64,000 bases of DNA, from positions 496,001-560,000 of the forward strand of contig NZ_FMYQ01000001.1 in NCBI RefSeq assembly GCF_900096975.1, given 5' to 3'. The stretch is from Paraburkholderia lycopersici. Lineage in GTDB: Bacteria; Pseudomonadota; Gammaproteobacteria; Burkholderiales; Burkholderiaceae. This document shows positions 1 through 64,000 of the stretch, piece after piece. The position numbers and the translations under genes were made by a program. Position 1 is the stretch's first letter. Each line of letters begins with the position of its first letter. The notes under the pieces are model-generated. The model searched no databases and was not told the DNA's origin. It worked only from the letters and a program-made list of their open reading frames with translations.

Positions 1-2
1 CG

Positions 3-218
3 AACGGCACGCTCGCGGCCGCCACGCTCGACGTATTCCGCAACGAGCCGCTGCCGCCCGATCACCTGTTCTGGCGCGAGCCGCGCATCACGATCACGCC
101 GCACAGTTCGGCGCTCACCTTGCGCGACGAAGCGATTTCACAGGTCGCCGACAAGATCGGCGCGCTCGCGCGCGGCGAGACCGTGAGCGGCGTCGTGCAC
201 GTCGGACGCGGTTACTGA
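3..218 (+). CDS. 2-hydroxyacid dehydrogenase, C-terminal fragment (GhrA-like)
   Basis: Only the last 71 residues are in the window; the gene starts upstream. The piece reads through a TPHSSALT stretch and ends in GVVHVGRGY. This matches the C-terminal end of glyoxylate/hydroxypyruvate reductase A proteins, where the catalytic His lies in a TPH motif and the chain ends in RGY. These enzymes reduce glyoxylate or hydroxypyruvate with NAD(P)H in the cytoplasm. The stop is TGA at 216-218, 38 bases before the next gene. Substrate cannot be fixed from this fragment; another D-2-hydroxyacid dehydrogenase is possible. Confidence 0.75.
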   Translation, partial: NGTLAAATLDVFRNEPLPPDHLFWREPRITITPHSSALTLRDEAISQVADKIGALARGETVSGVVHVGRGY

Positions 219-256
219 GTATAACGAACCAATCCGACCATATTCCGGAGACAGCC

Positions 257-1180
257 ATGCCATTGCCCACCGCAGTGAAGATCGTCGAAGTCGGCCCGCG
301 CGACGGCCTGCAGAACGAGAAGGAATTCGTCCCCACCGCAACGAAAATCGAACTGGTCAACCGGCTTTCCGCTGCGGGCTTTCCGAACATCGAAGCCGCC
401 TCGTTCGTCTCGCCCAGGTGGGTTCCGCAAATGGCCGACGGCGCCGATGTCATGGCCGGCATCGAGCGCCGCGCGGGCGCGATCTACTCGGTACTCACGC
501 CCAATCTGCGCGGCTTCGAAGGCGCGCTCGCCGCGCGTGCGGACGAGATCGTCATCTTCGGCGCTGCGAGCGAGGCGTTCTCGCAGAAGAACATCAACTG
601 CTCGATTGCGGAAAGCATCGAGCGCTTCGCGCCCGTCGCGCAGGCAGCGAAAGAGCACGGCCTGCGCATTCGCGGCAGCGTGTCGTGCTCGCTCGGGTGC
701 CCGTATCAGGGCGAGGTGTCCGTCGGCTCCGTGGTCGACGTGGTGGAGCGCTTCGCCGCGCTCGGCTGCGACGAGATCGACATCGCCGACACCATCGGCG
801 TGGGTACGGCGAGGCGCGTGCGCGACGTGTTCGAAGCAGTGACGAAAGTGTTCCCGCGCGAGCGCCTCTCGGGCCACTTTCACGACACCTACGGCCAGGC
901 GCTCGCCAACATCTACGCGGCGCTCGAAGAAGGCATCGCGATCTTCCACGCCTCGGTGGCGGGCCTCGGCGGCTGTCCGTATGCGAAGGGCGCCACGGGC
1001 AACGTCGCGACCGAAGACGTGCTGTATCTCATGAACGGCCTCGGCATTCACACCGGCGTCGACCTGAACCAGGTCGTCGCGGCGGGCGACTTCATCTCGA
1101 ACGCCATCGGCCGCCAGAACGTCTCGCGCGCGGGCAAGGCGCTGCTCGCGAAGACGCGCGCCGAAGCCGCCTGTGCTTGA
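257..1180 (+). CDS. Hydroxymethylglutaryl-CoA lyase
   Basis: The 307-residue product is a DRE-TIM metallolyase expected to cleave 3-hydroxy-3-methylglutaryl-CoA to acetoacetate and acetyl-CoA, the last step of leucine breakdown. Residues 11-18 read VEVGPRDG, the N-terminal signature of the HMGL family, followed by LQNE. Near residue 240 lies VAGLGGCPYAKGATGN, which carries the active-site Cys of HMG-CoA lyase in the GGCPYA loop. FHDTYGQALANI supplies the metal-binding His region. Length is normal for the family. The ATG follows GGAGACAGCC, a usable ribosome site. No other leucine or isovaleryl-CoA genes are adjacent in the window. Confidence 0.93.
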   Translation: MPLPTAVKIVEVGPRDGLQNEKEFVPTATKIELVNRLSAAGFPNIEAASFVSPRWVPQMADGADVMAGIERRAGAIYSVLTPNLRGFEGALAARADEIVIFGAASEAFSQKNINCSIAESIERFAPVAQAAKEHGLRIRGSVSCSLGCPYQGEVSVGSVVDVVERFAALGCDEIDIADTIGVGTARRVRDVFEAVTKVFPRERLSGHFHDTYGQALANIYAALEEGIAIFHASVAGLGGCPYAKGATGNVATEDVLYLMNGLGIHTGVDLNQVVAAGDFISNAIGRQNVSRAGKALLAKTRAEAACA

Positions 1181-1220
1181 CACGAGCCTCATTGAAACGC
1201 AGTACGAAGGAAATACACTC

Positions 1221-1739
1221 ATGACGGAAACCCCCGCTTCTCAATCCGGCAATCTCGACGCGCTGCCCGACTCCGCCCGCCGTGTCGCCCTGATGCTGCG
1301 CGAGCGCGGTCATGCCAAGCCGGTCGTAATGCTGCCCGAAACGGGCAAGACTTCGGCCGAGGCGGCCGCGGGCCTTGGCTGCGAAGTCGCGCAGATCGCC
1401 AAGTCGATCCTGTTTCGCCGCCGCGAAGACGACGCGCCCGTGCTCGTGATCGCGAGCGGCGCGAACCGCGTGGACGAAAAGAAAGTGGCGGCGCACGTAG
1501 GCGAGATCGGCCGCGCCGACGCAAAGTTCGTGCGCGAGAAAACCGGCTATGCGATTGGCGGCGTCTGCCCGATCGGCCACGCCACGACGCCCGTCACGCT
1601 GATCGACGCCGACCTGTTCGAACTCGAAAGCCTGTGGGCGGCGGCAGGTCATCCGCACGCCGTGTTCAATCTCTCGCCGCAAGAGCTGGCCGCGCTGACC
1701 GGCGCGCCCGTGGTGGACGTCGCGCTGCGCGACGCATGA
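1221..1739 (+). CDS. YbaK/EbsC-family aminoacyl-tRNA deacylase
   Basis: The 172-residue cytoplasmic protein belongs to the YbaK/ProX editing-domain family, whose members hydrolyse mischarged aminoacyl-tRNA, classically Cys-tRNA(Pro). The sequence shows AAGLGCEVAQIAKSILFRR, the family core with its conserved Lys, then VGEIGRADAKFVREKTGYA and GGVCPIGH. An in-frame ATG at 1173 would overlap the previous gene. I choose 1221 because AAGGAAA lies seven bases ahead of it. Its stop overlaps the start of the DUF1289 gene (ATGA), so the two are probably co-translated. Exact tRNA substrate is not readable from the sequence. Confidence 0.85.
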   Translation: MTETPASQSGNLDALPDSARRVALMLRERGHAKPVVMLPETGKTSAEAAAGLGCEVAQIAKSILFRRREDDAPVLVIASGANRVDEKKVAAHVGEIGRADAKFVREKTGYAIGGVCPIGHATTPVTLIDADLFELESLWAAAGHPHAVFNLSPQELAALTGAPVVDVALRDA

Positions 1740-2011
1740 CCGGCGTGAACGGCCTGAACACGCGCATGAACGCCGCCGCGAACCCGGACCCCGGAACGCC
1801 GCCGCCCTCGCCGTGCATCAACATCTGCCGGATGGACGCGCGCAGCGGCCTGTGCGAAGGCTGTCTGCGCAACATCGACGAGATCGCGTCCTGGTCCACG
1901 CTCGACGACGCGGCGAAACGCGCCGTGTGGGACGCGATCGAGGCGCGCCACGCACTGTGGCTCGCGCAGCGCTTCGAGCCGCAAGCCCGACCGCAAGGAG
2001 AAAAACAATGA
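1736..2011 (+). CDS. DUF1289 domain small protein
   Basis: A 91-residue protein whose core is SPCINICRMDARSGLCEGC, the paired Cys pattern of DUF1289 (CxxxC then CxxC), followed by LRNIDEIASW. The four cysteines suggest a metal or Fe-S site, but no reaction is established for the family. The first 25 residues are a flexible Asn/Pro-rich lead. The start ATG overlaps the preceding stop as ATGA. Its own stop overlaps the next ATG in the same way, so it sits in the middle of a translationally coupled YbaK-DUF1289-MaoC-MBL run. Confidence 0.8.
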   Translation: MTGVNGLNTRMNAAANPDPGTPPPSPCINICRMDARSGLCEGCLRNIDEIASWSTLDDAAKRAVWDAIEARHALWLAQRFEPQARPQGEKQ

Positions 2012-2457
2012 ACGCGCCCGCCCGCGTCGTGACGATCGGCGAGACGTTCCGCTCGACGCTTCAGCTCACGCCCGAATCGGTGAAATCGTTCGGACTGCTC
2101 GTGAACGATCTGAACCCGCTGCATCACGACGAAGCCTACGCGGCGCGAAGCCGCTTTGGCGGACTGATCGCCTCGGGCACGCAACCCACCGCGCACTTCA
2201 TGGCGCTGCTCGCCACGCACTTCTCGCAGTATGCGCAGCCGCTCGGGCTCGAATTCGACATGAAGCTCAAGCGCGCCGCGCACGCCAGCGACACGCTCAC
2301 GTTCGAATGGCGCGTCGAGGAAGCCTGGTGGAAGCCGAGCCTGAACGGCGATCTCGTGAAGCTCGCGGGCGAAGCCGTGAACCAGAAAGGCGAAGCGCTC
2401 GTCGTGGGCCGCGCGACGATTCTCGTCATGCCGAAGCCCGGGCACGCGAAAGCATGA
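2008..2457 (+). CDS. MaoC-like hot-dog dehydratase domain protein
   Basis: The 149-residue product is a single hot-dog domain of the MaoC/(R)-hydratase type. Residues around 35-45 read NDLNPLHHDE, the Asp/His hydratase motif, and RFGGLIASGTQPTAH follows as the conserved substrate-loop region. Family members hydrate 2-enoyl-CoA or act on related thioesters in fatty acid or propionate routes; the specific substrate is unknown. AAGGAG at 1995-2000 gives a strong ribosome site. Start and stop both overlap the neighbours by ATGA, showing tight coupling with the DUF1289 gene before and the MBL hydrolase after. Confidence 0.82.
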   Translation: MNAPARVVTIGETFRSTLQLTPESVKSFGLLVNDLNPLHHDEAYAARSRFGGLIASGTQPTAHFMALLATHFSQYAQPLGLEFDMKLKRAAHASDTLTFEWRVEEAWWKPSLNGDLVKLAGEAVNQKGEALVVGRATILVMPKPGHAKA

Positions 2458-3386
2458 GCACGGCGCCCGCACTGCCCGCTTCGGTCCGCGTATTCGAGCG
2501 CGGCTGGCTTTCTTCGAACAACGTGCTGCTCGTCGATGAAGCATGCGCCGCGCTCGTCGATACGGGCTACGCCACGCATGCCGGTCAGACGCTCGCGCTC
2601 GTGCGCCACGCGCTGGACGCGCGCCCGCTCGATCTCATCGTCAACACGCATCTGCACTCAGACCATTGCGGCGGCAATGCGCGGCTGCAGGCGCAATGGC
2701 CGTGCGCCACGCTGATTCCGGCCGCGAGCGCGGCTATCGTGCGCGACTGGGACGAGGCGCGTCTGACCTTTCTCGCCACAGGGCAGACCTGCGGGCGTTT
2801 CGGGTTCACGGGGACGCTCGCGGCGGGCGAGCGGCTCGCGCTGGGCGGTTTCGAGTGGGAGGTGATCGGCGCGCCGGGGCACGACCCCGACTCCGTGATG
2901 CTCTACGCGAGCGAGCCGCGCCTGCTCATCAGCGCCGACGCGCTCTGGGAACAGGGCTTCGGCGTGATTTTTCCGGAGCTGGACGGCGAAAGCGGATTTG
3001 CCGAGCAGCAGGCCGTGCTGGAAACCATCGCCAAACTCGACGTGCGCGCGGTCATTCCGGGCCACGGCAAGCCGTTCGCAAACGTCGAAGCGGCATTGGA
3101 GCGCGCGTTTTCGCGCCTTGCCTGGCTGCGCGCCGACCCGGCGCGCAACGCGAAAAACGCGCTCAAGGTGCTGATCGTCTTCAAGCTGCTGGAAGTGCGC
3201 ACGATGAGCTTCGAGGCCCTCGTGGCCATGCTCGAAAGCGCGGCGTCCATGCGCGCCGCCGCGCAACAGCTCGCGCCGCGCGCTGCGTGGCCCGCGCTGC
3301 TGCGCGAACTCGCCGGCGAGCTGTCGAAAAGCGGCGCGCTCGTGGCGAACGGCGAGCGCCTCGAAGCGCCGCCAACGGCGGGCTAG
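2454..3386 (+). CDS. MBL-fold metallo-hydrolase
   Basis: A 310-residue metallo-beta-lactamase-fold protein. The metal site is plain: VNTHLHSDHCGG near residue 63 (HxHxDH), GAPGHDPDSVML as the third His, SADALWEQGF with the bridging Asp, and VIPGHGKPF as the last His. The C-terminal 90 residues form a helical extension after the hydrolase core, seen in a subset of the family. The reaction is unassigned; thioesters, lactones or phosphodiesters are all family substrates. The ATG overlaps the MaoC gene stop. It is the last gene of the coupled four-gene run. Confidence 0.85.
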   Translation: MSTAPALPASVRVFERGWLSSNNVLLVDEACAALVDTGYATHAGQTLALVRHALDARPLDLIVNTHLHSDHCGGNARLQAQWPCATLIPAASAAIVRDWDEARLTFLATGQTCGRFGFTGTLAAGERLALGGFEWEVIGAPGHDPDSVMLYASEPRLLISADALWEQGFGVIFPELDGESGFAEQQAVLETIAKLDVRAVIPGHGKPFANVEAALERAFSRLAWLRADPARNAKNALKVLIVFKLLEVRTMSFEALVAMLESAASMRAAAQQLAPRAAWPALLRELAGELSKSGALVANGERLEAPPTAG

Positions 3387-3393
3387 CAGAGGG

Positions 3394-3430
3394 CGAAAAA
3401 AAACGCTCGTCCGTTTTCCGGACGAGCGTT
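3394..3430 (-). terminator. Rho-independent terminator of the DUF445 gene
   Basis: Perfect 12-bp stem (3402-3413 with 3419-3430) and a five-base loop. The A-run at 3396-3403 becomes a U-run on the minus strand, so it best serves the minus-strand DUF445 gene that ends at 3602. It may also stop plus-strand readthrough from the MBL gene. Confidence 0.75.
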
Positions 3431-3601
3431 GGAATTAGCTCTGACGTGATCAAACTGTCGAGGGCATCATACCCGCGCCAGAATGCGCGAAGCATCGGTG
3501 ATTTCCCTACAAATGACCGACGGTCGCGGACACGGCGCTTCCGGCGGGCAAATCATGCCGGAAGCGCCGGAAGCGCCGATTGATCCGGAATCCGAATCAA
3601 A

Positions 3602-4903
3602 TCAGTAGCCGATTTTCAGCCGGACAAGCTCGAACAGGTGCGAGCACAGATAGAGGCCGAGCCCGATCGCGCCGCCTATCACCGTGCCGTTCACGCGAAT
3701 CTCCTGCAGATCCTTGCCGATCTTCAGCTCGATGAGCCGCGCGGTCTCGCGCGTGTCCCAGTTCTTCACCGTGTCGCGAATGTGATGCGTGAGGTAGCGC
3801 GCGAAATCGGGCGCCATCGCACGCGCGGCGTCTTCGAGGTGGCCGTTGAGCGAGGCGCGCAGCTCGGCGTCGGCGGCGAGCGCTTCGCCCAGCCAGCGGC
3901 CCGTTGCAGCCACTTTCTCGTGCAGCGCCGAGTCCTCGCGCTCCAGATCGTCGCGCAACCACGCGCGCAGGCTGTCCCAAAGCGCGCGCGTGTACTCGTT
4001 GAGCGCGCGGCCTTCGCGCAGGCTCGCCTTCAGCTCCTCGCCCTTGCGCAGGAAGGCCGGATCGCTTTTCAACTGCACGATCAGCTTTTCCACGACCGCA
4101 TCGAACTTCTGGCGCAGGTGATGCTCGCGGTCCTCGCTCACCTGCAGCAGCAGCCGGTTCACGGCGCTCTCCAGCACGCGCGCGCCGCTCTCGCCGATCC
4201 ATTCGGAAGGCAGAAACTTCTCGGTCTTCGGAAATTCGCCCTTGAGGCCATCCACGATGCGCCCCGCCACGAACGCGCGCGTACCGTCCTCGCGCAGCAG
4301 CGCACCCAACTGGTCGAGCATCTGGTCGAGCAGCTCCTGGTGGCGGCCGTCCCGGGTCAGCGTGTCGAGGATCGCCCCTGCCGACTTCGAGAGGTCCACC
4401 CGCGCAAGCGCCGCATGAAGACCGTCGCGGATGAAACCCTGAATGCGCGCGTCGTCGGTGAGACCGAGCACGCCCGACATCATGCGCACCGTGTAGTCGC
4501 CGAGGCGCTGCGCGTTGTGCGGGGCCGCGAGCCACGCGGAAAGCCGCTCGACCGGATCGTGGCGGCGGATCAGGCCGACGAGCGAACCCACGTCGAGGAA
4601 CTTGTCGCGCACGAAGCTGGCAAGCTCGTCGGCGATGCGGTCCCTGTTGCGCGGAATCACGCCCGTGCGCGCCGAAACGAACGGAATCGACACGCGCCGG
4701 AACAGCGCGACCACGGCGAACCAGTCGGCGAGCGCGCCGACCATGGCGGCTTCGCTCACGGCCTTGATGCCGTCGATCACGGGCCCGGGCGGGGAAAGCG
4801 CGGTGCCCACGAACACGAGCGCCGCGCCTTGCAGCAGGAGCAGCGCGCGGCGTTTGGCGCGCGCGAGTTCGGCTTCGTCATGGTTGGCGTGCGGCTGGGT
4901 CAT
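3602..4903 (-). CDS. DUF445 family membrane-associated protein
   Basis: A 433-residue protein of the DUF445 (YjiN/YheB-like) family. A hydrophobic N-terminal segment (residues 20-40) precedes AAMVGALADWFAVVALFRR, the signature of the family. A long charged, helix-rich middle follows, and the protein ends in a second hydrophobic hairpin (VIGGAIGLGLYLCSHLFELV). This suggests inner-membrane anchoring at both ends with a large soluble part between. Function is not established for the family. It stands alone, and a hairpin with a U-run lies downstream. Confidence 0.85.
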   Translation of the reverse strand: MTQPHANHDEAELARAKRRALLLLQGAALVFVGTALSPPGPVIDGIKAVSEAAMVGALADWFAVVALFRRVSIPFVSARTGVIPRNRDRIADELASFVRDKFLDVGSLVGLIRRHDPVERLSAWLAAPHNAQRLGDYTVRMMSGVLGLTDDARIQGFIRDGLHAALARVDLSKSAGAILDTLTRDGRHQELLDQMLDQLGALLREDGTRAFVAGRIVDGLKGEFPKTEKFLPSEWIGESGARVLESAVNRLLLQVSEDREHHLRQKFDAVVEKLIVQLKSDPAFLRKGEELKASLREGRALNEYTRALWDSLRAWLRDDLEREDSALHEKVAATGRWLGEALAADAELRASLNGHLEDAARAMAPDFARYLTHHIRDTVKNWDTRETARLIELKIGKDLQEIRVNGTVIGGAIGLGLYLCSHLFELVRLKIGY

Positions 4904-5001
4904 GCGGGGAGAACGTCGCGGACTAGAACCGCGACATTATGCAGCCGCAGCGGTCGCCGCCGCGCGCCGACGCACCGACGCGCGCCTCGCGCCCGTGTCG
5001 C

Positions 5002-5919
5002 TCAGGCCGAACGCGCGTGCCGCCGCTGCGGCACGATCCGCCAGCCGAGATTGACGCCCGCCGCCGCGACGAGGATCAGCGCGGCGCCCGCGACCTGGAT
5101 CCACGCGAGGCGCTGGCCGAACGCGAACCAGTCCACGAGGATCGCAACCACCGGGTAGATGAACGAGAGCGCGCCCGTCATCGCCGTGGGCAGCTTCTGG
5201 ATCGCGCCGTAGAGCAGCACGTACATGACGCCCGTGTGCACGATGCCGAGCGTGACGAGCTGCGCCCAGTGCAGCGGCGTGGCGGGCAGCGTGCCGTAGC
5301 GAATGAACGGCGCGAGCGCGAGCGCGCCGAACGCGAGTTGCACGAGCGCGATCAGATGCGGCGGCGTGCCCTTGAGATGGCGCGTGATGATCGACGAGAT
5401 GGCGTAGAGAAACGCCGCGCCGGCCGCGCAGGCCACGCCTTTCAGGTACTCGCCGGGCACCGCGAGCACGGCGGGCTGCACCTCGACCACGCATACGAGG
5501 CCGGCGAAGGCCACCGCCAGCCACGCCACCGTCGAAGCGCTCACGCGCTCGCGCAGGACGAGTGCGCCGAGACCGACCAGCATGAACGGCTGGGTATTGT
5601 AGACGGCAGTGGCCATCGAGATCGAGGCGCGCGAATAGGCCGCGAACAGCAGCACCCAGTTCGCGACGATGGCCGCGCCGCCGAGCACGGCGAGCGCGAG
5701 CGTGCGCGGCGGCAGCAGCGCGCGGCGCAGCAGACCGAGCGCGGCGCACACGAGCGCGAGCGTCGCGCCGCCCAGCACGCAACGCAAAAAGGCGACGTTG
5801 ATCGGGGCCTGGTGCGAGGCGACCACGAGCCAGCCGATGGTGCCCGACATCAGCATCGCGACGATCATCTCGGCTGCGCCGCGGCGAATTTCAGGAGTGG
5901 AAGACATGAGCGATTGCAT
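5002..5919 (-). CDS. EamA-family (DMT) transporter
   Basis: A 305-residue integral membrane protein with about ten hydrophobic helices arranged as two EamA repeats, the drug/metabolite transporter layout. The first repeat includes the YNTQPFMLVGLGALVLRERV stretch, the second SFIYPVVAILVDWFAFGQR, both typical of the family. Such proteins export amino acids or other small metabolites from the cytoplasm; the substrate is not visible. It is divergent from an Lrp/AsnC regulator 147 bases away, a common pairing in which the regulator controls the exporter. That link is inferred from position only. Confidence 0.87.
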   Translation of the reverse strand: MQSLMSSTPEIRRGAAEMIVAMLMSGTIGWLVVASHQAPINVAFLRCVLGGATLALVCAALGLLRRALLPPRTLALAVLGGAAIVANWVLLFAAYSRASISMATAVYNTQPFMLVGLGALVLRERVSASTVAWLAVAFAGLVCVVEVQPAVLAVPGEYLKGVACAAGAAFLYAISSIITRHLKGTPPHLIALVQLAFGALALAPFIRYGTLPATPLHWAQLVTLGIVHTGVMYVLLYGAIQKLPTAMTGALSFIYPVVAILVDWFAFGQRLAWIQVAGAALILVAAAGVNLGWRIVPQRRHARSA

Positions 5920-6066
5920 CCTCGTTCTGGCTGGCGAAGGGCGCGCGCCCTCGCATCTGAAAGCCAGTTTATCGGCTGCAAGGCGAGGAATACATGGCTA
6001 GACTTAGGCGAACAACGAATCTTGCCTTCGATCGAAAGGCCAACCCGGCGAGACACCCGCGAAACC

Positions 6067-6552
6067 ATGAATCGACGCCCCAACAGGTCACCAGCCGCGC
6101 CGGCCGGCGCGGCCCCGCTCGACGAGATCGACCGCAAGCTGCTCTCGGCGCTCGCCGAGGACGCGCGCGCGAGCGTCGCCGAACTGGCCAAGCTCGTCGG
6201 GCTTTCGTCGCCGAGCACCTCCGAGCGGCTGCGCCGGCTGGAGGCGCAAGGCGTGATCGGCGGCTACACGGTGCAAATCGATCCGCGCGCGCTGGGCTAT
6301 ACGCTGCAGGCCATCGTGCGCGTAAAGCCGCTGCCGGGGCAGTTGCACCTGGTGGAAGACGTATTGCGCCGCATTCCCGAGTTCGTCGAGTGCGACAAGG
6401 TCACCGGCGACGACTGTTTCATCGCCCGGCTCTACCTGCATTCGATCGAGCAGCTCGACGAAATCCTCGCCAAAGTCACCGAGCGCGCCGAGACCAGCAC
6501 GGCCATCGTCAAGTCCACGCCGGTGCCGCGGCGCCTGCCGCCGCTCGCCTAA
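6067..6552 (+). CDS. Lrp/AsnC-family transcriptional regulator
   Basis: The 161-residue protein has an N-terminal helix-turn-helix (LDEIDRKLLSALAEDARAS, then LAKLVGLSSPSTSERLRRLE) and a C-terminal RAM ligand-binding domain with VTGDDCFIARLYL. This is the standard Lrp/AsnC plan. The first 17 residues are a Pro/Ala-rich lead. Members bind amino acids and form DNA-wrapping octamers. It is divergent from the EamA transporter, whose promoter region it shares, and probably regulates it. The effector amino acid cannot be read from the sequence. Confidence 0.9.
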   Translation: MNRRPNRSPAAPAGAAPLDEIDRKLLSALAEDARASVAELAKLVGLSSPSTSERLRRLEAQGVIGGYTVQIDPRALGYTLQAIVRVKPLPGQLHLVEDVLRRIPEFVECDKVTGDDCFIARLYLHSIEQLDEILAKVTERAETSTAIVKSTPVPRRLPPLA

Positions 6553-6574
6553 GGCGGCGCGCCGCGGCCGCCGG

Positions 6575-7504
6575 TCAGCGCTCGGTGGTCTCGAAGAACG
6601 CCAGCATCTCCTCGACCAGCGCCTCGCTCGCTTCCTCGGGAATGTAGTGGCCGCACGGCAGCGCGCGGCCGCTCACGTCGCGCGCCACCTTGCGCCATTC
6701 CGCGAGCGGGTCGAAGCAGCGCTCGATCACGCCCTCCGCGCCCCACAGCACGCGCAGCGGGCACGCCACCTTGTTGCCGCGCTCGAGATCGGCGCGGTCG
6801 TGGTCGAGGTCGATAGTCGCGCACGCGCGGTAGTCCTCGCACATCGCGTGCACGGCGCCCGGCTGGCGCAACGCCGCGCGGTATGCGTCGAGCGCCTCCG
6901 GTGCGAACGGCGCGAGACCCGCGTGGCGGCTGCCCATCACGCGCTCGACATAGACGTCGGGATTCGCTTCGATGAGCGTTTCCGGCAGCGGCTCGGGCTG
7001 GATCAGGAAGAACCAGTGGAAGTAGAGCGTGGCGAACTCGCGGTTGGTTTGCTCGTACATGGCGAGCGTGGGCGCGATGTCGAGCAGCATCAGCCGTTCG
7101 ACGGCGCTAGCGTGGTCGAGGGCCATGCGATGCGCCACGCGCGCGCCGCGATCGTGCGCGCACACGAGGAAGCGTTCGTGGCCGAAATGGCGCATGACCT
7201 CCACCTGGTCGGCCGCCATCGCGCGCTTCGAGTAGGCCGCGTGCGTGGCGTCGCTGGCAGGCTTGGACGATGCGCCGTAGCCGCGCAGATCGGTCGCGAT
7301 GACGGTGAAATGCTGCGCGAGCGCGGGGGCGCAGCGGTGCCAGATCATGTGGGTCTGCGGATGGCCGTGCAGCAGCAGCAACGGCGGTCCGTTGCCGCCC
7401 TTCACGCCGCAGATGTCGACGCCGCCCGAAGTGCGAACGGTGAAAGGCTGGAATCCATCGAAGGGCATGGGCAAAGCCTCTTTTGCTTGTTGGTCTGCGG
7501 TCAT
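6575..7504 (-). CDS. Alpha/beta hydrolase, fluoroacetate dehalogenase-like
   Basis: A 309-residue alpha/beta hydrolase with HGHPQTH as oxyanion loop. The nucleophile site CAHDRGAR places Asp118 with Arg119 and Arg122, the carboxylate-binding pair of fluoroacetate dehalogenases. Further matches are Asp142 (LLDIAPT), the halide-site pair His163-Trp164 (YFHWFFL), Tyr225 and His286 (CGHYIPEE). Spacings follow the known enzymes closely (118/119/122/142/163/164 are all offset by 8, and 225/286 by 6). The reaction would be hydrolysis of haloacetate to glycolate. ATG at 7504 is preferred over upstream in-frame starts because homology begins there. True substrate is untested; epoxide hydrolases are the nearest alternative. 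Confidence 0.8.
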   Translation of the reverse strand: MTADQQAKEALPMPFDGFQPFTVRTSGGVDICGVKGGNGPPLLLLHGHPQTHMIWHRCAPALAQHFTVIATDLRGYGASSKPASDATHAAYSKRAMAADQVEVMRHFGHERFLVCAHDRGARVAHRMALDHASAVERLMLLDIAPTLAMYEQTNREFATLYFHWFFLIQPEPLPETLIEANPDVYVERVMGSRHAGLAPFAPEALDAYRAALRQPGAVHAMCEDYRACATIDLDHDRADLERGNKVACPLRVLWGAEGVIERCFDPLAEWRKVARDVSGRALPCGHYIPEEASEALVEEMLAFFETTER

Positions 7505-7609
7505 TGTATGAGGCGAGCGCGGCTCGAAAACGCGCTTTTGACACCGTAACGGTAGAAACCGAACACTCCCTCGAATGGCACGCGCGCGATGCCCGGACGA
7601 CCCCACACC

Positions 7610-7615
7610 TATAAT
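7610..7615 (+). promoter_or_regulatory. Candidate -10 box for the nitronate monooxygenase gene
   Basis: A perfect TATAAT lies 105 bases before the start codon. I see no good -35 box at 16-18 bp, so the promoter may depend on an activator. Confidence 0.45.
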
Positions 7616-7719
7616 CGAACGATTGTTTGCGCGATCGGCATGCGCCGCGACTCCCGGCGCCGCCGGGTCGATCAAGCTGGATCGCGTGCCCGCCCGCGCG
7701 CCGCAAGGAGACCTCCGAC

Positions 7720-8685
7720 ATGGCATTGCCCGCCGTCCTGCAGAATCTCTCGCTGCCCGTCGTGGGCTCGCCGATGTTCATCGTCAGCTACCCGGAGCTC
7801 GTGCTCGCGCAGTGCAAGGCGGGCATCGTCGGCTCGTTTCCGGCGCTCAACGCACGCCCCGCCGAGCTGCTCGGCGAATGGCTCACGCAGATCAAGGCCG
7901 GGCTGGCCGCGCACAAGGCCGCGAACCCCGAGGCCGTGATCGGCCCGATCGCCGTCAACCAGATCGTGCATCAGTCGAATGCGCGGCTCGAGCACGACGT
8001 GCGCGTGTGCGTCGAGCATCAGGTGCCGATCTTCATCACCAGCCTGCGCGCGCCGCCGAAGGAACTGCTCGACGCCGTGCACAGCTACGGGGGAATCGTG
8101 CTGCACGACGTCATCAACCTGCGCCATGCGGGCAAGGCGCTCGAAGCCGGCGTGGACGGCCTGATTCTCGTGGCCGCCGGCGCGGGCGGCCATGCGGGCA
8201 CGACCTCGCCGTTCGCGCTGGTGGGCGAAGTGCGGCGCATCTTCGACGGCCCGATCGTGCTCTCGGGCGCGATCGCCAACGGCGGCTCGATCCTCGCCGC
8301 GCAGGCCATGGGCGCGGACCTCGCGTACATGGGCACGCGCTTCATCGCCACGCGCGAGGCGCACGCGGTGGACGCCTACAAGCACGCCATCCTCGAAGCG
8401 AAAGCCGCCGACATCGTCTACACGAACCTGTTCACCGGCGTGCATGGCAATTACATCCGCGAAAGCATTGTGAACGCCGGCCTCGATCCGGACGCGCTGC
8501 CCGAATCGGACAAGTCGAAGATGGACTTCGGCGCCGGCACCTCTAAGGCGAAGGCCTGGAAGGACGTCTGGGGCGCGGGCCAGGGCGTGGGTCTGATGGA
8601 CGACGTGCCTTCCGTGGCGGAACTCGTCGTGCGGCTCAAGCGCGAGTACGACGAGACGAAGGCGCGGTTGGGCATCGCGCGCTGA
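7720..8685 (+). CDS. Nitronate monooxygenase (2-nitropropane dioxygenase family)
   Basis: The 321-residue protein is a TIM-barrel flavoenzyme of the nitronate monooxygenase family, which oxidises alkyl nitronates using FMN and O2. The N-terminus LPVVGSPMFIVSYPELVLAQ is the FMN-binding first strand. GLILVAAGAGGHAGTTSPFA holds the conserved AGGHAG loop with its His, and GADLAYMGTRFIAT is the phosphate-binding strand. ATG at 7720 follows AAGGAG at 7705-7710. Length is normal. It converges with the LysR gene only 16 bases away. Enoyl-ACP reductase FabK is a relative but is less likely. Confidence 0.9.
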   Translation: MALPAVLQNLSLPVVGSPMFIVSYPELVLAQCKAGIVGSFPALNARPAELLGEWLTQIKAGLAAHKAANPEAVIGPIAVNQIVHQSNARLEHDVRVCVEHQVPIFITSLRAPPKELLDAVHSYGGIVLHDVINLRHAGKALEAGVDGLILVAAGAGGHAGTTSPFALVGEVRRIFDGPIVLSGAIANGGSILAAQAMGADLAYMGTRFIATREAHAVDAYKHAILEAKAADIVYTNLFTGVHGNYIRESIVNAGLDPDALPESDKSKMDFGAGTSKAKAWKDVWGAGQGVGLMDDVPSVAELVVRLKREYDETKARLGIAR

Positions 8686-8701
8686 GCCGTCCCCGACGCT
8701 G

Positions 8702-9694
8702 CTATGCCGACGTGCGCGGCGAGGCGCCCCGCAACGCCGCGTCGGCGCCGGCGTTGAGCGCCGCCGCACGGATCGCTTCCACGCCGGGCCACAGTTCGTG
8801 CTCCGAAAAACGCGCGGCGAGGAAATCCACGAACGAGCGCACTTTCGCCGAGAGATGGCGGCGGCTCGCATACACGGCATAGATCGGCAATTCGCGCGGC
8901 GGCAGCGCGTCCACGAGCAGCGGCACGAGGCGGCCTTCGGCAATGTCGTCGCCGACGACCTCGGTGCCGAGCATCGCCAGGCCACCGCCTTGCAGCACCA
9001 CCACGCGCAGCGCCTCCAGGTGATTGACGATGAGGTTGCCGCCGGGCTTCGGCTTCACGCCGGCGGCGGCGCCCTCCGCGAACAGCGCGAGTTCCTGCGC
9101 CGAAGCGCCTGCGTACTGCACGAAGTTGTGGCGCGCGAGATCGGCGACGGTCCTGGGCGCGCCGTGGCGGCGCAGGTATTCGGGCGAGGCGCACAGCACG
9201 ATATGCGCGGTGGCGAGCGGCCGGGCGATCAGCGACGACGACTTGAGCCCCGAAGGCGCCGCACGGATCGCCACGTCGAAGCCTTCGTCGATCAGTTCGA
9301 CCACGCGGTCGGAAAGCGTGATGTCGACGGTCACCTGCGGAAACCCGGCGGCGTAGTCGGCGACCGCCCCCATCACGTGACGCAGCCCGAACGCCGTGAG
9401 CGACGACACGCGCAGCCGCCCTTGCGGCACGACGCTCGCCGCGCCCACGGCCTGGCCGGCTTCGTCGAGCTCGGTGAGCGCCTGGGCCACGCGTTCGTAA
9501 TACTCGCGCCCCGCCTCGGTGGGCGCGACGCGCCGCGTGGTGCGGTTCAGCAGACGCGCGCCGAGCTGCTGCTCCAGATGCATGACATGCTTGCTCGCCA
9601 TCGCCGCGGACATGTCCATGCGCTCGGCCGCCGCGACGAAGCTGCCCGCCTCCACCACCTGGCGGAACACTTTCATGCTGACGAGGGTATCCAT
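8702..9694 (-). CDS. LysR-family transcriptional regulator
   Basis: A 330-residue LysR-type regulator. Residues 1-60 form the winged helix-turn-helix (MDTLVSMKVFRQVVEAGSFV, AERMDMSAAMASKHVMHLEQ). A linker helix follows, then a periplasmic-binding-protein-like effector domain from about 90 to 300 (PQGRLRVSSLTAFG). The effector is unknown. It converges with nitronate monooxygenase and is transcribed in the same direction as the upstream porin, from which a bidirectional terminator separates it. No obvious divergent target lies next to it. Confidence 0.9.
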   Translation of the reverse strand: MDTLVSMKVFRQVVEAGSFVAAAERMDMSAAMASKHVMHLEQQLGARLLNRTTRRVAPTEAGREYYERVAQALTELDEAGQAVGAASVVPQGRLRVSSLTAFGLRHVMGAVADYAAGFPQVTVDITLSDRVVELIDEGFDVAIRAAPSGLKSSSLIARPLATAHIVLCASPEYLRRHGAPRTVADLARHNFVQYAGASAQELALFAEGAAAGVKPKPGGNLIVNHLEALRVVVLQGGGLAMLGTEVVGDDIAEGRLVPLLVDALPPRELPIYAVYASRRHLSAKVRSFVDFLAARFSEHELWPGVEAIRAAALNAGADAALRGASPRTSA

Positions 9695-9804
9695 CGCGCG
9701 GCCTTCGACTCGAAAATAAATGGGCAGGAATCAATCGGCGTTATTGTCCCCGGTTTATCAAATAAAGGTGTTGAAACTCGCAGGCGCCGGGCGCGCCGGA
9801 AAAC

Positions 9805-9839
9805 AAAAAACCCCGCGCTGCGTGCAACGCGGGGTTTTT
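9805..9839. terminator. Bidirectional Rho-independent terminator
   Basis: A 7-bp GC stem (9811-9817 with 9828-9834) is flanked by an A-run before and a T-run after, so the stem can extend through A-T pairs. It sits 41 bases after the porin stop on the minus strand. Confidence 0.8.
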
Positions 9840-9879
9840 CGGGAAAACCGCCCAACGGCGGCGTGCAAGGCGGCGCCGT

Positions 9880-10974
9880 TCAGAACTTCGCGCGCAGGCC
9901 CACGCCGTATGTCTGGCCGCTCGACATGTTGTCGAAGTGGTCGTACATGTAGGCAGCGTAGACGTCGGTGCGCTTGGAGAGCGCGTAGTCGTAGCCGACG
10001 GCCGCCGTCTGGCGCGTCTGGTTCAGGCCGCCGCCGTCGCGCGAGTAGGCGTAGGAGGCCATGACGGTACCCGGTCCGACCGGCGCCGTCACGCCGCCTT
10101 GCGCCGTGTTCACGTGCCAGCTGCCGACCTGCTGCCAGTTCGCCGTATACATGTACTGGCCGAAGAACTTCACGTACTTGAGATCGTACGAAAGGCCGAC
10201 TTGCGCCACGCCCTGGCTCTTCAGGCCGATGACGGTCGTGTCGCCGCTCACGATGCTGCCGATGTCGCCCGGCGTGTTGTTGAAGTTCACGTACTGATAG
10301 ACGGCCGTCGCCGCGAACGGGCCGTGGAAGTACAGGCCCTGCACGCTCCACTTCTTCGAGCCGTTCTGGCCGGCCTGGTTGCCGAACGCGTACATGGCCG
10401 AGCCCGAGAGGCCGTTGAAGTTGGGCGTGGAGTACTGGACCGCGTTGTTCCAGCCCGAGTCGCCCACCACGCCCTGGTCGGTCGTGTAGGTCGGGAACGT
10501 CGAGAGGCCGAGGTACACGTGGTACACCATCGGCGAGAAGGTGTACGAATCGATGAACGGATTGAACAGAATCGTCGAAACGAAGAGTTGCGTCGTGAGA
10601 CGCCCCGCCGTGACGGTGCCGTACGGCGATTCGACGCCGACGTACGCGTTGCGCGCGAAGAACGTGTCGCCGGCGAAGCGGCCGTACTGGCCGTTTTGCG
10701 CGCGGAAGAAGCTCTCCAGCGTGAAGATCGCCTTATAGCCGCCGCCCAGGTCCTCGGACCCCTTCATGCCCCAGTATGACGTCGACATGCCCCCGCCGCC
10801 GACGTTCCAGGCCGTCTGACCGCCCGGAAATTTCGTCGCCCCGACCCATTCGTCGACCTGACCATAAAGCTGGACGCTCGATTGCGCGAACGCCGCCGAC
10901 GACGCGGCGAGGACGGCGGCGAGCGCACTCGCCTTCAGGGTGGTGCACAGCGCGCGGCTGACCGTTGTATTCAT
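9880..10974 (-). CDS. Gram-negative porin (beta-barrel outer membrane protein)
   Basis: A 364-residue general porin of the beta-proteobacterial OmpC-like type. The start at 10974 gives a clear signal peptide ending SSAAFAQ, and AGGAGA lies just upstream. The mature protein begins SSVQLYGQVDEWVG, the first strand typical of these porins. It shows alternating aromatic strands, SYWGMKGSEDLGGGYKAIF and the closing strand ending in a terminal Phe (YGVGLRAKF), which the outer-membrane assembly machinery recognises. It forms a trimeric diffusion pore. About 500 bases of upstream non-coding DNA suggest complex regulation, but I recognise no operator there. Confidence 0.92.
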   Translation of the reverse strand: MNTTVSRALCTTLKASALAAVLAASSAAFAQSSVQLYGQVDEWVGATKFPGGQTAWNVGGGGMSTSYWGMKGSEDLGGGYKAIFTLESFFRAQNGQYGRFAGDTFFARNAYVGVESPYGTVTAGRLTTQLFVSTILFNPFIDSYTFSPMVYHVYLGLSTFPTYTTDQGVVGDSGWNNAVQYSTPNFNGLSGSAMYAFGNQAGQNGSKKWSVQGLYFHGPFAATAVYQYVNFNNTPGDIGSIVSGDTTVIGLKSQGVAQVGLSYDLKYVKFFGQYMYTANWQQVGSWHVNTAQGGVTAPVGPGTVMASYAYSRDGGGLNQTRQTAAVGYDYALSKRTDVYAAYMYDHFDNMSSGQTYGVGLRAKF

Positions 10975-11489
10975 GGGTTCTCCTGTCTTTGTCAAAAAAG
11001 GGTGTCGGGCGGCTGAGGCGCTCGCGCAAGTTTTTGTTTTTTCGTCGTTCGCAGGCGTGGCCGTTCTGGGCGGATCCATCTTTGCGGACCATTTTCATGG
11101 TCAAAAATCGACGGTGTTATTGCCGGTATATGGGGCGGAATAGTTTGCCGTCGATGAAGCCTGCCTCACCCCGGTTTTCCCCCGCCGAAAACGCATTGCA
11201 TCGCATTGCATTGCGCTGCGCCGCAGCTCGCGGGGCCACGCCAGGCGCGGCGCTCACGCTTGCCGCGCGTTGCGAATGACGCGCTGCCATAGCGAAAGCG
11301 AGATTTGAGACGAAAGGTTTCTGTGTGACGAGAGATTTCCAAAAAAGTGTGGTATCCACGCGTCAGTTTTCGGTGAGCGCAGAAATACGGCTTCTTTGGG
11401 ATGCGTGCCGACGACGCCGACAGGCAAGCGCCTGGAGCGAATCGAGGGAAAAGAGGGAAATGAACCGGAATAGCGGCCGGCGGCGGCGC
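10975..11489. other. Intergenic region upstream of the porin
   Basis: 515 bases with no credible gene. It contains a short GCATT-type microrepeat around 11194-11218 and must hold the porin promoter on the minus strand. No clear -35/-10 pair stood out. Confidence 0.5.
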
Positions 11490-12056
11490 TCAGTTCCGGT
11501 AAGGCGAAGGCATCGGCGGGCGCGGGACTTCGCCGCCAGTACGCGGGAACTGCCGGAACGTGGCGCGTTCCTCGTTGTAGCGGGCGACGTCTTCGCGAAT
11601 CGAGCCCGCACGCACCGGCGAGTCGGCCGGCGGATGCGGCACCTGACGCGTTTCCGCGCTGACCGTCGTGATAGGGTTGCCGCGGTAGCCGCCGCCGTAG
11701 CCGCCAAAAGGCGTGCCGTAGGCGTACTCGCGACGGGGCGCCTGCGGCTGGACCTGCCCTTGCCATTGATTCGGCGCGCGCGCGCCGCCACGCTCGCGCC
11801 GGCCGCCTGGTTCGGCTACGCGCATGGGCGAGGCGGCGTAGCCAAGAGCGCGGCTGCGGCTGGGCATCCCCTGTTCGCCGTAAACGGCGCTGCGGTAACC
11901 GCCGCGCGGCGCGGACATCGAATGCACGGCGGACGCGCGCGCGAATCCGCCCCCGCCATACCCCGAAAAACCGGGCTGCGCATGGGCGAACGCAATGAAG
12001 ACCGCCAACCCGGCCCCCATGACCCACTGTCCCAGTTTTGACCACCCTGCGTGCAT
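11490..12056 (-). CDS. Small exported Gly/Arg/Pro-rich protein, unknown function
   Basis: A 188-residue protein I do not recognise. The first 26 residues form a signal peptide (WVMGAGLAVFIAFAHA, cleavage before QPGF). The mature part is low-complexity: Gly-Tyr runs (SGYGGGG, FGGYGGGYRG), many Arg and Pro, and no Cys. The C-terminal 55 residues (SIREDVARYNEERATFRQFP) are more regular and could be a short helix. Likely periplasmic or outer-membrane associated. Coding is supported by the signal peptide and the conserved-looking tail, but no operon partner is present. Confidence 0.62.
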   Translation of the reverse strand: MHAGWSKLGQWVMGAGLAVFIAFAHAQPGFSGYGGGGFARASAVHSMSAPRGGYRSAVYGEQGMPSRSRALGYAASPMRVAEPGGRRERGGARAPNQWQGQVQPQAPRREYAYGTPFGGYGGGYRGNPITTVSAETRQVPHPPADSPVRAGSIREDVARYNEERATFRQFPRTGGEVPRPPMPSPYRN

Positions 12057-12598
12057 CGTGACGTTTCACCTGCCCGAGGTTTGCGCTTGGCAACCCGCCA
12101 CTCGGGCCATGGCGGGCCAGTCCCGGGATGCGCATCGCGCAGCGCGTAACGATTGCCGCCACAACGGTTCGAACATCCCTTTGACGGTAATTTATGGGCG
12201 TGCCGAATGGGTGTCGAGCCAAAAGATGTTATGCCGCCCGAAGGGTTGTAACACCATGTTACTGAAGGATTTTCAGGAAGCGGGACAGGCCTCGGAAGGC
12301 CACCCGGCAAGGCGTTCCGCGAGGTCCGCCTTGTGCGCAAACGATCATGCGATGGTCTGAAGAATGCGCGGACTCCTCACCACTTTCGGTCTCGCAAGCG
12401 GGTTTCGCGTGCCGATCAGGATGCGACTGACGAGATATGCAGGCAGGCGCAATACATGCGCATCCTTCATCAATCGATGCCTCAAATGAATTTGCTTTTT
12501 CAATCGGCTTGCGCCGACAATAGACATCCCGATCACCCGTTGCACGCACACCGATCCGCGCGCAGCCAGGCGCCCCCGCGCGCACTTGAGATTGTCCG
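12057..12598. other. Intergenic region between divergent genes
   Basis: 542 bases with no supported gene, separating the minus-strand exported protein from the plus-strand symporter. I looked for riboswitch-like or operator-like structure and saw nothing convincing. Confidence 0.5.
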
Positions 12599-13645
12599 AT
12601 GGCCCGTCCGAAATTCCTGCCCGATAACTTCACCCTTTGCCTCGTCGGCACGGTGATTCTTGCGAGCCTGTTCCCGGTGCACGGCCACGCCGCCGCCGCG
12701 TTCAACTGGCTCACCAACGTCGCTGTCGGGCTGCTGTTCTTCCTGCACGGCGCCAAGCTTTCGCGCGAGGCGATCATCGCCGGCGCGACGCACTGGCGGC
12801 TGCACCTCGTCGTGCTGATCAGCACCTTCATCCTCTTCCCGGTGCTCGGTCTCGCGCTCAAGCCCGTGCTTTCGCCGCTCGTCACGCCGGCGCTCTACGC
12901 GGGCGTGCTGTTCCTCTGCACGCTGCCCTCGACCGTGCAATCGTCCATCGCCTTCACGTCGATCGCGCGCGGCAACGTGCCCGCCGCCGTCTGCAGCGCC
13001 TCGGCGTCGAGCCTGATCGGCATCTTCGTCACGCCCGCGCTCGTGAGCCTCATCGTCACGAACCAGAGCGCGAGCGGCGGCTCGGCCTGGCACACCGTCT
13101 GGAACATCGTGCTGCAACTGCTCGTGCCGTTCGTGGCAGGCCAGTTGCTGCGCCCGGTGATCGGCCGCTGGATCGAGCGCAACAGGGGCGTGCTCAAGTT
13201 CGTCGACCAGGGCTCGATCCTGCTCGTGGTGTTCGGCGCGTTTTCCGAGGCCGTCAACGAAGGGCTCTGGCATCACATTCCGCTCACCGCGCTCGGCGGA
13301 CTGCTCGTCGTGAACGCGGTGCTGCTCGCGCTCGCGCTCGGCATCACGATGTTCACGAGCAAGAAGCTCGGCTTCTCGCGCGCCGACCAGATCACCATCA
13401 TTTTCTGCGGCTCGAAAAAGAGCCTCGCGGCCGGCGTGCCGATGGCGAAGGTCATCTTCGCGTCGAACGCCGTGGGCGCGGTCGTGCTGCCGCTCATGCT
13501 GTTCCATCAGATCCAGTTGATGGTGTGCGCGGCGCTCGCCCAGCGCTGGGGCGCTCGCGACATGAGCGCCGAGCGCGCCGCCAGCGCGGGCGACGAGTCG
13601 CGCTCCGGCCCGAACAAGCATTCAGCGGCGGCCGCGCGCCGCTGA
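12599..13645 (+). CDS. Bile acid:sodium symporter family transporter
   Basis: A 348-residue integral membrane protein with about ten helices. It matches the YfeH-type branch of the bile acid:sodium symporter superfamily: GLLFFLHGAKLSREAI, LCTLPSTVQSSIAFT (the unwound crossing helix that binds sodium) and IIFCGSKKSLAAGVP (the second crossing motif). These carriers take up organic anions with Na+; the substrate here is unknown. The last 35 residues are a charged cytoplasmic tail. It stands alone. The ATG at 12599 directly follows GATTGTCCG, which is a weak ribosome site. Confidence 0.87.
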   Translation: MARPKFLPDNFTLCLVGTVILASLFPVHGHAAAAFNWLTNVAVGLLFFLHGAKLSREAIIAGATHWRLHLVVLISTFILFPVLGLALKPVLSPLVTPALYAGVLFLCTLPSTVQSSIAFTSIARGNVPAAVCSASASSLIGIFVTPALVSLIVTNQSASGGSAWHTVWNIVLQLLVPFVAGQLLRPVIGRWIERNRGVLKFVDQGSILLVVFGAFSEAVNEGLWHHIPLTALGGLLVVNAVLLALALGITMFTSKKLGFSRADQITIIFCGSKKSLAAGVPMAKVIFASNAVGAVVLPLMLFHQIQLMVCAALAQRWGARDMSAERAASAGDESRSGPNKHSAAAARR

Positions 13646-13907
13646 GCGCCAATCGACACGTCGTGCGGGAGGCGCAACGCCGTCGCCCCGCCGTCGCCCC
13701 GCCGCGTCGCGCGCCGGACCAATCCGGCTGCCCGGCGAATTCCCCTTCCCCTTCCCCTTCCGGCCCCCGCGCCAGCCTTCCCGCCCTCCCGCGCCCATCC
13801 GCCGCACGCCCCAGACCGCGCGGCCTCGGCGCTGTCACCAAAATTTCATTCAATTCATTCGATCATATGCCGTTAAGTTCAACGTCTTCGCCCGTTCTGG
13901 CTTGTCC

Positions 13908-15755
13908 ATGTCTGCTCGCGCGCCACTCCTTCACGCCACACCCGGCGTTGCGGCACTGATCGCACAGCGCCAGTTGCGCGCCGTTTTCCAGCCCATTGTC
14001 GATTTCGAGGGCGGCGCGATTCTCGGCTATGAAGGACTCATCCGCGGGCCGGCCGGCTCGCCGCTAGAAACGCCCGCCGCGCTGTTCGCGCGTGCCGGCG
14101 ACGAGCAATGCACCGCCGCGCTCGAACGCGCGGCCGCCCGCACCTGCATCGAGACCTTCGCTTCGCTCGACTGTCCCGGCAAGCTGTTCCTCAATTTCAG
14201 CGCCGACGCGCTGCGCCAGCTCACCGCGGCCGGCGACGAGGCCCTCGCGCTCTTCGACGGCCCGATCGCCCCCACGCGCGTCGTGATCGAGCTCACCGAG
14301 CAAAGCGCCGTCGACGACCTGCGCAACTTCTTGCCCGTCGTCGACACGCTGCGCGCGGCCGGTGCGCAGTTCGCGCTCGACGACTACGGCACCGCCAACG
14401 CAAGCCTCAATCTCTGGGTGAAATTGCAGCCCGACGTCGTGAAGATCGACCGCTTCTTCATCCACGACATCGCCAACGACGCGCTCAAGTTCAAGGCCGT
14501 GCGCGCCATGCAGCATTTCGCGCAGGCAAGCGGGGCGCGGCTCGTGGCGGAAGGCATCGAGAACGCCGCCGACCTGATCGTGCTGCGCGACATGGGCATC
14601 GCGTGCGGCCAGGGCTTCTTCTTCGGCCACCCCGAGCGGGAGCCGCTGCGCGTGCTCGCGCGCGAGGCGCGCGAGGCGATTCGCGCGGACCATATCGCCG
14701 TATTCCCGGAGGCCACGCGCAACGCCGCCACACAGCCCGCGGGCGGCGGCGCGCCAGCCGGCAAGATGCTGGTGCGCGCGCCCGCGCTGCCGCGCCACGC
14801 GACCAACAACGACGTACTCGACCTCTTCAACGGCCTGCCCGATCTGCACGCCGTGGCCGTCGTGGAAGGCGAAACGCCCGTCGCCCTTATCAACCGGCGC
14901 GCGTTCATGGACCGCTATGCGCTGCCGTACCACCGCGAACTGTTCGGCAAGAAGGCCTGCCTGCAGTTCGCCAACGCACAGCCCGTGTTGATCGAGCAGT
15001 CGATGACCGTCGAGCAGATGGCCACTCTGCTCGCGAGCGACGATCAGCGCTATCTCGCCGATGGCTTCGTCATTACCGACAACGGCCGCTACGCCGGGCT
15101 CGGCACCGGCGAGAGCCTCGTGCGCGCCGTGACGGAGGTGCGCATCCAGGCCGCGCGCTACGCGAATCCGCTCACCTTTTTGCCGGGCAACATCCCCATC
15201 AGCTCGCACATCGAGCGCCTGCTCTCGCACGACGCGGGCTTTCATGCCTGCTACGTTGACCTGAACCAGTTCAAGCCCTTCAACGATCAGTACGGCTACT
15301 GGCAGGGCGACGAAGTGCTGAAGTTCGCGGCCACGGTGCTCGCCGACGCCTGCGATCCCACGCGCGACTTCCTTGGCCACGTGGGCGGCGACGACTTCCT
15401 GATCCTGTTCCAGAGCGAAACGTGGCACGCCCGCGCGCGCCAGGCCATCAAGACGTTCAACGAAGGCGCGCAGCGCTTCTACGCGCCGGGCGACCGGCTG
15501 GCGGGCGGCATACAGGGCGAGGACCGCCATGGCAACGCCACCTTCTTCACTTTTGTGACGATGGCGATCGGCTGCGTGCACATCGCGCCGGGCCAGGGCG
15601 CGCGGCACAGCAGCGACGCCATCGCATCGCTCGCGGCCCTCGCGAAGCGCCGCGCGAAGCACGAAGCCACGGGCCTCGTCGTGATCGACGGCAGCACCAG
15701 CGCCGACCTGCTTCCCACGCTCGGCGCGACGCCGGGCGAAGCCGCCGACGCCTGA
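13908..15755 (+). CDS. EAL-CBS-GGDEF cyclic-di-GMP signalling protein
   Basis: The 615-residue cytoplasmic protein has an EAL domain (about 20-250), a CBS pair (about 290-420) and a C-terminal GGDEF domain (about 425-605). In the EAL domain the catalytic Glu42 lies in YEGLIR (EGL rather than EAL). NFSADAL, VIELTEQ, ALDDYGTA, VVKIDRFF and VAEGIE supply the other metal and catalytic residues, so phosphodiesterase activity is plausible. The GGDEF signature is GGDDF at 493-497, with Asp replacing the catalytic Glu, so cyclase activity is doubtful and it may be a GTP sensor. A TTG at 13902 is an alternative start. It is a lone gene. Confidence 0.88.
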   Translation: MSARAPLLHATPGVAALIAQRQLRAVFQPIVDFEGGAILGYEGLIRGPAGSPLETPAALFARAGDEQCTAALERAAARTCIETFASLDCPGKLFLNFSADALRQLTAAGDEALALFDGPIAPTRVVIELTEQSAVDDLRNFLPVVDTLRAAGAQFALDDYGTANASLNLWVKLQPDVVKIDRFFIHDIANDALKFKAVRAMQHFAQASGARLVAEGIENAADLIVLRDMGIACGQGFFFGHPEREPLRVLAREAREAIRADHIAVFPEATRNAATQPAGGGAPAGKMLVRAPALPRHATNNDVLDLFNGLPDLHAVAVVEGETPVALINRRAFMDRYALPYHRELFGKKACLQFANAQPVLIEQSMTVEQMATLLASDDQRYLADGFVITDNGRYAGLGTGESLVRAVTEVRIQAARYANPLTFLPGNIPISSHIERLLSHDAGFHACYVDLNQFKPFNDQYGYWQGDEVLKFAATVLADACDPTRDFLGHVGGDDFLILFQSETWHARARQAIKTFNEGAQRFYAPGDRLAGGIQGEDRHGNATFFTFVTMAIGCVHIAPGQGARHSSDAIASLAALAKRRAKHEATGLVVIDGSTSADLLPTLGATPGEAADA

Positions 15756-15797
15756 CGGTCGCGGACCGCGATTTCCCCTAAAAGCACCCGGAAACAG

Positions 15798-15824
15798 AAC
15801 GGGCCGGCCGCACGCCGGCCCGTT
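15798..15824. terminator. Strong GC hairpin between convergent genes
   Basis: An 11-bp perfect stem (15798-15808 with 15814-15824) with a five-base loop lies between the EAL-CBS-GGDEF gene and the convergent DUF3309 gene. The following T-run is weak, so termination is likely but not certain. Confidence 0.55.
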
Positions 15825-15856
15825 GCGCTTTCGCTTGCCTCCATGCAGCGCCGCCG

Positions 15857-16012
15857 CTAGATCGTCCCCATCAGCACGAGCACGACCACCACGACGACGA
15901 CGATGCCAAGCGTGCCGGAAGGCGCGTAGCCCCATGAGCGGCTATACGGCCAGGCCGGGAACGCGCCGACGAGCAGCAGGATCAGAATGACCAGAAGCAG
16001 GGTGCCGAGCAT
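15857..16012 (-). CDS. DUF3309 small membrane protein
   Basis: A 51-residue protein, MLGTLLLVILILLLVGAFP then WPYSRSWGYAPSG and a second hydrophobic helix rich in Val. Two membrane segments joined by a short WPYSR-WGY-PSG turn are the DUF3309 pattern, and the length is typical. Function is unknown; these proteins are common in proteobacteria and probably sit in the inner membrane. I start it at 16012, where GGAGG lies just ahead, rather than at the in-frame ATG 48 bases upstream, because the family begins at MLGTLLL. Confidence 0.82.
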   Translation of the reverse strand: MLGTLLLVILILLLVGAFPAWPYSRSWGYAPSGTLGIVVVVVVVLVLMGTI

Positions 16013-16072
16013 GATGCCTCCGTAAGTCGAATGTTGTACCCGGCTTTCAGCAACGCTCATGCCCGAGCGCTT

Positions 16073-16093
16073 GTTTAGTTAATTTTACTAAAC
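16073..16093. promoter_or_regulatory. Inverted repeat, possible operator upstream of the LacI gene
   Basis: A perfect 7-bp inverted repeat (GTTTAGT with ACTAAAC) is separated by seven A/T-rich bases, in the AT-rich gap between DUF3309 and the LacI-type gene. It could be an autoregulatory or unrelated operator. It lacks the central CG usual for LacI-family sites. Confidence 0.35.
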
Positions 16094-16256
16094 ATGTAAT
16101 TTTACGTTTATCTCTCTTGTTTACGGGTATCTACCGGGGTGTTTCAGCGCTGTATTGGGGGTTTTTTGAAGATTTTTACTATACAATCGCCGCACACCTG
16201 ACCACTCGCGGAACGCGCACCGCATCACCGCAAGCCAGGAACGCAAGCCAGAAACC

Positions 16257-17399
<1,143 letters not shown>

Positions 17400-17427
17400 A
17401 GCCACGTCCAAGCCAGAAGAGAAAGCC

Positions 17428-18792
17428 ATGACGACGACCGCCTCCCCCGCACCCGCACACCCCGTCGCCGCGCCGAGCGTCGCGAGCTTTCGCGACCGCG
17501 GCTTCCTGCTCGGCCATGTGCAGGACACGCTGCGCTTCTATGCGCCGAACGTGCTCGATCCGACGGGCGGCTTTTTCCACTACTTCCGCGACGACGGCTC
17601 CGTCTACAACGCGCACTCGCGGCATCTCGTGAGCAGTTGCCGTTTCGTCTTCAACTATGCGATGGCGTATCGCGAGTTCGACGACGCGCGACACCTCGAA
17701 TACGCGCGCCACGGCCTGCAGTTCCTGCGCGACGGCCACTGGGACCCGCAACTGCAGGGTTACGACTGGGAGATCGACTGGCGCGAGGGCAAGAAGCGCA
17801 CGCTCGACGGCACGCGCCACTGCTACGGGCTCGCCTTCGTGCTGCTTGCCTACGCGCACGCGGCGATGGCCGGCATCGAGGAAGCGCGGCCGATGATCGG
17901 CGCGACCTTCGAGCTGATGGAGCACCGCTTCTGGGACGGCGCGGCGGGTCTCTACGCCGACGAGGCGAGCGCCGACTGGATCGTCTCCGGCTATCGCGGC
18001 CAGAACGCGAACATGCATACGACCGAGGCGCTGCTCGCGGCCTACGAGGCGACCGGCCATCTCGTCTATCTCGACCGCGCGGAACGCGTCGCTTCGAACA
18101 TCACGCTGCGCCAGGCGAAGCTTTCGCAAGGTCTGGTGTGGGAGCACTTTCACGCGGACTGGTCGGTGGACTGGCATTACAACGAGGAAGACAGTTCGAA
18201 CATCTTCCGTCCGTGGGGCTTCCAGCCCGGCCATCAAACGGAGTGGGCGAAGCTGCTCCTGCTCCTTGAGCGCCACCGTCCGCTGCCGTGGCTGCTGCCG
18301 CGCGCGATCGAACTGTTCGACGCCGCCATGGCGCGCGCCTGGGACAACGATCACGGCGGCCTCTACTACGGCTTCGGCCCGGACGGCACCGTGTGCGATC
18401 ACGACAAGTACTTCTGGGTGCAGGCCGAAACGTTCGCCACGGCGGCGCTGCTCGGCAAGCGCACGGGCAACGAGCGTTTCTGGGACTGGTACGACGAGAT
18501 CTGGCGTTATAGCTGGGCGAACTTCGTCGATCATCGCTACGGTGCGTGGTATCGCATACTCACCTGCGACAACCGCAAGTACAGTGACGAAAAAAGCCCC
18601 GCCGGCAAGACCGACTATCACACCATGGGCGCATGCTACGAAGCGCTGAACGCGCTGCCCGGGCGCGGCATGGCGCCGGCCGCGGGACGCGAACGCGAGG
18701 AAACCGCCGCTGCCGGCGCGAACGGCGGCAACGGCGCGAGCACCACGAACACCACGAGCACCGCGAGCGGCCAGAACCAGTCCGAGGACTAA
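17428..18792 (+). CDS. AGE-family epimerase/isomerase, probable D-mannose isomerase
   Basis: A 454-residue (alpha/alpha)6-barrel enzyme of the N-acylglucosamine 2-epimerase superfamily. Expected catalytic-face motifs are present: SRHLVSSCRFVFNYA, MHTTEALLAAYEATG, FQPGHQTEWAKLLLLLE and KTDYHTMGACYEAL, giving the Arg, Glu and two His residues that bind and isomerise an open-chain sugar. With a PfkB kinase four bases downstream, isomerisation of mannose to fructose is the most economical role. Cellobiose epimerase or sulfoquinovose isomerase are relatives. The last 45 residues are a Gly/Asn/Thr-rich tail of low complexity. The preceding gene is its likely repressor. Confidence 0.82.
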   Translation: MTTTASPAPAHPVAAPSVASFRDRGFLLGHVQDTLRFYAPNVLDPTGGFFHYFRDDGSVYNAHSRHLVSSCRFVFNYAMAYREFDDARHLEYARHGLQFLRDGHWDPQLQGYDWEIDWREGKKRTLDGTRHCYGLAFVLLAYAHAAMAGIEEARPMIGATFELMEHRFWDGAAGLYADEASADWIVSGYRGQNANMHTTEALLAAYEATGHLVYLDRAERVASNITLRQAKLSQGLVWEHFHADWSVDWHYNEEDSSNIFRPWGFQPGHQTEWAKLLLLLERHRPLPWLLPRAIELFDAAMARAWDNDHGGLYYGFGPDGTVCDHDKYFWVQAETFATAALLGKRTGNERFWDWYDEIWRYSWANFVDHRYGAWYRILTCDNRKYSDEKSPAGKTDYHTMGACYEALNALPGRGMAPAAGREREETAAAGANGGNGASTTNTTSTASGQNQSED

Positions 18793-18796
18793 GACG

Positions 18797-19771
18797 ATGA
18801 GCACGTGCAGCACCGGTCCGGACTTCTCGTCCGGCTTCCCGGCCTTCATCTCGGCCGGCGACATCCTCACCGATCTCGTGCGCAGCGCTGCGCCCGAGGG
18901 CGCGCCGCACGCCTCGCAGCCGGGTGCGGACTCGCACTGGCGCGCGCATCCGGGCGGCGCGGGCTGGAACGTCGCGCGCGCGGTGGCGCGCCTCGGGCTG
19001 CCCACGGCGTGCGTGGGATCGCTCGGCGTCGACAACTTCTCGGACGAGCTGTGGAACGCGAGCGTGGCCGCCGGTCTCGACATGCGCTTCATGCAACGCG
19101 TGGAGCGCGCGCCGCTGCTCGCGATCGTCCATCAAACGCATCCGCCCGCGTACTACTTCATCGGCGACAACAGCGCCGACCTCGCCTTCGACCCCGCGAA
19201 GCTGCCCGAAGGCTGGCGTGCGCACGCGAAGTGGGCGCACTTCGGCTGCATCAGCCTCGTGCGCCAGCCGCTCGGCGAAACACTCGCCATGCTCGCCGCC
19301 GAACTGCGCGCGGCCGGCGTGAAGATCAGCTTCGATCCGAACTACCGCAACCTCATGGCGCACGGCTACGAGCCGGTCCTGCGCCGCATGGCCGCGCTCG
19401 CCGACCTCATCAAGGTCTCCGACGAAGACCTGCGCATGCTGTTCGCCGGCAAGACCGAGGCCGAAGCCATCGACGCGATGCGCGCGCTCAATCCGGCCGC
19501 CACGCTGCTCGTCACGCGCGGTGCGCAGGCGGCCACGCTCTACGCGGGCGACGAGGTGCTCGAAGCGGCCCCCCCACGCGTCGAGGTGGCCGATACCGTC
19601 GGCGCGGGCGACGCTTCCATCGGCGGGCTGCTGTTCAGCCTGATGAGCGCGCCGCAGCGCACCTGGCGCCAGCATCTCGCCTTCGCGCTCGCCGCGGGCG
19701 CGGCCGCGTGCCGCCGGCCCGGCGCCCATTCGCCGACGCTCGACGAAGTCGTTGCGCTGCTCGCCGACTAG
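18797..19771 (+). CDS. PfkB-family carbohydrate kinase, probable fructokinase
   Basis: The 324-residue kinase shows the ribokinase/PfkB signatures: HPGGAGWNVARAVARLG near residue 52 and DTVGAGDASIGG at 266-277. Asp272 is the catalytic base and the anion-hole glycines are intact; Ser replaces the usual Phe after the motif. FDPNYR and LIKVSDEDL add the family core. It phosphorylates a furanose sugar with ATP. It sits four bases after the AGE isomerase, so fructose to fructose-6-phosphate is the likely step. 2-keto-3-deoxygluconate or tagatose kinases cannot be excluded. A strong hairpin follows the gene. Confidence 0.85.
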   Translation: MSTCSTGPDFSSGFPAFISAGDILTDLVRSAAPEGAPHASQPGADSHWRAHPGGAGWNVARAVARLGLPTACVGSLGVDNFSDELWNASVAAGLDMRFMQRVERAPLLAIVHQTHPPAYYFIGDNSADLAFDPAKLPEGWRAHAKWAHFGCISLVRQPLGETLAMLAAELRAAGVKISFDPNYRNLMAHGYEPVLRRMAALADLIKVSDEDLRMLFAGKTEAEAIDAMRALNPAATLLVTRGAQAATLYAGDEVLEAAPPRVEVADTVGAGDASIGGLLFSLMSAPQRTWRQHLAFALAAGAAACRRPGAHSPTLDEVVALLAD

Positions 19772-19793
19772 CGCACGGTGCATCGCCGGGACG

Positions 19794-19825
19794 CGGCGCG
19801 GCGCTGACACGAAAGCGCCGCGCCG
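19794..19825 (+). terminator. Perfect 12-bp GC stem-loop after the sugar operon
   Basis: The stem pairs 19794-19805 with 19814-19825 and has an eight-base loop. There is no T-run, so it could be a stability hairpin or a Rho-assisted end rather than an intrinsic terminator. Confidence 0.5.
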
Positions 19826-19986
19826 CCGTCATGTGCGTGTCCCGCAGCCGCGCGGGCAACGTGCTAGCATGGAATTTCCCTCTTGTTGCCGGTGAGCGAG
19901 CGAAGCGCGCACTCACCCGCATGGCGGGATCCACGCAGCCCGACGAGGGTTTCCTTCCCAACGGAGCACGACAAGGGGAGCACGTT

Positions 19987-20208
19987 ATGGAAGACGTCAC
20001 CTACACCAAGGGGATCTACACGGCCGTCGCAACGGTGCGGCCCATGAACGCCGGCCAGTACCAGGGCCTGGTCTCCCTGGCGCGCGACGACGGCGAGGAA
20101 CTCGAGAACGCGGTCTACGAAGTCGAAGCCGCGTCGGGCACGCCGGAAGAAGCTCTCGAAGAAGCCAAGGCGCTGGCGCACCGCATTCTTGGCGAACTCG
20201 AACTGTAG
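19987..20208 (+). CDS. Small acidic hypothetical protein
   Basis: A 73-residue protein I cannot place in a named family. It is acidic, starts EDVTYTKGIYTAVATVRPMN, ends in an amphipathic helix (EEALEEAKALAHRILGEL), and has no signal peptide or Cys. AGGGGAG at 19974-19980 is a strong ribosome site, which supports translation. The next gene, 73 bases on, encodes a protein of similar size that also ends in an Ala-rich helix and has the same alternating strand look at its start, so the pair may be distantly related or functionally linked. Confidence 0.7.
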   Translation: MEDVTYTKGIYTAVATVRPMNAGQYQGLVSLARDDGEELENAVYEVEAASGTPEEALEEAKALAHRILGELEL

Positions 20209-20281
20209 GTCGCCATCGGCCGCGCGGCGCGGCGCGGGTAAACCGGCCGGCGCGGGACGCGATGGCACCGTGGAGGTCATC

Positions 20282-20527
20282 ATGACCGAACAGCTCTTTC
20301 TCTATGGCGTCTACGCCATCCACGTGCATCCGCTCGAACTGCAGGGCGCGCGCTGGGACGCCGAGTATCAGATCACGCATCGCGACAAGGCCGTGCAGCC
20401 GTGGATCACGATCGGCGGCAATGCGGGCTTCGACGCCCCCGCGCAAGCCGTGGACGCCGCGCGCCGCCAGGCCATCGCCGACATCGAGCACGGTGCGGGC
20501 ATTCCGAAGCCGCACGGGTTTCCGTAA
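20282..20527 (+). CDS. Small hypothetical protein
   Basis: An 81-residue protein of unknown function. It reads as beta strands (LFLYGVYAIHVHPLELQG, WDAEYQITHRDKAVQPW) then an Ala-rich helix (PAQAVDAARRQAIADIEHG), a layout close to that of the preceding small protein. GGAGG at 20270-20274 precedes ATG 20282; a longer reading from 20189 lacks such a site and overlaps the previous gene. Probably cytoplasmic, with no Cys and no membrane segment. Likely co-transcribed with the gene before it. Confidence 0.7.
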   Translation: MTEQLFLYGVYAIHVHPLELQGARWDAEYQITHRDKAVQPWITIGGNAGFDAPAQAVDAARRQAIADIEHGAGIPKPHGFP

Positions 20528-20742
20528 ACGGTCCGCTTTGCCCTGCCGCCCGTTCCCGCCTCGTTCCCGCGTGCTCCCGCCCGTATAGCCGGCGCGACGC
20601 GACCGCGCGTGCCGCCCCGCCCAGCGGCCGCCGGTGCATTGCCGTCTTGCGGAACGCGGCTTCGCCGGGCATCCGGCCCGCTTGTCCTGTCCCGTCGGCA
20701 TTGCTACGCTCGTCTTCTCACGACAGATCCGCAGGGACCATC

Positions 20743-21771
20743 ATGACGCCCGAAACGCCGGAGCGCTTCGCGAACCAGGAAGCCGCCCAGGAGGCCGAAC
20801 CGGCATCCGGTGATTCGCCGGGCGTGGACATGGCGCCCCGCAAAGCCGGGGCGTCCAGCAGAGCGAAACGCCGGACAATGCGCGGCGCGCCGCGCAAGCT
20901 GCTGATCGGCTCGCACGAAGTGCTCGTCTACGGCATGCCGCTGCAAACCTGGGGCGACTTCTATCACACGGCGCTCACCATGCGCTGGCCCACGTTCTTC
21001 GCCTCGCTCGCGGGCCTCTTCCTCCTGCTTAACGGCGTGTTCGCATGCCTCTACCAGCTCGGCGCCGCGCCCATCGCCAACCAGTACCCGCAGGGCTTTC
21101 TCGGCGCGTTCTTCTTCAGCGTGGAAACGCTCGCGACGGTCGGCTACGGCGACATGCATCCGCAGACGATCTACGCGCATGTCGTCGCCACGCTCGAAAT
21201 CTTCGTCGGCATGGCCGGGGTCGCGTTGGCCACGGGCCTCGTGTTCGCGCGCTTCTCGCGCCCGCGCGCCAAGATCATGTTCGCCCGCGAAGTGGTGGTG
21301 CATCCCATCGAAGGCCGCATGACGCTGATGGCGCGCGCCGCCAACGCGCGCCAGAACGTGATCGCCGAAGCGGGCGCGAAGCTGCGGCTGATCCGCGTCG
21401 AGACGTCGTCGGACGGCTATCGCGCGCGGCGCATTCACGACCTCAAGCTCGTGTGCGACCAGCATCCGCTTTTCACGCTGGGCTGGAATCTCATGCATGT
21501 GATCGACGAAACGAGCCCGCTCTACGGCATCACGCCCGAGACGCTCGCGAGCCAGCACGCCACGCTGCACCTGGTGATCGAGGGCTCCGACGAGTCGACC
21601 GCGCAGACCATGCAGGCGCGCTATAGCTGGTCCAACCGGCAGATCCGCTGGCACTACCGCTACGTCGATCTGATGAGCGACGTGGACGGCGTGAGCACGA
21701 TGGACTACGCGCACTTTCACGACGTCACGCCGTTCGATGGGGCAAAACCTTACGGGCCTCGCGTGATCTGA
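20743..21771 (+). CDS. KirBac-type inward-rectifier potassium channel
   Basis: The 342-residue channel has the prokaryotic Kir plan. A slide helix (QTWGDFYHTALTMRWPTFF) is followed by outer helix, pore helix and selectivity filter TVGYGD at 132-137, then an inner helix with a GMAGVALATG gating stretch. The large cytoplasmic immunoglobulin-like domain begins FSRPRAKIMFAREVVVHP. This closely resembles KirBac1.1, first described in Burkholderia. The first 50 residues are an extra charged N-terminal extension. It forms a tetramer in the inner membrane passing K+. No regulator or partner gene is adjacent. Confidence 0.93.
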   Translation: MTPETPERFANQEAAQEAEPASGDSPGVDMAPRKAGASSRAKRRTMRGAPRKLLIGSHEVLVYGMPLQTWGDFYHTALTMRWPTFFASLAGLFLLLNGVFACLYQLGAAPIANQYPQGFLGAFFFSVETLATVGYGDMHPQTIYAHVVATLEIFVGMAGVALATGLVFARFSRPRAKIMFAREVVVHPIEGRMTLMARAANARQNVIAEAGAKLRLIRVETSSDGYRARRIHDLKLVCDQHPLFTLGWNLMHVIDETSPLYGITPETLASQHATLHLVIEGSDESTAQTMQARYSWSNRQIRWHYRYVDLMSDVDGVSTMDYAHFHDVTPFDGAKPYGPRVI

Positions 21772-21980
21772 GGGGACACCCGGAGCGGGCCACGCCCGGT
21801 TGGCGCGGACATAGCGAAAAATCTCGCTCGAAATCGGGCGATCGCGGGTGGCCTCTCGCGCGAAAAACCGGCAGCGCCGGAGAGTTAGCAAAAAATTTCC
21901 GTCATTGGCGCGAAAAAATAGAGGCTCTTCCCGCCGCGCTCCCCAGGAGCGTACGACAGCAATAAATGGAGACTCCCCCA

Positions 21981-24900
21981 ATGACCGCGCGCCCCGCGTT
22001 CGGCGATACCGCTGCTTCGCCGCTCGATGCCCCGCCTCTCGCCGACTACCAGCTCGCCGACAATCTCACCGCCACGCGCGGCCGCATCTTCCTCACCGGC
22101 ACCCAGGCGCTGATCCGCCTCGCGCTCATGCAGCGCGCCGTCGATGCCGCGCGCGGGCTGAACACCGCGGGCTTCATCAGCGGTTATCGCGGCTCGCCGC
22201 TCGGCATGGTCGACCAGCAGGCGTGGAAGGCGAAGAAGCTGCTCGACGCCGCCAACGTGCGCTTTCTGCCCGCCATCAACGAAGAACTCGGCGGCACCGC
22301 CGTGCTCGGCACGCAGCGCGTCGAAGCGGACCCCGAGCGCACCGTCGAAGGCGTGTTCGCGATGTGGTACGGCAAGGGCCCCGGCGTCGATCGCGCCGGC
22401 GACGCGCTCAAGCACGGCAACGCCTACGGCTCGTCGCCGCACGGCGGCGTGCTCGTGGTGGCCGGCGACGATCACGGCTGCGTGTCGTCGTCGATGCCGC
22501 ATCAAAGCGACTTCGCGATGATGGCGTGGCACATGCCCGTCGTGAATCCGTCGAACGTCGCGGACATGCTCGAATTCGGCCTCTACGGCTGGGCGCTCTC
22601 GCGCTACTCGGGCGCGTGGGTGGGCTTCAAGGCGATTTCGGAGACGGTGGAGTCAGGCTCGACCGTCGATCTCGACGCGCTCGAAACCGGCTGGCAGGCG
22701 CCCGAAGGTCACAACGCGCCGCCGGGCGGCCTGCACAACCGCTGGCCCGATCTGCCGAGCCTCGCCATCGAGCAGCGCCTCGCGGCCAAGCTCGACGCCG
22801 TGCGCCACTTCGCGCGCGCGAACAGCATCGACAAGTGGATCGCGCCGAGCCCGCACGCGAACGTCGGCATCGTCACGTGCGGCAAGGCGCATCTCGATCT
22901 GATGGAGGCGCTGCGCCGCCTCGGCCTCACGGTCGAGGATCTGGATCGCGCGGGCGTGCGCATCTACAAGGTGGGCCTCTCGTTTCCGCTGGAACTGTCG
23001 CGCCTCGACGCGTTCGTCGCGGGCCTCGCCGACGTGCTCGTGATCGAGGAAAAGGGCCCCGTGATCGAACAGCAGATCAAGGATCACCTCTACAACCGCA
23101 AGGCAGACGCGCGCCCGACCGTGACCGGCAAGCACGCCGAGGACGGCACGCCGCAGCTCTCCGAACTCGGCGAGCTGCGCCCGTCGCGCATCCTGCCCGT
23201 GTTCGCCGCGTGGCTCGCGAAGCACCGGCCCGCGCTCGACCGCCGCGAGCGCGTGGTCGATCTCGTCGCGCCGCAGATCCTCTCGAACGCCGCCGACGCC
23301 GTGCGCCGCACGCCCTACTTCTGCTCGGGCTGCCCGCACAACACCTCGACGAAAGTGCCCGAAGGCTCCATCGCGCAGGCCGGCATCGGCTGTCACTTCA
23401 TGGCTTCGTGGATGGAGCGCGACACCACGGGCCTGATCCAGATGGGCGGCGAAGGCGTGGACTGGGCCGCGCATTCGATGTTCACGAACACGCGCCACGT
23501 GTTCCAGAATCTCGGCGACGGCACCTACTTTCATTCAGGCATCCTCGCGATCCGCCAGGCGGTGGCCGCGCAGGCCAACATCACCTACAAGATCCTCTAC
23601 AACGACGCCGTCGCGATGACGGGCGGTCAGCCCGTGGACGGCAGCATCTCGGTGCCGCAGATCGCGCGCCAGGTGGAGGCCGAGGGCGTCTCGCGCTTCG
23701 TGGTGGTGAGCGACGAGCCCGAAAAATACGACGGCCATCACGGCCTGTTCCCGAAGGGCACGACGTTCCATCACCGCGACGAACTCGACGCCGTGCAGCG
23801 CGAACTGCGCGACACGCCGGGCGTGACCGTGCTGATCTACGACCAGACCTGCGCCGCCGAAAAACGCCGCCGCCGCAAGAAGGGCGAATTCCCCGACCCG
23901 GACCGGCGCCTCTTCATCAACGAGGAAGTGTGCGAAGGCTGCGGCGACTGCGGCGTGCAGTCGAACTGCCTCTCGGTCGAGCCCGTCGAGACCGAACTGG
24001 GCCGCAAGCGCCGCATCGACCAGTCGTCGTGCAACAAGGACTTCTCGTGCGTGAACGGCTTCTGCCCGAGCTTCGTCACGATCGAAGGCGGCAAGCTCAG
24101 GAAGGCCGCGGGCGCGGCGTTCGACCCGCAGGCGCTCGACGTGCGCGTGAAGGCGCTGCCGGTTCCGGCCACGCATCTCGACGACGCGCCCTACGACATC
24201 CTCGTCACGGGCGTCGGCGGCACGGGGGTCGTGACCGTGGGCGCGCTCATCAGCATGGCCGCGCATCTGGAGGGCAAGAGCGCCTCGGTGCTCGACTTCA
24301 TGGGCTTCGCGCAGAAGGGCGGCTCGGTGCTCTCGTTCGTGCGCTTCGCGGCCACCGACGCGCTGCTCAACCAGGTGCGCATCGACACGCAGCAGGCCGA
24401 CCTGCTGCTCGCCTGCGACATGGTGGTGGGCGCAAGCGCCGACGCGCTGCAGACGGTGCGCCACGACCGCACGCGCATCGTCGTGAACACCCACGAGATT
24501 CCGAACGCGTCGTTCGTGCAGAACCCCGAGGCGAACCTGCACGCCGACGCGCTGCTCGCGAAGATGCGCCACGCGGCGACGGGCGGTACGACGCGCGAGC
24601 AAGACCCGCTCGCCAGGTGCGATGCCCAGGCCCTCGCGCAGCGCTATCTCGGCGACACCATCGGCGCGAACATCGTGATGCTCGGCTTCGCGTGGCAGCT
24701 CGGGCTCGTGCCGGTCTCGCTCGCGGCGCTCATGCGCGCGATCGAGCTGAACAACGTGGCCGTGCAGGCCAACCTGTTCGCGTTCTCGATCGGGCGCATG
24801 GCAGCCGCCGACCCGGCCGCGCTCGAAGCGCTCGACGCCGCGCGCAGGCAGGCCGCCGCGCCGCAGCGCGCGCCGGATTTCACGCAAACGCTCGACGAAC

Positions 24901-25610
24901 TGGTCGCCGATCGCGAAGCGCGTCTCGTTGCCTACGGCGGCGCGCGCTATGCGAAGCGCTATCGTGCGTTGGCCGACGCCGCCCGCGCCGCCGACAAGAG
25001 CGCCGATCAAGTGCTCGCGCGCGCCGTCGCGACGACGTTCTACCGCCTGCTGGCCGTCAAGGACGAATATGAAGTCGCGCGCCTGCACACCGATCCGGCA
25101 TTCCGCGCCGCGCTCGAAGCGCAGTTCGAAGGCACGGCGGGCCGCGACTTCAAGGTGAAGTTCAACATGGCGCCGCCCGTGATCGCGCGCGCGAAGCACG
25201 GCCAGACGCCGCGCAAGCTGCAGTTCGGCCAGTGGCTCTGGAGCGCGCTCGCGCTGCTCTCGAAGGGGCGCGGGATGCGCGGCACGCGGCTAGATCCGTT
25301 CGGCCGCACGCTCGAACGCAGGATGGAACGCGCGCTCGCCGACGACTACGAAGCGACGCTGCGTGCCGCGCTGCCGTGCATCACGGCCGGGAATGCCGCC
25401 GATCTCGCGAAGCTCGCGGGTCTGCATCAGCGCGTGCGCGGCTACGGCCACGTGAAGCTCGCGAACCTCGCGGCCGTCAAGCGCAGCGAGCGCGAACTGG
25501 CGGCGCGCCTTGGCATTGTCGTGAAGACGAGCGCCGCGGTGGACGAAGCGCTCGCGTCGTTCAAGGGCGCGGGCGCGCTGCGCGGCATTCCGGTGGTCGT
25601 CGCGAAATGA
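21981..25610 (+). CDS. Indolepyruvate ferredoxin oxidoreductase, fused IorA-IorB type
   Basis: A 1209-residue single-chain 2-oxoacid oxidoreductase that decarboxylates arylpyruvates to aryl-acetyl-CoA. The N-terminal part carries the pyrimidine-binding domain (TGTQALIRLALMQRAVDAAR, SGYRGSPLG) and the central part the TPP domain (GEGVDWAAHSMF, NDAVAMTGGQPVDG). A Cys cluster, CEGCGDCGVQSNC starting at 651 and a further CNKDFSC, binds Fe-S. The gamma-type domain VTGVGGTGVVTVGALISMAA and a C-terminal DUF6537-like region complete it. I start at 21981 because TGGAGA precedes it; the ATG at 21966 overlaps that site. Such fusions are typical of aerobic beta-proteobacteria. Confidence 0.93.
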   Translation: MTARPAFGDTAASPLDAPPLADYQLADNLTATRGRIFLTGTQALIRLALMQRAVDAARGLNTAGFISGYRGSPLGMVDQQAWKAKKLLDAANVRFLPAINEELGGTAVLGTQRVEADPERTVEGVFAMWYGKGPGVDRAGDALKHGNAYGSSPHGGVLVVAGDDHGCVSSSMPHQSDFAMMAWHMPVVNPSNVADMLEFGLYGWALSRYSGAWVGFKAISETVESGSTVDLDALETGWQAPEGHNAPPGGLHNRWPDLPSLAIEQRLAAKLDAVRHFARANSIDKWIAPSPHANVGIVTCGKAHLDLMEALRRLGLTVEDLDRAGVRIYKVGLSFPLELSRLDAFVAGLADVLVIEEKGPVIEQQIKDHLYNRKADARPTVTGKHAEDGTPQLSELGELRPSRILPVFAAWLAKHRPALDRRERVVDLVAPQILSNAADAVRRTPYFCSGCPHNTSTKVPEGSIAQAGIGCHFMASWMERDTTGLIQMGGEGVDWAAHSMFTNTRHVFQNLGDGTYFHSGILAIRQAVAAQANITYKILYNDAVAMTGGQPVDGSISVPQIARQVEAEGVSRFVVVSDEPEKYDGHHGLFPKGTTFHHRDELDAVQRELRDTPGVTVLIYDQTCAAEKRRRRKKGEFPDPDRRLFINEEVCEGCGDCGVQSNCLSVEPVETELGRKRRIDQSSCNKDFSCVNGFCPSFVTIEGGKLRKAAGAAFDPQALDVRVKALPVPATHLDDAPYDILVTGVGGTGVVTVGALISMAAHLEGKSASVLDFMGFAQKGGSVLSFVRFAATDALLNQVRIDTQQADLLLACDMVVGASADALQTVRHDRTRIVVNTHEIPNASFVQNPEANLHADALLAKMRHAATGGTTREQDPLARCDAQALAQRYLGDTIGANIVMLGFAWQLGLVPVSLAALMRAIELNNVAVQANLFAFSIGRMAAADPAALEALDAARRQAAAPQRAPDFTQTLDELVADREARLVAYGGARYAKRYRALADAARAADKSADQVLARAVATTFYRLLAVKDEYEVARLHTDPAFRAALEAQFEGTAGRDFKVKFNMAPPVIARAKHGQTPRKLQFGQWLWSALALLSKGRGMRGTRLDPFGRTLERRMERALADDYEATLRAALPCITAGNAADLAKLAGLHQRVRGYGHVKLANLAAVKRSERELAARLGIVVKTSAAVDEALASFKGAGALRGIPVVVAK

Positions 25611-25719
25611 CGGGAGGACGCCCGGGAGCACGCCGTTCGTCTGGGCGGCGCGCTTTTCCCGTGCGTTCATCCGGCTGGCAGGGTCCGCACTCGCCGCCCT
25701 TTTCGTCCCGGATGCGCGG

Positions 25720-26982
25720 CTACTCGAACCAGTCGATATCGCCGCACAGCACGCAAAGGCGCTCGCCGGCCTGCACGGCCATCGAAAGCGTCACGCAGGG
25801 CAGCGCCTCGTTGATCGACAGATACGGCCCCGTCACATGCATGCCCGGCGTCACGAGCGCCGCGCGAAAGTACGGACGACGCAGCCAGCTCGCGCCCTGT
25901 GCGTCTTCGAGCGGCAGAAAACGCGCGTCGCGCTCGGCGCGATCGACGCGCAGCACCACGTTGCGGCCCGCCTGCCTGCCGTTCGAATCGAGCAGATAGC
26001 AGCGCGCCGCATGATCGAGCGCGAGGAAATTCCAGCACACCTCTTCGAGCGGCTCGCCCGCCGAAAGCCGCTCGGCCGCGCGCTCGAATGCGCGCAGGTA
26101 CGGCGCGAGCCGGTTCGTCTCGCCGCGCTCGCGCGTTTCGGTCTGCTGACGAAAGCGCTCCGTCGCCTCGGCAATCACGCCCTGCACGTGCGCGGCGTCG
26201 GTGAGACCGGGCGCGGGCCGCGCGAAGAAGAAGCCCTGCACGAAGTCCGCGTTGCAGGCGAGCGCGAGCTGCGCCTCGTGCTCCGTCTCCACGCCCTCGA
26301 TCAGCACGAGCTTGCCCGCGTCGTGCAGCAGCGCAACGAGCGCGGGCAGCGTCGCGGCCATGTCGGCGCGATGCTGCGCGTGCATGAGCATGATGCGGTC
26401 GAGCTTCACGATATCCGGGTTGAGCTGCCAAACGCGGCCGATGTCCACGTTGCCCGCGCCGAAGTCGTCGAGCGCGACGAGAAAGCCGCGCTCGCGAAAC
26501 GACGCCACGGCCTGCGCGAGCGCCTCGAGATCGGTCGCTTCGTCCTCGAGCACCTCGAGCACCACGCGCCGCGGCGCGATGTTCAGGCGCCGCAGGTTGG
26601 CGAGCAGCGCCGCCGAGTGATACGCCTCGATCAGCGTGCCCGGATGCACGTTGAGAAAGAGCCATTCGCGCTCGGCGCCGAGCAGCGCGAAGTTCTCCAG
26701 ATGCAGCCCCTGGGCGAGCCGGTCCACCAGCAGCGCCTCGCCCACGCGCGCGGCGTCACCGAACACGTCGAGCGGCGAGACCGGGCGGTCGAGCGGATCG
26801 TGCGCGCGCAGCAAGCCTTCATAGCCCACCGCGCGCATGTGCGAGAGGCTGAACACTGGCTGAAACACGCTCGTGAGCGTGAGGTCGCCGTGATGCGCGC
26901 TGTAGCGCTGCAGCCCCGAGGTGACGCTGAGATCGAAGCCGTGGGGAACCACGGCGGTTTTGTCCTGTTGCTCTGTGATCAT
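25720..26982 (-). CDS. EAL-domain cyclic-di-GMP phosphodiesterase with C-terminal sensor-like domain
   Basis: The 420-residue protein has an EAL domain at about 35-265 and an uncharacterised C-terminal domain. Catalytic and metal residues are present: Glu55 in GYEGLLR, NVHPGTL, LEVLEDEA, LVALDDFGAGN, PDIVKLDR, LIEGVETE and QGFFFARP. It should therefore hydrolyse c-di-GMP. The C-terminal 150 residues (CYLLDSNGRQAGRNVV, TGPYLSINEALPCVTLSMAV) look like a PAS/Cache-like sensor fold, here on the wrong end compared with most EAL proteins. No membrane helix is visible. ATG 26982 has AGAGGA upstream and is preferred to the one at 27015. Confidence 0.86.
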   Translation of the reverse strand: MITEQQDKTAVVPHGFDLSVTSGLQRYSAHHGDLTLTSVFQPVFSLSHMRAVGYEGLLRAHDPLDRPVSPLDVFGDAARVGEALLVDRLAQGLHLENFALLGAEREWLFLNVHPGTLIEAYHSAALLANLRRLNIAPRRVVLEVLEDEATDLEALAQAVASFRERGFLVALDDFGAGNVDIGRVWQLNPDIVKLDRIMLMHAQHRADMAATLPALVALLHDAGKLVLIEGVETEHEAQLALACNADFVQGFFFARPAPGLTDAAHVQGVIAEATERFRQQTETRERGETNRLAPYLRAFERAAERLSAGEPLEEVCWNFLALDHAARCYLLDSNGRQAGRNVVLRVDRAERDARFLPLEDAQGASWLRRPYFRAALVTPGMHVTGPYLSINEALPCVTLSMAVQAGERLCVLCGDIDWFE

Positions 26983-27502
26983 GCCATCCTCTAGCGCATA
27001 GGAAGGACGCTGCAATGCAGCGCGAACCTCGCACGGCCTGCACGTTCATCCATAGCCTGATTTTCGTTGCGTCACAGGACTGGACCAAGCAAGGTCCGTG
27101 CTCGCTCGCGCCGCGATCTGGCACGCATCGACAAATGCGCTCGCGCCCATCGCGTGCGCCGCGAAAGGGCACGCCGTGCACCGCGCGAGACACCGGGCAG
27201 CGCACCATAATCGTGCGCCTTTCTTCGCGCGCTTGCTCGGGCAGTGGCGCACACAAGCGCGCGAATCGCGACGATCGCGCGCCCTGGCCCGTGCCAATGC
27301 GGGCCAACCGCACCCGGCTGCCGGCGCGGCCGTGCGCGCTTCACGGCGGCGCGCGTCTTCGTCGGGCTACACTCTCCCTCGATCGGCGCGCCCCTCCAAT
27401 GCGCGCCAGAACGCAATGCACCATCGCGCGCGGAGGAGAGCCGGGCTTTCCTCCCTTGCGCTTCCCCGCTTCGCCCCCGCTACGTCGCTTTTTGCCTGCT
27501 CG
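26983..27502. other. Intergenic region between divergent genes
   Basis: 520 bases separate the EAL gene from the antiporter gene. Open frames here look like chance readings in GC-rich DNA. I see no clear operator or RNA structure. Confidence 0.5.
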
Positions 27503-29170
27503 ATGGACATCCTCTTCACCGTTCTCATTTTGCTGCTCGCCGTTGCCGTATCGGGCATCGTCACGCGCGTCACGCCCGTCAAGCTGCCGTTGCCGCTCGT
27601 GCAGATCGGCATCGGGGCGCTGCTGACGTTTCCGCGCGTGAATCCGCACGTCACGTTCGATCCCGGCATCTTCATGGCGCTCTTCGTTCCCCCGCTGCTG
27701 TTCGCCGACGGCTGGCGCATGCCCAAGCGCGAGTTCTTCATGCAGCGCCGCGCGATCCTCCTGCTCGCGCTCGGCCTCGTGCTGCTGACGGTCGTGGCCG
27801 TCGGCTACTTCGCGCACTGGCTCGTGCCGCAAATTTCGCTGCCCGTGGCCTTCGCGCTCGCAGCCGTGCTCTCGCCCACCGACGCCGTCGCGCTCTCGGC
27901 CATCGCCGGCAAAGACCGGATTCCCGCGCAGCTCATGCACATTCTCGAAGGCGAGGCATTGATGAACGACGCCTCGGGCCTCGTCGCGCTCAAGTTCGCC
28001 GTGGCCGCCGCTCTCACCGGCTATTTCTCGCTGCGGGCGGCGGCCGTCAGTTTCGTTTTGATCGCGGCGGGCGGTCTCGCCCTGGGCGCGGCGATCGGCT
28101 GGCTCTTCAGCTTCGTTTCCGAGCGATTTCTCAACGTGACCGAAGACGGCGACCCCGCGCCCGGCGTCGTGCTCACGCTGCTGATTCCGTTCGCGGCGTA
28201 CCTGTTCGCCGAACACCTCGAAGTGTCTGGCGTGCTCGCGGCCGTGTCGGCGGGCATGACGATGAATTACACGAGCGTCGCGCACAAGGGACCGGTGTCG
28301 GCACGCGTGCGCGCGACGAGCACGTGGTCGATGATCGAGTTCGTCTTCAACGGCATGGTGTTCACGCTGCTCGGACTGCAGTTCCCCGGCATTCTCGGCC
28401 AGGCGCTGCTCGACGCGCACCATACGAGCAACATGCAGATGCTGCGTCTGCTCGGCTATATCGCCGCGGTGCTGGCGGCGCTCTACGCGATGCGCTTCGG
28501 GTGGGTGTGGCTGCTGCGCTGGGCGGCGAGCCGCGACGCCGCGCGTCACGGCGTGGCAAACGCGGTGCCTGGCCTGCGCACGGTGGCGATCACGACGGTG
28601 GCGGGCGTGCGCGGCGCGGTGACGCTCGCGGGCGTGCTCTCGCTGCCCGTCGCGCTCGCGAACGGCAGTCCGCTGCCCGGACGCGACAGCGCCATCTTCA
28701 TCGCGACGGGCGTGATCCTCGCTTCGCTGCTGGTGGCGATCGTGGGCCTGCCGCTGTTGCTGCGCGGCGTGCGGCGCGGCGCGCAGGGACCGCACGCGGC
28801 CGAGGAGCGCGCCGCGCGCATTCAGGCGGCCCAGGCGGCGATCCGCGCGGTGGACGCGGTGCACGAAAAGGTGAGCGCGGATCTCGACGAATCGCAAGCC
28901 GCCCACGCCGCCGACACAACCGCGCGCGTGATGGACACCTACCGCCGGCGCCTCGCGTCGCTCGACGCCGACCGCGACCGCAGCGCGCACGCGCGCCGCG
29001 CGGAGGCGCTCGAGCTGGAGATGCGCCTCGCCGCGATGCGCGCCGAACGCGCGACGCTGCTCCACCTGCGCAACCATTCGCAGATCAACGACGAAACGCT
29101 GGCGAAGCTGATGCGCGAAGTCGATCTTTCGGAAACGGCGATGACGACGCGCGGACGCAATCGCGGATGA
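27503..29170 (+). CDS. CPA1-family Na+/H+ antiporter
   Basis: The 555-residue membrane protein has about twelve helices at residues 1-410, with the CPA1 signatures AVLSPTDAVALSAI and LEGEALMNDASGLVALKFAV (the ND pair that binds Na+ and H+) and VRGAVTLAGVLSLP. A cytoplasmic C-terminal tail of 140 residues is highly charged and helical, with a likely coiled coil (RRAEALELEMRLAAMRAERA). It exchanges Na+ (or K+) for H+ across the inner membrane for pH and salt control. ATG 27503 begins the first helix; longer upstream readings lack homology. The gene stands alone. Confidence 0.92.
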   Translation: MDILFTVLILLLAVAVSGIVTRVTPVKLPLPLVQIGIGALLTFPRVNPHVTFDPGIFMALFVPPLLFADGWRMPKREFFMQRRAILLLALGLVLLTVVAVGYFAHWLVPQISLPVAFALAAVLSPTDAVALSAIAGKDRIPAQLMHILEGEALMNDASGLVALKFAVAAALTGYFSLRAAAVSFVLIAAGGLALGAAIGWLFSFVSERFLNVTEDGDPAPGVVLTLLIPFAAYLFAEHLEVSGVLAAVSAGMTMNYTSVAHKGPVSARVRATSTWSMIEFVFNGMVFTLLGLQFPGILGQALLDAHHTSNMQMLRLLGYIAAVLAALYAMRFGWVWLLRWAASRDAARHGVANAVPGLRTVAITTVAGVRGAVTLAGVLSLPVALANGSPLPGRDSAIFIATGVILASLLVAIVGLPLLLRGVRRGAQGPHAAEERAARIQAAQAAIRAVDAVHEKVSADLDESQAAHAADTTARVMDTYRRRLASLDADRDRSAHARRAEALELEMRLAAMRAERATLLHLRNHSQINDETLAKLMREVDLSETAMTTRGRNRG

Positions 29171-29254
29171 GCGTGCGTTGCGCGCGCCGTGTCTGCCGAG
29201 GGAAAGCGCGGCGCCCCGCGACGCCTGATGCGGCGCCGCGCGAGCGCACGAAGC

Positions 29255-30559
29255 TTAGACCGCCGCTTCCTGCGCCGGCTTGCGACGCAGCAGGGCGTAG
29301 AGAATGATCGCGCCGAACGTGGCGGTGCCGATGCCGCCCAGCCCGAAGCCGCCGAGCTTGAGCGAGAAGTCGCCCGCGCCGAGCACGAGCGTGACCGCGG
29401 CGACGATGAGATTGCGGTTGTCCGAGAAGTCCACCTTGTTGACGACCCAGATGCGCGCGCCCGTCACGGCAATGAGGCCGAACACGACGATCGAAACGCC
29501 GCCCAGCACCGGCCCCGGAATCGTCTGGATGACGGCGCCGAACTTCGGCGAGAAGCCGAGCACGAGCGCGATGGCCGCGGCGATCACGAACACGAGCGTC
29601 GAGTAGATCTTCGTCACCGCCATCACGCCGATGTTTTCCGCGTAGGTGGTCACGCCCGTGCCGCCCGCGAAGCCCGAGACGATGGTGGCGAGGCCGTCGC
29701 CGATGAACGCGCGGCCCACGTAGCGGTCGAGGTTGTAGCCCGTCATCGCGGAAACGGCCTTGATGTGCCCGAGATTCTCGGCCACGAGAATCACGGCGAT
29801 GGGCACGAGCAGCGTCATGGCGTGCGGGTCGAACACGGGCGAGGTGAACTTCGGCATGCCGAACCAGGCGGCGTTCGCGACGATCGAGAAGTCGACCGGC
29901 TTGCCGAGGCCCATGCCGTTCGTGACGACCGCATAGATCACATAGGCGATCAAAAGGCCGACGAGAATCAGGAGGCGCTGCAGCATGCCGCGCGTGAACA
30001 CGGCCACGCCGCCCACGCAGAGCACGGTGACGATGGCCATCCACGAATCGAAGGTCGAGCCGCTCACGCCCTTCACGGCGATGGGCGCGAGATTCAGCCC
30101 GATCACGCAGACGATCGCGCCGGTCACCACGGGCGGCATGAGCGTTTCGATCCACTTGGTGCCGACGGCCGAGACGAGCACGCCGATCAACGCATAGACG
30201 ACGCCGCACGCAACGATGCCGCCGAGCGCGACCGGAATGTTGGGGTTATGTCCTTGCCCGCCATAGCCCGTCACGGCGATCACGAGGCCGATGAACGCGA
30301 AGCTCGAGCCGAGATAGCTCGGCACGCGCCCGCCCACCACCACGAAGAACAGCAGCGTGCCGACGCCCGACATGAAGATGCAGAGGTTGGGATCGAAGCC
30401 CATGAGCAGCGGCGCGAGCACGGTCGAGCCGAACATGGCGACGACGTGCTGCACGCCCATGGCGAACATCTGCGGCCAGGGCAAACGCTCGTCGGGAGCC
30501 ACGACGCTGCGGGCATCGCCCGTCTGCGCGCGCCAGCGGGGGAAAAAGGAGTCGGACAT
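29255..30559 (-). CDS. NCS2-family nucleobase permease (UraA/RutG-like)
   Basis: The 434-residue protein is a 14-helix nucleobase-cation symporter-2 transporter. GVQHVVAMFGSTVLAPLLMG opens the family core. VAENLGHIKAVSAMTGYN holds the substrate-binding Glu and TGVTTYAENIGVMAVTKIYS the second Glu motif, both as in the uracil permeases UraA and RutG. It takes up uracil or thymine with H+. ATG 30559 has GAGGA upstream. No pyrimidine catabolic (rut) genes are next to it. Xanthine/urate carriers are the nearest alternatives but differ in the second motif. Confidence 0.88.
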   Translation of the reverse strand: MSDSFFPRWRAQTGDARSVVAPDERLPWPQMFAMGVQHVVAMFGSTVLAPLLMGFDPNLCIFMSGVGTLLFFVVVGGRVPSYLGSSFAFIGLVIAVTGYGGQGHNPNIPVALGGIVACGVVYALIGVLVSAVGTKWIETLMPPVVTGAIVCVIGLNLAPIAVKGVSGSTFDSWMAIVTVLCVGGVAVFTRGMLQRLLILVGLLIAYVIYAVVTNGMGLGKPVDFSIVANAAWFGMPKFTSPVFDPHAMTLLVPIAVILVAENLGHIKAVSAMTGYNLDRYVGRAFIGDGLATIVSGFAGGTGVTTYAENIGVMAVTKIYSTLVFVIAAAIALVLGFSPKFGAVIQTIPGPVLGGVSIVVFGLIAVTGARIWVVNKVDFSDNRNLIVAAVTLVLGAGDFSLKLGGFGLGGIGTATFGAIILYALLRRKPAQEAAV

Positions 30560-30923
30560 GGGTTCCTCTTGTCGGCGTGATTTGCGGTCTGGTTTTGATT
30601 GTTGGCGCGCACGCAACGATGCAACGGCCGCCCTTGATGCAAGTCAGGCGGCAGTGTACGGAGCCGCAATCGGCGTGGCAAGCCGGATGTAGGGCGCCGG
30701 AAACAAAGGCGGCGTCATGGGGAGGATCGCGGGGAAATCGCGGGGCGATCCGCCGTGCGCCAGCCGCGGGGCCGGCTTCACGGGGCCGGCGCTTAAGTCA
30801 CTGCCGAAGGGCATTTAAGACTCTTCCTATGTCAGCCCCGATGCGCCAAACCTACACTGAGGTTTCTGCACGACTCCACGACAGCTCATGCAGAGGTTGC
30901 AAGTTGTAAACTCTCCGACTTCT
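30560..30923. other. Intergenic region, possible small RNA on the plus strand
   Basis: No gene is supported on either strand. The plus strand becomes C/U-rich just before a clear intrinsic terminator (30924-30959) although no plus-strand gene lies within 1.7 kb upstream, which suggests an independent short transcript. I could not find a convincing promoter. Confidence 0.35.
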
Positions 30924-30959
30924 CCGCTCTTGCCCCCCCGCCTGAGCGGTTTTTTTTTG
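30924..30959 (+). terminator. Orphan plus-strand intrinsic terminator
   Basis: CCGCTC pairs with GAGCGG (an inner CCGC/GCGG alternative also forms), followed directly by nine T residues. The nearest upstream plus-strand gene ends at 29170 with an opposing gene between, so it ends an unannotated transcript. Confidence 0.7.
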
Positions 30960-31212
30960 CCCGCTCGGCTTCGCCGCTCGCGGCCTCCGCCAGTTCCCCC
31001 GCGCAATCGCACCCGTCGTCCGGCCAAGCCTCGCTCGCCGGCTCTACGCGGCTTCGCTCAACTGCATCGCGTTCGCAACGCCTTCTCGTCTCTCGTAATC
31101 CGGCATGCGCGCTTCGCTGATCGCGGTGGGCCGCCATGCCGCCAGGCGGTTGCCCGCGGCGTAGCGCCCCGGCTTCGCTCGGCGCCAATCAACGCGCTCT
31201 CGCACGGTGCGC

Positions 31213-31992
31213 TCACGCACTGCATAGTCCGACGATTGCGCCCGTCTCGATCCATGCGCGCCACTGGCCGCCGAAGTCGAAAGCCGCGTCGATCTCGAAT
31301 GCCCGGGCAAGCGCCGAATCGAGCGTCGCGCCATCGCGCAGCGCAACGAAGGCCACGTGCGCGGCGCGCGCGTGCACGAGCACGGTGGGACGCCATTGCG
31401 GACGCACCACCAACGCCCATGAAGGCGCAGCGACATGCTCGGGCCACACGCCGCCCGGCTGGTGCGCACGCCAGATTCCCACCGCGTCGAAGCGAAAGGC
31501 AAGCGCAGCGCACGCCGGATGCACCACGAGACGCGATTGCGCGAGCCGCTCCGCGCCCAGCGCCTGCCACTGCCGTATGTCGAGCGGCGTGGCGTCGGCC
31601 GCGTAGCCGGCAACGTGCAACGACCATTCGAGCCGCGCGACGTCGCCGAAATATGCGTAGCGTGCGTCGGTTTCATAGCGCTCGACGAATTCGGGCAGTC
31701 GCGCGCCGAAGCGGTTCAAATCCGCATCGCGCGAAGAATGTTCGCGCGCGTAGGCAAGCGCAAGGGCGTCGAAGTACGCGTCGCCGGCGAGTGCCGCGAG
31801 CACCGGATAGGCATTGGCGAGCGCATGTCGCCGCGCCCCGCGCACGTTGCCGCGATAAAGGCCGAGGCGCTCGTGCAATAGCGCGGCATCGGCGGGCAGC
31901 ATGTGGCTCGCCAATGCGGCGTCGGCGGCCGGATCGTCGAGTGCGGCGGCGAAGGCCTGCTGGATCGCGTCCAGCGTCTCGCGCTCCTTCAT
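31213..31992 (-). CDS. bufC: BufC/HvfC-type DUF2063 protein, bufferin maturation partner
   Basis: A 259-residue protein with an N-terminal DUF2063 (HvfC/BufC) domain: [40 protein letters not shown], and FARFV-like [11 protein letters not shown]. Its partners in known systems bind the precursor peptide and present it to the DUF692 iron oxidase. Its start overlaps the stop of bufB by ATGA, so the two are translationally coupled. The C-terminal half ([21 protein letters not shown]) is the usual second domain. It is the last gene of the operon; no DoxX gene follows, unlike many bufferin loci. Confidence 0.85.
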
Positions 31993-32858
31993 GGCCGACG
32001 CCCCGCCTCACCATGTCGACCGACGCTTCTAGCGATACGCACCTCGTCGAGCAGCACGTCCAGCGCAGGCAATGCCGTGTCCCATTCGATGAGCGTCGGC
32101 GTGGCGCCGAATCGCACGAGCGCCGCCTCATACAGCGACCAGACAGCGGGCGCGACGCGCGAACCGTGATCGTCGATCACGGCGGAGGGTGTCGCGCGAT
32201 GCCCCGCGAGATGAATCTCGCCTACGATCCGCGGCGGCAGCGCAGCCATTGCCGCGAGCGCGTCCTCACCGTGATTGCACTGGTTGACGTACAGATTGTT
32301 CACGTCGAGCAGCACGCCGCAGCCCGTGCGCTGCGCGAGCGCCGCGAGGAATTCGGCTTCGCTGTACTCGTCGCCGCAAAATCTTACGTACGTCGAAACA
32401 TTTTCGATCAGTACGGTGCGCCTGAGCGCATCCTGTAGCTGCGCGACGCGCGCGCAAAGATGATCGAGCGAGCCTTGCGTGAGCGGCATCGGCAGCAGAT
32501 CGTGCAGCGCACCTCGCGCGTTCGCGCCCCAGCACAAATGCTCCGAGACGACAGCGGGCTCGATGCGCGCCACCAACCGCGCGAGCTTCGCAAGATGCGC
32601 CGTATCGAGCGGCACGGCGGAACCAGGCCCGAGTCCCACGCCGTGCAGACTCACCGGCAAATCGCGGCGCACGGTTTCGAGCACGTGCAGGTCGTAGCCG
32701 CCGTCGCCGAAATAGTTTTCGCTGTGGACCTCGACCCAGTCGACGTCGGGCGGTCCCGCCATGAAGGCCTCGTAATGCGCGTGGCGCAGGCCGATCCCCA
32801 CGCCGCGCGGCGCACTCATCTCGCGCGCCGCGAAAATCGCCTCACCTGTGGCGCTCAT
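31989..32858 (-). CDS. bufB: BufB/HvfB-type DUF692 multinuclear non-heme iron oxidase
   Basis: The 289-residue enzyme is a DUF692 TIM barrel of the MbnB/HvfB/BufB family, which uses a two- or three-iron centre to convert peptide cysteines into thiooxazole or oxazolone-type groups. Candidate metal ligands are His72 (SLHGVG), His107 (SEHLCW), Glu152 (IENVS), Asp185 (LLDVNNLY), His216 (EIHLAGH), Asp229/His231 and Glu258 (LIEWD). [12 protein letters not shown] at the start and [10 protein letters not shown] complete the family core. Start ATG overlaps the bufA1 stop and its stop overlaps the bufC start. The substrate is almost certainly the adjacent Cys-rich peptide. Confidence 0.9.
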
Positions 32859-33109
32859 TTTTCCGGCGTGCCGCCCAGCTTTTCGCACGTGCCCTTCGGC
32901 ATGGTTTTGAAGTCGCCCTTGTCGTGATCGACCTTGGCCTGGCCCGCGCAGTCGTGCACGCCGGTCTTGCTCGAGCAGTCGTTCTGGCCGGCCTTGGCTA
33001 CGCCGTAGCAATTCACGGTGTCGTCCGCATGGGCGACGCCCGCGCCGGCCGTCGTGAGACCCGCCAGCGCGGCGGCAATCAGCGCCTGACGGCCGAGTGA
33101 GTTCTTCAT
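32855..33109 (-). CDS. bufA1: BufA1-type DUF2282 bufferin precursor (Cys-rich metallophore peptide)
   Basis: An 84-residue precursor with a signal peptide ([18 protein letters not shown], cleaved about AHA-DD at 28) and a core with four Cys: Cys34 ([13 protein letters not shown]), Cys45, Cys54 ([10 protein letters not shown]) and Cys75 ([10 protein letters not shown]). This is the DUF2282 pattern of bufferins. In these ribosomally made peptides the cysteines are modified by BufBC and bind copper in the periplasm. GGAGA lies eight bases before the ATG. The gene heads the bufA1-bufB-bufC operon with overlapping stop and start codons. The modification itself is known from other species and inferred here. 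Confidence 0.88.
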
Positions 33110-33386
33110 GGCGTGTTCTCCTTGAACATCTAAATGAGGTGTCGCAATGCGCGATTGGGATTCCGGCCGCAGCAGCGCTTGCGGCGTCGCGCGCGCTATT
33201 TTGCCTCACCACGCCAGGCATCGCCGCAGCCGGCCATCGATCAGCAGGCGAATTATTGCAATTACCGTAACGAAGTTTGATGAGATCCAGTATTTTTCTT
33301 TGGAGTACAGCGCAATAAAGTCTCGTCAACGGTTCGAACAATATGATTGTTACGAAACGACCACATAATTTTCGGAGGTTATTACC
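33110..33386. other. Divergent promoter region of bufA1 and the DUF4148 gene
   Basis: 277 bases, AT-rich from about 33240. A perfect 6-bp inverted repeat (AACAAT-ATG-ATTGTT, 33337-33351) lies 36 bases before the DUF4148 start. It is a candidate regulator site for either gene; no known copper-regulator box was recognised. Confidence 0.4.
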
Positions 33387-33695
33387 ATGAAGAATCTGAT
33401 TGCTACTGCACTCGCCGCTACCGTTCTCGCCGCTCCGGCCCTGTCGTTCGCGCAAGCCAACCAGGCGCCCGTGACGCGCGCCCAGGTTCGCGCTGAGCTC
33501 GTCCAGCTGGAGAAGGCCGGCTACCGCCCGGGCCTCTCGAGCCCGTACTACCCGCAAGATCTGCAGACAGCGCAGGCACGCGTCGCCCAGCAGAACGGCG
33601 CAGCCGAAACCACGGCCTACGGCGCATCGACGAATGGCAGCGTCCAGGCCGGCGACCGCGCGCCGAACATCAAGCCGATCTACTTCGGCCAATAA
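33387..33695 (+). CDS. DUF4148 domain exported protein
   Basis: A 102-residue protein with a classical signal peptide ([20 protein letters not shown], cleaved after FAQA) and the DUF4148 core [23 protein letters not shown]4148 proteins are small, periplasmic or secreted, and multiply represented in Burkholderiaceae; no function is established. GGAGG at 33375-33379 is a strong ribosome site, and three hairpins lie downstream. It is divergent from the bufferin operon, sharing the AT-rich upstream region, though a shared role is not shown. Confidence 0.87.
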
Positions 33696-33729
33696 GCGCG
33701 GCTTGCGCGCACCGCGCGCGTTTCGCCCC

Positions 33730-33775
33730 ACGGGCCCGCTCTCCGGATCGAGAGAGAGCGGGCCCGTCGCTTTTT
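33730..33775 (+). terminator. Intrinsic terminator of the DUF4148 gene
   Basis: A perfect 14-bp stem (33730-33743 with 33754-33767) followed by CGC and five T residues, 34 bases after the DUF4148 stop. Confidence 0.85.
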
Positions 33776-33822
33776 CTGCGCCGCGCCCGCAATTCGCGCG
33801 ACGCATCCACGAAATACCTCCG

Positions 33823-33870
33823 CCGCCGGGAAGCCGGCGGTTTTGCCCGGACTGCGGTCCGGGCCTTTTT
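33823..33870 (+). terminator. Two tandem terminator-like hairpins
   Basis: The first is a 7-bp stem (33823-33829 with 33834-33840) ending in TTTT. The second is an 8-bp stem (33845-33852 with 33857-33864) ending in CTTTTT. They follow the DUF4148 terminator and face the convergent small gene, so they may be back-up stops or mark a short extra transcript. Confidence 0.6.
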
Positions 33871-33947
33871 CCACCTTCGTTTCCCTTCGTCACGCGCCGG
33901 TTTGGCCCGCATCGCCGTAAGCGGGTCGAGGCGGCGCCGCGCCGCGC

Positions 33948-34241
33948 TCAAAAGCCGTGCGTCACGAGCGAGAGCACGGAAAGATCGGGGTGGGTTCCAT
34001 CGACGATGCTGCGGCCCACATGCACGGCCTCGTCGGTGGCGTCCTGCTCGCTGCGCCAGGTTTCGTCGCCGTCCGCGTGGTAAGTGACCGCGTGGCCCGG
34101 CAGCGCGGGATTCGCACCCGGGTGGCAGACATAAGCCATGTAGGTATAGCGGTTCGCGCCCTCATCGGTTGGGGTGGCGCTGACGTGGATCTCGAAGCCT
34201 TCGTAATCGACCTGATGCATGGCAAGCGGTTGGGCGCTCAT
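33948..34241 (-). CDS. Small hypothetical protein
   Basis: A 97-residue protein I do not recognise. It reads as beta-rich (YEGFEIHVSATPTDEG, NRYTYMAYVCHPG, VTYHADGDETWRSEQDATDE), without signal peptide or membrane segment and with a single Cys. GGAGG lies five bases before ATG 34241, which supports translation. Its compact strand-helix pattern suggests a small cytoplasmic fold. It converges with the DUF4148 gene, separated by three hairpins. No operon partner. Confidence 0.72.
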   Translation of the reverse strand: MSAQPLAMHQVDYEGFEIHVSATPTDEGANRYTYMAYVCHPGANPALPGHAVTYHADGDETWRSEQDATDEAVHVGRSIVDGTHPDLSVLSLVTHGF

Positions 34242-34387
34242 GGTGGCCTCCGGGTGCCGCGGGTGTGCGGCTGCGGGCGATGCCCGACGATGGGTAGCTG
34301 CCGGGCTTTCGATATGGGAAGTTTAGGCGATGGGTTTGGCGCGGTGACCTACTATTGCGGGGTGTTCAACCTCGCCTGGAGACCGGC

Positions 34388-34834
34388 ATGGCTTCACATA
34401 TCGTCCGCCTTCATCGCGTGCTGCGCTCGCCGCCGGAGCGCATCTACCGCGCATTCCTCGACGCCGGCGCGGTCGCGAAATGGCTGCCGCCGAACGGCTT
34501 CACCTGCACGGTTCATCACCTCGATGCGAAGGTCGGCGGCCATTACCGGATGTCGTTCACCAACTTCACGACCGGGCTGGGTCATGCGTTCGGCGGCGAA
34601 TATCTCGAACTCGTTCCGAACGAACGCCTTCGTTACACGGGCGTATTCGAGGATGAGAGCCTGCCAGGCAGCATGCAAACGACAGTGGATCTGCGCTCGG
34701 TGTTCTTTGGCACGGAGATGAACGTCGTGCAGGAAGGCATACCGGAGATCATCCCGGCCGAAGCGTGCTATCTCGGCTGGCAGGAGTCGCTGGCCTTGCT
34801 CGCGAAGCTGGTCGAGGCGGAGATCGCGCAATGA
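34388..34834 (+). CDS. SRPBCC/AHSA1-family (START-like) protein
   Basis: The 148-residue protein has the AHSA1 (activator of Hsp90 homologue) version of the START-like helix-grip fold: RVLRSPPERIYRAFLDAG, AVAKWLPPNGFTCTVHHLD, KVGGHYRMSFTN and the closing helix YLGWQESLALLAKLVEAEI. These proteins bind hydrophobic ligands, and some are detoxification or polyketide-type enzymes; the ligand is unknown. TGGAGA at 34377-34382 supports ATG 34388 over the one at 34355. It is a lone cytoplasmic gene. Confidence 0.85.
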   Translation: MASHIVRLHRVLRSPPERIYRAFLDAGAVAKWLPPNGFTCTVHHLDAKVGGHYRMSFTNFTTGLGHAFGGEYLELVPNERLRYTGVFEDESLPGSMQTTVDLRSVFFGTEMNVVQEGIPEIIPAEACYLGWQESLALLAKLVEAEIAQ

Positions 34835-35171
34835 AAAAAGGGGCGCTTGTGCCCTTGGGCGGAGTCTTGTGTTCGGGGGCGCAATCGTCCTTTCGGTGAT
34901 CGAATGCGTCGGGGAGCACGGCGCGCGTTCGAAGGATATGGATCGCGTGCGAACCACCAATCGGCGCGGACATCGGCATGACCGCGAAGCCGCGATCGGT
35001 AATCCGCCCATTGCTGCATCAGCCGACGGTGGTCATCCAGAGGCCTCTGCGGTTACAGGCCTGACCCAAGCGTCCGGAACACGGTGAGCCAGCTCGGGTT
35101 CAATAAACTCCGGCGGGCCGGCTGTGCCGAAATACCCCCGGCTGTCAACGGAAACCGCGATCTCGTAGTGG
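34835..35171. other. Intergenic region before the tRNA-Ala terminator
   Basis: About 340 bases with no supported gene. Both strands have open frames of low credibility. I checked for a partial copy of the tRNA 3' end, which would mark an integration site, and saw none. Confidence 0.5.
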
Positions 35172-35210
35172 AAATAAAAAACCCCGCGAGCCTTACGGCG
35201 CGCGGGGTTT
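35172..35210 (-). terminator. Intrinsic terminator of tRNA-Ala
   Basis: The stem CCCCGCG/CGCGGGG is extended by A-T pairs and gives a T-rich tail on the minus strand. It lies 34 bases after the tRNA 3' end. Confidence 0.8.
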
Positions 35211-35243
35211 GCGGAATACTGCGGAACTTCGTGGAATATTTAA

Positions 35244-35319
<76 letters not shown>

Positions 35320-35331
35320 AACGAGCCACTG

Positions 35332-35361
35332 ATTTTACACAGCCCTATTCAGTTTTGCCAA
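35332..35361 (-). promoter_or_regulatory. Sigma-70 promoter of tRNA-Ala
   Basis: On the minus strand: TTGGCA, an 18-bp spacer, then TAAAAT, ending 12 bases before the tRNA 5' end. A near-consensus housekeeping promoter. Confidence 0.75.
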
Positions 35362-35386
35362 GTGTGAAATTTGACCCGAAGCAAAA

Positions 35387-35722
35387 TTACTTCGAAGACG
35401 CTCCAGCCAGCACCCAGGTAACCACCGTATGGATATCGGCGGCGCTCATTCCCGGGTGGGAGGGCATAGGAATCGCGCCCCATACACCAGCGCCACCGTC
35501 GCGCACTTTCTTCTCCAGCTTGGCCTGTGCCGCGGCATCGCCCTTGTATTTCGCTGCGACGTCTTTAAAGGATGGCCCAACCAACTTGCGATCCACGGCA
35601 TGGCATCCCATGCACGCATTGGCCTGAGCCACCGCCATCCCATCCGAAACGGCAGCAAAAACCGGCGAAGCGAACCCACCGACCGCCAGCCCCGCCAAGA
35701 CCCCAGCAACAAGACGCAGCAT
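35387..35722 (-). CDS. Small monohaem c-type cytochrome
   Basis: A 111-residue periplasmic cytochrome c. The signal peptide (LRLVAGVLAGLAVGGFASPV) ends at about residue 24. The haem site is CMGCH (Cys37, Cys40, His41), and Met86 in AIPMPSHP is the sixth ligand, the class I c-551/c5-like arrangement. DLVGPSFKDVAAKY-like sequence after the haem confirms the family. It carries electrons to terminal oxidases or other partners. Its ATG overlaps the preceding dolP stop by one base (TGATG), so the two are translationally coupled. Confidence 0.9.
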   Translation of the reverse strand: MLRLVAGVLAGLAVGGFASPVFAAVSDGMAVAQANACMGCHAVDRKLVGPSFKDVAAKYKGDAAAQAKLEKKVRDGGAGVWGAIPMPSHPGMSAADIHTVVTWVLAGASSK

Positions 35723-36507
35723 CACAACGCCCCCGTATTCCCCGACCGCGTAGCCGAAGAATTGGTCACCGGCGCGGGCGCCTGATGCTCGATCGGCTTA
35801 GAGGTCACGCCTGCATCCGGCACCGCCCCTACCGTCGGCTCATCTGCCACGGGCGCAGCAGCAGCCGGTGCGCTCGGCGCAGCCGCATTCGCCACCGCCG
35901 CCTGCTCAGGCTTGATGTACTGATAGCACTTCACAACCTGCTCTACGCCCATCACCTTGCTGGTCGCATCGGCGGCGATGCTGCCCTCGTCCGGCGTCAC
36001 GAGTCCCATCAGATAAATCGTGCCGCGCTCGCTCACCACCTTGAAGTTGTTCGCGGAGATGTCCTTGTAGGCAATCAGTTCCGCCTTCACGCGTCCTTCG
36101 AGGTACGAGTCGTTCGCGCGTGAGGAGAACGAACTCGCGGGCTGCATCGCCAGCTCGTTGACGATCGACTCGACGTTCGTCACGCCACGCACGATGCTCT
36201 CGGCCTTCTGCTTCGAAGCATCGTCGGGCACTTCGCCGGTGAGCAGCACGCGCTGGTTGAACACCGCCACGTTCACATGCGCCGAATCGGGCAATTGCTT
36301 GCCCAGATCGGCGAGGGCCTTTACCTGGATCTCGCGGTCCTCCGTTTGCGAGCCTACTGTGCGGCGGTCGGTCGCCACCAGCGCCGTGCCGCCCGCCGCG
36401 CCCGCCAGCGCCAGGAAGCAGCCCTGCAGGCTTGCGCAGAGCGAGGCTGCGAAGCCGATCGTCAGCGTGGTCCGTGCCAGCGCGCGCGTCATGCCGTATC
36501 TGCTCAT
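35722..36507 (-). CDS. dolP: BON-domain outer membrane lipoprotein (DolP/YraP-like)
   Basis: The 261-residue protein is a lipoprotein: signal peptide to SLQGC, with lipidated Cys30. Two BON domains follow, at about 65-130 (DREIQVKALADLGKQLPDSA, VLLTGEVPDDASK) and 140-205 (LEGRVKAELIAYKDI, TIYLMGLVTPDEG). That is the DolP plan, an outer-membrane protein that supports membrane integrity and division in E. coli. It adds a 55-residue Ala/Pro tail absent from the E. coli protein. ATG 36507 has AGGGGAAG upstream. Synteny with diaA, yraN and rsmI supports the name. Confidence 0.88.
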   Translation of the reverse strand: MSRYGMTRALARTTLTIGFAASLCASLQGCFLALAGAAGGTALVATDRRTVGSQTEDREIQVKALADLGKQLPDSAHVNVAVFNQRVLLTGEVPDDASKQKAESIVRGVTNVESIVNELAMQPASSFSSRANDSYLEGRVKAELIAYKDISANNFKVVSERGTIYLMGLVTPDEGSIAADATSKVMGVEQVVKCYQYIKPEQAAVANAAAPSAPAAAAPVADEPTVGAVPDAGVTSKPIEHQAPAPVTNSSATRSGNTGAL

Positions 36508-36535
36508 CAACTTCCCCTCCCTTCGTCCCACGGTA

Positions 36536-37204
<669 letters not shown>

Positions 37205-37238
37205 TCATTTTCACCCTTCTTTTTATTGGCCTTGTTTT

Positions 37239-37769
37239 TCAGCCCCCGTATGCATCCGCGGCGCCGGCGTCGGCATGAAACGCGTCGCGCAGCCACACGA
37301 GCCGGCCGCTCTCGAACGCGATCACGTCGAAGCGGCATGCGGGCAGCGTTCGCACTTTGTCATTCGCTTTGTCGTTCGCTTTGTCGTTCACATTGGCGGC
37401 GCGCCACGTCGCGAGGAAGTGGCGTGCCGCGCGCAGCACGCGCTGTTGCTTGCGCCATCCCACGCTCGCCGCCGCGCCGCCGAATTCGGGACGTGCGCGC
37501 GCTCGCACTTCCACGAATACCAGGGTGCCGTCGCGCTCGCGCATCACGAGGTCGAGTTCGCCGCCTCGACAGTGCACGTTGCGCGCGACCAGTTCCAGAC
37601 GTTCGCGGCGCAAATACGCAAGCGCGTGAGCCTCGAAGCGCGCGCCCGTCGCGCGGCGTCTGGCATTCGACTGGGCCCGCGCGCTAAAGTTGTCTACGCG
37701 TGCGCGGCCGCCGTCTCGTTCGGGCGCGTTCTCGCCCCCGTGGCACAATGGCGGCCTCCTTTCCTGCAT
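37239..37769 (-). CDS. YraN/UPF0102 family endonuclease-like protein
   Basis: A UPF0102 protein with the restriction-endonuclease-like core [40 protein letters not shown] and [15 protein letters not shown] (Glu-Asp-Glu-x-Arg metal site). The N-terminal 45 residues are not conserved, so the true start is uncertain; 37769 is the first ATG clear of rsmI, 37787 is the alternative. A 12-base tandem repeat at 37355-37390 inserts an Asn-Asp-Lys-Ala run near residue 130. The gene is divergent from rsmI, whose promoter must lie within it, and leads toward diaA and dolP. Function in the family is unproven. Confidence 0.82.
37355..37390. repeat. Three 12-base tandem repeats inside yraN
   Basis: Three consecutive copies of a CTTTGTCNTTCR unit (two single-base differences) add [13 protein letters not shown] residues to YraN without shifting frame. 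Copy number could vary between strains. Confidence 0.85.
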
Positions 37770-37785
37770 TCGCGCGTTCCGTGTC

Positions 37786-38688
37786 ATGGCGTCCCTCTCG
37801 TCCCCTTTCGAACTCGCACAGGCCCAGCAGTATCCGGCCGCCACGCTGTACGTCGTGGCAACGCCCATCGGCAACGTCGCCGACATCACCTTGCGAGCGC
37901 TGCATGTGCTCGGTCTCGTCGATCGCATCGCCGCCGAAGACACGCGCAACACCGGCCAGCTGCTCGCGCGCTACGGCATTTCGAAACCGCTCATCGCCGT
38001 GCACGAGCACAACGAGCGCGAGGCCGCGCAGCGCGTGATCGAGTTTCTGCGCGCCGGCGAGCGCGTGGCCTGCGTCTCCGATGCGGGCACGCCCGGAATT
38101 TCCGATCCGGGCGCGAAGCTGGTGGACGCCGTGCGCGCCGCCGGCCTGAACGTCGTGCCGCTGCCCGGCGCTAGCGCACTCGCAACGGCGCTCTGCGCAG
38201 CCGGCGACTGGGTATCGACCTTCACGTTCCTCGGCTTTTTGCCGCCCAAGCCGAGGCAACGCGCAGCCGCACTGCAACCGCTCGCTACGCATACGCACGC
38301 GATGGTGTTTTACGAAGCCCCGCACCGCATCGCCGAAACCGTGCAGTCGCTCGCCGATGCGTTCGGTCCCGCGCGGCGTATCCTGATCGCCCGCGAATTG
38401 ACGAAGCTACACGAGTCGCTCTGGAGCGGCACCCTGGCCGAAGCGCCAACGTGGCTCGCGGCGGATGCGAACCGGCAACGCGGCGAGTTCGTGCTGGTGG
38501 TGGAAGGCGCGGGCGCGCAGCCGGAAGGCGAAGCCGATCACGACGCGCTCTTGCGCCTGCTGCTGCAGGAAATGCCGCTGAAGGGCGCGGCGAAGGTCGC
38601 GGCGGCGCTCACGGGCGCGTCGCGCAATGCGCTTTACGCGCGTGCGCTCGAGCTCAGAGGTGAAGGCGACGAAGAAGAGGACAACTGA
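37786..38688 (+). CDS. rsmI: 16S rRNA (cytidine1402-2'-O)-methyltransferase
   Basis: The 300-residue protein is RsmI, a tetrapyrrole-methylase-fold enzyme that 2'-O-methylates C1402 of 16S rRNA with S-adenosylmethionine. [56 protein letters not shown] and [20 protein letters not shown] are the diagnostic motifs in order. ATG 37786 is preferred over longer readings because homology starts at once. A CACAAT box at 37744-37749 may be its -10. It is divergent from yraN, the standard arrangement in this order. Confidence 0.95.
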
Positions 38689-38739
38689 GCGGCTGGTCAA
38701 AGACAGCCCGGAGCGGCCAAAAAAGCATGCGCCGAAAAC

Positions 38740-38769
38740 CGAAGGGCCGCCCCAAAAGGCGGCCCTTCG
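38740..38769 (-). terminator. Terminator hairpin after rlpA
   Basis: A perfect 12-bp stem (38740-38751 with 38758-38769), followed on the minus strand by GGTTTTCG. It lies 79 bases after the rlpA stop and also faces rsmI. Confidence 0.65.
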
Positions 38770-38847
38770 CATATGCATCCAACGGTGTCGGCGGTTCCGC
38801 TTCGTGCGCGCGCGGCGCATTCAGGCGCCATGCCCGCACGAAACCGC

Positions 38848-39447
38848 TCAGTGGTCGAGGTTCGAGTTGGCGGCGACCATGTCCGCCTGCGCGGCCTTCG
38901 CTTCCTGGCGCGAAAGACCTTCGATGTTCACCTTCGCCGTGCCCGAATGCTGCAGGCCAAGAACCTTGGCGGCGGCATACGAGAGGTCGAGAACGCGGCC
39001 GCGTGCAAACGGGCCGCGGTCATTGATCTTCACCACCACCCACTTCGCGGTGCCGGGCACGCTCACGCGCACATACGAGCCAAGCGGCAGCGTGCGGTGC
39101 GCGGCCGTGAGCGCCTGCATGTTGAAGCGCTCGCCGCTCGCGGTGCGGCGGCCGTGGAACGCGCGGCCGTACCACGAGGCGCGGCCGATCTGGTGGAACG
39201 AGTGGACGTCCGGGCTGCTCTCGTCGATCGCCTCGGCGTTCGCGAGCGAGTTGTCCCTCGCGGTGCCCGATGCGGGCAGCGCCGCGAGCGCGGAGCCGTA
39301 GCCCTGCGGCGCGGCGAATGCGGCGTCCTTCGTTCGAAGGGCGTCGCCTGCGGCCTGGTTCTGAGGGCCAGACGGCATGGCGCAACCGGCCAGTGCGGCC
39401 ACGGCTGCGAGACTCCCGAGTCGTCGTCGAGTCAGTCTAAGGTTCAT
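38848..39447 (-). CDS. rlpA: Septal ring lytic transglycosylase RlpA
   Basis: The 199-residue protein is a lipoprotein (signal to LAGC, lipidated Cys22) with a double-psi beta-barrel: GRASWYGRAFHGRRTASGE, LPLGSYVRVSVPGTAKW, VVVKINDRGPFARGRVLDLS. His and Asp of that barrel are the RlpA active site, which cuts peptidoglycan strands lacking stem peptides. No C-terminal SPOR domain is present, so septal targeting may differ from E. coli RlpA. ATG 39447 gives the signal peptide directly. More than 500 bases of leader sequence lie between it and the nearest strong promoter. Confidence 0.88.
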   Translation of the reverse strand: MNLRLTRRRLGSLAAVAALAGCAMPSGPQNQAAGDALRTKDAAFAAPQGYGSALAALPASGTARDNSLANAEAIDESSPDVHSFHQIGRASWYGRAFHGRRTASGERFNMQALTAAHRTLPLGSYVRVSVPGTAKWVVVKINDRGPFARGRVLDLSYAAAKVLGLQHSGTAKVNIEGLSRQEAKAAQADMVAANSNLDH

Positions 39448-39955
39448 AACATTGCCATCACGTTTCGAAGCCCGTCCCGCGCCACGTGTGCGCGTGCCGG
39501 AAGGCTTCGGCGGTCGCAGGCATGGCTTCGCCATCGCTCGCCAAAAATAAAAAAGGCGAACGCGTGCCCATGCCCGGATGCAGCCCCTAAAGCCGCTAAC
39601 CGCTAGTTATCTTTCACGTCTGGCGCAGCCTCTCCCCGGCAGCCTGACCAGACCCCACATGCCGCCATCGAACGATGAAGCTTGTTCAGGCGCGCCGGAA
39701 ACTCACGGCGCACAGGAACGGCGGCGTAGGCCCCACCCAGCGTCACGGCATGCAGGCCGTTGCAGGCGCGCGGCGCCTGGCTGGGCAAGACGTGCGGCAT
39801 CGAACGGATCGACACCTGATTTGCCATCTTGTAAGGCAGCCTGCTTTTGGCTTGCCCCCAAACGACGGCACTGCTTGACGGCGATGTATGCGACCTCTTT
39901 TTTACGAGGGTCACACCGCCCTTTGAAAGCACGGAATCCGTGCGTGTTGGGTCGC

Positions 39956-39984
39956 ATTATACCCAAAAGTTATTCCTGTCACGG
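39956..39984 (-). promoter_or_regulatory. Strong minus-strand promoter
   Basis: On the minus strand an extended TGGGTATAAT gives a perfect -10 (39956-39961), with GTGACA 15 bases (or CCGTGA 17 bases) upstream as -35. This is one of the best promoters in the window and points to the interval before rlpA. Confidence 0.65.
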
Positions 39985-40052
39985 TCGCCGCCCACAAATC
40001 CCCATGATTTTTCACTATTGATGTAACAAAGCCGTTCGCCTTGCACCGCCAC

Positions 40053-40099
40053 ATCCCTTGTCTGACAAGGGATTGAGGCCGACGCCATGCGCGTCGGCG
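40053..40099. repeat. Perfect palindrome plus hairpin upstream of the MBL gene
   Basis: 40053-40073 is a perfect 10-bp inverted repeat around one base (ATCCCTTGTC-T-GACAAGGGAT). 40078-40099 contains GCCGACGC pairing with GCGTCGGC. Together they form two adjacent stems 115 bases before the MBL start; they could be a protein-binding site or a bidirectional terminator. Confidence 0.5.
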
Positions 40100-40213
40100 G
40101 CGCTTCTTGCACCCCGGTACAATCGGTCTTTTGGCCGGGTATTCTGGCGCGCGTTGCCGCTCTCGAAACGGCGCGCTGCGCCGGCCCGCAAGACCCGAAC
40201 ACCACGAGCCCGC

Positions 40214-40864
40214 ATGAAAGTCACGCTGATTCCCGTCACGCCGTTCCAGCAAAACTGCTCGCTGCTCGTCGATGAAACGACGAAGCGCGCCGCCGTGGTC
40301 GATCCGGGCGGCGACCTCGACCGGATCGAGGCCGAGATCGAGCGCCAGGGCGTCCAGCTCGAAAAAGTGCTGCTCACGCACGGTCACGTCGATCACTGCG
40401 CGGGCGCCAAGGCGCTCGCCACGAAGTTCGGCGTGCCGATCGAGGGTCCGCAGGAAGACGAACGCTTCTGGATCGACATGCTGCCGCAGCAAAGCGCGCG
40501 CTTTGGCTTCGCGCACGCGGAAGCGTTCGAGCCCACGCGCTGGCTTCACGACGGCGACACCGTGCGCTTCGGCAACGAGGAGCTCGAGGTCTACCACTGC
40601 CCGGGACACACTCCTGGGCACGTGATTTTCTTCAGCCGCAAGCACCGTGTGGCGATCGTCGGCGACGTACTGTTCGCAGGCTCGATCGGACGCACGGACT
40701 TTCCGCGCGGCAATCACGCAGACCTGATCCGCTCGATCCGTGAAAAGCTCTGGCCGCTTGGCGACGACGTCACGTTCGTGCCGGGCCATGGCCCGGTTTC
40801 GACGTTCGGCGAGGAGCGCCGTTCCAACCCCTACGTCGCAGATAGCGTGTACCTGGATAAGTGA
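40214..40864 (+). CDS. MBL-fold hydrolase, YcbL/glyoxalase II-like
   Basis: A 216-residue metallo-beta-lactamase-fold hydrolase of the YcbL branch of glyoxalase II. Metal ligands: [13 protein letters not shown] (HxHxDH), [24 protein letters not shown] (bridging Asp) and [13 protein letters not shown]. The C-terminal glutathione-binding domain of classical GloB is missing, as is normal for YcbL proteins. It probably hydrolyses S-lactoylglutathione or a similar thioester in the cytoplasm. Its stop overlaps a GTG codon of the next gene, with which it is likely co-transcribed. Confidence 0.88.
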
Positions 40865-40872
40865 AACGTACG

Positions 40873-41505
40873 ATGAATCAAGCCACAATTGAGGAAATCT
40901 ATGTCAGCACCGACGTCGAGGCCGACGGTCCGATTCCCGGCCCGCATTCGATGCTGAGTTTCGCTTCGGCGGCGTACACCGCCGACAAGCGTTTGATCGC
41001 CACCTTCTCGGCCAATCTCGACATGCTCGAAGGCGCGGTGCCGCATCCGGTGCAGGCCGCGTGGTGGGAAACGCAGCCCGAGGCATGGGCCGCCTGCCGC
41101 AAGGACCTGCAGGACCCGGCGGCAGCGCTCGTTGCTTACGTGGAATGGGTGGAGGCGCTGCCCGGCAAGCCCGTGTTCGTGGCCATGCCGGCCGGCTTCG
41201 ATTTCACCTTCATGTTCTGGTACATGATGCGCTTCGCGGGGCGGTGTCCGTTCTCGTGGTCGGCGCTCGACATCAAGACGCTCGCGTTCGCGATGACGGG
41301 CCTGCCGTACCGCAAGTGCATCAAGCCGCGCTTTCCGAGGCACTGGTTCGACGACCATCCGCACACGCACGTCGCGCTCGACGACGCGATCGAGCAAGGC
41401 GCCCTCTTCTGCAACATGCTGGCCGATCTACGCGCAAAGCAGGCGGCGCTGGCGGCTGATGGGGCCGACTCAGGGCAAAACGCCGCGAGCACCCCGGCAA
41501 ATTAG
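40873..41505 (+). CDS. DEDDh-type 3'-5' exonuclease-like protein
   Basis: The 210-residue protein resembles ribonuclease H-fold exonucleases. [20 protein letters not shown] supplies the first Asp/Glu pair, [20 protein letters not shown] the middle Asp, and [19 protein letters not shown] the His-x-Asp final motif. It would trim RNA or DNA 3' ends with two metal ions. The annotated ATG at 40873 is a choice: GTG at 40861 overlaps the previous stop and would add four residues. It follows the MBL gene directly. Nucleic acid preference is unknown. Confidence 0.78.
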
Positions 41506-41582
41506 GTGAACTCCCTCATCGTCGGCGCTTTTCATTGCGCTCTGTTCTCCTGGCCTCTAACATTCAGGAATACAGCGACGCA

Positions 41583-42053
41583 ATGGAGGCGCAGTTGACA
41601 CTCGATACGTTCTCTCAGAAGATCCTGCGCCTGCTGCAGCTCGACGCGCGCCGCTCGGTTCAGGAAATCTCCGACCAGGTGGGGCTCTCCAGCACGCCTT
41701 GCTGGCGCCGTATCAAGGACATGGAACAGTCGGGCGTGATCCAGCGCTACACGGCGCTGCTCGATCGCGAAAAGCTTGGCCTGCACGTCTGCGCGCTCGC
41801 GCATATCCACCTCACGCGGCACACCGAAGGCGGCGTCGAAGCCTTCGAGCGCGAAATCGCCACGTGCCCCGAAGTCACCGAGTGCTACAGCACCACGGGC
41901 GAATCGGACTACATCCTTAAGATCGTGGCGCCCGACATCAAGGCATACGACACCTTCCTGCACGAGCGCATCTTCCGCATTCCCGCCGTGGCGCAGGTGC
42001 GCACGAGCGTCGTGCTGCGGGAAATCAAGTTCGATACGCAACTGCCGCTTTGA
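41583..42053 (+). CDS. Lrp/AsnC-family transcriptional regulator
   Basis: The 156-residue regulator has the N-terminal helix-turn-helix (TFSQKILRLLQLDARRSVQE, SDQVGLSSTPCWRRIKDME) and C-terminal RAM domain (VTECYSTTGESDYILKIVAP). The TPCWRRI recognition helix puts it in the Lrp-proper branch with leucine-type and Bkd-type regulators rather than the AsnC branch. It converges with the CDF efflux gene and is 77 bases after the exonuclease gene. No divergently oriented target exists here, so its regulon is elsewhere. I see no clear ribosome site at ATG 41583. Confidence 0.9.
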   Translation: MEAQLTLDTFSQKILRLLQLDARRSVQEISDQVGLSSTPCWRRIKDMEQSGVIQRYTALLDREKLGLHVCALAHIHLTRHTEGGVEAFEREIATCPEVTECYSTTGESDYILKIVAPDIKAYDTFLHERIFRIPAVAQVRTSVVLREIKFDTQLPL

Positions 42054-42078
42054 ACAGCCGAAGCCGCGCGACGCCGGT

Positions 42079-43260
42079 TCAACTCGCCTCGCGCGGCTTG
42101 TCGTGCGCAGCCAGCGCGCCGTGCACATCAAGCGACTGCATCACGTCGAGCCGGCTCGCGCCGAGGCGCGCGCGTAGCGCTTCGAGGTCCACGGACGCAA
42201 GACGGCGGGCGTCGTCCGTCGCGGCCAGCACCGCCTGAATCTCCAGCCCCGTGCTCAAGTAGTGCAGCGTCACGGCTTCCACATGCACGCCGTGCCCGGC
42301 CAGCGCTTCGCGCAGCCGTGCCGCCACGTCGTTGCGCGGCGGCTGGTTGGCCACGGAGCGCACATGCATGTCGTCTTCGGGATCGACGTGGATCAACGCG
42401 TCGAGCACCCGCGAATCGGTGAGCAGCCGCGAGCGCGCCGTTTCGGCGATGTAGTGGCCCTCCGAAACCGAAATCAGCGGGTCGACGAGAATGTGCGCAT
42501 CCACGAGCGCGAGGTCGCCGGTCTTGCGCGTGCGCATTTCGTGTACGTCGAGCACGCCCGGCGTTTCCAGCAGCAGCGTGCGCAGATCGGCGGCGGCGGC
42601 TTCGTCCAGCGCGCGGTCGGAGAGGTCCTGCAGCGCCTCCCAGCCGAACACCCAGCCCATGCGCGCCACCATGAAGCCGACGATGGCGGCCGCGATCGGA
42701 TCGAGCAGCCGCACGCCCGCGAGGCTGCCTACGATGCCGATCGCGACCACGAGCGACGACGCCGCGTCCGAGCGCGCGTGCCACGCATTGGCGATCAACA
42801 TGGCCGAACGCACGCGCTGCGCCTCGCGCAGCATGTAACGAAAGAGCCCCTCCTTGGAAACCAGCACGACGAGCGCGACGAACAGCGCGCTCATGTGCAG
42901 CGGCGGAATATCTTCGAGATTCGCGATGCGCGTGCCCGCGCGCGCCAGCATGCCGACGCCGACGGCAATCAATAATGCGCCGAGGAATAACGACGCGACG
43001 GTCTCGTAACGGCTGTGGCCGTAGTTATGATCGGCGTCCGGCTTTGCGCCGCTGTGCCGGTTGGCCAGCAGCACGACGAAATCCGAGACGATATCGGCCA
43101 GTGAATGAACGCCGTCGGCGATCAGCGCCTGCGAATGCGCGAAAAAGCCAATGGTGATTTGCAGCACCACCAGAACGCTATTGACGGCAACACTGACCCA
43201 CGTGGTCCGGCGCGCGACCTCGTGTTTATCTGATAACGGCGCGGCTGCGGAAGAAGTCAT
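42079..43260 (-). CDS. Cation diffusion facilitator (CDF) efflux protein
   Basis: A 393-residue CDF exporter with six transmembrane helices and a cytoplasmic ferredoxin-like domain. Helix 2 carries DGVHSLADIVSDF and helix 5 HARSDAASS, which together give the His/Asp metal-transport site. GHSRYETVASLFLG is the conserved loop. The C-terminal domain (DVHEMRTRKTGDLALVDAHI, LIHVDPEDD) binds regulatory metal. An extra 90-residue C-terminal portion goes beyond the usual 300 residues. It exports Zn, Mn, Fe or similar from the cytoplasm by proton exchange; the ion is not decidable. It lies upstream of no obvious partner. Confidence 0.92.
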   Translation of the reverse strand: MTSSAAAPLSDKHEVARRTTWVSVAVNSVLVVLQITIGFFAHSQALIADGVHSLADIVSDFVVLLANRHSGAKPDADHNYGHSRYETVASLFLGALLIAVGVGMLARAGTRIANLEDIPPLHMSALFVALVVLVSKEGLFRYMLREAQRVRSAMLIANAWHARSDAASSLVVAIGIVGSLAGVRLLDPIAAAIVGFMVARMGWVFGWEALQDLSDRALDEAAAADLRTLLLETPGVLDVHEMRTRKTGDLALVDAHILVDPLISVSEGHYIAETARSRLLTDSRVLDALIHVDPEDDMHVRSVANQPPRNDVAARLREALAGHGVHVEAVTLHYLSTGLEIQAVLAATDDARRLASVDLEALRARLGASRLDVMQSLDVHGALAAHDKPREAS

Positions 43261-43576
43261 GCGCGGCGAGAGAGCAAATTAGGGAATAACCGCAATTGTA
43301 ACGGCCGCGTGCGTCGATTTTATGGATATCCCTAAAAATCTCTTTTAAATCAGTTGCCTACAATAACACGAAGCATTCTCATTCCAGCCGCCGATACGCT
43401 CGCCCCGTCTGGTCCAGCTTGAGCGATGCGATCAGAAAATCAAAAAGCCGCGCGTCCCCCGGACTGCGCGGCTTCCTGTCTCACGGATCAGCCGATCCGC
43501 TGCACGAGCCGGTTTTCGGGCCGGCGCATGCCTCGATTCATGTGCTGCGCCTCGAAAGGCGCGGCGACAAGGCGAT
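43261..43576. other. Intergenic region between the CDF gene and H-NS
   Basis: 316 bases. It holds the hns-type terminator (43437-43472) and an AT-rich half next to the CDF gene start, where that gene's promoter should lie. No gene is supported. Confidence 0.55.
43437..43472 (-). terminator. Intrinsic terminator of the H-NS gene
   Basis: Stem GCCGCGC/GCGCGGC (43447-43453 with 43466-43472), with a minus-strand tail TTTTTGATTTT. It lies 105 bases after the H-NS stop. Confidence 0.8.
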
Positions 43577-43885
43577 TTACTTCTGAATCAGAAAACGGTC
43601 GCGGTCCTGACCGGCGATCCAGCGCGGCGGCTTGCCGCGACCGGACCACGTGCTGCCGCTGTCGGGATCGCGATATTTCGGCGCGACGCTCGCACGCGAC
43701 CGGCTTGCCGCCTTCGCAGCCTTGGCATTGGCGCGGCCGCCGCCCAGTTCTGCGAGGGTAATGCCGTAGTCGGCCATTTTTTGCTTGATTTCATCGAGGA
43801 CCTCGGCATATTCGCGTGCCTTCGCCTCTTCAATCTGCTTTTCCAGCTTTTCTCGCTGAGCGAGGAGTTCCTTGTAGGAAGACAT
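43577..43885 (-). CDS. H-NS-family nucleoid protein
   Basis: The 102-residue protein has an N-terminal coiled-coil oligomerisation region (KELLAQREKLEKQIEEAKAR) and a C-terminal DNA-binding domain with STWSGRGKPPRWI at 78-90. This is the beta-proteobacterial H-NS/BpH3 type. It binds AT-rich DNA and silences transferred genes. The linker is Ala/Arg/Lys-rich. It is flanked by AT-rich intergenic DNA on both sides, which suggests autorepression. Burkholderiaceae carry several such genes; which paralogue this is cannot be said. Confidence 0.93.
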   Translation of the reverse strand: MSSYKELLAQREKLEKQIEEAKAREYAEVLDEIKQKMADYGITLAELGGGRANAKAAKAASRSRASVAPKYRDPDSGSTWSGRGKPPRWIAGQDRDRFLIQK

Positions 43886-44298
43886 AGGTGCCCTTGTGGT
43901 TGATCATAATGGCTACTGATCTCACGCCAGTATGCCGATTGATAGCTGCTCGCCTCGGAAATCGGTGGCGAGATTAACACAAAATCGAATCGCGGGAGGG
44001 ACGTGGGCAATAAAAATAATTTAAGCCGGTTTGAAATCCGCCGCCCTTCCCACAAGGGTCTAACTCATTGCCATTTCGTGCAAATCGGTATTTTTACTAA
44101 ATCCTTCTTTTGCCGGATAAATCTCACATCTCATAATTGGCAACGGATGAAAATTAAATGCCTCGCAATCCGTGAAACATTTCATTTCATGACAACTTTG
44201 CGCGAATCGACAGCGTGAAAAGCGATTGCTGCTAAGCAACAAGGACCATCGTTCTGGAAATGCGGGCCAGGTGCGCCGTATGCGCCTAAAAAACCGCC
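43886..44298. other. AT-rich intergenic region upstream of H-NS
   Basis: 413 bases with an A+T content well above the rest of the window. It carries the minus-strand promoter of the H-NS gene and probably its autoregulatory binding sites. Short open frames here are not credible genes. Confidence 0.5.
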
Positions 44299-44967
44299 TC
44301 AGGATGCATGGCGTTCGATGCAGTCTGCTAGCACCGCATGCAAGGATTGCAGATCGTGTTGCGGCGTATCGAAAACGAAGCGGGTGCGTGCGCCGTCGAT
44401 CAGGAGATCGGCGCCGTAGCGGTCAACGCCTGCGAGATCCAGCCCGGTGCGCCTTGCGGGGTGAGCCTCGAAAAAGCGGATCAGCGTGGTCTCGTCGGCG
44501 GCGGCGAGCGGCTCCAGCACGTCGAGATCGGCGGCATCCATCCAGCCCATCGCGCCAAAGCCGCCGATATAGCGCAGCCGCTCGATCCGCATGGCCCAGA
44601 AGGTGAAGTCGCCGAGCGCGAGGTAACGTTCGGCGTCGGGGTGATAGCGCAAGTAGCGCCGCGCCACCGCCGCCTGGCTTGCGGCGGGGACCGCTTCGAA
44701 GCGGCCGAGCAGCGTGGCGCGCGGCGCGTTCAGAACGTCGGCATCGGGGGCGTGCGCGACGAGAAAGCCCGCGCGCGGGTCGTCGAGCAGGTTGCGCGTG
44801 TGCTCCGCGAGTCGGCTCACGAGTATCACCGGGCGGTGCAGGTCGTCGGGCGCGAACGGCAACAGCGTGGGATATGGAAATCCGCGCGGCTCGCGCGAGT
44901 GCGTGGCGAGTGTGCCGGCAGACGTCTGGTGAAGCAAATGCAGCGGAGCGTGGGCGGGAATCTTCAA
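44299..44967 (-). CDS. HugZ-like/pyridoxamine-phosphate-oxidase-fold protein
   Basis: The 222-residue protein has the split beta-barrel of flavin- or haem-binding PNPOx-like proteins: LLHQTSAGTLATHSREPRGF, PVILVSRLAEHTRNLLDDPR, PRATLLGRFEAVP and GDFTFWAMRIERLRYIGGFG, then a C-terminal HugZ-type domain with DRYGADLL. HugZ relatives degrade haem or bind it for iron release, so haem-related activity is the best guess. The start is TTG at 44967, with GAGGA about eight bases upstream; no ATG in frame fits. No other iron genes are adjacent. Confidence 0.8.
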   Translation of the reverse strand: MKIPAHAPLHLLHQTSAGTLATHSREPRGFPYPTLLPFAPDDLHRPVILVSRLAEHTRNLLDDPRAGFLVAHAPDADVLNAPRATLLGRFEAVPAASQAAVARRYLRYHPDAERYLALGDFTFWAMRIERLRYIGGFGAMGWMDAADLDVLEPLAAADETTLIRFFEAHPARRTGLDLAGVDRYGADLLIDGARTRFVFDTPQHDLQSLHAVLADCIERHAS

Positions 44968-45118
44968 GGCGCGTCCTCGAACGGCGGATTTTCCCGATAT
45001 TAGAGCACCTGGCGCAGCAAACGCGGCTCCGGCAGGCCGGCGGCGCGTTCGTTAGAATCATCGTTTGCTTTCGGGCGCCTTCCTGCGCCCCGCCGCCACT
45101 TCTGCCCGGAACGCCCAA

Positions 45119-46339
45119 GTGCCCGACCGCCACACCGAGCCGGCCCTCGCCCTGGCCAGCCCTGCCGCCCATCATCGCGCGCTGCCCGCGGCGAGACGCC
45201 ACCGCGCGCGCGTCGCCACGATGGCGCTCTTTTTCGTCGCGGGCATGATGTACGCCTCGTGGGGCGTGCACGTGCCCACCGTGCGCGACAGGTTTCATTT
45301 GAGTCCGGCGCTGCTCTCGTACGCGCTCTTCGCCGTGGCGGCCGGCTCGATCGCCGCGATGACGACCCTCGGCGGCTGGATCGCGCGCGCAGGCTCGCGC
45401 CGCGCATGCCTGACCGGCGGCCTCATCATGTCCGTGTGCGGCGCGCTGATTCTCGCCGTGCCTTATTACTGGATGCTGCTCGTCGTGCTGGCCCTGTTCG
45501 GCGTGGGCATGGCCACGCTCGACGTCGCCATGAACGCCGAAGCGAGCGCCGTGGAAGAAGCCGTCGCCAGGCCGGTCATGTCGAGTCTGCACGGCATGTT
45601 CAGTCTTGGCGGCATGGCGGGCGCGGCGATCGGCGGCGCGCTGCTCGCGCGCGGCATGGCGCCCGCACTCCACCTCTTTCTTGCGTCGGCGCTGTCGGCG
45701 TTCGTGCTCTTCGTCTCGTGTCCCGCCGTGCTGCCGCACGTGCCGCACGCCACGCATGGCGAGCACGCGAAAACCGGCAACCGCTGGCGCACGCCCGCGC
45801 TGTGGGCGCTCGGCGCCATCGCGCTCGTCGCGCTGATCGCCGAAGGCGCGATGTACGACTGGGCAACCGTCTATATGCGCGACGTGGTGCTCTCGACGCC
45901 CGCGCTCGCGAGCGCGGCGTATGCGGCGTTCTCGGGCGGCATGGCGGCGGCGCGCTTCGCCGGCGACACCGTGCGCGCGCGTTTCGGCGCGCCGCAGCTC
46001 GTGCTGGCGAGCGCCTCGCTCGCGTGCGCGGGCATGATCGGCGCGCTCGTGCTGCCGTACCCGTTCACGGCGCTCACGGGCTTCACGCTGATGGGCCTCG
46101 GCCTCGCCAACATGATGCCGGTGCTGTTCGCGGCCGCTGCGCGCGTGAAAGGCATCCACGCGGCCGAAGGGCTCGCGCACGTCGCCGGCCTTGCGTATTT
46201 CGGCTTGCTGTTCGGGCCCGTCGTGATCGGCGGCATTACGCAGGTGACCAATCTCACGGTCGGGCTCGCCGTCGTGGCGCTGTGCGCGGCGCTCGTCGCG
46301 TTCGCGGGGCCGAAGGTGCTGCGGCGGCTGGGAATCTAG
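45119..46339 (+). CDS. MFS transporter (YbjJ-like)
   Basis: A 406-residue major facilitator protein with about twelve helices. FVAGMMYASWGVHVPTVRDR opens the first helix, and GGWIARAGSRRACLTGG is the helix 2-3 loop motif A of MFS. LDVAMNAEASAVEE and SSLHGMFSLGGMAGA are typical of the YbjJ branch. Substrate unknown; sugars or drugs are possible. No ATG fits the N-terminus: GTG at 45119 is chosen because a TAGAAT box at about 45053 would start the RNA after the earlier TTG. The first 35 residues are a charged cytoplasmic lead. Confidence 0.83.
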   Translation: MPDRHTEPALALASPAAHHRALPAARRHRARVATMALFFVAGMMYASWGVHVPTVRDRFHLSPALLSYALFAVAAGSIAAMTTLGGWIARAGSRRACLTGGLIMSVCGALILAVPYYWMLLVVLALFGVGMATLDVAMNAEASAVEEAVARPVMSSLHGMFSLGGMAGAAIGGALLARGMAPALHLFLASALSAFVLFVSCPAVLPHVPHATHGEHAKTGNRWRTPALWALGAIALVALIAEGAMYDWATVYMRDVVLSTPALASAAYAAFSGGMAAARFAGDTVRARFGAPQLVLASASLACAGMIGALVLPYPFTALTGFTLMGLGLANMMPVLFAAAARVKGIHAAEGLAHVAGLAYFGLLFGPVVIGGITQVTNLTVGLAVVALCAALVAFAGPKVLRRLGI

Positions 46340-46364
46340 AAAGAAGCATCCGGCGCAAAACGCA

Positions 46365-46400
46365 AAACAAAAAGCCCGCAGGCCGAAACCCGCGGGCTTT
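46365..46400 (-). terminator. Terminator of the LivK-type gene
   Basis: Stem AAAGCCCGC/GCGGGCTTT (46371-46379 with 46392-46400), with a T-rich tail on the minus strand. It can also stop the convergent MFS gene. Confidence 0.8.
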
Positions 46401-46433
46401 CCAGTCGCGAAAGCGAAATACGCCGAACGCGAT

Positions 46434-47579
46434 TTACATCTTCACGACGTCGAGCAGCGACTTCTTGCCCGACTTGTAGTTGTACAGCGAGATCACGCCG
46501 TGCTTGAGGTCGCCCTTCGAATCGAAGGTCGTCTCGCCGATCACGCCCTTGTAGTCCGTCGTCGGCATTTCGGCCAGGATCTTCGCCGGGTCGGTCGAGT
46601 TCGCGCGCTTCATCGCGTCGACGATGATGTACACGGCGTCATACGTGAACGGCGCGTAGATCTGGATCGGCTGGCCGAAGCGCTTTTCGTACTTCGCTTC
46701 GAATGCCTGGCCGCCCGGCATCTTCTCGAGCGCCATGCCGGCTTCCGAGCACACGATGTTGTCGGTCGCGTCGCCGGCGAGGTCCGAGAGCTTGTCGGTA
46801 CAGACGCCGTCGCCTGCGAGCACCTTCGCGCGCAGGCCGAGCTGCTTGGCCTGCTTCGCGAACGGGCCGCCGGTGGCGTCCATGCCGCCGTACATGATCG
46901 CGTCGGGGTTTTCGCCCTTGATCTTCGTGAGAATGGCGCGGAAGTCCACGGCCTTGTCGTTCGTCGCGTCATGCGACAGCACGTTCATGCCGAGCGACTT
47001 GGCGGTCTTCTCGAATTCGTTCGCGAGACCCTGGCCGTAAGCCGTCGAGTCGTCGACGATCGCGACGCTCTTCACCTTCAGGCTCTTCGCCGCGTAGTTC
47101 GCGAGCGCGGGACCTTGCTGGGCGTCGGTCGCCACGACACGGTAGGTCGTCTTGAAGCCTTGTTGCGTGTAGGCCGGGTTCGTGGCCGACGGCGAGATCT
47201 GCACGATGCCCGCATCGCTGTAAATCTTCGAAGCCGGGATCGAGGTGCCCGAGTTCAGGTGACCGACGACGGCAACGACCTTGTCGTCGACGAGCTTCTG
47301 CGCGACCTGGGTGGCCGTGCGCGGGTCGGCCGCGTCGTCTTGTGCGTCGAGCGTGAGCGTGACCTTCTGGCCGCCGATCGTGAGGCCCTTCGCATTGATC
47401 TCTTCGATTGCGAGACGTGCGCCGTTTTCGTTGTCTTTACCGAGGTGCGCAATGCCGCCCGTAAGCGGCGCGACGTGGCCAATCTTGACCGTGACGTCTG
47501 CGCTCGCCACCGTTGCGAACGACGCGAACAGCATGGCCGCAGCGCTGATCGGCAACAGCTTGTGAAGCTTGATATTCAT
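46434..47579 (-). CDS. Branched-chain amino acid ABC transporter substrate-binding protein (LivK-like)
   Basis: The 381-residue periplasmic binding protein has a signal peptide (LLPISAAAMLFASFATVASA) and a Leu/Ile/Val-binding type I fold: VKIGHVAPLTGGIAHLGKDN, GVVGHLNSGTSIPASKIYSD-like sequence, ISPSATNPAYTQQGFKTTYR and GQGLANEFEKTAKSLGM. The membrane and ATPase genes of the transporter are not adjacent, so it is an orphan binding protein that may serve a system elsewhere. TGGAGA precedes ATG 47579. Ligand could be leucine, other aliphatic amino acids or amides. Confidence 0.92.
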   Translation of the reverse strand: MNIKLHKLLPISAAAMLFASFATVASADVTVKIGHVAPLTGGIAHLGKDNENGARLAIEEINAKGLTIGGQKVTLTLDAQDDAADPRTATQVAQKLVDDKVVAVVGHLNSGTSIPASKIYSDAGIVQISPSATNPAYTQQGFKTTYRVVATDAQQGPALANYAAKSLKVKSVAIVDDSTAYGQGLANEFEKTAKSLGMNVLSHDATNDKAVDFRAILTKIKGENPDAIMYGGMDATGGPFAKQAKQLGLRAKVLAGDGVCTDKLSDLAGDATDNIVCSEAGMALEKMPGGQAFEAKYEKRFGQPIQIYAPFTYDAVYIIVDAMKRANSTDPAKILAEMPTTDYKGVIGETTFDSKGDLKHGVISLYNYKSGKKSLLDVVKM

Positions 47580-48199
47580 GTAAGTCTCCAGTTTCGAACC
47601 CAAAAGCTACGTAATCGCCCAGTGCTCCCGCGCCCCGAACGTGTCGCTCCCCGTGCGGACGACCACGCAGGATGCATCCTTGATGCACCTGGCCAGCATG
47701 GCGAATGACCCGTTCATGGCGGGCCGCCCGTCCATACTTGCGCGCAAGTGTAGGTGATCAAATTAATTTGGGGGACTTTTTTCAGATATTGGTGCGAGTA
47801 CCAATATGCGTTCGGCCACAACGGTTCGAAACCCTGACAAATCGATCGGAAAGCGTTATGTAATGCGGCTCGCGGACACGGTTCCAATTATTGGGCATGC
47901 GGCTCCAGGCGCTTGCGAGAACGTTTGGAATGCGCTTCCGGGGCGGCGTGCGCGACGCACGCACCGACTCAAGTAAGCATTCGATTAATTTCGGATACCG
48001 ATGCGATGCGACCGCGTGTCTCACGACGTGTTGCACCGCGCGGGGCCCGCGCCGGTCGGCCCGAGGAAACGACAGGCGCTGCAGAGGTTGGAGGCCATAT
48101 GGCAAACTGGCTCCCCGAATTCGCGATGCGCCACGGGCGGCGCGAACTGCCCGCCCCCGCGGCCCACTGCATGACTCTTTGATGAACACGGAGAACGAC
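47580..48199. other. Divergent intergenic region between LivK-type and DLH genes
   Basis: 620 bases with no supported gene. The part near 47760-47810 is AT-rich and carries a perfect 8-bp inverted repeat at 47786-47807. Promoters of both genes should lie here. Confidence 0.5.
47786..47807. promoter_or_regulatory. Perfect inverted repeat, candidate operator
   Basis: ATATTGGT and ACCAATAT are separated by six bases, in the AT-rich tract about 210 bases upstream of the LivK-type start. The two-half-site geometry fits a dimeric regulator. Confidence 0.45.
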
Positions 48200-48898
48200 A
48201 TGAGCGTTTCGACCAAATGGATCGACATTCCCGCCGGCAATGACAGCTTCGGCGCGTACGTCGCGCTGCCCAAGGGCGGCAAGGGCCCTGGCATCGTCAT
48301 CCTGCAGGAGATCTTCGGCGTGAACGGCCACATCCGCGACATCGTCGAGCAGTACGCGCTCGACGGCTACGTGGCGATCGCCCCCGACGTGTTCTGGCGC
48401 ACGGCGCCGCGCGTCGAGCTCGACTACGTCGGCGCCGACCGCGACCGCGGTATCGAGCTGATGCAGAAGACGGACGTCAACCTTGTCGTCGGGGACGTCG
48501 GCGCGACGGCGGCCGCGCTGCGCGCGCTGCCCGAGTGCACCGGCAAGGTCGCGGCGATCGGCTACTGCTTCGGCGGGCGTCTCGCGTACCTCGCGGCGGC
48601 GAGCGGCTCGCTCGATGCAGCGGTGTCCTACTACGGCGGCGGCATCCAGAATCAGCTCGACCTCGCCGACAAGGTTACCAGGCCGATCCTGTTCCACTAC
48701 GCCGAGCTCGACCACGGCATTCCGCTCTCGGCCGTGGGCCAGGTGAAGGAACGTTTCGCGGGCCGCCCGAACGCCGAGTTCCACCTGTACCCGAACGCCG
48801 ATCACGGCTTCAACTGCCCGGTGCGCGCGTCGTACAACCAGCATGCCTCGGCGCTCGCGCATGGCCGCACGCTGAGCTTCCTCGCCGGGCATCTGTAA
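48200..48898 (+). CDS. Dienelactone hydrolase family protein
   Basis: The 232-residue alpha/beta hydrolase has the dienelactone hydrolase triad: Cys123 in IGYCFGG, Asp in AELDHGIP and His in NADHGFNC. KGPGIVILQEIFGVNGHIRD is the conserved N-terminal loop with Glu that orients the Cys. Such enzymes open dienelactones in chlorocatechol breakdown, but many housekeeping relatives have unknown substrates. GGAGA lies seven bases ahead of ATG 48200, which is preferred to ATG 48182. No catechol pathway genes are adjacent. Confidence 0.9.
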   Translation: MSVSTKWIDIPAGNDSFGAYVALPKGGKGPGIVILQEIFGVNGHIRDIVEQYALDGYVAIAPDVFWRTAPRVELDYVGADRDRGIELMQKTDVNLVVGDVGATAAALRALPECTGKVAAIGYCFGGRLAYLAAASGSLDAAVSYYGGGIQNQLDLADKVTRPILFHYAELDHGIPLSAVGQVKERFAGRPNAEFHLYPNADHGFNCPVRASYNQHASALAHGRTLSFLAGHL

Positions 48899-49093
48899 TA
48901 CCGCGGTCCGGCCGGTGTCCGCTGCCTCGCCGCGGCCCGGACATCGCGGTGCGCACGCCCGCATTCCTGCATCGGCGCGCGTGCATGATCGGCGTCGGCG
49001 GGCGCGGCATCTTTCGCCCGCTCGCGTTCCCGCCGTACGCGCTTCACCTGAGCTTCGACGCTTGCCCCAACCCGACGACGAGGAGTGCGTGCC

Positions 49094-50608
49094 TTGCAGT
49101 CCGACTATCTGGAATACGACGCCATCGGCCTCGCCGATCTCGTGCGCCGCCGCGAGGTGAGCGCGCGCGAGCTGCTCGACACCGCCATCGCCCGCGCGGA
49201 AGCCGCCAATCCGGCCATCAACGCCATCGTCCTCAAGGACTACGAGGCGGCGCGCCAGCGCGCGCTGCGCATCGAGGCGACCGGCGACGGCGTCGAGGCG
49301 CTCAGCGACGGTCCGCTCGCGGGCGTGCCTTTTCTCGTGAAGGACCTCGGCGCGGCGGTGGCCGGGCTGCGCATGACGTTCGGCAGCCGCCATTACCGCC
49401 ACTACATTCCGAACGCCGACGCGCCCGTGGTCACCCGCTTTCGCGCGGCGGGCCTGAACATCTTCGGCAAGACGAGCGCGTCCGAACTCGGGCAGATGCC
49501 CTACACCGAGCCCGAGCTGTTCGGCCCGTGCCGCAATCCGTGGAATCTCGACCATACGCCGGGCGGGTCGAGCGGCGGCGCGGCCGCCTCGGTCGCCGCG
49601 GGCATCGTGCCGCTCGCGCATGCGTCCGACGGCGGCGGATCGATCCGCATCCCGGCGTCGTGCTGCGGGCTCTTCGGGTTCAAGCCGTCGCGCGGGTTCC
49701 AGCCCGCTTCGAACGCGCCGGCGCCGCCCGGCGCCCTGGGCGTCGATCTCGCGGTGTCGCGCAGCGTCCGCGACAGCGCGCTCACGCTCGATCTGATCGC
49801 CGGCGATCCCGCGCTGGCGCCGGGCGCGCCGGGCACCTTCCTCGCCGCGGCGCGCGAGCCGCTCGACGGCTCGAAGCCGCTCTCCATCGCGCTCCTGTGC
49901 GAGCCGATGTTCGCGGACGCGCTCTCGCCCGACGTGCGCGGCGCGCTCGACGACGCCGCCGAACTGCTCGCTTCGCTCGGCCATCGCGTGGAGCCGTACT
50001 CGCTGCCCGTCGATTACGCGGCGGCGCGCGAGGCGTTCCTGATGCTGTGGTCGGTGGTGGCCGAGCAGTACGTGCTGAACGCCGACGACATCACGGGCAC
50101 GAAGCCGCGCCGCCAGGAGTTCGAGATCGCGACGTGGGCGATGGCGCACATCGGCCGCAAGCTTGGCGAGCGCGAGCTGCCGGCCGCGCTCGACGTGCAG
50201 CAGCGCATCACCGCGCAGCTCGCCGACCTCATGAAGCGCTACGACGTGCTGCTGTGCCCGACGCTCGCCGCGCCGCCGGTGAAAATCGGCGAGCTCAAGC
50301 CGAGCCAGAGCGAGCGCATGCAGATGCGCGCGGTCACGGCCGTGCCGGTGGAAGTGCTGATGAGAAAGCTGCTGACCGAAGCCTCGAACAAGGCATTCGC
50401 GTGGGCGGGCTGCACGGAGCTTTTCAACCTGACGGGGCAGCCGTCGATGTCGGTGCCGCTCGCGTGGAACTCGCGCGGGCTGCCGATAGGCGTACAGTTC
50501 GCCGCGCGTGAAGGCAACGATGCGCTATTGCTGCGCCTCGCGGCGCAACTGGAGGCGGCGCGCCCGTGGTTCGGCCGGCGGCCGCCGCTGCTGCAGGCGC
50601 GACGCTAG
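49094..50608 (+). CDS. Amidase signature-family amidase
   Basis: The 504-residue enzyme has the Ser-cisSer-Lys triad of amidase signature enzymes: Lys83 in PFLVKDLG, Ser159 in TPGGSSGGAAASVAAG and nucleophile Ser183 in DGGGSIRIPA. It hydrolyses amides to acid and ammonia in the cytoplasm; the substrate is unknown. GatA of the tRNA amidotransferase is a relative, but GatB/C are not present. TTG at 49094 is chosen because AGGAG lies eight bases ahead and it gives the normal N-terminus MQSDYLEYDAIGLADLV; GTG 49085 overlaps that ribosome site. Confidence 0.9.
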   Translation: MQSDYLEYDAIGLADLVRRREVSARELLDTAIARAEAANPAINAIVLKDYEAARQRALRIEATGDGVEALSDGPLAGVPFLVKDLGAAVAGLRMTFGSRHYRHYIPNADAPVVTRFRAAGLNIFGKTSASELGQMPYTEPELFGPCRNPWNLDHTPGGSSGGAAASVAAGIVPLAHASDGGGSIRIPASCCGLFGFKPSRGFQPASNAPAPPGALGVDLAVSRSVRDSALTLDLIAGDPALAPGAPGTFLAAAREPLDGSKPLSIALLCEPMFADALSPDVRGALDDAAELLASLGHRVEPYSLPVDYAAAREAFLMLWSVVAEQYVLNADDITGTKPRRQEFEIATWAMAHIGRKLGERELPAALDVQQRITAQLADLMKRYDVLLCPTLAAPPVKIGELKPSQSERMQMRAVTAVPVEVLMRKLLTEASNKAFAWAGCTELFNLTGQPSMSVPLAWNSRGLPIGVQFAAREGNDALLLRLAAQLEAARPWFGRRPPLLQARR

Positions 50609-50666
50609 CGCGCCTGCTCCTTCACGAACGAAGCGGGCGCACGTCGATACGCGCTGCGCCGCTTCG

Positions 50667-50978
50667 TCAGGCCTTCTTGTTATAGGCGCTGCACCAGCCC
50701 TTGCCCGCGACCTGCTTGCCGCCGAACATCGGGCACGGCGCAAACGCGTCCGTGGCCTTGCCCTGATAGAACGAGCAGTTGCCGCAGTCCTCGCCGGCGG
50801 CGTACTTCGCGAACTTCGCCTTGTCGACTTTGGCCGCGTCGAGCTTGTAGCCGAGCGCGACGGCGGTGGGATCGGATTCGGCAACCTTGGGCGCGTCGGC
50901 GAAAGCCTCGCGCGAAAGCGCGAGCGTCGAGACGACGCCGATGCTCGTGATCAGAAAGCTGCGGCGGGACGATTTCAT
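50667..50978 (-). CDS. High-potential iron-sulfur protein (HiPIP)
   Basis: A 103-residue periplasmic [4Fe-4S] carrier. The N-terminus MKSSRRSFLITSIGVVS carries the twin-arginine motif SRRSFL, so it is exported folded by Tat. The cluster ligands are Cys65, Cys68, Cys82 and Cys96 in a C-x2-C-x13-C-x13-C pattern, the HiPIP fingerprint. It shuttles electrons in the periplasm, for example from a cytochrome bc1-type complex. GGAGTG lies upstream of ATG 50978. No reaction-centre or oxidase genes are adjacent. Confidence 0.92.
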   Translation of the reverse strand: MKSSRRSFLITSIGVVSTLALSREAFADAPKVAESDPTAVALGYKLDAAKVDKAKFAKYAAGEDCGNCSFYQGKATDAFAPCPMFGGKQVAGKGWCSAYNKKA

Positions 50979-51152
50979 GTGACTCACTCCGGTATTGTGG
51001 CGATTCGTTCGCTGGGGTTTCGCGCGGCGTCCAGCGCCGCGCGTTTGTTCTCCGAGCCGCTCTGGCGGCGGCGTCGCGAAGAAGCTTAACAACGAAGCGC
51101 GTCGGCGCGACGCTGCAATGCCGGAGATAAGTGAGCCGCAACGTACGGCGAA

Positions 51153-52259
51153 TCAGTCGATGGAAGCCATCTCGCACACGCGTTGGGCGATCGCGAGCGA
51201 CGCCGTGAGTCCCGGCGACTCGATGCCGAACAGGTTCACGAGCCCGCGCACGCCATGCGAGGCCGCGCCCTGGATCATGAAGTCGGCGGCGGGCTCGCCG
51301 GGGCCGGAGAGCTTGGGGCGAATGCCTGCATAGGCGGGCTGCAGCGCGCCGTCGGGCAGCGCGGGCCAGTAGCTGCGGATCTGCGCATAGAAGGAATCGG
51401 CGCGGCGGGGATCGACGTCGTAGTCGATCGCGTCGATCCATTCGACGTCGGGGCCGAAGCGCGCCTGGCCGCCCAGGTCGAGCGTGAGATGCACGCCGAG
51501 GCCGGCCTCGTTCGGCATCGGATAGATGAGGCGCGTGAACGGCACGCGTCCCGAAACGCTGAAGTAGTTGCCGCGCGCGAGATAGAACGGCGGGATGTGG
51601 CGCGCGTCGAGCCCGCGGATGCGCCTCGCGAGCTTCGTGGCGTACAGGCCCGCGCTGTTGACGACGCACGCCGCCCGAATGCCGACCGGCGCATCGCCGG
51701 CCGTTTTCACGGTGAAGCCGCTGCCGAGCGCATCGATCGACTCGACGGGCGATTTGAACGCGATCACGGCGCCGTCGCGCTCGGCGTCGCCGAGGAGCGC
51801 GAGCATGAGCTGATGGCTGTCGACGATGCCCGTCTGCGGCGAGTAGACCGCCGCGACGCATTCGAGCGCCGGTTCGAGCGCGATCGCCTCGCTGCCGCTG
51901 ATGCGCACGAGGTCGAACACGCCGTTGTCCTTGCCGCGCGCGAGGATCGCCTCGAGCTGCGGAATCTGGTTCCCCGCGGTGGCGACGAGCAGCTTGCCGC
52001 AGCGCGCATGCGCGACGTGGCGCGAGGCGCAGTACTCGTAGAGCATCTCGCGTCCGCGCACGCACAGCGTGGCCTTGAGCGAGCCGCGCGGGTAGTAGAG
52101 CCCGGCGTGAATGACTTCGCTGTTGCGCGAACTGGTGCTGGTGCCGATGGCGTCGGCGGCTTCGAGCACGATCACCTCGCGCCCGCGTGCGGCAAGCGCC
52201 CGCGCCACGGCGAGACCGACCACGCCGGCGCCGATCACCACGCATTCGATCTGGTCCAT
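51153..52259 (-). CDS. FAD-dependent oxidoreductase, L-2-hydroxyglutarate dehydrogenase-like
   Basis: The 368-residue flavoprotein opens with an FAD-binding Rossmann motif ([31 protein letters not shown]). [15 protein letters not shown] follows, the hallmark of the L-2-hydroxyglutarate dehydrogenase (LhgO) branch of the DAO fold. [14 protein letters not shown] and [20 protein letters not shown] are further family pieces. It likely oxidises L-2-hydroxyglutarate or a related 2-hydroxyacid, passing electrons to quinone or oxygen. Glycine or sarcosine oxidases are alternatives. It is 174 bases upstream of the HiPIP gene on the same strand; a functional link is possible but not shown. Confidence 0.88.
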
Positions 52260-52405
52260 GTCCCTGCGTCCGCCTTCGCGGCGCCGGCAAGCGAGCCGGC
52301 CGCGCCGCGCGTCACTCCGCCATGCGGCTGGCGGCGCGACGCGCGCACCGCCTTACGAGAAAAATTGTACGCCGCGCGACGACGCGCTCGCGCCAGACTC
52401 TCGCG

Positions 52406-52795
52406 TCAAACGAGCGGAAGGGAACAAAGAGAGGGATCGAGCGAAGGTCGCGCAAGGACGGCGACCCGGTTGACGGTGGCGCGAGGCGTCGCGGGCGCCG
52501 CCGTTCGCGCCACCGCATGGAAGAAGCCCTTCGCGACCCGCACGCGTGGCGCGGCGTAGCCGTCCATCGCATATCGCTGCGGATAGGCGGGCGAATTCGG
52601 GTCCCGACTCAGCTCGCCGCCCGCGCGGGCGCGGGCCCGTTCCGCCTTCACTTCGGCGCCCGTCTTCGGGCCGTGGTTCGCGGCGGCCATCGCCATCGGA
52701 CGCGCCTGGACGGGCGGCGTTTGCGGGATCGGCGTCGCCGCATGGTCGCCCGCCAGTGCCGGCACGGCCACCAGAGCGGCGACGGCGGCAAGCAT
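52406..52795 (-). CDS. Exported small protein, DUF4148-like, uncertain start
   Basis: A 129-residue reading that starts with a hydrophobic signal-like stretch (MLAAVAALVAVPALAGD) but without the usual positively charged lead. Its middle reads GPKTGAEVKAERARARAGGE then DPNSPAYPQRYAMDGYAA, close to the DUF4148 pattern. The last 45 residues are Arg/Ala-rich and not recognisable. No ribosome site precedes ATG 52795, and in-frame upstream sequence is not protein-like, so the true start may be missing or shifted. Possibly a damaged or mis-started member of the family. Confidence 0.5.
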   Translation of the reverse strand: MLAAVAALVAVPALAGDHAATPIPQTPPVQARPMAMAAANHGPKTGAEVKAERARARAGGELSRDPNSPAYPQRYAMDGYAAPRVRVAKGFFHAVARTAAPATPRATVNRVAVLARPSLDPSLCSLPLV

Positions 52796-53138
52796 TGCAG
52801 GACATACCGGATCGGCCGCGTTCGCGCATATCGGATATGTGCGAGTGTGCGAGCCCGCGTAAGCACGGCCGATCGAAAAGCCGCCCCGATAAGCAAGAAG
52901 GCTGCGTTGCAGTCCGGACAACAATTGGCGACCCATTACCGCAGCGAAGGAATGTTCGTTGCGCTTCAATGACCAATGCCTCAGTGCGTCGTGGTTGAAG
53001 CATTGCGCTGGCGTCCCTATATTCGGTGAACCGCTGCGGTCCGGCGTTTGCGAACCCGGTATAGGATCGAAGGTCAGAACGTACCCGCCCTGCCGTTGCG
53101 CTCGCTTCGCGCGGTGCCCGTGCACGGAGTCTCCCCCT
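52796..53138. other. Intergenic region between divergent exported-protein genes
   Basis: 343 bases without a supported gene. It contains the plus-strand start region of the proline-rich protein and whatever promoter serves the minus-strand DUF4148-like gene. No clear operator. Confidence 0.45.
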
Positions 53139-53798
53139 ATGACGTTGTGGAAACATTGCCTTGCCGTCGTCACGCTGTTCGCCGTCCTGGCGGGACTGAG
53201 CGCGAGCGCGCTGGCGCAAGGCGTCGCGCAGCCGGCTTACGTGCCCGCCGCCGGGCCCGACGCGTCGCCGGCCGCGCAGCCCCCGCTGACGCCGCCTCCG
53301 CAGCCGCCCGCAGCACCTGCCATGGCGCCGCCACCGCCGCCCACAACCGCTCCCGCCGAAGTTCCCGTCACCCAGGCGGTCGTGCAATGGACGCTGGACG
53401 TGATGCGCGACGGCCAGCAGATCGACTCGTTCGACGGCACGACCCCGGTGGGCCAGGCCCGCACCGACACGCACAACAAGGTCGTTTCGCACAACGTGGG
53501 TTGCAAGGATCAACCTGCGGGCAGCATCGACCTCTCCCGCACGATTACCGTTTCGCCGCTGCAGGTGAGGGCGAATCTCATCATCCTCGCGATCGACGCG
53601 CAGGAAACGCTCGAAAACGACGTCGCGCCCAGCACGCCCGAAGGCTGCAAGCTCCCGCCGCAGCCGCGCCAGGTGAACGCGAGCCATCCGGGGTTGATCG
53701 TGCCGCAGGGCGAATGGGTGACCTGGCCGATCATCGACCAGAATCCGTCGCTCGCGTACCGGGTGCGCGCCACGCTCGCGCCGCCGTCCGCGCAGTGA
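53139..53798 (+). CDS. Proline-rich exported protein, unknown function
   Basis: The 219-residue protein starts with a signal peptide (LAVVTLFAVLAGLSASALAQ), then about 50 residues dominated by Pro and Ala (APAMAPPPPPTTAPAEVPV), a probable extended linker. A folded C-terminal domain of about 135 residues follows, with two Cys (NVGCKDQ and PEGCKLPP) that could form a disulfide. The fold contains QWTLDVMRDGQQIDSFDGTT. I do not recognise a family. It is probably periplasmic. It lies 32 bases before the EEP nuclease gene on the same strand. Confidence 0.72.
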   Translation: MTLWKHCLAVVTLFAVLAGLSASALAQGVAQPAYVPAAGPDASPAAQPPLTPPPQPPAAPAMAPPPPPTTAPAEVPVTQAVVQWTLDVMRDGQQIDSFDGTTPVGQARTDTHNKVVSHNVGCKDQPAGSIDLSRTITVSPLQVRANLIILAIDAQETLENDVAPSTPEGCKLPPQPRQVNASHPGLIVPQGEWVTWPIIDQNPSLAYRVRATLAPPSAQ

Positions 53799-53830
53799 CG
53801 CCCACGCGATCCAATCCGTTAGAAAAACGC

Positions 53831-54628
53831 ATGCGAAATCCCGAACAACCGCTCATCGACACCTCGCCGGGCAAAGACTTCGTCGCCGTAAGCTGGAATC
53901 TGCACAAGGGCCGCTCGCCGCTCGGCTTCGAAGCCTGGCAGGCGATGCGGCGCTGGGTCCAGTCCACCCACGCCGACGCCTGGTTTCTCCAGGAGGCGAT
54001 GGCGCGCCGTCTGCCGCAACCGGTGCTCGCCTCGACCTTCGGCGCACAGTTGGGCGATCCGCTCGAAGACGTCTGGCACTGCCAGGCCACCGAAATCGCC
54101 GACGCACTCGAATTGCAGATCGCGCTCGGCACGAACGTGTTCAAGCCCTCGTGGCGGCACGGCAATGCGATCCTATCGCCGCATCCGCTCGATCTCGGCG
54201 GACGCTGGGACATCTCCGCGCACCGCTTCGAGCGGCGCGGGCTGCTCGTCGCGCGCGCGAACGTGGCCGGGCAGTCGGTCACGCTGCTGTGCGCGCATCT
54301 CGCGCTCACGCGCAGCGCGCGGCTGCGGCAGATGCACTGGATCGCGCACTGGATCGTGAAGGAGGCGCCGCAAGGCCCGCTCGTGCTGGCGGGCGATTTC
54401 AACGACTGGCGCAACGATTCGGTGCCGCTCTTCGCGGAACACGGCCTGCAGGAGGTCGCGACGTTGCTCGGCGAGCCCGCGCGCACGTTCCCGGCGTTCT
54501 CGCCGGCGCTCGCGCTCGACAAGATGTTCGTGCGCGGCCTTCAGCCGGTCGAGCTGATCCAGCCCGCGCAGGAAACGGCGTGGCTTTCCGATCACCTGCC
54601 CTACATGGCGCGCCTGCGGCTCGAATGA
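53831..54628 (+). CDS. Endonuclease/exonuclease/phosphatase (EEP) family protein
   Basis: The 265-residue protein is a cytoplasmic EEP hydrolase. It shows AVSWNLHKGRS (conserved Asn), AWFLQEAM (metal Glu), LLCAHLALT (His), LVLAGDFNDW (Asp-Asn pair) and WLSDHLPYMARL (final Asp-His). That covers the metal and catalytic residues of DNase I-like and phosphatase-like enzymes. Nuclease, phosphodiesterase or sphingomyelinase-type substrates are all possible. It follows the proline-rich protein by 32 bases. ATG 53831 begins the domain. Confidence 0.86.
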   Translation: MRNPEQPLIDTSPGKDFVAVSWNLHKGRSPLGFEAWQAMRRWVQSTHADAWFLQEAMARRLPQPVLASTFGAQLGDPLEDVWHCQATEIADALELQIALGTNVFKPSWRHGNAILSPHPLDLGGRWDISAHRFERRGLLVARANVAGQSVTLLCAHLALTRSARLRQMHWIAHWIVKEAPQGPLVLAGDFNDWRNDSVPLFAEHGLQEVATLLGEPARTFPAFSPALALDKMFVRGLQPVELIQPAQETAWLSDHLPYMARLRLE

Positions 54629-54750
54629 TGCGCTAAGCCTGGGGGCGTCACGCCGGGGCGCGCGACATTCCCCCGATCTCCACGCAAAGGCACGCATAGA
54701 CGCGCTACCATGTCGCGTCGCGCGCCGTGTCTGGCGCCAGGTCTCTTCCG

Positions 54751-55395
54751 ATGCATTATTTCGCCACGTTGCTGCAGATCGCTGTCGTCTATCTGTTCGC
54801 GCTCATCAGCCCCGGCCCGAACTTCTTCATGGTGACGCAACTTTCGCTCGCCGGCCGGCGCGGCCTGGGCGTCGCCTCGGCGGCGGGCGTGGGCGTCGGC
54901 TCCACGCTCTGGGCCGCCCTCGCCATGCTCGGCTTCGCCGCCGTGCTGCAGCAGGTCGGCTGGCTCTACAACGGCGTGCGCGTGGCGGGCGCGCTCTATC
55001 TCGTGTGGTTCGGCGTCAAGCTGCTGCGCTCGGGCGTGCGGCGCGAGCTGGCCGCCGCGGCGCGGGCTGTCAGCGCGCCGCCGCCGCCGGCCGACCGGCG
55101 CGCCTGGCTGCGCACGTGGCGCGCGGGGCTCATCACCTGCCTCACGAACCCGAAATCGTGCGTGTTCTGGACCAGCGTGTTTGCGGCGGTGTTTCCGGCC
55201 CATCCGCCGATGTGGTTCTACGGCATCGCGCTCGGCACGGTCGCGGCAATGTCGTTCGGCTGGCATTGCAGCCTCGCCTTCCTGTTCGCCGACGACCGAA
55301 CACAGCGCGGCTACCGGCGCCTGCGCCGTCCGATCGACGCATTTTGCGGCGCCGCGCTGATCGGGCTCGGCGTGAAGCTCGCGGCCGACCGCTGA
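54751..55395 (+). CDS. LysE-family amino acid exporter
   Basis: A 214-residue RhtB/LysE translocator with about six helices. FALISPGPNFFMVTQLSLAG carries the family's SPGPN motif, and ITCLTNPKSCVFWTSVFAAV the NPK motif of the second half. These proteins export amino acids such as homoserine, threonine or lysine in exchange for protons. ATG 54751 begins the first helix; an in-frame ATG at 54727 adds eight residues. It stands alone before the long fpr leader. Confidence 0.9.
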   Translation: MHYFATLLQIAVVYLFALISPGPNFFMVTQLSLAGRRGLGVASAAGVGVGSTLWAALAMLGFAAVLQQVGWLYNGVRVAGALYLVWFGVKLLRSGVRRELAAAARAVSAPPPPADRRAWLRTWRAGLITCLTNPKSCVFWTSVFAAVFPAHPPMWFYGIALGTVAAMSFGWHCSLAFLFADDRTQRGYRRLRRPIDAFCGAALIGLGVKLAADR

Positions 55396-55960
55396 GCGCG
55401 CCGCGGCGCTCCGCCGCACTAGCGAAAATGGCGCGATCTCGCTTGCATCTGCGGCCAAAAGCGAGGGCCGAAACTGCCCCGCCAGCAGGGTCAATGCTGC
55501 GGGCTGTCAGACCTTCCGGTATTATTTAGCCGAAATTTCGCACGCGCGCGTCGTACCTGGCGCGCCTTGCATGCGGCACGAGAACCCGCTCTCGCGGGTC
55601 CCGGCAAAGCTTGGTGCGGCCCGCGAGGCCGGACGAGGCAAGAAGCGCCGCCACCCTGGCCCATCGCCAGCCGTTCCCGCCATGCCCGCGTGCGGGTGCC
55701 AGCAAACCGCCGCAGCGGGTCACCCTCCCTTGCAGCGCCGATGGTCCAAGCGGGTCCGCCAGGTCCTCGCGGTCCGGGCGCGGTAAAATGGCGGATTGCG
55801 CCTCGTTCGCAACGGGGCGGCTGGCAAAACCGTGGACTTGCCTGCCTGGCGTCGAGCCAGGCAGCCGGGCCCCAAGCATTTCGTCAAGCTACGCTGTACT
55901 GGACAGCAGGCCGGCAGGACCGCTGCAATCTGGCGGCGCTTGTTTCGCACTTCAGGAACC
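55396..55960. other. Intergenic region and long leader of fpr
   Basis: 565 bases. It contains a TAAAAT box (55784-55789) that would give fpr a leader of about 165 bases, a hairpin at 55842-55864 (CTGCCTGGC/GCCAGGCAG) and an earlier one at 55584-55599 (ACCCGC/GCGGGT). No gene is supported on either strand. Confidence 0.5.
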
Positions 55961-56731
55961 ATGAGCAAATTCACCGAAGAAACCGTTCTGAGCGTCCATC
56001 ACTGGACCGACACGCTTTTCAGCTTCACCTGCACGCGCGACCAGGCCCTGCGTTTCGACAACGGCCAGTTCACGATGGTCGGCCTCGAAGTGGAAGGCAA
56101 GCCGCTGATGCGCGCGTACTCGCTCGCGAGCGCGAACTACGAGGAGCACCTCGAGTTTCTGAGCATCAAGGTGCCGGACGGCCCGCTCACGTCGCGCCTG
56201 CAGCACCTGAAGGTCGGCGACAAGGTTCTGATCGGCAAGAAGCCCGTGGGCACGCTGGTGGCAGACAACCTGCTGCCAGGCAAGGTCCTGTGGCTGCTTT
56301 CCACCGGCACGGGCCTCGCGCCCTTCATGTCGATCATCAAGGACCCGGACATTTACGACCGCTTCGACAAGATCGTGCTCACGCACACCTGCCGTTTCAT
56401 CGACGAACTCGCGTACAAGGACTTCATCACCAAGGAACTGCGCGATCATGAGTACCTCGGCGAAATCGTGCGCGAGAAGCTGGTGTACTACCCGACCGTC
56501 ACGCGCGAAGTGTTCGACAACCGCGGCCGCATCACCGAACTGATCGACACGAAGAAGCTGTTCGAAGACCTCGACCTGCCGCCGTTCTCGCCGGAGCGGG
56601 ACCGCATCATGCTCTGCGGCAGCACGCACATGCTGCGCGACACCGTCGAGCTACTCGAAAAGGCCGGCCTCAAGGAAGGCAGCAACAACGAGCCGGGCCA
56701 CTACGTGGTGGAAAAGGCGTTCGTCGGTTAA
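55961..56731 (+). CDS. fpr: Ferredoxin--NADP+ reductase
   Basis: The 256-residue flavoprotein is a bacterial Fpr. RAYSLASANYEEHLEFLSIK is the FAD-binding RxYS motif. LWLLSTGTGLAPFMSIIKDP is the NADP-binding glycine motif and IMLCGSTHMLRD the nicotinamide site. The chain ends HYVVEKAFVG, the subclass I tail. It moves electrons between NADPH and ferredoxin or flavodoxin, supporting Fe-S repair and oxidative stress defence. AGGA lies upstream of ATG 55961. A strong terminator follows at 56763. Confidence 0.94.
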   Translation: MSKFTEETVLSVHHWTDTLFSFTCTRDQALRFDNGQFTMVGLEVEGKPLMRAYSLASANYEEHLEFLSIKVPDGPLTSRLQHLKVGDKVLIGKKPVGTLVADNLLPGKVLWLLSTGTGLAPFMSIIKDPDIYDRFDKIVLTHTCRFIDELAYKDFITKELRDHEYLGEIVREKLVYYPTVTREVFDNRGRITELIDTKKLFEDLDLPPFSPERDRIMLCGSTHMLRDTVELLEKAGLKEGSNNEPGHYVVEKAFVG

Positions 56732-56762
56732 GCGCGAGCCCCTCGGCCGCCCGAATCGCAGA

Positions 56763-56790
56763 ACCGGAGCCTCGCGCTCCGGTTTTTTTT
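56763..56790 (+). terminator. Intrinsic terminator of fpr
   Basis: Perfect 8-bp stem (56763-56770 with 56776-56783) with a five-base loop, followed by a T-run to 56790. Confidence 0.9.
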
Positions 56791-57137
56791 CGTCTGTACG
56801 TCTTGGCCCGCGCCCTTTATTTAGTCGCTCATGCGGTTACAGTTGTCACACAACAGCGGTAACTTTCCTGTCGGTGTTTTTCCTACATGACAACGGCCTG
56901 CGACTTAATGCTACACCTTAGATTCTTTCGCTAACCCTTGTCCAATCTGAAGTTTTTCTTTTTTTTAAGATATTATCGCAGTGCAACATATGGGACATCC
57001 GACCGCATCGGGGCCAAGGCCCGATTGTTACCGGATGTAAATTTCGTTACGCTGCGCCGTGCTGTCAGCGACCACGCCGGGAGGGTCCGACGTCGGCGGA
57101 GACTGTCAGCGGAAACCGGTTTCTGAACGGGAGAATG
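56791..57137. other. AT-rich intergenic region before the two-component genes
   Basis: About 350 bases, notably A/T-rich around 56930-57000. No gene is supported. The base composition suits an H-NS target or a regulated promoter for the kinase operon. Confidence 0.45.
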
Positions 57138-58109
57138 ATGGACACGTCGAGACACGCCGCGCCGAACGCGTGCACGCCAGGCGGCGATGCATCGCGCGCC
57201 GCCCATGCCGCCGACGGACTCGCCTTCCTTGCCCGCTTTGCCGCCAACGAAGCGGCCACGCTGACCGAGCTCGAAGACCTCGTGCTGATGCAGCGGCAAA
57301 TTGCCGCGCCAGCGCGCGGCGCCGCGCGGCGCACGCGCCGTTCCCGCGCCAGCGACGCCAACACCCACGCCAATCAGGCGATCCACGCCGACGAGGCCGC
57401 GCGTCGCCGTCTGGCGCGCGAGTTGCATGACAGCGTCGGCGCGGAACTCGCCGCCACGCGCTTCGCGCTCGCCAACGTCCATACCTGGCTGCCCGCAAGC
57501 GCCCCGCCGCAATGCGCCGAGGCGCTTGCGCTCGTCGCCCGTTCACTCGACGCCGCGACCGGCGCGATGCGCCACGTGCTCGACGGCCTGCACGCGCCGC
57601 AACTCGACGCGGGCCTCGCGCCCGCGCTCGCAGCCTGGATGCGCGGCTTCGCGGCGCGCAGCGGGCTCGCCGCACAATTTGCAAGCGCCAGCGACGACGC
57701 GCGACTCGCGCGTCTGCCCGCCAACGCCGCGCTCGCCGTGTTCCGCGTCGCTCAGGAGGCGCTCGTCAACGTGGCGCGCCATGCGCAGGCCACGCGTGCC
57801 GAGGTGCGGCTCGAAAGCACAGCGCGCCATCTCACGCTCACCGTTGCCGACGACGGCATCGGTCTCGCACGCCGCGGCCCGGCGCATCGTCGCGGCGGGG
57901 CCGGTCACTACGGCCTCGCCGGCATGCGCGAACGCTGCGCCGCCTTCGGCGGCTCGCTGCGCGCCGCCAGCGGCGGCATCGCGCATGCGCATGACGATGC
58001 GACCCAGCGCGGCACGACGGTACGCGCCCGCTTCGCCTGGGACGCGCTGCTCGCCGCGTCCGCCCATCCCGCCTCGCCCGTCATCCTGCCAGAAGGCGCC
58101 CGCTCATGA
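57138..58109 (+). CDS. Soluble NarL-type sensor histidine kinase (HPK7)
   Basis: The 323-residue kinase has the NarX-like H-box RRLARELHDSVGAELAATRF with His97. A dimerisation helix pair follows, then the ATPase domain with FRVAQEALVNVARHAQATRA (N-box) and LTVADDGIGLARR (G1), GHYGLAGMRERCAAFGG. The first 90 residues contain no membrane helix and no recognised sensor domain, so its stimulus is unknown and it is likely cytoplasmic. ATG 57138 is preferred because GGGAG is too close to the ATG at 57135. Its stop overlaps the regulator start by ATGA. Confidence 0.88.
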   Translation: MDTSRHAAPNACTPGGDASRAAHAADGLAFLARFAANEAATLTELEDLVLMQRQIAAPARGAARRTRRSRASDANTHANQAIHADEAARRRLARELHDSVGAELAATRFALANVHTWLPASAPPQCAEALALVARSLDAATGAMRHVLDGLHAPQLDAGLAPALAAWMRGFAARSGLAAQFASASDDARLARLPANAALAVFRVAQEALVNVARHAQATRAEVRLESTARHLTLTVADDGIGLARRGPAHRRGGAGHYGLAGMRERCAAFGGSLRAASGGIAHAHDDATQRGTTVRARFAWDALLAASAHPASPVILPEGARS

Positions 58110-58762
58110 CCCATCGCATCCTGCTCGTCGACGACCATGCAGTCGTGCGCCAGGGCGTCCGCCAGTTGCTGATCGATCGCGGCATCGCCAGCGAAGTCAT
58201 CGAGGCGCAGACCGGCGCCGAGGCGCTCGCCGCCATCGCGAAGCATGCCTGCGACGTGGTCCTGCTCGACATCTCGCTGCCGGACATGAACGGCGTCGAG
58301 GTGCTCAAGCGCGCGAAGAAAAAGGCGCCGCGCGTGCCGGTGCTGATGTTCTCGATGTATCGCGAGGATCAATACGCGGTGCGCGCGCTGAAGGCCGGCG
58401 CGGCCGGCTATCTCTCGAAGACGGTGGACGCCGCGCAGATGATCGCCGCGATCCAGCAGGTCGCCGCGGGCCGCAAGTACGTGAGCCCGGCGATGGCGGA
58501 GGCGCTTGCGGACTACGTGCTGGTGGACGGCGAGCAACTGCCGCACGAAAAGCTCTCCGACCGCGAATACCAGACGCTGTGCATGCTCGCCTCGGGCAAG
58601 CGCCTGACCGACATCGCGCACGCCCTCTCGCTCTCGGTGAAGACCGTCAGCGTCTACCGCACGCGGCTGCTCGAAAAGATGAAGCTCACCAACAACGCCG
58701 AGCTGACCTTCTACGTGATGAGCAACCGGCTCGTCGATCTCTCGCCCACCGTCAGCGCCTGA
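58106..58762 (+). CDS. NarL/FixJ-family response regulator
   Basis: The 218-residue regulator pairs with the kinase before it. The receiver domain has phospho-acceptor Asp55 (VLLDISLPDMNG), acidic pair Asp9-Asp10 (ILLVDDHAVVRQG) and Lys in GYLSKTVDAAQM. The C-terminal LuxR-type helix-turn-helix reads SDREYQTLCMLASGKRLTDI, SLSVKTVSVYRTRLLEKM. Phosphorylation would drive dimerisation and promoter binding. Start codon overlaps the kinase stop. Its targets are not identified; the following permease lies about 300 bases downstream. Confidence 0.93.
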   Translation: MTHRILLVDDHAVVRQGVRQLLIDRGIASEVIEAQTGAEALAAIAKHACDVVLLDISLPDMNGVEVLKRAKKKAPRVPVLMFSMYREDQYAVRALKAGAAGYLSKTVDAAQMIAAIQQVAAGRKYVSPAMAEALADYVLVDGEQLPHEKLSDREYQTLCMLASGKRLTDIAHALSLSVKTVSVYRTRLLEKMKLTNNAELTFYVMSNRLVDLSPTVSA

Positions 58763-59060
58763 TTGTTGCAGGCCCCTGCGACATCAAGGCGGCCTTCTCG
58801 CCATACTCGGTCGATCCGGAAATGGCTTCCGCCGTTTGCGCGGGTCCCGGCAAGGATCGCGCGCGCACGCGCCGGTTGGCGGCGTAATCATCCGCGCGAG
58901 GCCAGCATTTCCGCCCCGGCTCAAGCCGGCTCGGACGCGACATCCGCTAAAATTTAGGGTTTTCCCCAGACATCCGGCACGCGAAGCCGATGAAGGCAGG
59001 CGAGTCGCGCCGGCTTCACGTCCTCGCGCGTTTTCGTTTTACGTGGAGTTCCCCCGCCAA
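58763..59060. other. Intergenic region before the permease gene
   Basis: 298 bases. TAAAATTTAGGGTT near 58945-58960 may be part of the permease promoter. No gene or clear hairpin was found. Confidence 0.4.
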
Positions 59061-60473
59061 ATGTCCCTCTTTCGCAAGAAGAATATCGAGCACATGCTGC
59101 AGGCCAGCGCCCAGGGCGCCGGTCTGAAAAAGGCGCTCGGCGCGCTAGACCTCACCTTTCTCGGCATCGGCGCGATCATCGGCACCGGCATCTTCGTGCT
59201 GACCGGCACGGGCGCCGTGCAGGCCGGCCCGGCGCTCATGGTCTCGTTCCTCATCGCCGCCGTGGCCTGCTGCTTCGCCGCGCTCGCCTACGCCGAATTC
59301 GCCTCGACCATTCCCGTGGCCGGCTCGATCTACACCTACTCGTACGCAACGCTCGGCGAACTGGCCGCGTGGGTGATCGGCTGGGACCTGATGCTCGAGT
59401 ACGGGCTCGCCACCTCGGCGGTCTCGGTCGGCTGGTCGGGCTATCTGCAGTCGCTGCTCTCGGGCTTCGGTCTCACGCTGCCGGCGGCGCTCACCGCCGC
59501 GCCGGGCGCCGTGCCCGGCGTGCACACGCTCTTCAACCTGCCCGCCTTCCTCGTGATGATGGCCATCACCGCGCTGCTTTCCGTGGGCGTGCGCGAATCC
59601 ACGCGCATCAACAACGTCATGGTGGCGATCAAGGTGACCGTGGTGCTGCTCGTGATCGCCGTCGGCGCGTTCCACGTCACGCCCGCGAACTGGCATCCGT
59701 TCATGCCCAACGGCTGGAACGGCGTGTTCGGCGCCGCGGCCGTGATGTTCTTTGCGTTCATCGGCTTCGATTCGGTCTCTTCGGCCGCCGAAGAGGTCAA
59801 GAATCCCAGGCGCGACCTGCCGATCGGCATCATCGCCTCGCTCGCCGTGTGCGCGGTGCTCTACGTCGCCGTGGCGGCGGTCGTGACCGGCATCGTCCCC
59901 TCGGCGCAGTTCGCTCATGTCGGCCACCCGGTTTCGTTCGCATTGCAGGTGGCGGGCCAGAAGTGGGCCGCGGGCTTCATCGATCTGGGCGCCGTGCTCG
60001 GCATGCTCACCGTGATCCTCGTGATGAGCTACGGCCAGACCCGCATCATCTATGCGATGTCGCGCGACGGCCTCCTGCCCGCGAAGCTTTCGAAGGTGCA
60101 TCCGCGCTTCGCCACGCCGTTCTTCACAACCTGGCTCGTGGGCATCTTCTTCGGCCTGATCGGCGCGCTCGTGCCGCTCAACGTGCTCGCGGAACTCATC
60201 AACATCGGCACGCTCGCGGCGTTCTCGATGGTGTCGATCGCCGTGCTCGTCCTGCGCAAGACGCATCCGCATCTGCCGCGCGCGTTCCGCTGCCCCGGCG
60301 TGCCCGTGGTGCCGATTCTCGCCGTGGGCTCGTGCCTGTTCCTGATGATCAACCTGCAGGCGCTCACGTGGGCCGCGTTCCTGATCTGGACCGCGTTTGG
60401 CCTTCTCGTCTACTTCGGCTATTCGCGCCATCGCTCGCGCCTCGCGCACGCGCCGCACGCGCATCACGACTAG
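59061..60473 (+). CDS. APC-family amino acid permease (CAT-type)
   Basis: The 470-residue membrane protein has about twelve helices and the APC consensus: LTFLGIGAIIGTGIFVLTGT in helix 1 (the unwound substrate site), YAEFASTIPVAGSIYTYSYA, and FFAFIGFDSVSSAAEEVKNP, the cationic-amino-acid-transporter signature. It imports amino acids; YfnA and human CAT relatives suggest basic or branched substrates. ATG 59061 follows GGAG at rather long range (12 bases), so initiation may be modest. A terminator lies at 60544. It is preceded by the two-component pair. Confidence 0.9.
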   Translation: MSLFRKKNIEHMLQASAQGAGLKKALGALDLTFLGIGAIIGTGIFVLTGTGAVQAGPALMVSFLIAAVACCFAALAYAEFASTIPVAGSIYTYSYATLGELAAWVIGWDLMLEYGLATSAVSVGWSGYLQSLLSGFGLTLPAALTAAPGAVPGVHTLFNLPAFLVMMAITALLSVGVRESTRINNVMVAIKVTVVLLVIAVGAFHVTPANWHPFMPNGWNGVFGAAAVMFFAFIGFDSVSSAAEEVKNPRRDLPIGIIASLAVCAVLYVAVAAVVTGIVPSAQFAHVGHPVSFALQVAGQKWAAGFIDLGAVLGMLTVILVMSYGQTRIIYAMSRDGLLPAKLSKVHPRFATPFFTTWLVGIFFGLIGALVPLNVLAELINIGTLAAFSMVSIAVLVLRKTHPHLPRAFRCPGVPVVPILAVGSCLFLMINLQALTWAAFLIWTAFGLLVYFGYSRHRSRLAHAPHAHHD

Positions 60474-60543
60474 CGAGCACGCATCGTGGCGACGTCCGCG
60501 TTCGCCGACGCTTGAACGCCAATTATCGCTGCGCTGCAACGCA

Positions 60544-60578
60544 ACGGCCCGCTCCGGTCTTCGGCGCGGGCCGTTTTT
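60544..60578 (+). terminator. Intrinsic terminator of the permease gene
   Basis: Nine-base stem ACGGCCCGC with GCGGGCCGT (60544-60552 with 60566-60574), then TTTT. It lies 70 bases after the permease stop. Confidence 0.85.
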
Positions 60579-60979
60579 CATGGCGTGCCGCATCGCTCGC
60601 GGCGGGTAAAACCCCGCGCAGCGCAATCCGGCAAATTGTGCTTTACTGTCCGGGCGTCACCCCAGGCTTCACTGAACAGCAAGGCACCAGCCGGACCCAG
60701 ATTCCGCTCCACCCGCTTCGCCCGAACCGCCGCCGCGTTTTTGCGCGGCAGCGTGCGTTGCGCGCGCAATGAGGCGCAATGCGTTAGACGGGCGAGTTTT
60801 CTGCGGGCGGTTATGGCGGTGGATTCAGTGTAAAAAAGCGGGCCCAGGCAGGTCTCTATATCCCGTCACGTTGTATGGGACCGGAGTCAAAGCGCAGCGC
60901 CACTTCTGGCGACGCCCTTCGGGCGCGGGACCGGATCGGGCGCCAAAGCGCCGGCTCCGGTCGACACTGGAGACAGTCA
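60579..60979. other. Leader and promoter region of the cox-like operon
   Basis: About 400 bases without a gene. The last 85 carry three consecutive stem-loops (60898-60911, 60913-60925, 60929-60962) directly before the coxS ribosome site. See findings. Confidence 0.55.
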
Positions 60980-61477
60980 ATGGCGATCAGTATCCGCCTC
61001 ACGGTCAACGGCGCGCCCGTGACCGCCGAGGTCGAACCTCACACGCTCCTCGTCCAGTTCCTGCGCGAACAGCTACGTCTCACCGGCACGCACGTCGGCT
61101 GCGACACGGCGCAATGCGGGGCCTGCACCGTCCACCTGAACGGCCGCGCGATCAAGTCGTGCAATCAGCTCGCCGTGCAATGCGACGGCATGGAGGTGAC
61201 GACGATCGAAGGTCTCGCGAAGAACGGCGCGCTGCACCCCATGCAAGCCGCGTTCCGCGAATGCCATGGCCTGCAATGCGGGTTCTGCACGCCGGGCATG
61301 GTGATGTGCGCGTCCGCGCTCGCCGCCGCCAGGCCCGACCTCACCGAAGCGGACGTGCGCGAAGGCCTGGACGGCAACTTCTGCCGCTGTACGGGCTATC
61401 ACAACATCGTGAAGGCCGTGGTCGCGGGCGCGCGCGAAATGCGCGCGGGCGCGAGCGCCGCCGCCACGGCCGCCTGA
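60980..61477 (+). CDS. Molybdenum hydroxylase small [2Fe-2S] subunit (CoxS-like)
   Basis: The 165-residue iron-sulfur subunit has two [2Fe-2S] clusters: the ferredoxin-type Cys41, Cys46, Cys49 and Cys61 ([15 protein letters not shown]), and the C-terminal four-helix cluster Cys100, Cys103, Cys135 and Cys137 ([17 protein letters not shown]). It carries electrons from the molybdenum centre to FAD. TGGAGA precedes ATG 60980. It is the first gene of coxS-coxL-coxM, the order seen in form II (CO-dehydrogenase-like) operons. Confidence 0.93.
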
Positions 61478-61491
61478 TTCGGGAGGCCGCC

Positions 61492-63882
<2,391 letters not shown>

Positions 63883-63895
63883 GCGGAGGCGCTCC

Positions 63896-64000
63896 ATGTA
63901 CGCATTCGACTATCAGCGCGCCAGCGACGCGCAAGGCGCCGTGAAGACCCTCGCGGCCGACGCCGACGCCAGGTTCCTGGCCGGCGGCCAAAGCCTGCTC
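63896..64000 (+). CDS. Molybdenum hydroxylase FAD subunit (CoxM-like), N-terminal fragment
   Basis: Only 35 codons are in the window. MYAFDYQRASDAQGAVKTLA and then FLAGGQSLL match the start of the medium FAD-binding subunit of CO-dehydrogenase-like enzymes, where AGGQSL is the first FAD pyrophosphate loop. AGCGGAGG lies just upstream. The gene is 13 bases after coxL, completing the S-L-M operon. The remaining sequence is outside the window. Confidence 0.85.
   Translation, partial: MYAFDYQRASDAQGAVKTLAADADARFLAGGQSLL

Follow-up and report, generated by a model that had tools for sequence, protein, structure and literature searches.

A probable Buf1-type bufferin operon of Paraburkholderia lycopersici that lacks doxX and a sigmaF box

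The window, i.e. the whole 64-kb stretch of Paraburkholderia lycopersici DNA analyzed here, holds three compact genes on the minus strand that were originally predicted to form a bufferin operon. Indeed, both the open reading frame list and the sequence return the three frames at the predicted positions, headed by an 84-residue precursor with four cysteines, and the ATGA overlaps said to join the DUF692 and DUF2063 genes were verified at both junctions. The features are:

33387..33695, plus strand: divergent DUF4148 gene (PF13663, 66.9 bits), preceding bufA and syntenic with it in one subgroup
33196..33207, minus strand: GAGGCAAAATAG, conserved element upstream of bufA, candidate -10 region or regulator site (from conservation)
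32855..33109, minus strand: bufA, Buf1 (DUF2282) bufferin precursor, 84 aa (open reading frame list; PF10048)
32855..32858, minus strand: ATGA stop/start overlap of bufA and bufB (from the sequence)
31989..32858, minus strand: bufB, MNIO maturase, 289 aa, with its ATG in the ATGA overlap (PF05114; NF050167 MNIO_BufB)
31989..31992, minus strand: ATGA stop/start overlap of bufB and bufC (from the sequence)
31213..31992, minus strand: bufC, PME-type-1 partner, 259 aa, with an N-terminal DUF2063 and a C-terminal RRE-type domain (PF09836; Foldseek)

The gene after bufC encodes an NCS2-type (uracil/xanthine) permease. Sixteen neighboring open reading frames, a part of those between 20.7 and 43.3 kb, were compared with Pfam and include neither a sigma factor nor a copper regulator, three of them being without family. 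The original prediction was thus right that no ECF sigma factor or copper regulator is adjacent, but the arrangement is not unusual, the published Caulobacter operon being alike. An Rfam search over the whole window matched the tRNA only. Some 9 kb away, at 42079-43260 on the minus strand, lies a gene for a cation efflux transporter of the CDF family (Cation_efflux and ZT_dimer).

All three products exceed their Pfam cut-offs, BufA with 74.8 bits against DUF2282 (PF10048; cut-off 22.4), BufB with 329.9 bits against PF05114 (cut-off 25) and BufC with 70.3 bits against DUF2063 (PF09836; cut-off 27.2). Together with a score of 358.2 bits for BufB against the NCBIfam model NF050167 MNIO_BufB (cut-off 310), this upholds the bufferin reading, for which the profile searches of BufA and BufB had been proposed as a check. 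A match of BufB to a non-MNIO branch had been named as the outcome that would speak against it; instead, BufB is placed in the bufferin-maturase branch, as it passes the MNIO_BufB model and stays under the cut-offs of the HvfB (NF003818, 217.7 of 360 bits), ApyH, ChrH and MbnB (TIGR04159, 32.2 of 325 bits) models. BufA and BufC each have a sole NCBIfam match, in both cases below cut-off, to the BufA2 (32.6 of 60) and HvfC (41.4 of 142) models, respectively.

Relatives were collected in two sets, set A being loci from a search of genomes (89 of 91 rows used; L054 and L059 were dropped for a BufB match with a stop or too short) and set B the best 80 of 298 named GTDB loci, among which the closest named BufB relatives are from Paraburkholderia. 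The sets share organisms, and their counts are therefore not independent. Rows were divided into close and more distant at 67.5% BufB identity, the 102 close rows including the window; those cut by a contig end were left unscored for doxX or box, hence denominators of 100, 64 and 67. Of the 144 genomes of the genus that were searched, host included, 53 contain a BufB match of at least 68% identity.

Among rows with a bufA match, 99 of the 100 close and all 57 distant ones retain the four BufA cysteines (positions 34, 45, 54 and 75), the one exception being a precursor truncated by a contig end. These counts were drawn from every bufA match and not from our 35-row precursor alignment, which was picked from 71 rows passing a three-cysteine pattern; a bufA match is absent from four of 104 close rows (L053, L054, L079 and L136), some of which lie at contig ends. 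By eye, residues ~1-28 of BufA resemble a Sec-type signal peptide with a basic start, a hydrophobic stretch and an AHA-DD end, which would leave a mature peptide of ~56 residues. AlphaFold gave a poor and uninformative model for BufA (pLDDT 60.9).

Analogously, H72, H107, E152, D185, N188, H196, H216, D229, H231 and E258 of BufB are conserved in at least 97% of 169 rows, the two sets being pooled here with redundancy between them. We take these positions to be the probable MNIO iron ligands and catalytic residues; the candidate ligands were also compared against 3bww, chain A of which is the best PDB relative of BufB (E 8.8e-39). N175, D242 and H244 of HvfB are reported to matter for activity (PMC13419390); judged from the motifs, their counterparts in BufB appear to be N188 (or N187), D229 and H231. 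For BufC, a search of the PDB with the sequence profile gave no match. The structure model (pLDDT 92.2) is most similar in Foldseek to 3dee (NGO1945; E 2.8e-5) and to 8hi7_A from a TglHI entry (E 6.4e-5), and both NGO1945 and TglI are described as MNIO partner proteins (PMC12452194).

In our assessment the locus is very likely a Buf1-type bufferin (captophorin) operon, producing a modified, probably copper-binding peptide of the periplasm. The Buf1 family, as described in PMC12452194, shares the four-cysteine DUF2282 precursor, the MNIO and the DUF2063-RRE partner; its precursor is modified at the two central cysteines, the outer pair being joined in a disulphide. PMC13097082 links thiooxazole peptides of this class to copper, and the gigPABT operon is induced by copper (PMC10304878). 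We carry chemistry, export and copper binding over from such relatives to the window locus. In this reading bufABC would be translated with coupled starts, and BufC would bind the signal-peptide/leader region of the 84-residue precursor in the cytoplasm, presenting the core to BufB. With its iron cluster and O2, BufB would then turn Cys45 and Cys54 into 5-thiooxazoles, at a loss of four hydrogens each. Following Sec export of the modified product, signal peptidase would remove ~28 residues, a Cys34-Cys75 disulphide would form and the 56-residue peptide would bind copper in the periplasm, either buffering excess or holding copper for use. The mass shift on all four cysteines that the original prediction asked for is consequently the wrong measure, two central modified residues being what the Buf1 precedent leads one to expect (PMC12452194).

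A search for doxX returned no match at the window locus, as had been predicted. The absence as such is real, it is however no peculiarity: doxX is without match in 101 of the 102 close rows, and the CC2907-CC2906-CC2905 operon of Caulobacter (DUF2282-DUF692-DUF2063) is described with the same order, no doxX and no sigma factor in the operon (PMC3511200). Of the 64 scorable rows below 67.5% BufB identity, 39 have doxX, and 11 changes on a FastTree tree indicate that gain or loss is common. The gene is listed as core of the Buf1 operon (PMC12452194), in which the window operon deviates from the family. Its absence from Caulobacter CC2907-2905 argues that doxX is frequent in Buf1 rather than defining. 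We also considered whether a second buf operon, such as the host has on contig C47, provides doxX in trans; this is not general, since in 14 genomes the three-gene-type BufB is the only match, in a search that could miss distant MNIOs. The single close exception, L044, gives a weak doxX match (E 7.8e-5) in a remnant-like open frame of 95 residues directly after bufC. This probable degraded doxX (oriented 3692-3976) sits in a three-gene operon beside CopC/CopD-type genes and is possibly a trace of loss.

Upstream of bufA, the gap to the divergent DUF4148 gene is variable across 29 rows, save two conserved parts, a long block on the DUF4148 side, which is probably the promoter region of that gene, and the element GGCAAAATA. 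The DUF4148 link itself is shared by 24 of 44 close rows in set B and, counting the window, by 30 of 58 in set A. Located 53-129 nt before bufA, GGCAAAATA has an exact copy in 27 of the 30 close rows with the DUF4148 link, and 29 of 30 match when two degenerate positions are allowed. From its conservation we infer a candidate -10 region or regulator site; no accompanying conserved -35 was seen, and a sigma-70 promoter scan gave no match upstream of bufA. The 12-mer GAGGCAAAATAG has a single copy in the 7.15-Mb genome, at the window locus, so no regulon is seen, and it was rejected as a regulon marker on that ground. Among the upstream stretches of close rows without DUF4148, TGGACA-N16-18-TAAAAT occurs in seven of 27 and TTAAAAT in 11 of 27, no upstream element common to all being found.

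Next, the gene context of the relatives bears on what the peptide may be for. Bufferins are described as protectors against copper stress, in part under sigmaF-type control, and a clade without sigmaF box and doxX that in sister species lies beside copper-import genes raises the question of supply versus defense. Copper-type genes were counted as PCuAC, CopC, CopD, DUF2946 or PepSY. Set B permits the fairer comparison, since most of its rows have 4 kb a side, and set-A flanks are shorter, with medians of ~1.5 kb a side for DUF4148-linked and distant rows versus ~2 kb for the others. With queries picked after such genes had been noticed beside some loci, copper-type genes were found near 11 of 20 set-B and 18 of 28 set-A close rows without the DUF4148 link, of which the set-B row L139 is positive only by PepSY and a TonB receptor on the opposite strand. 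The counts are 0/24 (set B) and 0/29 (set A) for DUF4148-linked rows, the subgroup of the window, and 0/36 and 0/31 for the more distant operons, while eight copper-related queries found no copper gene in the 64-kb window. In L125, L131, L133, L136, L138 and L140, bufABC relatives stand beside combinations of DUF2946, a Phenol_MetA_deg-like protein, CopC and CopD.

Four regions of the window's genus, selected for PCuAC adjoining bufA (L182 2336-9433, minus strand, L183, L184 and L185; genomes G009, G123, G086 and G094), all read DUF2946 - TonB receptor - PepSY_TM - PCuAC - bufA - bufB - bufC on one strand, with Pfam naming DUF2946 in three and the receptor, PepSY and PCuAC in one or more. All four DUF2946 proteins carry CGYC, followed after 46 residues by RGPP, RDPP, RDPP or RAPP. 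CruR, the product of an upstream open reading frame of a copper-acquisition operon, is described with CXXC-45-RAPP, the spacing varying by one or two residues (PMC9426467), a motif to which that of the four proteins is close, making them cruR-like by sequence. In cruR-crtA-PepSY operons, CrtA is a TonB receptor that takes up copper in chelated form; crtA is usually followed by a PepSY gene, and a few such operons also contain PCuAC (PMC12914433).

This arrangement speaks for an alternative in which the bufferin of this clade serves copper acquisition or allocation, loading or carrying the metal for its uptake and for oxidase assembly instead of guarding against a surplus, a role we hold to be possible though not probable. 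It gains from bufABC directly following a copper-uptake gene set in four of the four regions fetched, from the CGYC-46-R[G/D/A]PP pattern near that of CruR, and from the receptor, here a putative counterpart of CrtA; a loss of doxX and sigmaF control would fit as well. Against it, the window's own subgroup is without these neighbors, and according to PMC12914433 a B. pertussis strain with an inactivated bufferin operon did not behave like one lacking the receptor, that operon did not act with CrtA there and the bufferin was excluded as ligand. Moreover, three of the four regions have a candidate promoter between PCuAC and bufA, leaving PCuAC-bufABC co-transcription putative. A broader version, which we regard as tentative and rather doubtful, is that a doxX-less, sigmaF-independent bufferin clade has switched from protecting against stress to supplying copper via CruR-gated TonB uptake, with the peptide as carrier or periplasmic store and the window operon moved off the cluster to a promoter of its own. 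If so, the CruR-like/TonB receptor/PepSY cluster would have been left standing alone on contig C43 in the window's lineage. The host has two CruR-like clusters, one with a TonB receptor and PepSY on C43 and one with CopC on C84; no buf locus adjoins either of them, and the only PCuAC match of the host is on C83. As PMC12914433 reports no other known metallophore cluster common to crtA-bearing genomes and excludes the B. pertussis bufferin, an adjacent bufferin operon of another genus would represent a new candidate. Neither this clade nor the order cruR-receptor-PepSY-PCuAC-bufABC was found described in the literature covered on Paraburkholderia DUF692/DUF2282 bufferins and on CruR/PCuAC/PepSY/TonB links, with most subscription papers outside its scope.

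That the peptide instead serves another metal (gold, nickel or manganese) or another stress appears improbable. Related gig operons respond to gold as well as copper (PMC10304878; PMC5413113), L185 has a gene for a NicO-type nickel transporter after bufC (2606-3685) and in L125 an Nramp gene stands before bufA (2115-3335); the recurrent neighbors are however copper genes, and copper is the metal to which this thiooxazole peptide class has been tied (PMC13097082).

Returning to the Buf1-type operon and its control, the Caulobacter three-gene operon is governed in trans by sigmaF, which binds GTAACC-N16-CGAA (PMC3511200). The host as well encodes NrsF and a neighboring ECF sigma factor, on C84 beside cytochrome b561 and molybdopterin oxidoreductase genes, and the identical layout invites the proposal that the window operon is likewise under sigmaF-NrsF in trans. 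We consider this highly improbable. At the divergon (L037 5912-8987; G000:C84), where sigma/NrsF is divergent from cytochrome b561/molybdopterin oxidoreductase, there is one exact sigmaF box in each direction, whereas the best coding-strand GTAACC-N15-17-CGAA site before the window bufA has three mismatches, a level reached in 84 of 100 shuffles of the scanned upstream stretch. Nine exact N16 boxes exist in the genome, none at either buf locus (the reversed pattern gives five), and before the second buf precursor of the host, on C47, ~460 bases contain no coding-strand N16 site with two or fewer mismatches. Across relatives, an exact box (N15-17) is found in none of 100 scorable close rows and in 13 of 67 more distant operons, all 13 of which have doxX. 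Absence of the box is not special to the close clade, given that none of the 36 distant set-B rows, most of them Oxalobacteraceae by name, has it either. Sites with one mismatch in seven close rows (L019, L111, L112, L114, L115, L116 and L139) share no common position and were taken as chance. We also examined if loss of doxX is tied to loss of the box; the tie is only partial, since of the set-B rows below 67.5% 19 of 34 have doxX but none of 36 the box. The prediction that control is unknown has been answered in part, by a missing sigmaF box and a conserved upstream element. Judged by promoter boxes, control would not be exerted by the host sigmaF-NrsF, and GGCAAAATA probably marks the promoter.

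A decaying or unmodified copy is barely credible, as the three window genes are intact with key residues conserved and BufB recurs as widely as noted above, even if unmodified precursors are discussed (PMC12452194) and a BufB relative with an internal stop (G071:C172:7686-8510) and broken pieces in G025 (G025:C4:193644-194211) are known. These stops and pieces indicate that the three-gene operon also decays in the clade, and no bufA match lies beside either BufB copy of G071.

Cupriavidus metallidurans belongs to the same bacterial family as the host. The first three genes of its gigPABT operon are the same as those of the window, but it continues with gigT, which is DoxX-like, and is accompanied by a divergent sigma/antisigma pair, rpoQ-rsqA (PMC10304878). 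The Buf1 family also differs from the window operon in that the latter has no adjacent sigmaF-NrsF (PMC12452194). HvfABC (oxazolin)/fontiphorin systems, Lys-Cys captophorins, share the MNIO, the DUF2063 partner and, by analogy, thiooxazole chemistry, whereas their precursors have EGKCG repeats (PMC13097082), of which the window BufA has none. Methanobactin MbnABC shares the MNIO superfamily with BufB, it is however described with another partner protein and no Sec signal (PMC12452194).

Variation on the layout is seen elsewhere: L085, L086, L087 and L089 have two tandem DUF2282 precursor genes before one MNIO, in small genomes of 1.7-2.7 Mb. The host has two DUF2282/PF05114 loci, that of the window and that on C47 (G000:C47; L003 ~6706-10547, minus strand), which reads bufA'-bufB'-365-aa insert-bufC'-doxX. 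The 365-residue protein has no Pfam match. Genes termed 'adjamnio-VI' are inserted at the corresponding place in buf1 operons (PMC12452194), and by position the C47 insert may be a putative counterpart.
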